In this document: piece after piece, positions 1 through 29,227 of the stretch
How positions within the stretch are numbered: position 1 is the stretch's first letter
Layout of the letters: every line of letters begins with the position of its first letter
Virus record (IMG/VR): IMGVR_UViG_3300028025_005718
Location: 1 to 29,227 of that record
Strand: one strand, 5' to 3'
Length of the DNA: 29,227 nucleotides
DNA from: a virus
The notes under the pieces: model-generated
Databases searched by the model: none
What the model was told of the DNA's origin: nothing
What the model saw: the letters and a program-made list of their open reading frames with translations, nothing else
Program-made: the position numbers and the translations under genes

Positions 1-4
1 ATAA

Positions 5-1123
5 TTAATTCGATAATGGTGCTTTAATTCCTGAATGCGATTCATATCCGACTAACTCGAAGCAATCTGGGCGATATGATAATATTTTATCGTTGAATGT
101 TTTTGGTCCTAATCGTTCTTTAACTAATTCATGTTGATACCAATTACGTTCAGTAATGTTTACTTTAGGTAATGAATATGGTTTACGTAATATTTGCGCT
201 TTAGCTTGATTAATATGATTTGAATATAAATGCACATCACCCAAATTACCAATTAATTCATCAGGTATCATATTTACTTCTTTAGCTAATATTTCAAGCA
301 GTAATGCATATGAGGCGATGTTAAATGGCAATCCTAAAAATGTATCTACACTTCGTTGATTCCACATTAAAGAGATTGCTCTAGTTGGAATGTTTCTTTC
401 ATCACACCATTTCCAATAATCTTCTTCTGATAAGTGAGCAGTTTTAGTAGTTAATCCCTTTTCAATCGCGATATTAATTCGTTCTATTAATCTCAACTCT
501 CTTGTATAAACTTGAAATCCATAATGGCAAGGTGGTAAAACCATTTGGTCTAACTCTGCCACATTCCAAGCGCTTACCATTAATCGTCTGCTATCTAGAT
601 TTGTTTTAAGTGAATGAACTAATTGTAGTATTTGGTCATACCATAATGAACCTTTCTCATTACCATTCATATCCATCCATCCTTGCCATTGTCTCCATTG
701 CTTACCATAGATTGGTCCTAAATCACCAAGTTTATAACCCGTTAAATCAGGAATAAAATGTGGTTTTTTGTTATTACCAAGTTTGATAGCTGAAACGAAT
801 TGTTCTTTTGACATTGGGTCTACACTATGTGTAACACATTGTGCTTCGTATCCTTTATAAGCATCACCATCCCAAATGTGACAGTTGTAATCCAATAGGA
901 ATTTGATGTTAGTATCACCACGTAAAAACCATAGTAATTCGGCTACAATTGATTTCCACGCCATCTTTTTAGTTGTTAGCAATGGAAATCCGTCTGACAT
1001 TTTATGGCGAATCTGACGTCCAAATACTGAAATAGTACCTGTACCTGTTCTATCGGATTTAATTACTCCGTTATCTAAAATGTCTTGTAATAATTCTTGA
1101 TAATGTTTGTCTATGTTATTCAT
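5..1123 (-). CDS. thyA: Thymidylate synthase
   Basis: Makes dTMP from dUMP using methylene-tetrahydrofolate, supplying thymidine for phage DNA. Seen: an N-terminal RTGTGT phosphate-binding loop (residues 24-30), SRR (178-180), the catalytic Cys199 in LPPCHYGF, the QRSVDTFLGLPFNIASYALL block (256-275, Asn268) and the late HLYSNH motif (299-303). At 372 aa it is about 100 residues longer than E. coli ThyA. Extra sequence sits at about 90-130 and between FQVY (203-206) and the QRSVD block, where about 45 residues replace a short turn. The start ATG overlaps the preceding gene's stop by 8 nt (ATGAATAA), so the pair is probably translationally coupled. Last complete gene at the left edge. Identification is certain; the meaning of the insertions is not. 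Confidence 0.97.
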   Translation of the reverse strand: MNNIDKHYQELLQDILDNGVIKSDRTGTGTISVFGRQIRHKMSDGFPLLTTKKMAWKSIVAELLWFLRGDTNIKFLLDYNCHIWDGDAYKGYEAQCVTHSVDPMSKEQFVSAIKLGNNKKPHFIPDLTGYKLGDLGPIYGKQWRQWQGWMDMNGNEKGSLWYDQILQLVHSLKTNLDSRRLMVSAWNVAELDQMVLPPCHYGFQVYTRELRLIERINIAIEKGLTTKTAHLSEEDYWKWCDERNIPTRAISLMWNQRSVDTFLGLPFNIASYALLLEILAKEVNMIPDELIGNLGDVHLYSNHINQAKAQILRKPYSLPKVNITERNWYQHELVKERLGPKTFNDKILSYRPDCFELVGYESHSGIKAPLSN

Positions 1124-1514
1124 TAATATTTAATCTATTTTTATTTTCTCTTTCAAGTTCGAATGAATATTTTTCTCTCATTCCCACTATTCTGTGAAAA
1201 TCTTTATATGCTGTTGGGTGGTAATCTTTTAAATATGATAATCCAATTTCATAATCTGAGATGACATCTTCGTATCTATGTTCTCTAGAATCATATCCTT
1301 CTTCTAATATTTTAATATCAGATTGTAAATTACCAATTACATTTTGTAATGAATCTATTGTACGAGTTTGAATCTCATAATTTTCTCTACTTATTGCAGC
1401 AACCGGTTTATCTTTATTATTCATACTAAATCCTATTGATACTATTGTCACTGCTATAATTCCCACTATTAGTATTGTACCTAATACAATTTTTAATATT
1501 TTGTCTATATCCAT
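1116..1514 (-). CDS. Membrane-anchored coiled-coil protein, unknown function
   Basis: 132 aa. Seen: one N-terminal hydrophobic segment at about residues 8-30 (LGTILIVGIIAVTIVSIGF), then a polar region with heptad-like spacing (IDSLQNVIGNLQSDIKILEE, about 53-72) and a charged C-terminus. This topology, a short N-terminal anchor plus an extra-membrane coiled coil, resembles an inner-membrane spanin, but there is no adjacent outer-membrane partner gene that I can see and no diagnostic motif. Its end overlaps thyA by 8 nt. It could equally be a superinfection-exclusion or membrane-scaffold protein. The gene is probable; the function is unknown. Confidence 0.75.
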   Translation of the reverse strand: MDIDKILKIVLGTILIVGIIAVTIVSIGFSMNNKDKPVAAISRENYEIQTRTIDSLQNVIGNLQSDIKILEEGYDSREHRYEDVISDYEIGLSYLKDYHPTAYKDFHRIVGMREKYSFELERENKNRLNINE

Positions 1515-1527
1515 AACTATTTTTTAT

Positions 1528-1815
1528 TTATCTCCAAACTTGTGAGTATCTACCATGTCTATATACTGTTTTTTGTTTTTTTGCTCTAGGGGGTTTTAAT
1601 GATCGTGTTACTCGATTATCATCTTCGGGTGGTATTCGCCTATAATCTTCTTTAGTATCAAAGGAATAACGTATATCACTGTCGGTAAGCCAAGTTTCAT
1701 ATGAGTGTGTGCTGTCGGAGGGAAAATCGATTAACACGTAGTACCTCTCGTGTTCTACACGTAATATATCACCAACACCTAAATCCGTAACTATGCGTTG
1801 TCCTACTTGATACAT
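1528..1815 (-). CDS. Small hypothetical protein with beta-barrel-like N-terminus
   Basis: 95 aa, not recognised. The first 35 residues (YQVGQRIVTDLGVGDILRV, then YYVLIDF) alternate hydrophobic and polar residues with glycines, as in small SH3/KOW-like barrels. The C-terminal third is strongly basic (PPRAKKQKTVYRHGR), which would suit nucleic-acid contact. It lies 3 nt after the 74-aa gene (stop, then GC, then ATG), inside a string of small genes read toward thyA. Function not assigned. Confidence 0.7.
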   Translation of the reverse strand: MYQVGQRIVTDLGVGDILRVEHERYYVLIDFPSDSTHSYETWLTDSDIRYSFDTKEDYRRIPPEDDNRVTRSLKPPRAKKQKTVYRHGRYSQVWR

Positions 1816-1818
1816 TGC

Positions 1819-2043
1819 TTATGATAATAATTGGTCTAAATCGATATTATATTCATTCATCATTTGAATAAATTTCTCTCTATACTCATATGCTCCTTCA
1901 TTACCACCATGTTTGTATTCTGATCGTAAATGCTGGTCATATTTCCACATCATTAATACTAAATCCAATGACATAATAGCTCTTAAATGTGCTTGTTTAT
2001 CCTCGGGATCGTTTAAATCGTACGTTAGTGTTGCTGTTGCCAT
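1819..2043 (-). CDS. Small conserved-looking phage protein, unknown function
   Basis: 74 aa. Starts MATATLTYDLNDPEDKQAH and ends with a helical stretch (REKFIQMMNEYNIDLDQLLS). The layout of a beta strand, a D-x-x-D-P-E-D acidic turn and two or more helices ending in I-x-L-D-x-L-L is one I associate with short phage proteins of unknown function. The start is preceded by the A-rich leader AATAAAAGTT directly before ATG, a leader type shared with several neighbours. No catalytic motif is visible. Confidence 0.75.
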   Translation of the reverse strand: MATATLTYDLNDPEDKQAHLRAIMSLDLVLMMWKYDQHLRSEYKHGGNEGAYEYREKFIQMMNEYNIDLDQLLS

Positions 2044-2085
2044 AACTTTTATTTTATGCTTAAATGTAATCAGGAAAAGGTCGAA

Positions 2086-2223
2086 TTAACGACCTTGTCC
2101 ACGATATCTTTTAACGTAATTTTTAGATTGTTTTGCAAATGATTGTTTTGTTTTTGAATGACGAAACAATGTTTTCTTTTTGATTTCAATCTTGCGAGAT
2201 TCCGCTGCTTTAGCTTTTGCCAT
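2086..2223 (-). CDS. Very small, highly basic protein (45 aa)
   Basis: Found by reading the 2044-2256 gap. The minus strand has ATG at 2223-2221, 45 sense codons and TAA at 2088-2086. The product is lysine- and arginine-rich: MAKAKAAESRKIEIKKKT at the N-terminus, then LFRHSKTKQSFAKQSKNY, and VKRYRGQGR at the end. Such composition suggests RNA or DNA binding (ribosomal-protein-like or histone-like), but I recognise no family. A TATTTATA-type promoter candidate inside a perfect 22-bp palindrome lies 24 nt upstream, which supports separate expression. There are no internal stops and the leader (TTGTTATAAC before ATG) is AT-rich. Confidence 0.65.
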   Translation of the reverse strand: MAKAKAAESRKIEIKKKTLFRHSKTKQSFAKQSKNYVKRYRGQGR

Positions 2224-2240
2224 GTTATAACAAGTTAAGG

Positions 2241-2262
2241 GTTTAGTATAAATATACTAAAC
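2241..2262 (-). promoter_or_regulatory. Perfect palindrome containing a TATTTATA promoter-like site
   Basis: On the minus strand GTTTAGTATA, TT, TATACTAAAC forms a 22-bp inverted repeat with 10-bp arms. Its centre carries TATTTATA (2247-2254), the motif seen ahead of several other genes here. It overlaps the queE stop codon (2257-2259) and lies 18 nt before the 45-aa gene. There is no U-run after it, so an operator/promoter fits better than a terminator, though an RNA hairpin is also possible. Confidence 0.45.
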
Positions 2263-3030
2263 TTCCCTCTTGTCACCGTATGCAATAATATGATCTCGTC
2301 CTGAAAAATTATATGAATGTGCTGTACAGTAATCTAATACTATTGGGTACATCTTAATTAATTCTTCACGAGTATCACCAGCAGGCATAATCCATGTTTT
2401 ATGTTTTGGTATATTAAAGCGTTTTCTGAAAGCCTCAATCTCATACATTAATTCAGGTGTACCATCCCATACTGGTTTGAAGTGGTAGTTCTTATGGTAT
2501 GCTAATAATTGACGAATTGCATCATATTTTTCTCTATACTTGTTATGTTGATCAATCATTTTCTGATCTACAATTTTACCTTGTGGTGTTTCAACACCAA
2601 TTACTGGAATTGAATTAGAGAATTTTGGTGATAATGAAATAACATCAATACGATGATCAGTAATTAACGGATGAGATCCTTCAGTTTCGATAGTTACAAT
2701 ACCTTTTTTATCATGTAATGCTTTGAATAAATTAATAATTTCATTACACATTTCAGGATGCATTGTTGGTGAACCACCTGTTAACATTAAATGACTAATA
2801 TCCCAATTATCCGAAAAGAATTGCTTAATGTCGTTTAACGTATATTTACCTTTTTCTGGATGGATTGATGTATACCATGAATCACACCACCCACCTTCAC
2901 CAAAATAACATCTATGCGTACATCCTGTTGTACGAACAATGATATGTGGTTTACCAGCTAATGATCCTTCAGTTTGAACGCAACGATATACTTCAATTAC
3001 CGGTTGATTTTTAGTATAATCTAGTGCCAT
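2257..3030 (-). CDS. queE: 7-carboxy-7-deazaguanine synthase (radical SAM), QueE
   Basis: Converts 6-carboxytetrahydropterin to 7-carboxy-7-deazaguanine (CDG), the ring-forming step of 7-deazaguanine synthesis, using an Fe-S cluster and S-adenosylmethionine. Seen in 257 aa: the radical-SAM cysteines Cys37, Cys41 and Cys49 in GCTHRCYFGEGGWCDSWY, TGGSP (85-89), IETEG (114-118), SLSPKFSN (132-139) and a C-terminal FSGRDHIIAYGD. The cysteine spacing is C-x3-C-x7-C, wider than the C-x3-C-x2-C of textbook radical-SAM enzymes. QueE enzymes are known to vary here. The start overlaps the 77-aa gene by 20 nt. It stands with queC, queD and dpdA, so the product probably goes into phage DNA rather than tRNA. 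Confidence 0.93.
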   Translation of the reverse strand: MALDYTKNQPVIEVYRCVQTEGSLAGKPHIIVRTTGCTHRCYFGEGGWCDSWYTSIHPEKGKYTLNDIKQFFSDNWDISHLMLTGGSPTMHPEMCNEIINLFKALHDKKGIVTIETEGSHPLITDHRIDVISLSPKFSNSIPVIGVETPQGKIVDQKMIDQHNKYREKYDAIRQLLAYHKNYHFKPVWDGTPELMYEIEAFRKRFNIPKHKTWIMPAGDTREELIKMYPIVLDYCTAHSYNFSGRDHIIAYGDKREV

Positions 3031-3244
3031 TTTGTTTTTCTTTTAATTTTTGACGTTTAGCTAATTTTTTATCTACAACTACTTCTGCATTAATATCTAC
3101 CTCAACGGTTTTCTTATTTGCATCTCGTACTTTAGTTTTCCATTCGGCTTTAGGAGCAAATGTCCATCCATGTACTTTTACTTTTAGATCAGCATCTGCA
3201 TCTGATACTCTACGGATTTCACCGTCTTTTTTGATACACTTCAT
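3011..3244 (-). CDS. Small basic protein, unknown function, in the deazaguanine cluster
   Basis: 77 aa: MKCIKKDGEIRRVSDADAD, then VHGWTFAPKAEWK, then a lysine-rich tail (KKLAKRQKLKEKQ). The pattern of a short strand, R-V-S-D, a helix and G-W-x-x-x-P-K-x-E-W-K is one I associate with many phage genomes, without known function. The ATG overlaps the TGA of the 46-aa gene upstream as ATGA, and its own end overlaps queE by 20 nt, so it is coupled into the queC-queE mRNA. Whether it takes part in deazaguanine synthesis is not shown. Confidence 0.8.
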   Translation of the reverse strand: MKCIKKDGEIRRVSDADADLKVKVHGWTFAPKAEWKTKVRDANKKTVEVDINAEVVVDKKLAKRQKLKEKQNGTRLY

Positions 3245-3381
3245 ATTTTAAATTTTAATTTGATTAATTGTTGAATATAAGTAAGAAACTGCACATCACC
3301 AGCGAGTACAGACAAAATGTTAGGATGGGCGTCTCCACACCCACCTAACAAATGACTAATAATGTGTCTGATTTCTTCCAT
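3241..3381 (-). CDS. 46-aa protein tightly coupled between queC and the 77-aa gene
   Basis: Found by reading the queC downstream gap. ATG at 3381-3379 shares one base with the queC stop (TAATG), and its TGA at 3243-3241 overlaps the next start as ATGA. The frame is open for 46 codons: MEEIRHIISHLLGGCGD, AHPNILSVLAGDVQFLT, YIQQLIKLKFKI. An exact fit to both neighbours, with the same junction types used at ssb-uvsX (TAATG) and dpdA-queD (ATGA), is hard to explain by chance. The predicted protein is largely helical with one cysteine in a GGCGD turn. No family recognised. A TTTCTTACTTA element lies inside its 3' part. Confidence 0.7.
   Translation of the reverse strand: MEEIRHIISHLLGGCGDAHPNILSVLAGDVQFLTYIQQLIKLKFKI
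3278..3288 (-). promoter_or_regulatory. TTTCTTACTTA, near copy of the gene-end element
   Basis: Minus strand TTTCTTACTTA, one mismatch to TTTCTTAATTA, 33 nt before the 77-aa gene start and inside the 46-aa coding sequence. Weaker than the five exact copies because it is coding. Confidence 0.25.
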
Positions 3382-4244
3382 TATTCGGCGTGCTCAGCTA
3401 ATACTTGTTCAACGTGTGATTTAGCAACTTCCCAACTAACTGGGCCTGTTTCATCAGCATATGCAACCGGATCTTTAAGATTTAATTTAATAAACGCTTC
3501 AATACGCTCTACAGATGATGCTGATTTATAATCAGAATACCATACTCCATCATGTTGGATTGGTTTATAACTTGTATTAGTACGTTTATATATTTCTGGG
3601 AAATTTAAATTTATTAATCCTGAACATTTTAATCCATCTACGATTATATCAAATTTAGTGTTTTCTAAGTATGGAGTATAAACAGATACTAATTCTGAAT
3701 CCCAATTACCAATTTTAAATGCTTCAAAATCAGCATCGCGGAATTCTTGGCGACAATCAGGATAAATAGCATGATCACCAGCATGAATACCCATTGCAAT
3801 TACTACTGGTTGTTTATCTCCTTTAGTTGCAATTGATAATGCTACTGCTTGAATTAATGAAGCAAAAATTTTATTACGATTAGGTACAACAGTTTCTTTC
3901 ATGTTGTCTTGTTCGTAATGTCCTTCAGGTACATCATCCCCCCCTGTAACTAATGATGAATGAAGTAAATTTTGCAATCCATCTAATTTAATAATTTGAA
4001 AGTTTACCTTAGGATAGATTTCACCAAATTCATTAGATTCTGCACCTGCATGATAATTTCGAGCTGGGTTTGAGTTGATATATTCAACTAATGATGCGGC
4101 ACGCTCTAATTCTACTTTGTGTTTTTGACCATAATCAAATCCTAATGCTGTAACTTCATAGCCATTAGCTAATAAATGAAGTAATAATGTTGAGGAGTCC
4201 ATTCCTCCGGATAATGATAAAACTGCTTTTTTTGTACTAGACAT
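3381..4244 (-). CDS. queC: 7-cyano-7-deazaguanine (preQ0) synthase-like, QueC
   Basis: ATP-dependent enzyme family that turns CDG plus ammonia into preQ0 through an amide intermediate (ADG). Seen in 287 aa: PP-loop SGGMDS (12-17), GFDYGQKHKVE (35-45), the VVPNRNKIF block (119-127) and GIHAGDHAIYPDCRQEF (152-168). The region that should carry the four zinc-binding cysteines (E. coli pattern TCY...CGxCxxC) reads TNTSYKPIQHDGVWYSDYKS (222-241) and has none of them; Ser or Tyr stand there. The flanking family pattern (S-Y-K ... S-x-x-x-E-R-I-E-A-F) is kept, so this looks like a variant enzyme, not a broken gene. It may finish at preQ0 or stop at ADG. Stop overlaps the 46-aa gene start. Confidence 0.9.
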   Translation of the reverse strand: MSSTKKAVLSLSGGMDSSTLLLHLLANGYEVTALGFDYGQKHKVELERAASLVEYINSNPARNYHAGAESNEFGEIYPKVNFQIIKLDGLQNLLHSSLVTGGDDVPEGHYEQDNMKETVVPNRNKIFASLIQAVALSIATKGDKQPVVIAMGIHAGDHAIYPDCRQEFRDADFEAFKIGNWDSELVSVYTPYLENTKFDIIVDGLKCSGLINLNFPEIYKRTNTSYKPIQHDGVWYSDYKSASSVERIEAFIKLNLKDPVAYADETGPVSWEVAKSHVEQVLAEHAE

Positions 4245-4278
4245 AAAATTATAAAATATAAGATTGGAACGTATTAAT

Positions 4279-4503
4279 TTATTTAGCGGTTAGTTCCGAT
4301 AACCCCTTTACTACTATACTTGAAAAATCCTCACTATACAGGTGTATCCCGTTTGGATATTTTTCAGTTGGTTCAGTTTTTGAATATGGAATCTTCATTG
4401 CTTTAGCGAAAATATTAACTAATTTACATTCTCGTGGAGTTAATGGTTTAATTCCATGTTTAGTAACATACTGATTAATTGTACTCGTTTTTTGATTTTT
4501 CAT
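4279..4503 (-). CDS. Small hypothetical protein between queD and queC
   Basis: 74 aa, not recognised. The N-terminal half is basic and probably helical (TSTINQYVTKHGIKPLTPRE, then LVNIFAKAMKIPYSK); the C-terminal half holds NGIHLYSEDFSSIVVKGLSE. The short helix-turn-helix-like start could bind nucleic acid, but that is weak. The leader before ATG is AAATAAAAAGTT, the same type as several neighbours. A TTTCTTAATTA element and a TTTACAATGTAAA palindrome fill the 49-nt gap upstream, so this gene may begin its own transcript with queC behind it. Confidence 0.7.
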   Translation of the reverse strand: MKNQKTSTINQYVTKHGIKPLTPRECKLVNIFAKAMKIPYSKTEPTEKYPNGIHLYSEDFSSIVVKGLSELTAK

Positions 4504-4526
4504 AACTTTTTATTTGATTTAAACTG

Positions 4527-4539
4527 TTTACAATGTAAA
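4527..4539 (-). promoter_or_regulatory. Short palindrome TTTACAATGTAAA in the queD-downstream gap
   Basis: Perfect 6-bp arms around one base, 24 nt before the 74-aa gene start. It sits next to the TTTCTTAATTA element and a TATATTTA sequence. It could be an operator half-pair or chance in AT-rich DNA. Confidence 0.25.
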
Positions 4540-4541
4540 TA

Positions 4542-4552
4542 TAATTAAGAAA
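4542..4552 (-). promoter_or_regulatory. TTTCTTAATTA gene-end element (copy 1)
   Basis: Minus strand reads TTTCTTAATTA directly after the queD stop codon, followed by TATTTAC. It is one of five exact 10-mer copies (TTCTTAATTA), all on the minus strand and all at gene ends. Candidate promoter or mRNA-processing signal for the 74-aa gene and queC. Confidence 0.45.
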
Positions 4553-5032
4553 TTAAATAGGCATGTATTCCTCTTCGTATGAAGCTGAATTACGGCCATT
4601 TTCGAATACTTCTACTTTAGCTACTCTAACTCTGTAATGTGTTTCGTCTTGAACGAATTCATTGATCTTTTGAAATAAATACTCAGCAAAACGTTCAGCA
4701 CCAACGTAAGGTAAAATACGTAATTGAATAATTCCATCATCCTCCATTTGTTTAAATTGTTCTAAATATGGATCGTCTTCGGAAATAATTGTAGTATGAT
4801 CTAATAAATAATCGAACCATTGTTTTGGATTCATTCCATCAATATTACCGTTAGCACGTTTCATACCACCGAAATCCCATACCCAATTGCGTTCGTCTAA
4901 ATCTCCTTCAAAATCTACTTTAAAGGATATAGCATATCCATGTAAGAACCTACAGTGGGTTCCTTCTGCTCTCCATTGTCTAAATACAGTAGAGAATCCA
5001 TCAAATAATTTTGATGATTTGAATGTAATCAT
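4553..5032 (-). CDS. queD: 6-carboxytetrahydropterin synthase-like, QueD
   Basis: QueD turns dihydroneopterin triphosphate into 6-carboxytetrahydropterin, the substrate of QueE. Seen in 159 aa: FSTVFRQWRAEGTHCRFLHG (13-32), matching the family's F-x-A-x-H ... C-x-x-L-H-G-H block with nucleophile candidate Cys27; DFGGMK (53-58); LDHT (77-80); GAERFAEY (111-118); and VEVFENGRNSASYE near the end. Usual zinc ligands differ: the first His is Phe17 and HGH is HGY (His31, Tyr33); His26 may substitute. Its ATG overlaps the dpdA stop as ATGA, so the two are translationally coupled. An altered but family-typical T-fold protein; activity on the same substrate is inferred from context. Confidence 0.88.
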   Translation of the reverse strand: MITFKSSKLFDGFSTVFRQWRAEGTHCRFLHGYAISFKVDFEGDLDERNWVWDFGGMKRANGNIDGMNPKQWFDYLLDHTTIISEDDPYLEQFKQMEDDGIIQLRILPYVGAERFAEYLFQKINEFVQDETHYRVRVAKVEVFENGRNSASYEEEYMPI

Positions 5033-5823
5033 GATAAAAGTGTTCTAAAATGTTTAACGTTATATAATACATCAGAAATTTGTTGGTCAGATAACTTCTG
5101 ATCAAAATATGTTTCTAACTTTTCTTTAGGTTTATCAAGTAATACTTTATCTGGGTATTTACCGTGTTTTAAACCATAAATAACTGGATTAGATGTATCG
5201 ATTGTTTTAATGAAATCGTATTCTTTACCTTTATAATTAGAGAATTCATTAGGTAATGTAGCACCTAATAAGTGATGGTGAATCGTTTTATTAAATCCAT
5301 TTAATGATGGTAGCATATTAACAAATTTAATACGTCCAGTCATTAAACTTAATAACTCGTTTTGGTGTTTATATAATTCCTTAAAATAAACTCCAGCATG
5401 ATTTAATGCAATATGTGTATAACCTAACTCAGCAAATTTGCTATATGTAAGCATTGCATCCGATACTGTTTTAGCTTGTACTACTGCCATTAAATTAGTT
5501 GTAGATGGTATTTTATCTACATAATAATCAATCCATTTCTTAGCGTTTTTAACTGTGGTTTGAGGATCATTCCATGCATCAGGAACGATGAATATACTTG
5601 GCTTAATATCATTGATTTTCTCGAGTAAATCTTCGATTGTATGTGATACTCCTTCAAATAAACCATTATCCATGATAATTAAATCACCACGTTCAGATGC
5701 GTTTTTAAAAAATTCATAGTACTGTTTATTTTCTAATAAATGAGGTAAACAATAATGATAGTCATTAAATTTTAATGACTCATTTAATAGATCTAATGGT
5801 ACTTCGTGTGAAATAAGGGCCAT
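5029..5823 (-). CDS. dpdA: DpdA-like transglycosylase for 7-deazaguanine insertion into DNA
   Basis: DpdA proteins are relatives of tRNA-guanine transglycosylase that exchange guanine in DNA for a 7-deazaguanine base. Seen in 264 aa: LIIMDNGLFEG (48-58; Asp52 at the TGT DSGGFQ position), FIVPDAWND (78-86), MAVVQAKTVSDAM (112-124, Gln116), THIALNH (136-142), HHLLGATLPNEFSNY (183-197) and IKTIDTSNPVIYG (205-217, Asp209 at the TGT nucleophile position). It is shorter than bacterial TGT (about 370 aa) and lacks that enzyme's zinc cysteines, as is usual for short phage DpdA proteins. It overlaps queD by ATGA. Substrate DNA rather than tRNA is inferred from size and context. Confidence 0.85.
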   Translation of the reverse strand: MALISHEVPLDLLNESLKFNDYHYCLPHLLENKQYYEFFKNASERGDLIIMDNGLFEGVSHTIEDLLEKINDIKPSIFIVPDAWNDPQTTVKNAKKWIDYYVDKIPSTTNLMAVVQAKTVSDAMLTYSKFAELGYTHIALNHAGVYFKELYKHQNELLSLMTGRIKFVNMLPSLNGFNKTIHHHLLGATLPNEFSNYKGKEYDFIKTIDTSNPVIYGLKHGKYPDKVLLDKPKEKLETYFDQKLSDQQISDVLYNVKHFRTLLS

Positions 5824-5825
5824 AA

Positions 5826-6320
5826 CTATTTATTATATTTTTTTAAGTATTCATAGAATTCTAAAGTAGTACCATCGAATTCTCCTGCTAATTCATTAAT
5901 TAAATCTATACGAGACAACTTATCAGGTCCCAAATGTCTAAAATCTCCTGCTAGTTCATTTACTAATTCTGACCATATTTTTGGTTCTTCTTTATCGAAT
6001 GCGTTCATTAATTTATGATAACGATCGTATTGTTGCTTTTCAATTACTTCTCTACGATTCATCCAAGCTTCATGAGATGGGTATTTAGAACGTTCAGTTT
6101 TTAATCGATCGTCTAATAACCACAACTCATAAAACGCTTGTTGTCTGTAATCAGATATTTCAAAATCTCCGTTTTTAATTCGTGTTTCTAGTGGAGTATA
6201 TTTATGCATTGGTTGACGTATTTTAAAACGTCTCCAATAATAAAATAAGTTAAACTTCGCTGGTTGGAACTTCTGTTCCACTATCGTCTGAATGTTCTTC
6301 GGGTAACGGGATTTTTGCAT
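5826..6320 (-). CDS. Hypothetical protein (164 aa), start uncertain
   Basis: Not recognised. Basic, aromatic N-terminal part (FNLFYYWRRFKIRQPMHKYT), then mostly charged helices (LLDDRLKTERSKYPSHEAWM; VIEKQQYDRYHKLMNAFDKE) and two similar segments LVNELAGDF and LINELAGEF. With ATG at 6320 the gene overlaps the 68-aa gene by 71 nt in another frame. A second ATG at residue 38 (6209, MHKYTPLETRIKNGDF) would remove the overlap and leave 127 aa. The sequence just before Met38 looks protein-like, so I keep the longer form with doubt. It ends 2 nt before the dpdA start and so precedes it on the same mRNA. Confidence 0.65.
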   Translation of the reverse strand: MQKSRYPKNIQTIVEQKFQPAKFNLFYYWRRFKIRQPMHKYTPLETRIKNGDFEISDYRQQAFYELWLLDDRLKTERSKYPSHEAWMNRREVIEKQQYDRYHKLMNAFDKEEPKIWSELVNELAGDFRHLGPDKLSRIDLINELAGEFDGTTLEFYEYLKKYNK

Positions 6321-6456
6321 TATTTAAAATAGTTATAACTTTATCAGTAATATCATTTATTGTTGATGCTTTCTGAGTTTCTGGAAGTTGATTAATATCT
6401 ATTTTTTCAACTTCATCTTTTAGTGTAAGTAATTCTTTTAATAAGTCTTCTAACAT
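6250..6456 (-). CDS. Small acidic hypothetical protein
   Basis: 68 aa. A helical N-terminal half (MLEDLLKELLTLKDEVEKID) is followed by INDITDKVITILNNAKIPLP and an acidic tail (EEHSDDSGTEVPTSEV). Composition suggests a small soluble protein, perhaps a partner of the next gene product, with which its coding sequence overlaps by up to 71 nt. The leader is the TTTCTTAATTA element followed by AATTTATT and then ATG. No function assigned. Confidence 0.65.
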   Translation of the reverse strand: MLEDLLKELLTLKDEVEKIDINQLPETQKASTINDITDKVITILNNAKIPLPEEHSDDSGTEVPTSEV

Positions 6457-6464
6457 AATAAATT

Positions 6465-6475
6465 TAATTAAGAAA
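6465..6475 (-). promoter_or_regulatory. TTTCTTAATTA gene-end element (copy 2)
   Basis: Minus strand TTTCTTAATTA begins 2 nt after the nrdA stop codon and ends 8 nt before the 68-aa start. Same orientation and setting as the other copies. The short distance to the start codon argues against a simple promoter for that gene unless its transcript is nearly leaderless. Confidence 0.45.
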
Positions 6476-6477
6476 TT

Positions 6478-8202
6478 TTATCCTTCGCAAGCTACACAAG
6501 CTGCAGTTCTATCTAAATTATCACCTCTTAGTACAGATTCTGTACGTAGGTAATATAATGTTTTAATACCAGCTTTGTGGGCTTCTTTATGTACTTCTGA
6601 CATCCAACGTGGTGTATCATTTGGATCAAAACATAAATTTAATGATACAGTTTGATCAACATATTTTTGACGAATACCAGCTTGACGTACAATTTCTAAT
6701 TGATTAATTTCTTTAAATGTACGAAATACTTCCTTTTCTTCGTTTGATAAAATATGATCTTCTACACCATAAACTGAACCTTGATCTTTAGCAATTCTGT
6801 CCCATACTGATGGGATATTAAATCCTTTAGACTCGAGTAATTGTTCTAATATTGGATTCTTTTTAATGAATACACCTTTAGCCGTTTTTAAATTATAGAT
6901 ATTAGCAGGTAACGGCTCAATTGATGGAGAAACACCACCTGAAATATGAGCATTCGATACTGTAGGTGCGATTGCCATTCTATGTGAATGTCTTACACCT
7001 GTACCTTTACACCATTCTGGTTCGCCATATTCTTTAGCCATATCTTGAGATGCTTTTAAAGATTCAGAATCAATAAAGCTAAATATTTCACGTGTATAAG
7101 CATTTGCTTGGATCCCAACAAATGGAATGCCTTTTGATTGTAAGAATGTATGCCATCCTAAAGCACCAATACCAATTGCTCTACCTTTCATTGCTGAACG
7201 TACTGTATTTTCCATAAAGCGGATATTTTTAGCACGATCAATAAATTCTTGTAATACACCTTCTAAGAACCAAGTCATTAATTCAGGAACTGACATACCA
7301 TTTTCGAAACGATAATTTTTCCATTCATCAAAACGAGCTAAATTTAATGACGATAAACAACAAATAAATGAATGTAATGGATCTGTATACAATACAATCT
7401 CAGAACATATATTAGTCATTGTAACTTCTAAGTTTAATTTCTTGTACCCTTCAGGATTTGCTTTATTTACATTATCTTTAAACATAATGTATGGTTCTCC
7501 TGTTTCTAAACGAGTACGTAAAATCTCACCCCAAATCTTTAAAGCATGTTGATCACGATCTTCTACTTTTTGCATAAAATTATCATCAACAACTACACAA
7601 TGATGTGTATTTAAACATTGACGATTAACATCACCTTTTGGACGTCTCATCATTAAAAATTCTTCAATATCTGGATGATTAATATCTAGATTAAATGAAG
7701 CCGCACCTCTACGAACCGAACCTTGGTTAGTAGCTAAGATAGTAGAATCATAAATTTTAGCCCAAGGAATAATACCTTCACTTACACCATTATCTTTAAT
7801 TCTAGCACCACGTCCTCTAATACGAGATAATGACATACCAACACCACCACCTTGAGACGATAAACGCATTAATTCAGAGTTTGCTGATGCAATACCTTCT
7901 ACTGAATCATCAACATCGATACCATAACATGAAATTGGTAATCCACGTTCTGTACCCATGTTTGATAATACAGGAGAGGCTAAACACAACCAATTCTTAA
8001 CCATTGCTTCATAGAAAAATGGTTGAAGATCTTTACGACGTAACCTACGAGCAGCAGATTTAGACACACGTTTAAATCCTTCGAATACGTTTTCATCTGA
8101 TAGTAAGTAACCTTTAGAGATCATGCTTACTGCAATATCATCCATCCATTCGGGATAATCTTTTCCTACAACCCATTTACGGGTATCAACTGTAATGCTC
8201 AT
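6478..8202 (-). CDS. nrdA: Ribonucleotide reductase, class I large subunit
   Basis: Reduces ribonucleotides to deoxyribonucleotides with NrdB. All catalytic residues are visible in 574 aa: LPISCYG (Cys92, reducing cysteine), TNICSEI (Asn264, Cys266 thiyl radical, Glu268), the second reducing cysteine in FICCLSSLNL (Cys281/282), radical-transfer tyrosines TLYYLRT (Tyr550, Tyr551) and C-terminal shuttle cysteines CVACEG (569, 572). It is far shorter than E. coli NrdA (761 aa). There is no N-terminal ATP-cone region, so dATP feedback inhibition by that domain is probably absent. The order thioredoxin-nrdB-nrdA with 1-16 nt gaps makes a compact operon. Confidence 0.96.
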   Translation of the reverse strand: MSITVDTRKWVVGKDYPEWMDDIAVSMISKGYLLSDENVFEGFKRVSKSAARRLRRKDLQPFFYEAMVKNWLCLASPVLSNMGTERGLPISCYGIDVDDSVEGIASANSELMRLSSQGGGVGMSLSRIRGRGARIKDNGVSEGIIPWAKIYDSTILATNQGSVRRGAASFNLDINHPDIEEFLMMRRPKGDVNRQCLNTHHCVVVDDNFMQKVEDRDQHALKIWGEILRTRLETGEPYIMFKDNVNKANPEGYKKLNLEVTMTNICSEIVLYTDPLHSFICCLSSLNLARFDEWKNYRFENGMSVPELMTWFLEGVLQEFIDRAKNIRFMENTVRSAMKGRAIGIGALGWHTFLQSKGIPFVGIQANAYTREIFSFIDSESLKASQDMAKEYGEPEWCKGTGVRHSHRMAIAPTVSNAHISGGVSPSIEPLPANIYNLKTAKGVFIKKNPILEQLLESKGFNIPSVWDRIAKDQGSVYGVEDHILSNEEKEVFRTFKEINQLEIVRQAGIRQKYVDQTVSLNLCFDPNDTPRWMSEVHKEAHKAGIKTLYYLRTESVLRGDNLDRTAACVACEG

Positions 8203-8218
8203 TTTTTATTATTTTATA

Positions 8219-9166
8219 TTATAAATCCGACCAATCTGCTGTCGACTTTGAGTATGCACTAGGTCGTTGTGCAAAAAAGTCCTGTTGTTCCACTCCTGAT
8301 GTAATCTGACCAAACCAAGCGATTTCGTCTAATAATTTTTCATTTACATCGTATAATGGTTTATAACTTAGTTCTACCATTTTTTCATTAGCGCGAGCAC
8401 GAATGAAATTCTTTAATTGCTCCTTAGTTAAATTTTCTAAGTCGCCCATTTCAAATACTTTATTGATAAATGCAAATTCTAATTCTACTGAAATAGCACA
8501 TGCTGTTTTGATACGTTCCTGTAAATCGATTGTATTTAATTCAGGACGTTCTTCTAACAATTGTCTAAATAACCAACATCCAGCTTTTGAATGTAGTGAT
8601 TCATCTCTAACAGACCACGCAACAATTTGTCCCATTCCTTTCATTAAATTTCTCATTTGGAATGACATCAAAATAGCAAATGATGAAAATAAATTAACAC
8701 CTTCAGTAAATGCTGAAAATATAGCTAATGATTGTGCTATTTCATCCATTGTTCCTGATTGTACTTGCTGTAATCTTTCGATTTTATTACGAGCTTCTTC
8801 ATCATCCATAAATGCTGCAAAATCATCTAAACCTAGTGATTCGTTTAGCAATGAATATGCTTCAGCATGGATAGATTCAAATGAACCGAATGTAACGGCC
8901 ATTGATTGGATTTCTGGTTTTGGAAACCATTTAGATACATTAGATGACCAATAGTCTTCTACGTGTGTTTCGGTCTGAGCAAATGATTTTAAGATTTGAC
9001 CGATTAAATTCTTTTCGGATTCAGTCAATTTTAATTTAAAATCATTAACATCAGCAGCTAATGTAACTTCTTCAGGTAACCAATGCACACGTTGTTGTGC
9101 TTTTAAAAATTCGTGGGCTTGGTCGTATTCAAACGGCTTATAAAATAAACGCTTATCGGTGATCAT
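8219..9166 (-). CDS. nrdB: Ribonucleotide reductase, class I small subunit
   Basis: Ferritin-like subunit that holds the di-metal centre and tyrosyl radical for NrdA. Seen in 315 aa: THVEDYW (67-73, Asp71 as first ligand candidate), FESIHAEAYS (96-105) with Glu97, His100 and the radical Tyr104, FTEGVN (Glu155) and RDESLH (187-192, Glu189, His192). The C-terminal peptide STADWSDL resembles the tail that docks on NrdA. The retained tyrosine points to a normal tyrosyl-radical type. It is followed by nrdA after 16 nt and preceded by thioredoxin with a 1-nt gap. Plus-strand open frames inside it are shadows. Confidence 0.96.
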   Translation of the reverse strand: MITDKRLFYKPFEYDQAHEFLKAQQRVHWLPEEVTLAADVNDFKLKLTESEKNLIGQILKSFAQTETHVEDYWSSNVSKWFPKPEIQSMAVTFGSFESIHAEAYSLLNESLGLDDFAAFMDDEEARNKIERLQQVQSGTMDEIAQSLAIFSAFTEGVNLFSSFAILMSFQMRNLMKGMGQIVAWSVRDESLHSKAGCWLFRQLLEERPELNTIDLQERIKTACAISVELEFAFINKVFEMGDLENLTKEQLKNFIRARANEKMVELSYKPLYDVNEKLLDEIAWFGQITSGVEQQDFFAQRPSAYSKSTADWSDL

Positions 9167-9167
9167 A

Positions 9168-9428
9168 TTATTTAAACGAGTTAATTGTTGAAGTTAATGA
9201 TGGTTTTTGTTGCATTCCAACAAGACGTTTTACTTCCTGTCCATCTTTTTCAATTACGATAGTAGGAACACCTCTTACATTGTATTTAATTGCTAATGCT
9301 GATTCAGCATCAACATCAACGTCTTGAAATGAAACACCAGATACTTCTGATTTAACTTGATCAAATATAGGGGCAAGCTGCTTGCATGGGCCGCACCAAG
9401 AAGCAGAAAATTTAAGTACTTTTAACAT
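9168..9428 (-). CDS. trxA: Thioredoxin
   Basis: 86-aa thioredoxin fold with the redox motif WCGPC (Cys12, Cys15) and the cis-proline motif RGVPT (Pro55). The C-terminal strand is DGQEVKRLVG. It is slightly shorter than bacterial thioredoxin (about 105 aa). Placed one nucleotide before nrdB, it most likely re-reduces the ribonucleotide reductase, the usual role of phage thioredoxin or glutaredoxin. Its 57-nt upstream gap holds both recurring elements of this window (TTCTTAATTA at the helicase end and TATTTATA), suggesting that a new transcript for trx-nrdB-nrdA starts here. Confidence 0.95.
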   Translation of the reverse strand: MLKVLKFSASWCGPCKQLAPIFDQVKSEVSGVSFQDVDVDAESALAIKYNVRGVPTIVIEKDGQEVKRLVGMQQKPSLTSTINSFK

Positions 9429-9458
9429 AGATTTTATTTTTAATTTTTAAGGTGCAGA

Positions 9459-9466
9459 TATAAATA
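9459..9466 (-). promoter_or_regulatory. TATTTATA promoter-like site before thioredoxin-nrdB-nrdA
   Basis: Minus strand TATTTATA ends 30 nt before the thioredoxin ATG, preceded by the 10-bp palindrome AGTATATACT. It is one of six exact intergenic copies, all oriented with transcription. The role is inferred. Confidence 0.45.
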
Positions 9467-9482
9467 CAGTATATACTAATGA

Positions 9483-9492
9483 TAATTAAGAA
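9483..9492 (-). promoter_or_regulatory. TTCTTAATTA gene-end element (copy 3)
   Basis: Minus strand TTCTTAATTA, with the helicase TAA stop inside it, 17 nt upstream of the TATTTATA site. This is the only gap holding exact copies of both motifs. Confidence 0.45.
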
Positions 9493-10871
9493 GGAGTTGC
9501 TAGTTCAAAAAACTTCTTTCGCAAATAATCTTTATCATCAGGATCAAAATCTTGTCTAGTTCTTTGTGGAGGAGTTTGTGGAGAATCCGACTCTTCTTCT
9601 TCAACATATTCACCTGTGATTCGAGTTACACCTGTAGATCCTTCAAAATTACAATTGAATGTAATACCATCTGTACCATATCGATTTTTAATAATATGCC
9701 AACGAGATGTATTATCAACTTTATCTTTACGTAAACGTGATGTTGAAATAATAATATCTCCAATCATAATTTTATCATATGAACCCGCAGCTTTATCACC
9801 TTCTACTACTTTATCAGCAGCACCTGAACGGTTTACTTGGGAGGGTGATACAATTGGAATACCTAATTCTTTAGCTAAACCTTTTGCATCTGTGTATATA
9901 TCATCTAAATCATCTTTACGTTCAACTCGTGAGCGTCTATTACGTAATAAATCTAAATAATCAATAAATATAACATTAGGTTTAAAATTATGTTGGTTCC
10001 ATAATTGATCTAAATGTCGTTCAATATCATCTAATGATGCACGTTTTGGTGGAAATTCTTTAATAATTAATTTACCGGCTAATCCTTTGGTTGCTTCTTC
10101 AATTTTAACTCGATGCATTGGTAATTGATCAACTGGGATGTTAAGTAAGTTAGCATCAAAACGTTGTCCAACATATCCTTCACCTAATTCTAAAGTATAA
10201 TATACTACATTACAATTCAATTTAACAGCTTCTAATGCCATTGAAATCGCTGCCCATGATTTACCAGAACCAGGACCGCCAAAGAATATAATTAAATCCC
10301 CTTTACCATAACCACCTTGCGTAATTGAATTAATTTGTGGCCAAGGTGTAGGAATAACACGTCTATCGTCTGGTCTATAACGTGATTCTACATCTAATTC
10401 ATAATCGTGTCCGGTATTTTTTTCTTGTGATGTAACAATTGCTTTGGAAATTAATGTACGAATCGATTCATAATCTCCATCATTTAATAAATCAACAGAT
10501 GTCATAATTGCTTTTCTCATCTGTTGATTTTGACAGAATTTTAAAAATTCTTGCTCAATATATTCCTTATCGAGTGATTGATCCGCCATTTTATAAGCTT
10601 CTTTCAATTCTTCAACCACAGCAATTTTTAAAACTTCATTATCTTCTTTTTTTACTTCAATTTGAAGTGCCTCCATTGTAGGAGTTGTATGGAACTCGTC
10701 AAAATATTTTTGTAATCGATTTACAATCCATTTACGTGCTGTGTTTTCAAAATAATCATCTGTAACTGAATCTGATACGTCTACTAGAAATTTTCTATCT
10801 GTTAACAACAAACCTAATACTTTGGTTTGGAACGAATTCCCATACTTATCTAAACTATCTAGTGCTGTCAT
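9486..10871 (-). CDS. dnaB: Replicative DNA helicase, DnaB/T4 gp41-like
   Basis: Hexameric helicase that unwinds the phage replication fork. Seen in 461 aa: a helical N-terminal domain (about 1-155), then the RecA-like motor with Walker A GGPGSGKS (198-205), NVVYYTLELGEGYV (about 221-234), Walker B VIFIDYLDLL (300-309), SPSQVNRSGA and the distal HIIKNRYGTDG with a likely arginine finger. The C-terminus is acidic and proline-rich (EEEESDSPQTPP). It lies 22 nt after the exonuclease gene, within the replication block, as in T4-type genomes. No primase (gp61-like) gene is in the window. Plus-strand open frames within it are shadows. Confidence 0.93.
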   Translation of the reverse strand: MTALDSLDKYGNSFQTKVLGLLLTDRKFLVDVSDSVTDDYFENTARKWIVNRLQKYFDEFHTTPTMEALQIEVKKEDNEVLKIAVVEELKEAYKMADQSLDKEYIEQEFLKFCQNQQMRKAIMTSVDLLNDGDYESIRTLISKAIVTSQEKNTGHDYELDVESRYRPDDRRVIPTPWPQINSITQGGYGKGDLIIFFGGPGSGKSWAAISMALEAVKLNCNVVYYTLELGEGYVGQRFDANLLNIPVDQLPMHRVKIEEATKGLAGKLIIKEFPPKRASLDDIERHLDQLWNQHNFKPNVIFIDYLDLLRNRRSRVERKDDLDDIYTDAKGLAKELGIPIVSPSQVNRSGAADKVVEGDKAAGSYDKIMIGDIIISTSRLRKDKVDNTSRWHIIKNRYGTDGITFNCNFEGSTGVTRITGEYVEEEESDSPQTPPQRTRQDFDPDDKDYLRKKFFELATPS

Positions 10872-10893
10872 TTATAACCTTTATTTGTAACTT

Positions 10894-11946
10894 TTATTGC
10901 TTCCAATCTAACGAAGAAAAATTTTCTATCAACCACCCTTGCCAATTTACCCGCTCATTTAATTGATCAATCTCGGTCATTTCAACGAAACTCCCTATGT
11001 TCAACGATGGTGGTGCATTATCAATTGTTTCATCAATGATGCGTTTATCCTCGTCGTTTATATTTGGATCTTTTAATGACATTAATTTATAATTAATATC
11101 TAATTGATGAGCAAATGAAAGTATTTTTGTATATAAAGCATTTTTATCTTCTTCTAATTTTGCTTTATTTAACATATATTCTAAATCAATAGGAGTAGAT
11201 TCAGTTAATTCAGGATATAACTTAAATACTTTTTTAGGACCTAATCCTTGAATACCAGGAACATTATCTCCAGCATCACCTAATAACATTTTGTAATTAA
11301 TAAAATTATTAGGATGAACAAAATATTCTTCTAAAACCTCATCAGTTCTGTATGTTTTCTTCTTAGTTGGTGAATATATTTCTGTTTTATTAGAAACTAA
11401 TTGCAGGAAATCCTTATCAGCAGACATAATTGTTACTTTATCTACCTCAGAATCTGCTTCGAATTTTTTAACTAAATAACCCATTACATCATCGGCTTCA
11501 ATTTTAGGAATTGAAATCATTGACACTGGTAATTGGGTTAAATATTCGATTAATCGTCCCATTTGGTTAGCCATTGATTCGCTTTCTTCAGATTTTGAAT
11601 CGAATACTTTCCAATTAGTTACTTTTAAATTAGTACGATTTGCTTTATAATCAGAATATAAGTACTGTTTATTAGTAGAATTACCCTGTCCGTCAAATAC
11701 TAAGACAACCCTAGTCGGTTGGTATAGCTTAATAGCATAACCAACCGATTTAAGGAAGCCAACAAGACCACCTACATGATGGCCGTTGGGGTTTATGTGC
11801 TGAATAATAGCAAATGAGCGGAGGAATGTATTCATTGAATCTACAATGAGTACTCTAGCGTTCTTTGAATTATTTTTATCAGCGTTTAATTCTGATAATA
11901 ACTGGTTTAAAAAGTCTTTATTCATTTTATTCTGGTTCTTGGTCAA
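10894..11946 (-). CDS. 5'-3' exonuclease / RNase H-type flap nuclease
   Basis: FEN-family metal-dependent nuclease, probably removing RNA primers from lagging-strand fragments (as T4 RNase H does). Seen in 350 aa: RVLIVDSMNTF (31-41, Asp36), VVLVFDG (80-86, Asp85), IEADDVMGY (149-157, Glu150, Asp152, Asp153), MSADKDFLQL (174-183, Asp177, Asp179), then LLGDAGDNVPGIQGLGPKKV (221-240) combining Asp224 and Asp227 with a helix-hairpin-helix. All acidic metal-ligand positions look intact. Its ATG lies inside the uvsX 3' end (20-nt overlap), so translation is coupled. It closely resembles the T4-like/cyanophage 5'-3' exonuclease layout. Confidence 0.93.
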   Translation of the reverse strand: MTKNQNKMNKDFLNQLLSELNADKNNSKNARVLIVDSMNTFLRSFAIIQHINPNGHHVGGLVGFLKSVGYAIKLYQPTRVVLVFDGQGNSTNKQYLYSDYKANRTNLKVTNWKVFDSKSEESESMANQMGRLIEYLTQLPVSMISIPKIEADDVMGYLVKKFEADSEVDKVTIMSADKDFLQLVSNKTEIYSPTKKKTYRTDEVLEEYFVHPNNFINYKMLLGDAGDNVPGIQGLGPKKVFKLYPELTESTPIDLEYMLNKAKLEEDKNALYTKILSFAHQLDINYKLMSLKDPNINDEDKRIIDETIDNAPPSLNIGSFVEMTEIDQLNERVNWQGWLIENFSSLDWKQ

Positions 11947-13009
11947 ACATTAATGATGTGTCAATTCCGTCGTCACCCATCTCTTCTACAATATCGAAAT
12001 CGTCACTACCTAAAATGCGTAACCATTCTTCAGAATGATCTTTCTTATAGTTATCAATTGCTTTTTTATCATCATCAATAAAACCGTGTACTGTCATAAT
12101 AACAGATCCTTTAGTTTGTACACCGGTAATGTGGTTTTTATCTACTGCTACTTTAGTACGTTTAGCAAATTCGACATCTTTACCACCTTTAGTTGCTTTA
12201 ATTTTATTAGTACCAGCATTAGTAATATTACCAAATGTTACAATAACGGAAGCATCAAAATACATTGTATTACCTCCTTTATTTTTCATTTTAGGTTGTT
12301 CCATCGGCATTGATGGTTTATCTACCCAAATTTTATTTACTGCTACTAATGTATTAGTATATGGGTAATTCTCTTTACGTGATAGTACAATCTTTTGATT
12401 GATAAAGTTACCAAAGGATTGAGACATAGCTCCAGCATTCCATTCATTGTTATTTTTATTTGATTCCACAGATAATTTACATGGAATTGATCCAACTGAA
12501 TCCCATAGAAATAATAAATCGTATGGTAAACGATTTTGTGCTTGTTCATGTAACAAATCAGCAATAAATGCAGCTACATCTTCGACTGTGCCTAATGTGT
12601 CCCTATCAACATAGATAAAATCACCTTCATAATCGATTAACTCACCTGTGTTTTTATCCCACACTTCATTAATTTTGAAACCCATTTGCTTAACGTGTTC
12701 CCAATTCCATTTCATCTCAGTAACAATGAATACTGGTAATACACCTGCTTTCTGGGCTGCTACTGCACACTCTAATAATGCTGTTGTTTTACCTGTATCA
12801 CTATGACCTCGAAGTAATGTGATATGACCCATTGGAATACCTGGTAATGATAATACTTCATTAAACGCAGGAGATAATGGTAGCCATCTCTGTGCTTTAA
12901 ATTTAACTGACTGGTCCAAGAATTTAGATTTCTTGAACGCAGCCAGATTAAATTTTGATTTGTCGCCTAACACTGTAGACACTGTTTCCGAAACTGATTT
13001 TTTAGCCAT
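11927..13009 (-). CDS. uvsX: UvsX/RecA-like recombinase
   Basis: Forms filaments on single-stranded DNA for strand exchange and recombination-dependent replication. Seen in 360 aa: the Walker A block LLRGHSDTGKTTALLE (65-80), LPYDLLFLWDSVGSIP as Walker B, AGAMSQSFGNF and TLVAVNKIWV strands, and GGNTMYFDASVIVTF as the likely DNA-binding/ATP-sensing region. The C-terminus is acidic (DDFDIVEEMGDDGIDTS), which is common in phage recombinases. The start is coupled to ssb by a one-base TAATG overlap, and its end overlaps the exonuclease gene, giving an ssb-uvsX-exonuclease unit that fits T4-style recombination. Confidence 0.93.
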   Translation of the reverse strand: MAKKSVSETVSTVLGDKSKFNLAAFKKSKFLDQSVKFKAQRWLPLSPAFNEVLSLPGIPMGHITLLRGHSDTGKTTALLECAVAAQKAGVLPVFIVTEMKWNWEHVKQMGFKINEVWDKNTGELIDYEGDFIYVDRDTLGTVEDVAAFIADLLHEQAQNRLPYDLLFLWDSVGSIPCKLSVESNKNNNEWNAGAMSQSFGNFINQKIVLSRKENYPYTNTLVAVNKIWVDKPSMPMEQPKMKNKGGNTMYFDASVIVTFGNITNAGTNKIKATKGGKDVEFAKRTKVAVDKNHITGVQTKGSVIMTVHGFIDDDKKAIDNYKKDHSEEWLRILGSDDFDIVEEMGDDGIDTSLMFDQEPE

Positions 13010-13842
13010 TATTGAAATAATTCGTCGAATTTATCTGATGAGCTGGTATTTAAAGTAAATGCAGCACGCTCTTGCTCTGTTACTTGATTATCATTTACCC
13101 AATCTGATTGTGCTGCAGGAGCTGCTTCAGTAGGAGCAGTAGGTGCTGCTTGTTCTTCTTCAGCTTCTGGGTTTAACCATTTAGCTAATAATTCTTTAAT
13201 ATCATCGTATTCACGTTTACGATTAATAGTCATAATATCTGGTTGTTCTTCTAACCATTTATTAACTAAATTAGCATCATCAGAAATTGGAGATGATTTT
13301 GGACGAGGGCGTAATGTACAACTAACTACTTTACGACCAGCAACTTCTGAATTTACAGCATCGATTTTAAAATCAAATCCATCTTGGATATCAGTAAAAT
13401 CACCATAATCTTCATCAGCAGCAAATCCTAGTAATGATTTGTATACTTCTTTACCAAATTCCCATAAACGAACACCTAAATTTTCTTCACCACGAACAAC
13501 AACAGGAACAAATACGCGCATTTTTGGGTCTAATTTCTTAGCTAATGCCCAGTTGTCACGGTCTTTTGATTGACGTAATTTAGCAGCAAATTCCATAATT
13601 GGGTCTGCTTCTCCCCAGTTGTTTAGAGCCAAAATTGGACCCTTAGCAAAACCATAGTGAAAATATACTTCACGGAACGGGTTTTGTTTATTAAATTTTG
13701 ATGGTACGATGCGAATCGTATGATTACCTACTTGAGGCTTCCAGAACACTTTCGTGTAATCGATTTTTTCGTAAGTCTTACCCCCGGATTTTTGTGGAGA
13801 GTTAAGATTACCTAATTTCTGCTTTAACAAAGCTAAATCCAT
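13009..13842 (-). CDS. ssb: Single-stranded DNA-binding protein, T4 gp32-like
   Basis: Coats ssDNA at the fork and loads recombinase and helicase. Seen in 277 aa: a short basic N-terminus (LLKQKLGNLNSPQKSGGKTY), an OB-fold-like core with aromatic residues (IDYTKVFWKPQVGNHTIRIV; REVYFHYGF; RLWEFGKEVYKSLLGF), an Ala/Pro/Glu-rich linker (about 225-245) and an acidic, phenylalanine-ending tail (SSSDKFDELFQ) like the protein-interaction tails of SSBs. Unlike T4 gp32 there is no Cys/His zinc motif: only one cysteine (VVSCTLRPR) is present. It is followed by uvsX with a one-base overlap. Confidence 0.9.
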   Translation of the reverse strand: MDLALLKQKLGNLNSPQKSGGKTYEKIDYTKVFWKPQVGNHTIRIVPSKFNKQNPFREVYFHYGFAKGPILALNNWGEADPIMEFAAKLRQSKDRDNWALAKKLDPKMRVFVPVVVRGEENLGVRLWEFGKEVYKSLLGFAADEDYGDFTDIQDGFDFKIDAVNSEVAGRKVVSCTLRPRPKSSPISDDANLVNKWLEEQPDIMTINRKREYDDIKELLAKWLNPEAEEEQAAPTAPTEAAPAAQSDWVNDNQVTEQERAAFTLNTSSSDKFDELFQ

Positions 13843-13883
13843 AATATAACTATTTAAGTTTTAAAAATTGTACTCGGTAATGG

Positions 13884-13894
13884 TAATTAAGAAA
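13884..13894 (-). promoter_or_regulatory. TTTCTTAATTA gene-end element (copy 4)
   Basis: Minus strand TTTCTTAATTA, 2 nt after the stop codon of the 144-aa gene, followed by CCATTACC and then an A-rich leader to ssb 40 nt later. Candidate start or processing site of an ssb-uvsX-exonuclease-helicase transcript. Confidence 0.45.
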
Positions 13895-13896
13895 TC

Positions 13897-14331
13897 CTAC
13901 AGATTAATTATCTTGTGGATTTTTGTTTGAATGATGTTTAAATCATTATTTTGAATTAACAAGATTGAATTTTTATAATCCAACCACGTAATACGATAAT
14001 TGGTATCTAAAATACCACTGTTCAAAGACTTGATTAATGCATTTAAAGCATTTATTGTATATAACGTATTTGACTCTTTTTTACGATGTAATAATATTGT
14101 GTTAGGTAACACAGATTGTTGCTCCATATTAAATGTATCGATATTGTATGTGCAAACATATTCTTCAGTCGATAACGATTCTAATACAAATATTTTAGAA
14201 TATAATATTGTGTATTTAGTTGTTAAAGTGTTTAGAGTATCGTCTAATTCTTCGGGAGCAGTAAATGTACAAAATAGCTTATTAGCCATTAAAAATGTAT
14301 TATTAAATAAATCGTAACTTAAATCTAACAT
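13897..14331 (-). CDS. Unknown protein between DNA polymerase and ssb
   Basis: 144 aa, not recognised. Seen: LFCTFTAPEELDDTLNTLTT near the N-terminus, a predicted strand-helix alternation (TILYSKIFVLES; EEYVCTYNID), then LYTINALNALIKSLNSG and ITWLDYKNSILLIQNN in the C-terminal half, and a final helix IIQTKIHKIINL. No signal or membrane segment. It starts 11 nt after the polymerase stop, and its place between polymerase and ssb suggests a replication or recombination accessory role, but nothing in the sequence proves it. The first codons follow directly on a TATATTT sequence. Confidence 0.75.
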   Translation of the reverse strand: MLDLSYDLFNNTFLMANKLFCTFTAPEELDDTLNTLTTKYTILYSKIFVLESLSTEEYVCTYNIDTFNMEQQSVLPNTILLHRKKESNTLYTINALNALIKSLNSGILDTNYRITWLDYKNSILLIQNNDLNIIQTKIHKIINL

Positions 14332-14342
14332 AAATATATGAT

Positions 14343-15647
14343 TTATTCTATTTCTGCGTAATTTTGTCCAGATTTCGTGGAATAATTAAATTTTAATATC
14401 GAAGTTATGCTATCTAATAAATTTTCCGACGAATCATAATCCAATAATATAGAATCGTATGTGTATAATATTATTTTTGTTTTTTTATCTTTAAGTAAAT
14501 AATCCACAACAGAAAACTGAACTATATTGAATATTGTTTCTGTATTTTGAACAATATAATTAAGTAATTTTTGTGGTGTTGGATTTTCAATCATTTCTTT
14601 AGTGAAACGTTTACCGAATTGGGTACCAATTGCACCGTTTTCTGATTCATTCCATAATTTGTTTGTATAATTATATACTTGGGAGAAAAATGGTTTGTCT
14701 TGGAATTCTTTTCTAATACCTCCATACAATTGTTGAAAAACTAACTCCTTAATTGTTTCTGGAGTTGATCCTGGGAATTGTTGAGATAAATGCTCATATA
14801 ACTTTCCATCATTATTATGAATATATCCTGATAGATTAGATATAATATGAGGGTGGTATGCTTTAAAATCTATTTCAATTAATTTATCATTTTCAGGAAT
14901 AAAAGCCGCACGTTCTCCATTTGTTTTATTTAAAGCCGCAAAATTAATACCATTAAATGCATTTGATGGTCTACCAGTTAATGTATTTAAATTATATTGC
15001 GTGTATATTTTACCTTTAGATATTGAAAATTTAGGATTTGGTAAATCTTTAAAATGTTTAATAAATAGTTCTTTATCTAATTTAATACCTTGTCTTTCAA
15101 TATTAAAAAAGAATGGAGCAACATAATCATTTAAAAAATCATATTCACGTATATTTTCACTTATTTTATTGATTGTCTGTTCAATATGATCATATACATT
15201 TTCACATTTTTCATAATGTTTTGCTATAGGAATTAATACTGATGGTTCTTCTGTGTAATATTTACGTTTAAAATCTGTTTCAACTTTTGACTCGTATTGT
15301 TCAACATTTATTGTTTGGAGATTATGATATGAACTAATCAGTTGCACATCAATTAGTCGAGAAAGCAACGTAGGAAAATGGTGTAATACCGCTTTATTAT
15401 CTAATGTGTATACTCTGTTAACCTTAGATAGTTTATCGAGTATATCCGTAGATTTTAATGATAATGATTCGGAATGATTAACACATAAAATGTATCCTTT
15501 ATGTCCTTTTATCCACCGAACATAAATTAAACTAATATTTTGTAAAATAGGATGATAGTTTTCATTCGTAGGAATAATATGAATAAATACATCCTCACCA
15601 ATATGTAACTGATCTAATTGATCTTGTCGTTCAATAATATAAAACAT
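14343..15647 (-). CDS. polA: Divergent family A DNA polymerase
   Basis: Replicative polymerase candidate, 434 aa. The C-terminal half aligns by eye with family A: LNTLTGRPSNAFNGINFAAL (220-239), GERAAFIP, motif A LIEIDFKAYHPHI (256-268, catalytic Asp260), the O-helix pattern K300-x3-F304-x3-Y308-G309, and motif C LYTYDSILLDY (394-404, catalytic Asp398). Two usual active-site positions differ: motif A has His265 where E. coli Pol I has Glu710, and motif C reads YDS instead of HDE. The N-terminal about 170 residues look like a decayed 3'-5' exonuclease fold (LDNKAVLHHF; LIDVQLISSY) without clear metal ligands. T4 itself uses a family B polymerase, so this is a different replisome mix. Confidence 0.85.
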   Translation of the reverse strand: MFYIIERQDQLDQLHIGEDVFIHIIPTNENYHPILQNISLIYVRWIKGHKGYILCVNHSESLSLKSTDILDKLSKVNRVYTLDNKAVLHHFPTLLSRLIDVQLISSYHNLQTINVEQYESKVETDFKRKYYTEEPSVLIPIAKHYEKCENVYDHIEQTINKISENIREYDFLNDYVAPFFFNIERQGIKLDKELFIKHFKDLPNPKFSISKGKIYTQYNLNTLTGRPSNAFNGINFAALNKTNGERAAFIPENDKLIEIDFKAYHPHIISNLSGYIHNNDGKLYEHLSQQFPGSTPETIKELVFQQLYGGIRKEFQDKPFFSQVYNYTNKLWNESENGAIGTQFGKRFTKEMIENPTPQKLLNYIVQNTETIFNIVQFSVVDYLLKDKKTKIILYTYDSILLDYDSSENLLDSITSILKFNYSTKSGQNYAEIE

Positions 15648-15668
15648 AATATAACCTTTTATTTTCTG

Positions 15669-16205
15669 TTAAAATCCTCCATCATCTCCTAATGGTGGTA
15701 AGGAGTAATTTCTTAAAAAACTATCTATCCCAGGCATTTGAGGCTCGTATTCAATATAAGTTGAAGGTTTATCTTGTTCCCAAAGTATAGTTAAAGTATA
15801 ATAAAAATTAGTAGTTCTAGCATTAAGATACGTTTGTTTATTTACTTCTAATATTGAAGCATTTACTTCATTTATTCGTTTGATGAAAAATCTATATATT
15901 GGGTCTGGGGTTGGTTTAAAATTAACTCGGATAATTGGAAATCCATCTTTTTTAATAGTATTAATTATATTTGGATTGATACGCATATAAACAGGATCAA
16001 TATTTGATAAGTTATATGCTGCTAATTCTCGTCTTTGAGTATAAGGTACTAATTCAAATGAATTAGGTTGATAAGTAGCACCAACATATTTCTTCCCTGC
16101 AACTGAGTGATAATATCCTACATAATTGTCATATGTTTTAGATAGTAAATATTCATTACCACTAGTATATAGATTTTCTAATATTTGATTTTTAGGAGGT
16201 CTCAT
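15669..16205 (-). CDS. Putative virion-associated protein
   Basis: 178 aa. Begins MRPPKNQILENLYTSGNEYL and continues with NYVGYYHSVAGKKYVG and SFELVPY. The pattern N-x-Y-T-S-G-x-E followed by G-Y-Y-H and K-Y-x-x-G is one I associate with small structural proteins of environmental tailed phages, but I cannot name the family. The rest is rich in aromatic residues and strands (YYTLTILWEQ), ending in a Pro/Gly tail (SLPPLGDDGGF). It stands between the tail hub gene and the polymerase, at the junction of the structural and replication blocks. Baseplate or tail accessory is a guess. Confidence 0.7.
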   Translation of the reverse strand: MRPPKNQILENLYTSGNEYLLSKTYDNYVGYYHSVAGKKYVGATYQPNSFELVPYTQRRELAAYNLSNIDPVYMRINPNIINTIKKDGFPIIRVNFKPTPDPIYRFFIKRINEVNASILEVNKQTYLNARTTNFYYTLTILWEQDKPSTYIEYEPQMPGIDSFLRNYSLPPLGDDGGF

Positions 16206-16215
16206 TAATTAATAA

Positions 16216-16226
16216 TAATTAAGAAA
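16216..16226 (-). promoter_or_regulatory. TTTCTTAATTA gene-end element (copy 5)
   Basis: Minus strand TTTCTTAATTA with the hub gene's TAA stop inside it, 10 nt before the 178-aa gene start. Same strand and placement as the other copies. Confidence 0.45.
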
Positions 16227-19200
16227 GTTTGAGTGCATATAATGTGTATGAATTTTGGGGTTTTGATTTATAAATAAAATTACCACTATAATTATCGGCA
16301 CCATCAGTAGACCAACGATTAGCTTTAGGCATAGGCATAAAACTTTGTATATCTGAATTCCACCCCATACCCCCATTATATATTTGAGCGTGGAAATGGG
16401 CTCCATCACTACTTATATAACTAGCTACTTCACCAACATTCCAATTGCTATTATTACTTAAATAACTTTCCATTTGAATTTTAGTAAGATTTGAACCTAC
16501 TATAGTAGATGAATATCCTAATTTTTTATATGCTGCAATAGCACCTGAAGAAGCTGCTGACCCTCCAGATTCTCCTCGTTTAACTCCTCTAACAGCTTGA
16601 TTTCCTTTTCCGTCTTTAAATAAAATATAATTACGAGCTATAGCATAAGTATATCTATTACACTCCCCAGTTCCTTTTCTTGGACCACCTAAAGTATAAT
16701 TCAATGCTGAAGCCATTGCTTTAGCATTCCCAGTTATACCTGGGGGGACTGTACCTATAGGTTCATTATTTCTTCTAATTTCTTCTCTAACTTGCCCTGT
16801 ATTTTCATCATATATAAATGTTTTTTTAATAGGGTCAATTTTTAAATTATTTTGGTTTGCTACTAAACTATCAAACGTTGAATCTGGGATAAATGGATTT
16901 CCTTCAATAATTGTCGTCCATTGCCCATTAGACCCCACTTCCTGTTTTAAATTAGTGATTATATATTGTAAATCAATACCTACACCTTTATCACCTTTAT
17001 ATCCTTGTGGAGTAAATGTTTTATCTATATTAAAAATATTACCAATTATTAATCCACCAATCCCATCAGTAGTAATTGATAATTTAGAAGGTAAAATAGA
17101 TTTATACTTATTATCTGCTTTATATTGAGATGTAAAGAATACTATAATATCAGTTAATGCTTTTTTATACTTATCAATATCATCAACTTGTAGTTCTGAA
17201 TCAAATCCAAAACCTCGGTCCATAGAATTAAATAATTCTGCTAGATCAGTTAATGCTAAAGTAAATCCAGTAGCTTGTGCTTCTTTTGATGTGTTAGCAG
17301 CTACAGGATTATCTCTTTTAGATATCATTCTATCTCTTATACCTGTGTTGTAAGCAATCATAGTACTATTTTCTAATCCTAATTTACCAGCATCTGATTG
17401 AGCAGCAACTGCTATAATAGTAGATTGATCTGAAAATATTTGAGATTCTAAAGATATATTTCTTAAAATAGATTTTTTACTTCCTACTTCAAAAGTAAAA
17501 GGTTCAACTTTATTTCCAGGAACATTATTTACATCAACAATATAGCCAACATTATCTTCAATAACTACTTCAAAGTTATTAACATTACCTATTGAATTTT
17601 GGCAATATGTTAAAACATCTTTAACATAAGTCATTAAGCTTATGGTTTGTTTTTCTGCAGGGTCTTCACTTTCTAAATCTGTACTAGTAGCTAAATTATA
17701 TAATAATCTTAAATTAAGATAGATATTTCCATGATATGCAAAAGGATCAGTATTTCCTGAATGATAATATTTAGGTAATTGATTTAGTGTAGACAAATAT
17801 CCTGGGGATGAGCTATTTATTTCTTCTTTAGCCTCATCTAAAGTTTCAATTTGTTCTTTAGTTTTTTGTTTAGCTGATTCTAAAGCGAATTTTTTTCTTT
17901 GTTCTGGAGTTATATTAATATAACTATTAATTATTAAAGCATCAGCAACAATGTTTTCTCTAAGCGTACGTTCAACATCATTTTCTGAATAATATAAATC
18001 TGCTGTAGTAATACCTAATCCACCAAAAATATCATCTAATTGTTCAATAGATAAATCACTAGATACAAAGCCACCACCTGTTAAAAAATTACCAAATTTT
18101 TCACCATATTTAGTATAATAAGTATCAGCAACACCTGCTAGTGCTTCTTTGCTAGTTATTTTTGCTAATTCAGCTTTAAATTCTTTCTCGCTACCACCCT
18201 TATCCCTTATACTTTTAAGATTTTTTACAATCCCTTCATATACTGGATTTTGTTTAACTTTAATGATTTTAACATCTTGGTCATTTTCTGCTGGAGGGGC
18301 AATACTAATTCCTTGAATTGATTTTTCAAATAAATCATTACGTATAATACAAACTCTAGGATCTACTGAAATTTGTAGTGGATGATATAAACAGGTTAAT
18401 GCTTTACCTGCATCTAAAGAGTTAGGTCTATTATGGGTTGATAAAGTAACAATATTTTTTCCATTAGGGCCTCCAGCGTCAGAAATATTATTATTTTCTA
18501 ATAAAGCAAAATCATTTAATAGTTTAACAAATGAATCTAAAGTAATATAAACATTAGATTCTTGATCTAATATACTTCCATCAGCATGTTCTCCACCTGG
18601 GTTTTTAGAAGATGCTGTATCATCTCCAGAAAATATCCCCTCAGTTTCTAATTCAATTTCTAAACGAGCAAAATCAATAGTTCCTGATTTTTTATATACT
18701 TGATTATCATATGTAAAAGAACCTACTCCGTTTTCTGATGTTTGTTTTAATAAAGCTAAAGCATAAGTTTCAGAAATAATACCTGTTAGTAAATTCCTTC
18801 TATATTCTTTTTGAATATCTTCAATATTAGAATATCTTTCCGTAGATAATAAAGTACCTGAAGAAGTTGATGATACTGAAGCCCCAGAAGCATTTATTTT
18901 AAGTGATTCTAATACTTCACCTGTAGATATAATTTCAGTACTACAATCATATCCACCATCCATTCTATATTTCCAGCTATAATTCATTACATAGCCAAAC
19001 ATAGCATCATAATTACCATGACTGTCTAATGAGCGTTTTCTTAAATCAGATAAATACTTTTGAAGATTTATATCTTTACGTCCAAAAAATGAAGTATCTT
19101 GAAGTAGTCTATCAGTTAATTTACCCTTATTATCTATATAAGGCAACCACCCCCACTCAAGTAATACAGTATACCCAGGTCTCATATAAAGCATCTCTAA

Positions 19201-19641
19201 CATTTCGAGTTGTTTTACATCCCAACATTGGAAAGTTACAGTAGCTTGGCGTAATGAACCATAAGCACCTTTATTTTGAATAGATAAATTAGTTATACCT
19301 GGCATTGGACGAAGACCAAGTACATTAGGTTCGATTTGATTTAATGATTTATTGTAAATACTAGTATCATATCTTCCTAAGCCCTTAGTTCCTATTCCTT
19401 CTCTTTGTTGATTACCAGACAATAATGCACCTCCTAACAGCACATTATCTGTAGCCATTCCATCAGCACTTATTCGGCCATTGAATTCTACATCAACACT
19501 AGAACGTAATTGTATCCATGATGTTTTTGAATTAAGATATGCTATATCTTGAGATGAAAGATTTTCCTTGCCCATTAGTCCTTGCCTAGCAGCTAATGAA
19601 CCCGAAATTACTGGATGAATTGGTTCTCTAAATATTGACAT
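16219..19641 (-). CDS. Baseplate hub-like protein with C-terminal peptidoglycan hydrolase domain
   Basis: Large tail protein of 1140 aa. The N-terminal part (RQGLMGKENLSSQDIAYLNS; WIQLRSSVDVEFNG) and the MRPGYTVLLEWGWLPYIDNK block look like baseplate/hub proteins of Bacteroidota-type myophages. The last about 150 residues form a CHAP/NlpC-P60-like cysteine peptidase: GECNRYTYAIARNYI with catalytic candidate Cys994, GGSAASSGAIAAYKKLGY, and GAHFHAQIYNGGMGWNSD with His1082 or His1084. The protein would sit at the tail tip and open the cell wall locally during injection, as T4 gp5 lysozyme does with a different enzyme fold. A charged helical stretch (about 600-625) lies midway. A short hydrophobic open frame inside the 3' end is a shadow. 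Confidence 0.82.
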   Translation of the reverse strand: MSIFREPIHPVISGSLAARQGLMGKENLSSQDIAYLNSKTSWIQLRSSVDVEFNGRISADGMATDNVLLGGALLSGNQQREGIGTKGLGRYDTSIYNKSLNQIEPNVLGLRPMPGITNLSIQNKGAYGSLRQATVTFQCWDVKQLEMLEMLYMRPGYTVLLEWGWLPYIDNKGKLTDRLLQDTSFFGRKDINLQKYLSDLRKRSLDSHGNYDAMFGYVMNYSWKYRMDGGYDCSTEIISTGEVLESLKINASGASVSSTSSGTLLSTERYSNIEDIQKEYRRNLLTGIISETYALALLKQTSENGVGSFTYDNQVYKKSGTIDFARLEIELETEGIFSGDDTASSKNPGGEHADGSILDQESNVYITLDSFVKLLNDFALLENNNISDAGGPNGKNIVTLSTHNRPNSLDAGKALTCLYHPLQISVDPRVCIIRNDLFEKSIQGISIAPPAENDQDVKIIKVKQNPVYEGIVKNLKSIRDKGGSEKEFKAELAKITSKEALAGVADTYYTKYGEKFGNFLTGGGFVSSDLSIEQLDDIFGGLGITTADLYYSENDVERTLRENIVADALIINSYINITPEQRKKFALESAKQKTKEQIETLDEAKEEINSSSPGYLSTLNQLPKYYHSGNTDPFAYHGNIYLNLRLLYNLATSTDLESEDPAEKQTISLMTYVKDVLTYCQNSIGNVNNFEVVIEDNVGYIVDVNNVPGNKVEPFTFEVGSKKSILRNISLESQIFSDQSTIIAVAAQSDAGKLGLENSTMIAYNTGIRDRMISKRDNPVAANTSKEAQATGFTLALTDLAELFNSMDRGFGFDSELQVDDIDKYKKALTDIIVFFTSQYKADNKYKSILPSKLSITTDGIGGLIIGNIFNIDKTFTPQGYKGDKGVGIDLQYIITNLKQEVGSNGQWTTIIEGNPFIPDSTFDSLVANQNNLKIDPIKKTFIYDENTGQVREEIRRNNEPIGTVPPGITGNAKAMASALNYTLGGPRKGTGECNRYTYAIARNYILFKDGKGNQAVRGVKRGESGGSAASSGAIAAYKKLGYSSTIVGSNLTKIQMESYLSNNSNWNVGEVASYISSDGAHFHAQIYNGGMGWNSDIQSFMPMPKANRWSTDGADNYSGNFIYKSKPQNSYTLYALKLS

Positions 19642-19646
19642 AACAT

Positions 19647-19946
19647 TTATATATTATTTTCAGTATCAAATAAATCTAATACAGCATTAATATCAGTAGG
19701 TACTCTTAATTGAGTACCTGGTGTAGGAAATAAAGATCCTTTAGTAACATTATTATTAGCTACAGAAATAACCCACCATAATTCAGCATTATTATAATAA
19801 CTATAAGCTATAGTATCTAAACGATCTCCTACAGTTGTAATAACATACACATCAGAATCAGAAAATGGTATTTGAGGATAATTTTTTCTCCTGTAATACG
19901 GTTTTCCAGATAAAGTATATTTTATTTCTGAATTATTATATCTCAT
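19647..19946 (-). CDS. LysM-domain baseplate wedge protein, gp53-like
   Basis: 99 aa. Seen: a LysM-like module, VYVITTVGDRLDTIAYSYYN (33-52), AELWWVISVANN and PGTQLRVPTD. The pattern G-D-R-L-D-x-I-A-x-x-Y-Y ... L-W-W-V-I ... P-G-x-x-L-R-V-P is that of phage wedge proteins such as T4 gp53 and related tail LysM proteins. It joins the baseplate rather than binding host wall directly in T4. It lies between the tube-cap-like gene and the hub gene, with gaps of 11 and 5 nt. Confidence 0.85.
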   Translation of the reverse strand: MRYNNSEIKYTLSGKPYYRRKNYPQIPFSDSDVYVITTVGDRLDTIAYSYYNNAELWWVISVANNNVTKGSLFPTPGTQLRVPTDINAVLDLFDTENNI

Positions 19947-19957
19947 TAGTTATTAAA

Positions 19958-22195
19958 TTATTTGGGTTTTTTAGAGCTCAATTTATCTACTAATGCTTTA
20001 TTTTGGGCTTCTGTTAATTGTTTTTGTTTTAATTTTATAGCATTAGCTCCTTGAGCAGCATTTGTTCCTCCATAAGTTCCACCACGGGGCACATTTGTTG
20101 GAGTAAATTTAGTTCTTGTTTCATCAGCTGTTATTACTGGTCTTGGAATATTGATTGTTTTTGGTGTTGGTAATGGAGCTGGTTTTGGTGTTGGTTTTGG
20201 TCTTGGTTTAGGAGCAGGACCAGGTTTAGGAGTAGGTGGTGGAGTAGTTTCTTTTTTAGTTTCTTCAAATGCAGCAACTGTTTCATCAATAACTGTAATT
20301 TGGAAATTTGCTTCAAGTAACATAGCATACGCCATATTTGGATCACCATCAACCCCCCAATCCCAAGAAGCTTCATCAGGAATACTAACTGTTAAGCTAT
20401 TTATAATACAAGCAGCACCATATAAATAATAACCTAAATTAATTCTGGTTATAACACCTCCTAAACGATTATTTAAATATTTACCTGCTAGTCCCTTTTG
20501 TAATAATTTTAAACGATCATGTTTTGCTTTTAATTCATCAGGTTCAAATATAGGAATCATTAATTTAAAAGTAGCTGTTTTTCTATAGCTATTAAACGCA
20601 TATAAAAACTCAGATCTACCATTATACTTTATATCATCCCAATTACTATTATATGTTTCACTATACCCACTTACATATGCTGAAAATGGTAAAACATTTA
20701 ATGCGTTTCCACTAAACGGGTCTAATTGAGTAAATGTTACTTTTAATATATCAGCATCATTTCTGTCGTATATATCTAATAAATTAACTAAACCATAATT
20801 ATAATCTAAATAATTTTCAGAAAATTCAGTTGGTTTACGATTAATTATACCATCAATATCTTTAAATTCTTTATTAGATATACCTGGATATACATTATAA
20901 GTTGTTGGTACTCTAAAGTCAGTTTGAAGTACTTTATTTGTTATTAATTGGTTATAAGTTTTATTAGAAGTTTTTGGTAGGAAATTAGCAATACTTTCAT
21001 TAACATCTTCTTCAAATACTGTTATCCCCTCAACACGACTAGCTACACCTTCAGAAACAATATCATAAGAAGCAGTAATACTAGTTATACGATCTAATGA
21101 AGTAACTTCAGGTATATCATATCTATTTTGTTCATTTTTACCTGTTGGATCAAGATTAAGAAATGTGTTTATTGGATTGAAACTTTTATCATATTTAAAT
21201 TGTTTTGTAAATGATGATGTAGGTTCAGTATCTGGAAGAATATAAAATCCATTTCTAGATTTATTTGCTGAAATTTGTAAACTTTGTTCTAAAGATTGAG
21301 AATATGCTCCTTTCCACTCCTTTTGAGAATTTAATCTTTCAAATTTATTACTATATTGTGCAAATATACTATCATCTTTTGAAACATAAAGTTTTATATC
21401 TGAGTCTATTGCTCTAGATTTATCAGAATTTATATTTAATGATTTTCTAATTTTATCTTTATCCGCGGTATATGTAGTTCTACGAATAGTAGTACTACCA
21501 ATTCCATAAAATGATCCAGGACCACTAATATAGCTGTCAATTACTGTTTTAGATAAATCTGAATATCGATTATTTTTAAAAAAGTTAACTCTAGTATCAG
21601 TACCTGATAGTAAAGTATTATATAAATTTTCTAAACGATTATTTCCGTTATTATTATTTTCAGTAACTACACTAAAATATTTTTGAATTTCGTTTTGAAC
21701 AGGTAAAAAACCATGGCGAACAATATGTCCTCCTAAAGCATTAACAGGTACTTGAGCTAAAGTATTAATTCCTAAGTTATAAATACGAGTTGGTCCTCCA
21801 ACTAAATTATTTATTTTATTAGCTAAATTTAATACAGTAGCACCTATTTTACCAATAAAACTAGTACCTGTTTTGTTAGTAGGTAATTGCTTAGTTTCAA
21901 GTCTTGGATTAGATAATTGTAATCCAACTTGTTTTGTGATAAATAATGGTCCTTTTGGAAAATCAGTTAAAAATTTACCAATACGTAAAGTATCTGTTAT
22001 GCCAGCATTTAATGACCCAACACCACCCCCACGTATAAATCCATCATCAAATCTAGTCATACGAAAATTATTAAACCCTCTATCTACAGTATTAATATCT
22101 GTTACGATATATGGTTTAGTATCACCAGTACCACCGGTCTGACCAAATTTTAATGATTTTAAACTGGTATCTTTTAATTTTTCAAATAAAGACAT
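19958..22195 (-). CDS. Baseplate tail-tube-cap-like protein (gp48/gp54-like)
   Basis: 745 aa. Seen: GPLFITKQVGLQLSNPRLET (about 81-100), VPVNALGGHIVRHGFLP, and a C-terminal block FSAYVSGYSETYNSNWDDIK, GRSEFLYAFNSYRKTATFKL, LKAKHDRLKLLQKGLAG and SWDWGVDGDPNMAYAMLLEA. Strand-rich blocks with G-R-S-E-x-x-Y-x-F-x-S-Y-R and a late helix of the K-x-x-x-D-x-L-x-x-L-Q type match what I know of T4 gp48/gp54 tube-cap proteins. The tail after residue 645 is unusual: a Pro/Lys-rich linker (TPKPGPAPKPRPKPTPKPAP) and a basic helix. A long low-complexity linker like this is not a usual part of the cap. The family call is inferred. Confidence 0.7.
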   Translation of the reverse strand: MSLFEKLKDTSLKSLKFGQTGGTGDTKPYIVTDINTVDRGFNNFRMTRFDDGFIRGGGVGSLNAGITDTLRIGKFLTDFPKGPLFITKQVGLQLSNPRLETKQLPTNKTGTSFIGKIGATVLNLANKINNLVGGPTRIYNLGINTLAQVPVNALGGHIVRHGFLPVQNEIQKYFSVVTENNNNGNNRLENLYNTLLSGTDTRVNFFKNNRYSDLSKTVIDSYISGPGSFYGIGSTTIRRTTYTADKDKIRKSLNINSDKSRAIDSDIKLYVSKDDSIFAQYSNKFERLNSQKEWKGAYSQSLEQSLQISANKSRNGFYILPDTEPTSSFTKQFKYDKSFNPINTFLNLDPTGKNEQNRYDIPEVTSLDRITSITASYDIVSEGVASRVEGITVFEEDVNESIANFLPKTSNKTYNQLITNKVLQTDFRVPTTYNVYPGISNKEFKDIDGIINRKPTEFSENYLDYNYGLVNLLDIYDRNDADILKVTFTQLDPFSGNALNVLPFSAYVSGYSETYNSNWDDIKYNGRSEFLYAFNSYRKTATFKLMIPIFEPDELKAKHDRLKLLQKGLAGKYLNNRLGGVITRINLGYYLYGAACIINSLTVSIPDEASWDWGVDGDPNMAYAMLLEANFQITVIDETVAAFEETKKETTPPPTPKPGPAPKPRPKPTPKPAPLPTPKTINIPRPVITADETRTKFTPTNVPRGGTYGGTNAAQGANAIKLKQKQLTEAQNKALVDKLSSKKPK

Positions 22196-22200
22196 TACAA

Positions 22201-22425
22201 TTATTTAAATTGTTGATCTAAATATTTTCTTCCTTTAAGGCTTTTATATTTTGAATTGTTCAACTTATCAGCTTCGTCTAAATTAGAAGGATTTTTTGTA
22301 ATAGCAGGTTGTCCTAAAGTAGATGATAGATTATGTAAAGTTGAAGTAGGTGCTTCAGCATTGAATTTAGGCTTTGCTCCTTTGTACCCTAAAAGCATTT
22401 TTGATAAATTGTCTAATAAGCTCAT
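22201..22425 (-). CDS. Small tail-region protein, unknown function
   Basis: 74 aa. Starts MSLLDNLSKMLLGYKGAKPK and ends DKLNNSKYKSLKGRKYLDQQ. It is mostly polar, without a membrane segment or known motif. Its N-terminus resembles the start of the following tube-cap-like protein (MSLFEKLKDTSLKSLKFG), which may reflect a shared tail-binding sequence or coincidence. A TATTTATA site lies 15 nt upstream of its ATG, so it may head a transcript that continues into the baseplate genes. Position between the tape measure and baseplate genes suggests a minor tail role. Confidence 0.65.
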   Translation of the reverse strand: MSLLDNLSKMLLGYKGAKPKFNAEAPTSTLHNLSSTLGQPAITKNPSNLDEADKLNNSKYKSLKGRKYLDQQFK

Positions 22426-22440
22426 GTTATTGTGTTTTTG

Positions 22441-22448
22441 TATAAATA
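22441..22448 (-). promoter_or_regulatory. TATTTATA promoter-like site before the 74-aa tail gene
   Basis: Minus strand TATTTATA followed by CAAAAAC, 15 nt before ATG and 7 nt after the tape-measure stop codon. Exact match to the recurring motif. Confidence 0.45.
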
Positions 22449-22455
22449 TTTAAAA

Positions 22456-24894
22456 TTAAGCTGATTTATATGATTTTTGCATTAATCCAGTTCCTACTAC
22501 TTTAGAATCTAAATACACATCCCATTTCTTAGAATTTAATTGATTAACTGCGGAAGTTACTTCATTTATTGCGGAAATCATTGGAGTTAAATCTATTGAT
22601 GATGATGATTTAACAGATTCTCCTTCGCCACCTCCTAAATCAGTCCCTGCAACTATTGTATCTTTATCATTAAATTGAATTGCTCCTTCTGGAGATAATA
22701 AAGTACGTTTACCATACCCTGGAGATACGGCGTCATCTGCTTTTACCATTGAATATAATCCAGCAGCAACAGCGGCGGCAACGGCAATACCTGCAAGAGC
22801 TTTTAATGGGTTAGCAATTGCGTATGCTGCTGCTATACCAATAGCTTTAGCTAATTCACCAGCCATTAAAGCTTGTCGTGCTAATAATATAGTATTATAT
22901 CCTAAAGCAGCTCCTCGTTGTGCTATCATATAGCCTGTTTTAGCAGCTTCATAAGCTACTGATAATTTTTGGATACCTGTAATAGCCGCCCAAGTAACAG
23001 CCATTGCTGATAATACATCTGCTGATGACGCTAATATATCTAAAAATTTCCCTAAAGGACCTGCAACTAAATTACCTAAAACACTTTGAACTTTTTCTAT
23101 AGCTAAATTAAATTTAGTTTGAGCATCTTGGCGTTTTGCAGCTTCATCTGCTTCTTCTGCTGTAATCTGAGCTAATGATTTACCTGAAGCAATTGCTTGC
23201 TCACGTTTCATTAATTGGTTAGCTAACTCATCTGATGTAGTACCTAAAGCTTCAGCATATGATCTTTGAGCAATTGTGTTCATTTGAGAGAACTTAGCGG
23301 CAGTCATTCCTTGAGCTGCTAATTCTTCTGCTACTGTTACTTGATCGCCCATCAATGCTGCTGCTCTAGCACGTTCAAGGTTTAGTTGTTGACCAGTTAT
23401 TAATTCAGCTTTTAATTCACTTTCAATAGATGATTGAAAATCAAGTAATTTTTCACCTTGAGATTTTGCTTGCTCTAACGATGTACCTAAAGCTTTAGTT
23501 GCTACAACACCTTTTATAGTGTTTTCTAAATTGTAGCCCATATTAGCTGCTAACTGGCCAGTTACTTTAGAAGCTTCGGCCATAGCTACTTTGAAAGGAA
23601 CACCAACTCTCAAAGTATTACGAGTAGCAACATACCCTCGTAACATGGATTGGTATGTTTCCTCAGATGATTTTCCAGTTAATATTGAAGATTTATATAT
23701 ACCTGCAGCTTCTTCACCTGATAATCCTAATTGTTGAGTTAATTTAATTTGAGTTACTAATGCATCTTCAGAATACTCAGTAACAAATCCAGTAGCAGTT
23801 GATAATTCATTAAATGCTTCTACTAAATTTTTAGTAGTAACATTTGAATTATTAGCTAAAGCTTCAATATTAACAAAATTTGCTCTAACACGATCTGCAT
23901 TAGCAGCACCATACCCTAAACTTTTAGATAATTGAGTTGATTGTACACTAGCAGCAAAAGCAGCTTTTAATAAGTTTTCTATACTAAATGTTGCTTTAAG
24001 TAAATTCCCTCCAAATACAGCAGCTGCTTCTCCCGCAGCACCTAATGCTATACCTAATTTATTTCCTAAAGTTAAAGCATTACCTTGAGCTACAGCTAAA
24101 TTAGCAGCAGCTTGTTTAGCAATATCTAATATTTTAGCAGCATCATCTGCTTTGAAGAATTTACTAATACCCGGGAGTAAGGTAATAGATTTAAGCATCT
24201 TTTCAGTTAAAAATGTAGCATCTTCAACAGCACGAACAAGTTCTAATTGTTCTTTAAGTCGAGTAATTTGATCTTGTGATTCTTGGTTTCGCTGTTTTTC
24301 AGAATCAAGTATACTATTAATATTTTTAACTATTTCTTTAGATAAATCTTTAGATTTAGAGTTATCAGCTAATTGTTGTTTAAGTTCAGCTTCTAATAAT
24401 TTATTATCATTTATTTCTCTTTGACGAGCTTGTGCCGCATTTATATTACCTGATCTTATTAGATAATTTTTTTCATTTTCTAATAATCTATTATCATTGG
24501 CTATATCACTAATTTGTTTACTAAGATCTCTTTCTTTAGATCTTGCAGCATTGAAATTAATACTTGCACTTATTTTATCTCTAATTAATGTTTTTTGAAT
24601 ATCAGCAAATTTTTTAGCTGCGTCATTCGCTGCGGTTTCAGCTTTAGAAATAGATTGGGATAAATCTTTAGATTTTACTTGGAAATTAGCTATTTTTTCA
24701 GCGTTATCTGCAATTTGTTGAGATAATCTATTAGATTCACTAACTAAGCTTTTATACTCTCTTTCATCTCTTAAAAGTGCTCCAGTTAAGTCTTTCCTTT
24801 TTTCAAAAGATCTATTAATTTGATTACTTAAATCAAGTATTTCTTTTTGATTTGCTCTAATTTCCCGTTCTTTATCTTCTGAATCGTACGCCAT
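22456..24894 (-). CDS. Tape measure protein
   Basis: 812 aa. The N-terminal about 230 residues are charged and coiled-coil-rich (EIRANQKEILDLSNQINRSF; AETAANDAAKKFADIQKTLI). The middle has Ala-rich helices. About 630-716 is hydrophobic (VLSAMAVTWAAITGIQKL; LAGIAVAAAVAAGLYSMV), and the end has SPEGAIQFNDKDTIVAGTDL, a close of the type common in tape measure proteins. It sets tail length and may act in DNA passage across the membrane. By the usual rule of about 1.5 angstroms per residue the tail would be near 120 nm, an inference only. It directly follows the chaperone pair, the normal order in tailed phages. Confidence 0.9.
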   Translation of the reverse strand: MAYDSEDKEREIRANQKEILDLSNQINRSFEKRKDLTGALLRDEREYKSLVSESNRLSQQIADNAEKIANFQVKSKDLSQSISKAETAANDAAKKFADIQKTLIRDKISASINFNAARSKERDLSKQISDIANDNRLLENEKNYLIRSGNINAAQARQREINDNKLLEAELKQQLADNSKSKDLSKEIVKNINSILDSEKQRNQESQDQITRLKEQLELVRAVEDATFLTEKMLKSITLLPGISKFFKADDAAKILDIAKQAAANLAVAQGNALTLGNKLGIALGAAGEAAAVFGGNLLKATFSIENLLKAAFAASVQSTQLSKSLGYGAANADRVRANFVNIEALANNSNVTTKNLVEAFNELSTATGFVTEYSEDALVTQIKLTQQLGLSGEEAAGIYKSSILTGKSSEETYQSMLRGYVATRNTLRVGVPFKVAMAEASKVTGQLAANMGYNLENTIKGVVATKALGTSLEQAKSQGEKLLDFQSSIESELKAELITGQQLNLERARAAALMGDQVTVAEELAAQGMTAAKFSQMNTIAQRSYAEALGTTSDELANQLMKREQAIASGKSLAQITAEEADEAAKRQDAQTKFNLAIEKVQSVLGNLVAGPLGKFLDILASSADVLSAMAVTWAAITGIQKLSVAYEAAKTGYMIAQRGAALGYNTILLARQALMAGELAKAIGIAAAYAIANPLKALAGIAVAAAVAAGLYSMVKADDAVSPGYGKRTLLSPEGAIQFNDKDTIVAGTDLGGGEGESVKSSSSIDLTPMISAINEVTSAVNQLNSKKWDVYLDSKVVGTGLMQKSYKSA

Positions 24895-24913
24895 CTATAA
24901 TATGATTATATAA

Positions 24914-24921
24914 TATAAATA
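24914..24921 (-). promoter_or_regulatory. TATTTATA promoter-like site before the tape measure gene
   Basis: Minus strand TATATTTATATT, exact TATTTATA, 19 nt before ATG and immediately after a terminator hairpin. The arrangement suggests independent expression of the tape measure gene. Confidence 0.5.
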
Positions 24922-24924
24922 TAA

Positions 24925-24949
24925 AAAGCACCTATTTTTTAGGTGCCTT
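24925..24949 (-). terminator. Intrinsic terminator at the end of the chaperone extension gene
   Basis: Minus strand AAGGCACCTA, loop of A residues, TAGGTGC, then TTTTT. The stem is 8 bp plus a G-U and A-U extension, and the 99-aa gene's stop codon (TAG) lies at the base of the loop. The next gene has its own TATTTATA site just downstream. Confidence 0.65.
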
Positions 24950-25231
24950 ATATGAATATGTAGGAGTTTGTTTAGAGGGGGTTATATTAGGTCTAGATAT
25001 TTCTTTAGCATTACCTTTATTTTTTAACTGATTTTGTTGTTTTTCAGCTTCTTCGGCTTGTTTATCGTAATATTCTTTTAGTTTATTAAAAGTAAATCTA
25101 CGAAGCCATAAAGGCATATTATAAACTGTTTCCCAATCATATCCTCCATTACCATGAAATACAATTTCATGAATTTGAGAAAATATTTGTACTCTATACT
25201 CCGGAGTCAGGCCAAAAAAAGTTAATACCAA
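24932..25231 (-). CDS. Tail assembly chaperone extension (gp51-like), likely made by frameshift
   Basis: 99 codons in the +1 frame relative to the gp26-like gene, which it overlaps by 38 nt. As a free protein it would need the TTG at 25231 with no proper leader. The two frames share a T7 run (25214-25220) and both encode Phe-Phe there, so a +1 (or -2) slip would join residues 1-248 of the upstream protein to GLTPEYRVQIFSQIHEIVFH, giving about 341 aa. The segment has GGYDWETVYNMPLWLRRFTF and a charged helix (KLKEYYDKQAEEAEKQQNQL), like the C-terminal parts of tail chaperones that precede tape measure genes. A one-base homopolymer error would produce the same picture. Confidence 0.75.
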   Translation of the reverse strand: MVLTFFGLTPEYRVQIFSQIHEIVFHGNGGYDWETVYNMPLWLRRFTFNKLKEYYDKQAEEAEKQQNQLKNKGNAKEISRPNITPSKQTPTYSYKAPKK

Positions 25232-25958
25232 TTGGTACCGTTACACCCTCCTGTGTGTACCCATCTTTTTCTACAGTTATATCTAAATTAATATCGGGCA
25301 TTAATTTGGCATAATACTCGCGGAACGCACGTGAATCTTGTGCAGTAAGATAATTATCGACAAACTCGCGTATGTCTTTAGTTTCGCGTGATCCCTCAAC
25401 AGAAGTAATCATATACTTTAAACGAGTAGTTAAATCAAATGAATCATTTGGATATAATTTCTTTAATCCATTAATTTCTTGCGTGATTTTCTTTTCGTCA
25501 GCTCCTGTTAAAAATTTAAATGTAATGTTGTTTTTGGATTGGGGTAAAGTAAACATAAATTCATTTTTTCCTGAGGTAAATAATGATTGGTCTACTTCTT
25601 TTTCATTTAATGTTGTTAAATCAATTGTATAATCATCTTCAGATCTAGTAGATGTATTATAAAATCTAATAGGATAATCTTTACCGTATCCTAAAATACG
25701 AGCAGCAATTAAAATTGCATTTTTATCACCAACAATTAAATCATCAAAATTAATTGGAGTAACAACTAATGCTTGTAGCAATTTATCAATAGCTGTTCCA
25801 TTTTTGATATAATTCATGTTAGTTAATATATCTTCATGTTTTGCGGACATGTAAGACATTTCAATTTCTCCTTTAGATAATGGGTTTTCTGCTGGATATA
25901 ATAAACCTTTTGAAGGGAGGGTAATGGTTTCAGTAGGTAATTTGAATTTTTGTTCCAT
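25194..25958 (-). CDS. T4 gp26-like baseplate/tail assembly protein
   Basis: 254 aa. Opens with ETITLPSKGLLYPAENPLSK, the sequence I associate with the T4 baseplate gp26 family, then IEMSYMSAKHEDILTNMNYI, DLIVGDKNAILIAARILGYG and DYTIDLTTLNEKEVDQ. It ends GINFFWPDSGV, a natural-looking C-terminus, just after the slippery T7 run. In T4, genes 26 and 51 are adjacent and needed for hub assembly. Here the gp26-like gene sits directly before the tape measure gene with an overlapping second frame, the hallmark arrangement of tail chaperones (lambda G/GT type). It probably binds the tape measure protein during tail assembly. Confidence 0.85.
   Translation of the reverse strand: MEQKFKLPTETITLPSKGLLYPAENPLSKGEIEMSYMSAKHEDILTNMNYIKNGTAIDKLLQALVVTPINFDDLIVGDKNAILIAARILGYGKDYPIRFYNTSTRSEDDYTIDLTTLNEKEVDQSLFTSGKNEFMFTLPQSKNNITFKFLTGADEKKITQEINGLKKLYPNDSFDLTTRLKYMITSVEGSRETKDIREFVDNYLTAQDSRAFREYYAKLMPDINLDITVEKDGYTQEGVTVPIGINFFWPDSGV
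25214..25220 (-). other. Candidate programmed frameshift site (T7 run)
   Basis: Minus strand AAC TTT TTT TGG in the gp26-like frame; the extension frame reads ACT TTT TTT GGC. Peptidyl-tRNA-Phe can re-pair with UUU after a +1 or a -2 move. The -1 frame meets TGA two codons later (TTG GCC TGA), so -1 would be unproductive. Confidence 0.65.
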
Positions 25959-25979
25959 ATAACTGTTTTATGTTCTATA

Positions 25980-25987
25980 TATAAATA
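25980..25987 (-). promoter_or_regulatory. TATTTATA promoter-like site before the gp26-like gene
   Basis: Minus strand TGTATATTTATATATAGAAC, exact TATTTATA, 21 nt before ATG and directly after the U-tract of a strong terminator. Confidence 0.5.
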
Positions 25988-25990
25988 TAC

Positions 25991-26028
25991 AAAAGAAAAA
26001 ACCCTCCAACAAAATGTCGAAGGGTTTT
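25991..26028 (-). terminator. Strong intrinsic terminator after the tail tube gene
   Basis: Minus strand AAAACCCTTCGAC, loop ATTTT, GTTGGAGGGTTTT, then TTCTTTTG. It is a 13-bp stem with two G-U pairs and a U-rich tail. It separates the abundant sheath/tube transcript from the low-abundance assembly proteins downstream. Confidence 0.85.
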
Positions 26029-26049
26029 ATTACTTTAATCTAATTATTA

Positions 26050-26538
26050 TTAGTAGTTCAATACGCAATAATCCATTGCAATTGTTAATGAAATAGAGGC
26101 AGCAGATTCACCTTGTGACCAATCATAATCACCAAAGTTAGCAGATTTAGCATAAGCACCTTTGATAATCCATTCTGAAACAACATCACCAACTGGTCCT
26201 AATACGTTTAATACTAAATCTTTCTTGTAAAAATCTGAATAACCATCACGACCTGTTACTGATTCGTGTGCTAAACGAGCCCATTCCATTACTGCTTGCG
26301 CACCTGATGGAGCGATTGGATCGTAAAGTTCTAATGTCATATCTTGCCATCTTACTTTACCTTTAATTTTACGGTAAACGTTGATATGATCTAATACGAT
26401 TTCATTAGCTTCAAATTGTGGGGAAGCAGCTTTTTTAATTAAGTAAGCTGGGATACCGTCTATGTACATTATGAATCTGTTTTGAACCTTAGGTTCAAAA
26501 GCGGTAAACATAATCTCTGATGCGTCTAATACTGCCAT
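26050..26538 (-). CDS. Tail tube protein, gp19-like
   Basis: 162 aa. It polymerises into the inner tube of the contractile tail. Seen: EPKVQNRFIMYIDGIPAYLI (15-34), FEANEIVLDHINVYRKIKGK (42-61), WQDMTLELYDPIAPSGAQAV, then DLVLNVLGPVGDVVSEWIIK and a C-terminal SISLTIAMDYCVLNY. The N-R-F-x-M-Y-I-D-G start and the late x-I-x-x-D-Y-C strand are typical of the T4 gp19 tube family. It lies 46 nt after the sheath gene with its own TATTTATA site and is followed by a strong terminator, as expected for a highly expressed structural gene. Confidence 0.93.
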   Translation of the reverse strand: MAVLDASEIMFTAFEPKVQNRFIMYIDGIPAYLIKKAASPQFEANEIVLDHINVYRKIKGKVRWQDMTLELYDPIAPSGAQAVMEWARLAHESVTGRDGYSDFYKKDLVLNVLGPVGDVVSEWIIKGAYAKSANFGDYDWSQGESAASISLTIAMDYCVLNY

Positions 26539-26557
26539 TGTTTATATTCTTGTTTAT

Positions 26558-26565
26558 TATAAATA
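26558..26565 (-). promoter_or_regulatory. TATTTATA promoter-like site before the tube gene
   Basis: Minus strand AGATATTTATAATAAAC, exact TATTTATA, 19 nt before ATG in the 46-nt sheath-tube gap. No terminator stands between sheath and tube. Confidence 0.5.
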
Positions 26566-26584
26566 TCTAAATTTTAAATTTTTA

Positions 26585-28330
26585 TTATACTGGGAAAGTA
26601 GCTCCGGTTGGTTGTAGAGTGAAATCCAAGATAATAAATTCAGCAGTTTTAGTAGGTTGAACATAAATTTGACCAACTAATTGATTACGATCAATTACAT
26701 CTGCTGTATTGTTTGTATCGTCCATTATTACTTTATAAGCATATAAACCTTGTCTTGATACAACTGATTCCATATATGGATTTACAGTTGATAAGAAACG
26801 ATTACGTGTTACAGTAGTATTTTGTTCAAACACTAATTGACGAGAAACTGATGTTACAAAGCGCTTCAAGTTAATCAATAAACGACGAACATTAATACGA
26901 TCTAATGAAGTTGCACGTTTTTGGAATGTTTTCTGACCAAATGCTACAACTCCCTCACCTGGGAATGTTGCTAATGGGTTAACATTTGCTTCGTATAAAC
27001 TATCACGATCGTCTGCTGATAATTTCTTTTCAGCTCTAATTACTGAACCAATTCCACCACGATTTAAACCTGCAGGAGCGAACCATTCAGCACCTACTTG
27101 ATCATTGAATGAGTAAACACCAGCCATTACTACTGAAGCCGGAACCCATACTGGGCGACCTAAATTAGCACTAAATGTTTGAACCCATGGCCAATAACCA
27201 GCACCATAGTTAGAAGTTGAACCAGCAGCAGCTTGTATTGCTCCGTTTTTACCTGCTCCATATGCTACTAAATCAGCAATTGCAAAAGCATCTCCGCGAC
27301 CTTCAGCAATTCCTATAATGTTATCTGAAGTAGCGTTTGCATTAGCACTTAAGAATACACCTGGGCATAATAGCAAGTTGAAATCATATTCATCTTTATT
27401 TGCAAGTAAAGCACTACCTGAGTCATATTCTGTCATAATAAATCCTTGTGAGTTTGTGGCAGAAGGAGTAATATTATCAAAAAATGCTGCGCTCGCACGG
27501 TTTGTAGCAGCTACACCACCAGAGAATGAACCACCGTATGAACCAGATCCTACAGCAGGTAATGAACCTGAGTATTGAGTAGCTTTATAGTTACCATCAT
27601 TATCAATTGAATCAACCTGAATAGTATTAATTGAAGCTACACGAACATATTGGCTAGATACAGCATATGAACCTGTTAATTGTACATAAGCATCATCACC
27701 ACCTGCAGCAGCAACATATACTGGTTTTTCATCTCCAATTACACGAGAAATGTAGTTAGGTAATTGTGGGTCCAATGATAAGTTAGCCCAAGTTTCTAAA
27801 ACATTTTTGTTTTGTGTATTGTCATCACCTTGACGAACAGTAATAGTAAATGTACCACTTCCTGTGTTAACATTTGTTACTTCCCAACGAACGTTACCTG
27901 CAGAACCTGATGCTAAAGCACCTCCAGCTGATAAAGAACTTGTGTTGTTTAATTGATTCCCATATGCTAATGTTTCTAATGTAAATGAAGGTGTAGCAGA
28001 ATCAGAGAATGAAGAAACAGACGCTTGTGCGTATGTGTTATAAGCAGAACCTGAAATAATACGAGTAACAAGCAATGATTGACCACCACCTGAGAAGTAT
28101 TCTTTAGCTGCTAGTGAAGTAAAATATTCATAATATTGACTTCCTGATTTAAATGTTTCACCAAATTGAGAAACATAATCTGAATATGAGGTAACTACTG
28201 TAGGGACTAATGGGCGTCCATTTACTGTTGGGCCAACAATTGCGGCTCCAGTTACAACAGGTCCTCTTGATACTAATGATTTGTCACTTTCGTTAACAAA
28301 CACACCAGGTGATATAATTTTTTCTGCCAT
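26585..28330 (-). CDS. Tail sheath protein, gp18-like
   Basis: 581 aa. Contractile outer sheath that drives the tube through the envelope. Seen: SPGVFVNESDKSLVSRGPVV (7-26), GRPLVPTVVTSYSDYVSQFG, AKEYFSGGGQSLLVTRIISG near the N-terminus; a variable Ser/Gly-rich middle; and the conserved C-terminal block INVRRLLINLKRFVTSVSRQ, FEQNTTVTRNRFLSTVNPYM and FIILDFTLQPTGATFPV. The P-G-V ... E ... R start and the R-R-L-x-x-x-L-K end are hallmarks of phage sheath proteins. The leader TACTAAAAATACA before ATG is A-rich with no Shine-Dalgarno, as in Bacteroidota genes. Confidence 0.95.
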   Translation of the reverse strand: MAEKIISPGVFVNESDKSLVSRGPVVTGAAIVGPTVNGRPLVPTVVTSYSDYVSQFGETFKSGSQYYEYFTSLAAKEYFSGGGQSLLVTRIISGSAYNTYAQASVSSFSDSATPSFTLETLAYGNQLNNTSSLSAGGALASGSAGNVRWEVTNVNTGSGTFTITVRQGDDNTQNKNVLETWANLSLDPQLPNYISRVIGDEKPVYVAAAGGDDAYVQLTGSYAVSSQYVRVASINTIQVDSIDNDGNYKATQYSGSLPAVGSGSYGGSFSGGVAATNRASAAFFDNITPSATNSQGFIMTEYDSGSALLANKDEYDFNLLLCPGVFLSANANATSDNIIGIAEGRGDAFAIADLVAYGAGKNGAIQAAAGSTSNYGAGYWPWVQTFSANLGRPVWVPASVVMAGVYSFNDQVGAEWFAPAGLNRGGIGSVIRAEKKLSADDRDSLYEANVNPLATFPGEGVVAFGQKTFQKRATSLDRINVRRLLINLKRFVTSVSRQLVFEQNTTVTRNRFLSTVNPYMESVVSRQGLYAYKVIMDDTNNTADVIDRNQLVGQIYVQPTKTAEFIILDFTLQPTGATFPV

Positions 28331-28367
28331 TGTATTTTTAGTATTAAATATATTCGGGTAATTCTAC

Positions 28368-28375
28368 AATAAATA
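28368..28375 (-). promoter_or_regulatory. TATTTATT promoter-like site before the sheath gene
   Basis: Minus strand CTATATATTTATTGTAGAAT, one base off TATTTATA, 37 nt before ATG and just after the hairpin terminator at 28399-28421. Confidence 0.4.
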
Positions 28376-28389
28376 TATAGCAGAGAATC

Positions 28390-28421
28390 AAAAACGAAAG
28401 GCGAACTATGAAAGTTCGCCT
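28390..28421 (-). terminator. Intrinsic terminator before the sheath gene
   Basis: Minus strand AGGCGAACT, loop TTCAT, AGTTCGCCT, then TTCGTTTTTG. A perfect 9-bp GC-containing stem is followed by a U-rich tail. It begins inside the last codons of the coiled-coil gene, whose TAG stop (28408-28406) is in the loop and descending arm. Confidence 0.8.
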
Positions 28422-28672
28422 GTTTCAAAATTAATGTTAACACCTGGATAATTTGATTCTAAGGTGTTTACTAATTCTTTTTCTTTTTCTTGAACTTTTT
28501 TATAGCTAAGATAAAAGTTTTTTAATTCTGTTTTTACTTTATCTAATTCTTCTTCTAAATTGCGTTCAATTATATGTAACTCACCCATTTGGAGAGCAAT
28601 TATTTGAAATTCTTTTTGAAGTTCATTAACCTTGTTAAATTCTTCATCTGTTAATTTTGTAGGTTTTATCAT
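28406..28672 (-). CDS. Small coiled-coil protein, unknown function
   Basis: 88 aa from the ATG at 28672, which overlaps the previous TGA as ATGA; a start at 28681 would add three residues (MAS) and a larger overlap. The protein is almost all charged helix (LTDEEFNKVNELQKEFQIIA; LEEELDKVKTELKNFYLSYK) and ends YPGVNINFETGELS. Glu/Lys heptads followed by a G-x-x-I-x-x-x-T-G-E end are a layout I associate with short proteins near phage structural genes. Function unknown; perhaps a scaffold or chaperone for a nearby virion protein. Confidence 0.75.
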   Translation of the reverse strand: MIKPTKLTDEEFNKVNELQKEFQIIALQMGELHIIERNLEEELDKVKTELKNFYLSYKKVQEKEKELVNTLESNYPGVNINFETGELS

Positions 28673-28896
28673 ACTGGCCATTTATTTTCTGGGCAAGATT
28701 TTTCTACTGGGGAATATATTTTACCTTTTAAAGGGCAACCACATCTTCCACAATAATAAAAATCACCCACATCATTATATTTTCTAAATTCACATGTATT
28801 ACATACAGCAATACGTTGATCTGCTATTTGTTGTTTTTCTTCTGATGGGTTAATAGCTGTAATCCAAGATTGAGTTATTTCTAAAAATTTATTCAT
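28669..28896 (-). CDS. Small zinc-ribbon protein
   Basis: 75 aa with six cysteines: RIAVCNTCEF (Cys32, Cys35), YYCGRCGCPLKGK (Cys49, Cys52, Cys54) and CPENKWPV (Cys68). C-x2-C and C-x2-C pairs separated by 13 residues form a probable zinc ribbon. The family pattern with a final C-P-x-x-K-W is one I recognise from many tailed phages, but I know no proven function. It overlaps both neighbours (8 nt upstream, ATGA downstream), so it is translationally coupled in this short operon ahead of the sheath gene. Confidence 0.8.
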   Translation of the reverse strand: MNKFLEITQSWITAINPSEEKQQIADQRIAVCNTCEFRKYNDVGDFYYCGRCGCPLKGKIYSPVEKSCPENKWPV

Positions 28897-29086
28897 TTAT
28901 TTTTATAAAATAAGTATCAATTACGTTATAAATATCTTTAGTAATTACATCTTTTAAATCTTCTAAAGTTAAATCTATTAATTCAACTTCATTTGTATTT
29001 TCAGTTAAAAACTTATTCCATTCTTCATTGTATTTAACAAATTCAGGATTTGGTACTCTGTTTTCAAAATCAACCCAACGATCCAA
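28889..29086 (-). CDS. C-terminal part of a frameshifted small phage protein
   Basis: The frame is open from 29161 down to the stop at 28889. The only initiator inside is TTG at 29086, but the codons before it are clearly protein-like (SILQVQNDLIAKYGANDK, DGNFG), so the true N-terminus is farther upstream. It continues RWVDFENRVPNPEFVKYNEE and ELIDLTLEDLKDVITKDIYN. An 8-A run at 29156-29163 separates it from the matching N-terminal piece. With seven A the two would fuse as ...ELKKSILQVQ.... The L-Q-x-x-L-I-x-x-Y-G-x-x-D-x-x-G-N pattern resembles small phage head-to-tail region proteins of unknown function. Confidence 0.65.
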   Translation of the reverse strand: MDRWVDFENRVPNPEFVKYNEEWNKFLTENTNEVELIDLTLEDLKDVITKDIYNVIDTYFIKINE

Positions 29087-29132
29087 TCCAAAATTACCAT
29101 CTTTATCGTTAGCACCATATTTTGCAATTAAA

Positions 29133-29227
29133 TCATTTTGAACTTGAAGAATAGATTTTTTTTAATTCAATTACTTTTTTAACATCTTCTCTTAATTTAA
29201 ATTTTAAACTATGAGATATTTTTTGAT
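29133..29227 (-). CDS. Partial N-terminal piece of the same gene, cut by the window edge
   Basis: Open frame entering from the right edge (29225 in phase): SHSLKFKLREDVKKVIELKK, then IYSSSSK and stop TGA at 29135-29133. The last seven residues after the A8 run look unlike natural protein, while a +1 shift there continues into a good sequence. No start is visible, so the length is unknown. This is either a real frameshift, an inactivating mutation or a homopolymer error. Confidence 0.45.
   Translation of the reverse strand, partial: QKISHSLKFKLREDVKKVIELKKIYSSSSK

Follow-up and report, generated by a model that had tools for sequence, protein, structure and literature searches.

The window analysed here, a 29,227-bp virus record that is an unclosed fragment, very probably carries a phage-borne 7-deazaguanine DNA modification module, in which a DpdA is predicted to perform the base swap. 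The system is of a known kind, with variant enzymes, and some of its unusual parts recur throughout a large group of aquatic phages, most of them uncultured. In the mechanism that we propose, FolE (encoded off the contig), QueD and QueE would convert GTP into 7-carboxy-7-deazaguanine (CDG), which a QueC lacking the zinc motif would amidate to ADG and then dehydrate to preQ0. DpdA, a transglycosylase with the fold of tRNA-guanine transglycosylase (TGT), would act on phage DNA after its synthesis and put the 7-deazaguanine base in place of guanine, and the modified DNA would be protected from restriction enzymes that read guanine. In phage CAjan, DpdA is required for base insertion, and DNA containing bases of this kind is protected from restriction (PMC6884629).

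The co-directional arrangement described in the initial annotation was borne out, since dpdA, queD, queC and queE are four intact open reading frames (ORFs) on the minus strand, together spanning positions 2257-5823 (Table 1). The junctions that it had listed can be read directly in the sequence: dpdA and queD overlap in an ATGA (5032-5029), queC meets the 46-aa gene in a TAATG at 3381, and the 46-aa and 77-aa genes overlap in an ATGA (3244-3241); moreover, the 77-aa gene and queE share 20 bp. Along the minus strand, thioredoxin, nrdB and nrdA are followed by a 68-aa ORF, the 164-aa gene, dpdA, queD, the 74-aa ORF and queC, and then by the 46-aa and 77-aa ORFs, queE, four small ORFs and thyA, whose end lies 5 bp from the contig edge. 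Order and spacing of the cluster are preserved in 8/8 records of the window clade, and hence the arrangement is not due to chance. Rfam and tRNA scans gave no matches.

Table 1. Features of the que/dpd cluster in the window
Feature	Position	Strand	Description and basis
dpdA	5029..5823	-	264-aa DNA-guanine transglycosylase; barrel of the TGT type that lacks the zinc site of TGT; AlphaFold2 mean pLDDT 93.9; Foldseek TGT 3.1e-9, DpdA 7ui4 2.4e-8; VIA Z 17.3/17.1; homologues CP220 gp056, immuto DpdA, phiST
queD-like 6-carboxytetrahydropterin synthase	4553..5032	-	159 aa; PF01242 8.5e-15; phrog_2389 2e-39
queC-like 7-cyano-7-deazaguanine synthase	3381..4244	-	287 aa; PF06508 1.7e-36
queE-like 7-carboxy-7-deazaguanine synthase (radical SAM)	2257..3030	-	257 aa; phrog_2076 3.4e-47; PF04055 5.7e-8
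46-aa microprotein, HxxGxCGxxH	3241..3381	-	found in 76 fetched loci
77-aa basic protein	3011..3244	-	found in 48 fetched loci
164-aa helical protein directly upstream of dpdA	5826..6320	-	39 loci; AlphaFold2 pLDDT 82.8
74-aa ORF between queD and queC	4279..4503	-	unconserved

The dpdA protein gave no significant match in Pfam, NCBIfam or PDB (phmmer and profile search), and its sequence matches only PHROG families of unknown function. With hhalign, E. coli TGT aligns weakly, albeit with the region of the VVQ motif in register, while only a DSGAF-like stretch aligns with the DpdA proteins of phages 9g and Mufasa8. It follows that the identity of the protein rests on fold and context. The structure search suggested by the initial annotation recovered the TGT/DpdA fold and not an unrelated one: for the AlphaFold2 model, built from 47 sequences of the window and the loci, the best Foldseek match in the PDB is the TGT of Z. 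mobilis, and the crystallised DNA preQ0 insertase DpdA (7ui4) ranks tenth. VIA-align superposes the model on TGT over 233 residues at 3.4 Å and on 7ui4 over 222 residues with an rmsd of 3.2 Å (scores in Table 1), and the best named viral model matching the structure is that of phiST.

The protein presents its motifs in the order found in TGT, namely MDNG (D52), VPDA (D82), VVQ (Q116), HHLLG (H184) and DTSNP (D209). Residues D52, D82, Q116, H184, G187, E193, D209, T210 and S211 are invariant in the 47 dpdA relatives, and all of them are retained in the homologue of phage CP220. In the model, D52, D82, Q116 and D209 are located at the ends of strands, as are the catalytic residues of TGT; on the basis of motif order and strand positions, and not of superposed coordinates, they are the putative counterparts of TGT D102, D156, Q203 and D280. 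One dpdA relative (L096:6001-6771) contains an in-frame stop, attributable to a mutation or to an assembly error.

At least 456 dpdA relatives occur in IMG/VR, usually with queC, queD and folE adjoining. Among isolate phages, tblastn returned 28 records, all below 60% identity, belonging to Firehammerviruses (about 35%), Flavobacterium immuto phages (34%) and Cellulophaga phages (25%). The immuto homologue carries the annotation DNA guanine transglycosylase, and CP220 gp056 (35% identity, hhalign probability 100, E 7e-52) is annotated as hypothetical. The genes found near dpdA differ by clade: queC, queD and queE in 8/8 records of the window clade; queC in 67/77, queD in 50/77 and folE in 34/77 of the middle clade, within 6 kb; folE in 73/81 and queF in 70/81 of the immuto clade. 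The middle clade features a different QueE (L046:9224-10054, about 276 aa, weakly related), swapped inside an otherwise conserved cluster. In the dpdA tree, CP220 sits on a long branch that joins the immuto clade and not that of the window, which leaves the subfamily boundary unsure. An enzyme of the CP220 kind was reportedly named DpdA3 by Cui et al. in 2023, and the subfamily replacing guanine completely is, we presume, DpdA3. Since CP220 encodes a homologue of the window DpdA and the DNA of CP220 and CPt10 has 100% of its dG replaced by dADG (PMC8306585), the window enzyme probably belongs to the subfamily that replaces guanine completely, and its resemblance to CP220 gp056 would suggest that nearly all G in the phage DNA is exchanged.

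For the pathway upstream and downstream of these enzymes, the checks for FolE and for amidotransferases or reductases were run on close relatives of the window. The folE gene is present in 6/8 of these records; whenever it shares a contig with dpdA, it lies 10 to 22 kb further downstream. Only the window and two short contigs lack it, the window because the contig ends before its position. No enzyme that would modify the base further was found: QueF, formyltransferase (Formyl_trans_N) and the Gat domain (GATase_6) are missing from the long close-relative contigs, while the same searches are positive in immuto or 9g, and the YaaA family (PF03883), a candidate for the conversion of dPreQ0 to dADG, is missing from 17 records. 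The absence of QueF, Gat domain and formyltransferase leads us to predict preQ0 or ADG, and a published scheme places phages with this gene content in the group predicted to carry one of these bases (PMC6884629). A PRA-PH or MazG-like nucleotide pyrophosphohydrolase lies close to folE in a relative from the window clade (L031:18684-19178), in immuto (L012:11282-11806) and in phiST (L014:4585-5172); it could perhaps hydrolyse dGTP or pterin triphosphate.

It is unlikely that the final base is instead a further derivative, such as dG+, dPreQ1, formyl-preQ1 or dCDG. The sister immuto clade, with QueF and formyltransferase beside dpdA, and the fragmentary nature of the window would fit such a product, but the long close-relative contigs lack all three modifying functions, and the presence of QueC counts against a pathway stopping at CDG. 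As to the choice between the two predicted bases, the evidence points two ways, toward dADG through CP220 and its homologous DpdA, and toward preQ0 through immuto, which has the nearest QueC among isolates and where QueF downstream implies that this QueC makes preQ0. We consider preQ0 rather more likely. The proposal of the initial annotation, that preQ0 or a related 7-deazaguanine occurs in the phage DNA, is therefore the best reading of the DpdA fold, of the pathway genes completed by the FolE of the relatives and of the lack of further modifiers.

A second alternative is that the genes boost the queuosine pathway of the host, with preQ0 feeding tRNA modification and the DpdA-like protein acting on RNA or being dispensable. 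Such a role has been proposed for some phages that carry preQ0 genes without dpdA (PMC6884629), and a tRNA TGT tops the Foldseek ranking. However, translational coupling ties the TGT-fold gene to queD, hundreds of phages carry it together with the pathway, QueF is absent from the close relatives, and the CP220 homologue belongs to a phage with fully substituted DNA. Furthermore, the dpdA protein contains a single cysteine, so that the zinc site CxCxxC...H of tRNA TGTs is absent. PF01702 does not match it either, but the same model misses the DpdA of phage 9g, and its silence is thus uninformative about DpdA. We consider the queuosine explanation improbable.

Returning to DNA modification as the preferred reading, three enzymes of the pathway show metal-site motifs that differ from the canonical ones and go beyond what the initial annotation mentioned. 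Canonical QueC features SGGxDS, YxQxHxxE, VPxRN, YPDC, an essential Tyr and the zinc motif C(x)8CxxCxxC, according to a 2026 study (PMC13329287). In the alignment with E. coli QueC, the window protein has the first four motifs and the essential Tyr189, but the zinc motif is absent, with all four cysteines replaced, and the region reads as a conserved TNTSY...SDYKSA-SVER. The zinc motif is missing in 73/73 distinct phage QueC relatives, which keep the catalytic signature, and SDYKSA-SVER is present in 68 of them; the QueC proteins of CP220, 9g, Mufasa8 and E. coli retain the zinc motif. We rejected the possibility that the zinc-less form is phage specific, because it is widespread in cells: among the 80 nearest cellular relatives, two have the motif and 78 are without it but keep the catalytic signature. 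The zinc-less ones include proteins of archaea from the Poseidoniales (often with folE, queD and queE alongside), of Pirellulaceae and of the isolates Cysteiniphilum litorale and Facilibium subflavum. In loci L253-L332, genomes of marine Poseidoniales and of Pirellulaceae commonly have QueC of the zinc-less lineage.

In QueD, aligned with the E. coli enzyme, histidine and cysteine are adjacent (HC...HGY, versus the canonical H..C...HGH); compared with the canonical zinc triad H16/H31/H33 and catalytic C27, positions H26, C27 and H31 align and H33 is replaced by a tyrosine. HGY occurs in 84/85 relatives. QueE features CX3CX7C versus the canonical CX3CX2C, with the three cysteines kept and a cluster loop longer by five inserted residues than that of the solved QueE 5tgs; CX3CX7C is shared by 54/65 relatives. 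The loss of all four QueC zinc cysteines and of one QueD zinc histidine could be read as a module in decay with inactive relics, but this is very improbable, given that the replacement motifs are themselves conserved, that all other catalytic motifs are kept and that the zinc-less form is the sole full-length QueC, with TGT also present, in 12/12 sampled cellular genomes (mostly draft assemblies), which indicates that it is very probably active and probably makes preQ0.

The suggestion that the interleaved small ORFs are accessory factors fared unevenly: it was rejected for the 74-aa ORF, of which none of the fetched loci holds a relative, while the 46-aa and 77-aa ORFs are conserved. Searching with the HxxGxCGxxH motif alone retrieved 25 loci of the 46-aa family, 20 of which carry que/dpd genes, many ending in a 4-nt ATGA overlap with queE; the other five adjoin glycosyltransferase-like genes, so the link to que/dpd is strong, not exclusive. 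A longer HxxGxCGxxH microprotein, with glycosyltransferase-like neighbours and no que genes near, occurs in L230, L231, L232, L240 and L243. No match to the 46-aa protein was found by tblastn in isolate phages. The family is conserved at the amino acid level and its third codon positions are free, for which reason we rejected a conserved RNA element behind this ORF. The 164-aa gene lies on the same strand upstream of dpdA, at most 1041 bp away and often adjoining, in 39/39 loci, a sample that was drawn around dpdA and whose co-location figure is to be read accordingly. Its helical model has no significant match in the PDB, and we regard the protein as a candidate DpdA partner. It is tempting, if doubtful, to hypothesize that this aquatic phage group replaces all guanine by means of a variant set, in which the zinc-less QueC lineage (also found in marine Poseidoniales, planctomycetes and some gammaproteobacteria), the QueE with enlarged loop and dedicated small partners, that is, the 164-aa DpdA neighbour and the queE-coupled 46-aa microprotein, would aid complete substitution.

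The description of the phage as T4-like stands in part. The window encodes a contractile tail sheath, a gp19-like tube (weak), gp32, UvsX and a DnaB-like helicase, but the nearest isolates for the cluster are Flavobacterium immutoviruses. No family B polymerase was recognised in the 29,227-bp fragment. In the replication region, a 434-aa ORF (14343-15647) without Pfam or PHROG match resembles, judged by eye, a shortened and diverged family A DNA polymerase. A ferredoxin-dependent bilin reductase is located between the que cluster and thyA in six close relatives (L002:13414-14512; records G001-G004, G007 and G008), adjoined by a heme oxygenase in L002, and is absent from the window and two relatives; phage pigment cassettes of this kind are already known (PMC11480375).

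Compared with known systems, the immuto cluster (NC_055915) is alike in DpdA (34%), QueD (63%), QueC (59%, also zinc-less), CX3CX7C-family QueE and FolE; different from the window and its long close relatives, it has QueF and formyltransferase beside dpdA and probably yields a preQ1 derivative. The Campylobacter Firehammerviruses CP220 and CPt10 share the gp056-type DpdA and encode FolE and QueC, but CP220 has scattered genes, a canonical zinc QueC and a family B DNA polymerase. Cellulophaga phage phiST shares QueD (64%), the QueE family, FolE and the distant DpdA (25%); QueC was not found in it, and its base thus cannot be preQ0 by this route. Enterobacteria phage 9g (dG+; DpdA1 with Gat-QueC) has the preQ0 pathway and a DpdA with TGT-like catalytic order, but this DpdA is unrecognisable by sequence and its Gat-QueC fusion bears the zinc motif. 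The tRNA TGTs have fold and motif order in common with the dpdA protein, which, however, is 13% identical to TGT, about 100 residues shorter and devoid of the zinc site.

With these results, the family of DpdA enzymes that is linked to complete replacement of guanine, so far seen in a few isolates, comes to include uncultured phages of aquatic origin by the hundreds. The 2019 survey put some Campylobacter dADG phages among those without DpdA (PMC6884629); the homology of CP220 gp056 to dpdA answers this remark, as well as the hypothetical label, and makes gp056 the candidate DpdA of these phages. Two small protein families are now available as candidate partners, and the zinc-less QueC shows that not every QueC conforms to the published signature. 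Complete replacement of guanine would make phage DNA difficult to digest and perhaps also difficult to sequence, a point of relevance to viral surveys.

Follow-up and report, generated by a model that had tools for sequence, protein, structure and literature searches.

Probable +1 programmed ribosomal frameshifting in the gp26-type tail assembly chaperone genes of a phage clade

The window analyzed here (the whole 29,227-nt stretch of the virus record IMGVR_UViG_3300028025_005718) contains a gp26-type gene (gene A) whose C-terminal extension (B) is encoded in the +1 frame. Comparison with related sequences indicates that a +1 programmed ribosomal frameshift very probably produces a long tail assembly chaperone, the counterpart of T4 gp51. 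This reading is favored because B is at +1 relative to A in 311 of 325 relatives, the presumed shift codon is TTT or CTT in all 257 distinct junctions, and 147 of these 257 offer no start codon for B.

We infer that most ribosomes would complete gene A and thus produce the short chaperone, TAC-N, while a fraction would stall with tRNA-Phe on the second UUU and UGG waiting in the A site. The stalled ribosomes would slip one base forward and re-pair on UUU, GGC becoming the next codon. The slip would add a 93-residue C-terminal domain and give the long chaperone TAC-NC (counterpart of lambda gpGT and T4 gp51). Together, TAC-N and TAC-NC would cover the tape measure protein and recruit the subunits of the tail tube to it.

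Organization of the chaperone locus

The features of the locus, all on the minus strand, are as follows.
25194..25958 (-): gene A, gp26-type tail assembly chaperone (TAC-N), zero-frame product of 254 aa; PF12322 9.5e-8, over cut-off; phrog_150 1.4e-14; AlphaFold2 pLDDT 91.7
24932..25213 (-): B, putative TAC-C extension, 93 aa, +1 frame, GLTPEYR...; own start not needed; predicted structure of three helices plus a tail of low confidence
25212..25220 (-): shift site TTT TTT TGG, TTTTTTTGG; proposed P site, second TTT (25217-25215); proposed A site, TGG (25214-25212)
25221..25223 (-): guard codon AAC, placing a non-T base ahead of the T run and avoiding the -1 heptamer T TTT TTT
25247..25251 (-): GGAGG, 34 nt ahead of the shift codon
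22456..24894 (-): candidate tape measure protein, 812 aa, directly downstream of B; assigned by position and length, its counterpart in phage immuto being annotated as tail tape measure
26050..26538 (-): tail tube protein, upstream of gene A; phrog_4542 5e-23

The gene order is sheath, tail tube, A, B and the long ORF read as tape measure, for which family profile searches gave no match of its own. As in gene pairs of the gpG/gpGT kind, a short gene is located just before the tape measure gene and its extension is in another frame. The minus-strand 3' end of gene A reads AAC TTT TTT TGG CCT GAC TCC GGA GTA TAG, with the T run at 25220-25214 and the stop codon at 25196-25194. Past the second TTT, the +1 frame encodes GLTPEYRVQI, while the -1 frame gives L-A-stop, in agreement with the preliminary description, according to which a -1 slip meets a stop after two codons. 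The B frame is open from just past TAA 25243-25241, and the listed 99-codon ORF starts at TTG 25231.

Relatives and the frame relation

A tblastn search with A and B against viral contigs and phage records found 161 loci including the window. Both A and B matches were present in 158 of them (L009, L040 and L076 were dropped for lacking both), and in all 158, representing 126 distinct junctions, B was at +1 relative to A. Profile-style scans and more phage records increased the set to 331 records, of which six without an A stop in the record were dropped. The iterated B profile placed B at -1 in only two of the 325 relatives (L164 and L168) and left 12 unplaced, the others being at +1. After identical junctions were merged, 270 distinct ones were obtained, including 257 with B at +1, the window counted among them. 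Of the 11 distinct junctions without a B profile match, six (L258, L259, L262, L264, L272 and L273) were open at +1 as judged by eye, four (L163, L166, L169 and L171) continue at -1, and L170 has an overlapping ATG. No relatives were confirmed in a scan with a further alignment (A4), and a protein query (P0002) against genome contigs, used in the search for a host, found no relative.

The +1 set includes Bacillus phage SP-15, Listeria phage LIS04 and Streptococcus phage GXN1. The T7 run is also present in independent assemblies and in Microcystis phage Mel-JY01, and the isolate Flavobacterium phage immuto keeps the frame relation with TTTCTTTGG at the site; the T7 run of the window is therefore not a sequencing error, and no six-T variant with one continuous ORF was seen among the relatives. 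Thus, the overlap of a gp26-like frame and a second frame at T7, described earlier from the window only, is confirmed both there and in its relatives, where the site and both frames are kept. The same description proposed that the chaperone genes preceding the tape measure gene undergo programmed frameshifting, and this proposal gains support from the conserved site, the two frames and the missing start.

Letter rules at the shift site

In the 257 distinct +1 junctions, the presumed P-site codon is TTT in 251 cases and CTT in six (TTT-CTT sites). TTC is never found at this position, whereas it accounts for 531 of the 2222 Phe codons that precede the site in these genes. The CTT-T variants correspond to the RF2 shift codon (RECODE summary, as presented in PMC10885494) and were therefore counted in favor of +1. 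The zero-frame codon that follows is TGG in 214 of the 257 junctions and TAC in 35. Conservation of TGG CCT GAC is largely forced by the two overlapping frames and was therefore not counted as evidence.

The -1 heptamer T TTT TTT is absent from all 257 junctions; the base ahead of the run is T in four, all of them TTC-TTT sites. With the codon use of each gene as the reference, 107.3 of 162 two-fold guard codons would be expected to end in T, and none does. The same holds after thinning of the set to 113 clusters (expected 47.3 of 82, observed 0).

The preliminary description had left two possible slips, +1 or -2. A -2 slip of the ribosome on the T run, of the type known from Mu-like phages, would add one extra Phe, and by re-pairing it fits the T7 sites, including that of the window, equally well. 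In 12 of the 257 junctions, however, TTC precedes TTT, and L160 has TTT-CTA; in our judgment, these sites allow good re-pairing at +1 but poor re-pairing at -2. Since these 13 loci re-pair well only by +1, the +1 slip is favored and the -2 slip appears improbable. Slippage of the RNA polymerase on the T run, with one U dropped or two added in part of the mRNA, is less probable still. It agrees with the T7 run found in most loci, but 19 of the 257 loci have no T run longer than four and still keep the frame relation, which is evidence against it; moreover, a preceding T never lengthens the runs, although slippage would gain from it.

A +1 ribosomal slip has precedents in RF2 (prfB) and Listeria phage PSA, where the P-site tRNA slips forward at CUU-U and CCC-U, respectively (for PSA, the relevant section of PMC5009743). 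The window sequence TTT T likewise offers a P-site codon that can re-pair one base forward, with U as the following base. In contrast to RF2 and PSA, the codon waiting at the sites studied here is a sense codon, UGG or UAC, rather than a stop, and there is no Shine-Dalgarno (SD) sequence about 3 nt upstream; the window has TGG in the A site and GGAGG 34 nt upstream. It also differs from the T4-like -1 site, T TTT TTY, in its +1 frame and in its preceding base, C. No classical stimulator was recognized, which counts against the +1 reading: SD-like 4-mers within about 14 nt were detected in 55 of the 257 junctions, and downstream RNA folding is only mildly stronger than in shuffled sequences (mean z -0.65 and -0.96; z < -2 in 13 of 60).

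The GGAGG element

GGAGG occurs within 60 nt ahead of the shift codon in 205 of the 257 distinct +1 junctions, compared with 15.2 expected for the same protein and codon use. In 148 of those 205 loci it is a single copy at exactly -34. Elsewhere in gene A it was found 59 times in a total of 171540 nt. It is present in 72 loci of the set thinned to 113 clusters and in 35 of the 69 sites of the tree set, and is absent from all six SP-15/GXN1-like loci; it therefore marks only part of the +1 clade. By established spacing, a position 34 nt upstream does not lie within the shifting ribosome. In the -1 set, GGAGG is usually 10 nt before the run (in 45 of 65, its first base is 15 nt ahead of the run), which is the classical distance for -1 frameshifting.

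The start of gene A lacks an SD sequence in 138 of 150 loci. A role of GGAGG as a start signal for B was rejected, as no start codon is found at a fixed spacing; by our reading, the zero-frame codon 8 nt downstream of GGAGG mostly encodes Ile or Val. Pairing with CCTCC was also rejected (no case among 151 on either the downstream or the upstream side). The consensus fold exceeds column shuffles in strength (-7.7 compared with -2.6, sd 1.8), but it is formed through invariant bases, and no covariation was seen in it.

A rather unlikely reading is that GGAGG 34 nt upstream could represent a new type of cis signal, acting over a long range to set or time the +1 shift, in phages without SD sequences at start codons. 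Phage-encoded bS21 (PF01165, over cut-off) was found in five of the 16 records searched, namely, those of L147, L159, L160, L221 and L223; in the records examined, there was no concordance between bS21 and GGAGG presence. In Bacteroidia ribosomes, bS21 hides the anti-SD, as outlined in PMC9976891. If the hosts are Bacteroidia, a special ribosome state could read GGAGG, with phage bS21 as a possible modulator.

Coding nature and start of the extension

The extension evolves as a protein, as had been supposed from its reading frame in the window. In 88 independent pairs, substitutions in B beyond the A stop at codon positions 1, 2 and 3 numbered 464, 225 and 1058, and stops numbered 0 in the B frame versus 895 and 2346 in the other two frames. 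B is predicted to form three helices and a tail, and the predicted structure had no match in PDB at E <= 0.001.

The suggestion that B has no credible start also stood: the sole in-frame candidate in the window is TTG 25231, and in 147 of the 257 distinct loci no ATG, GTG or TTG follows the upstream B-frame stop before the first post-shift codon is reached. Translation of B as a separate gene, through an unusual start or reinitiation, is the least probable alternative: although TTG 25231 and the ATG, GTG or TTG available in 110 of the 257 loci, together with the overlapping ATG of a phage of the T4-like clade, would allow it, it is opposed by the 147 loci with none of these codons and by the few open B codons ahead of the first post-shift codon (only three in 35 loci and only five in 40), and it leaves unexplained why the shift codon is never TTC. 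The phage with the overlapping ATG is Pseudomonas phage Cygsa01 (L170, 3803-3982), in which the extension starts at an ATG overlapping the gp26 stop and may be expressed by translational coupling instead of slippage.

Products of the locus and T4 gp26/gp51

The gene A product belongs to the gp26 family (PF12322, 32.4 bits, curated cut-off 24.5). The joined A+B product scored 58.8 bits with phrog_150, to residue 281, compared with 55.2 bits, to residue 234, for the short form. The AlphaFold2 model of the gene A product matches predicted gp26-type proteins such as that of SP-15. Residues 1-100 show modest similarity to the HK97 and YqbN folds; the three best hits in a second comparison were the solved structures 3klu, 3fgx and 2ob9 (Z 6.2, 5.8 and 5.3), the last being the HK97 tail assembly chaperone. 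The Foldseek E value of the chaperone-fold match is 0.59, and a Z of about 6 can reflect a common arrangement. A PDB sequence search gave nothing useful. The better phrog_150 score of the joined product supports the +1 frameshift, as may the modest fold match to the HK97 chaperone. The most plausible identities are TAC-N for A and TAC-NC for A+B.

T4 gp26 (short) and gp51 (long) are related, and both contain PF12322. T4 gp51 consists of the PF12322 domain and phrog_634, the hub assembly catalyst family, which is also matched by the cyanophage extensions. Three of 52 members of the +1 clade showed a weak match of B with phrog_634. Directly, T4 gp51 matched the B profile weakly (E 0.005 in a 3-sequence search); BLASTP between B and gp51 failed and hhalign found nothing, while the bridge via phrog_634 worked. 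The link of gp26/gp51 to the scheme of frameshifted chaperones thus holds, but Vladimirov et al. (2022) had reportedly proposed it already. The difference is that T4 has two divergent genes and no frameshift.

Direction of the shift in T4-related phages

In the cyanophage-like set, all 59 distinct junctions are open at -1 and not at +1, and most have T TTT TTC. Cyanophage and T4-like gp26 genes with -1 shifts share with the window the gene, the shift position and a homologous extension (L168); they differ in that the +1 shift uses V TTT TTT T (V, not T). In a tree built by a quick method from 102 gp26-type proteins, with long branches and a root placed arbitrarily, 76 +1 rows are set apart from 23 -1 rows and the direction changes twice. 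One is on the T4/cyanophage side, and the other involves three jumbo-phage rows (XacN1, RAS14 and LR756511) within the +1 side. A minimum of two changes is required by branches with good support.

Frameshifting is thus retained in a single chaperone family although the ribosome is shifted by -1 in some members and by +1 in others, and the difference follows a letter rule: T precedes TTT-TTY at most -1 sites and never precedes TTT-TTT at +1 sites. As the rule is simple, the grammar of the site is testable by single changes.

Comparison with known systems

Vladimirov, Gautam and Davidson (2022) reportedly identified genes 26 and 51 as the T4 chaperones and frameshifting in several T4-like groups, so these two points are already known. 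New are the +1 direction, the direction changes in the tree, the avoidance of T-TTT-TTT and the GGAGG usually found 34 nt upstream. No report of the +1 clade was found in open-licence papers. The poly-T signals of Vladimirov et al. are cited as -1 in a passage of PMC12846349, and G-T frameshifting is characterized as widespread except in T4 in the corresponding part of PMC5009743. By description, not by sequence, the locus resembles lambda gpG/gpGT, a short and a frameshifted long chaperone before the tape measure gene, although the lambda shift is -1 (PMC5009743, lambda section). The haloarchaeal myovirus HSTV-2 is likened by description as well, its tail chaperone frameshift being very likely +1 (PMC5009743, where it treats this virus).

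The junctions compared here make up an extensive natural collection of +1 sites at which a sense codon occupies the A site; predictors perform poorly on such sites, as indicated by the portion of PMC10885494 devoted to PRFect. The long chaperone is absent or truncated in the annotations of many phages; those of immuto, SP-15 and LIS04 contain a stub or nothing for the extension.

Additional observations

Vibrio phage K369 and two Ackermannviridae (L413, L416 and L417) retain an extension at -1, but near the end of their gp26-type genes a short run, ATTTTC or CTTTTC, takes the place of T TTT TTC. In the window, a terminator-like hairpin (24949-24925, minus strand) overlaps the end of B just ahead of the tape measure ORF, and a second one (26028-25998) is located between the tail tube gene and gene A. 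The region 2257-9428 contains what we take, by eye, to be a run of 7-deazaguanine (queuosine-type) genes followed by ribonucleotide reductase and thioredoxin genes.
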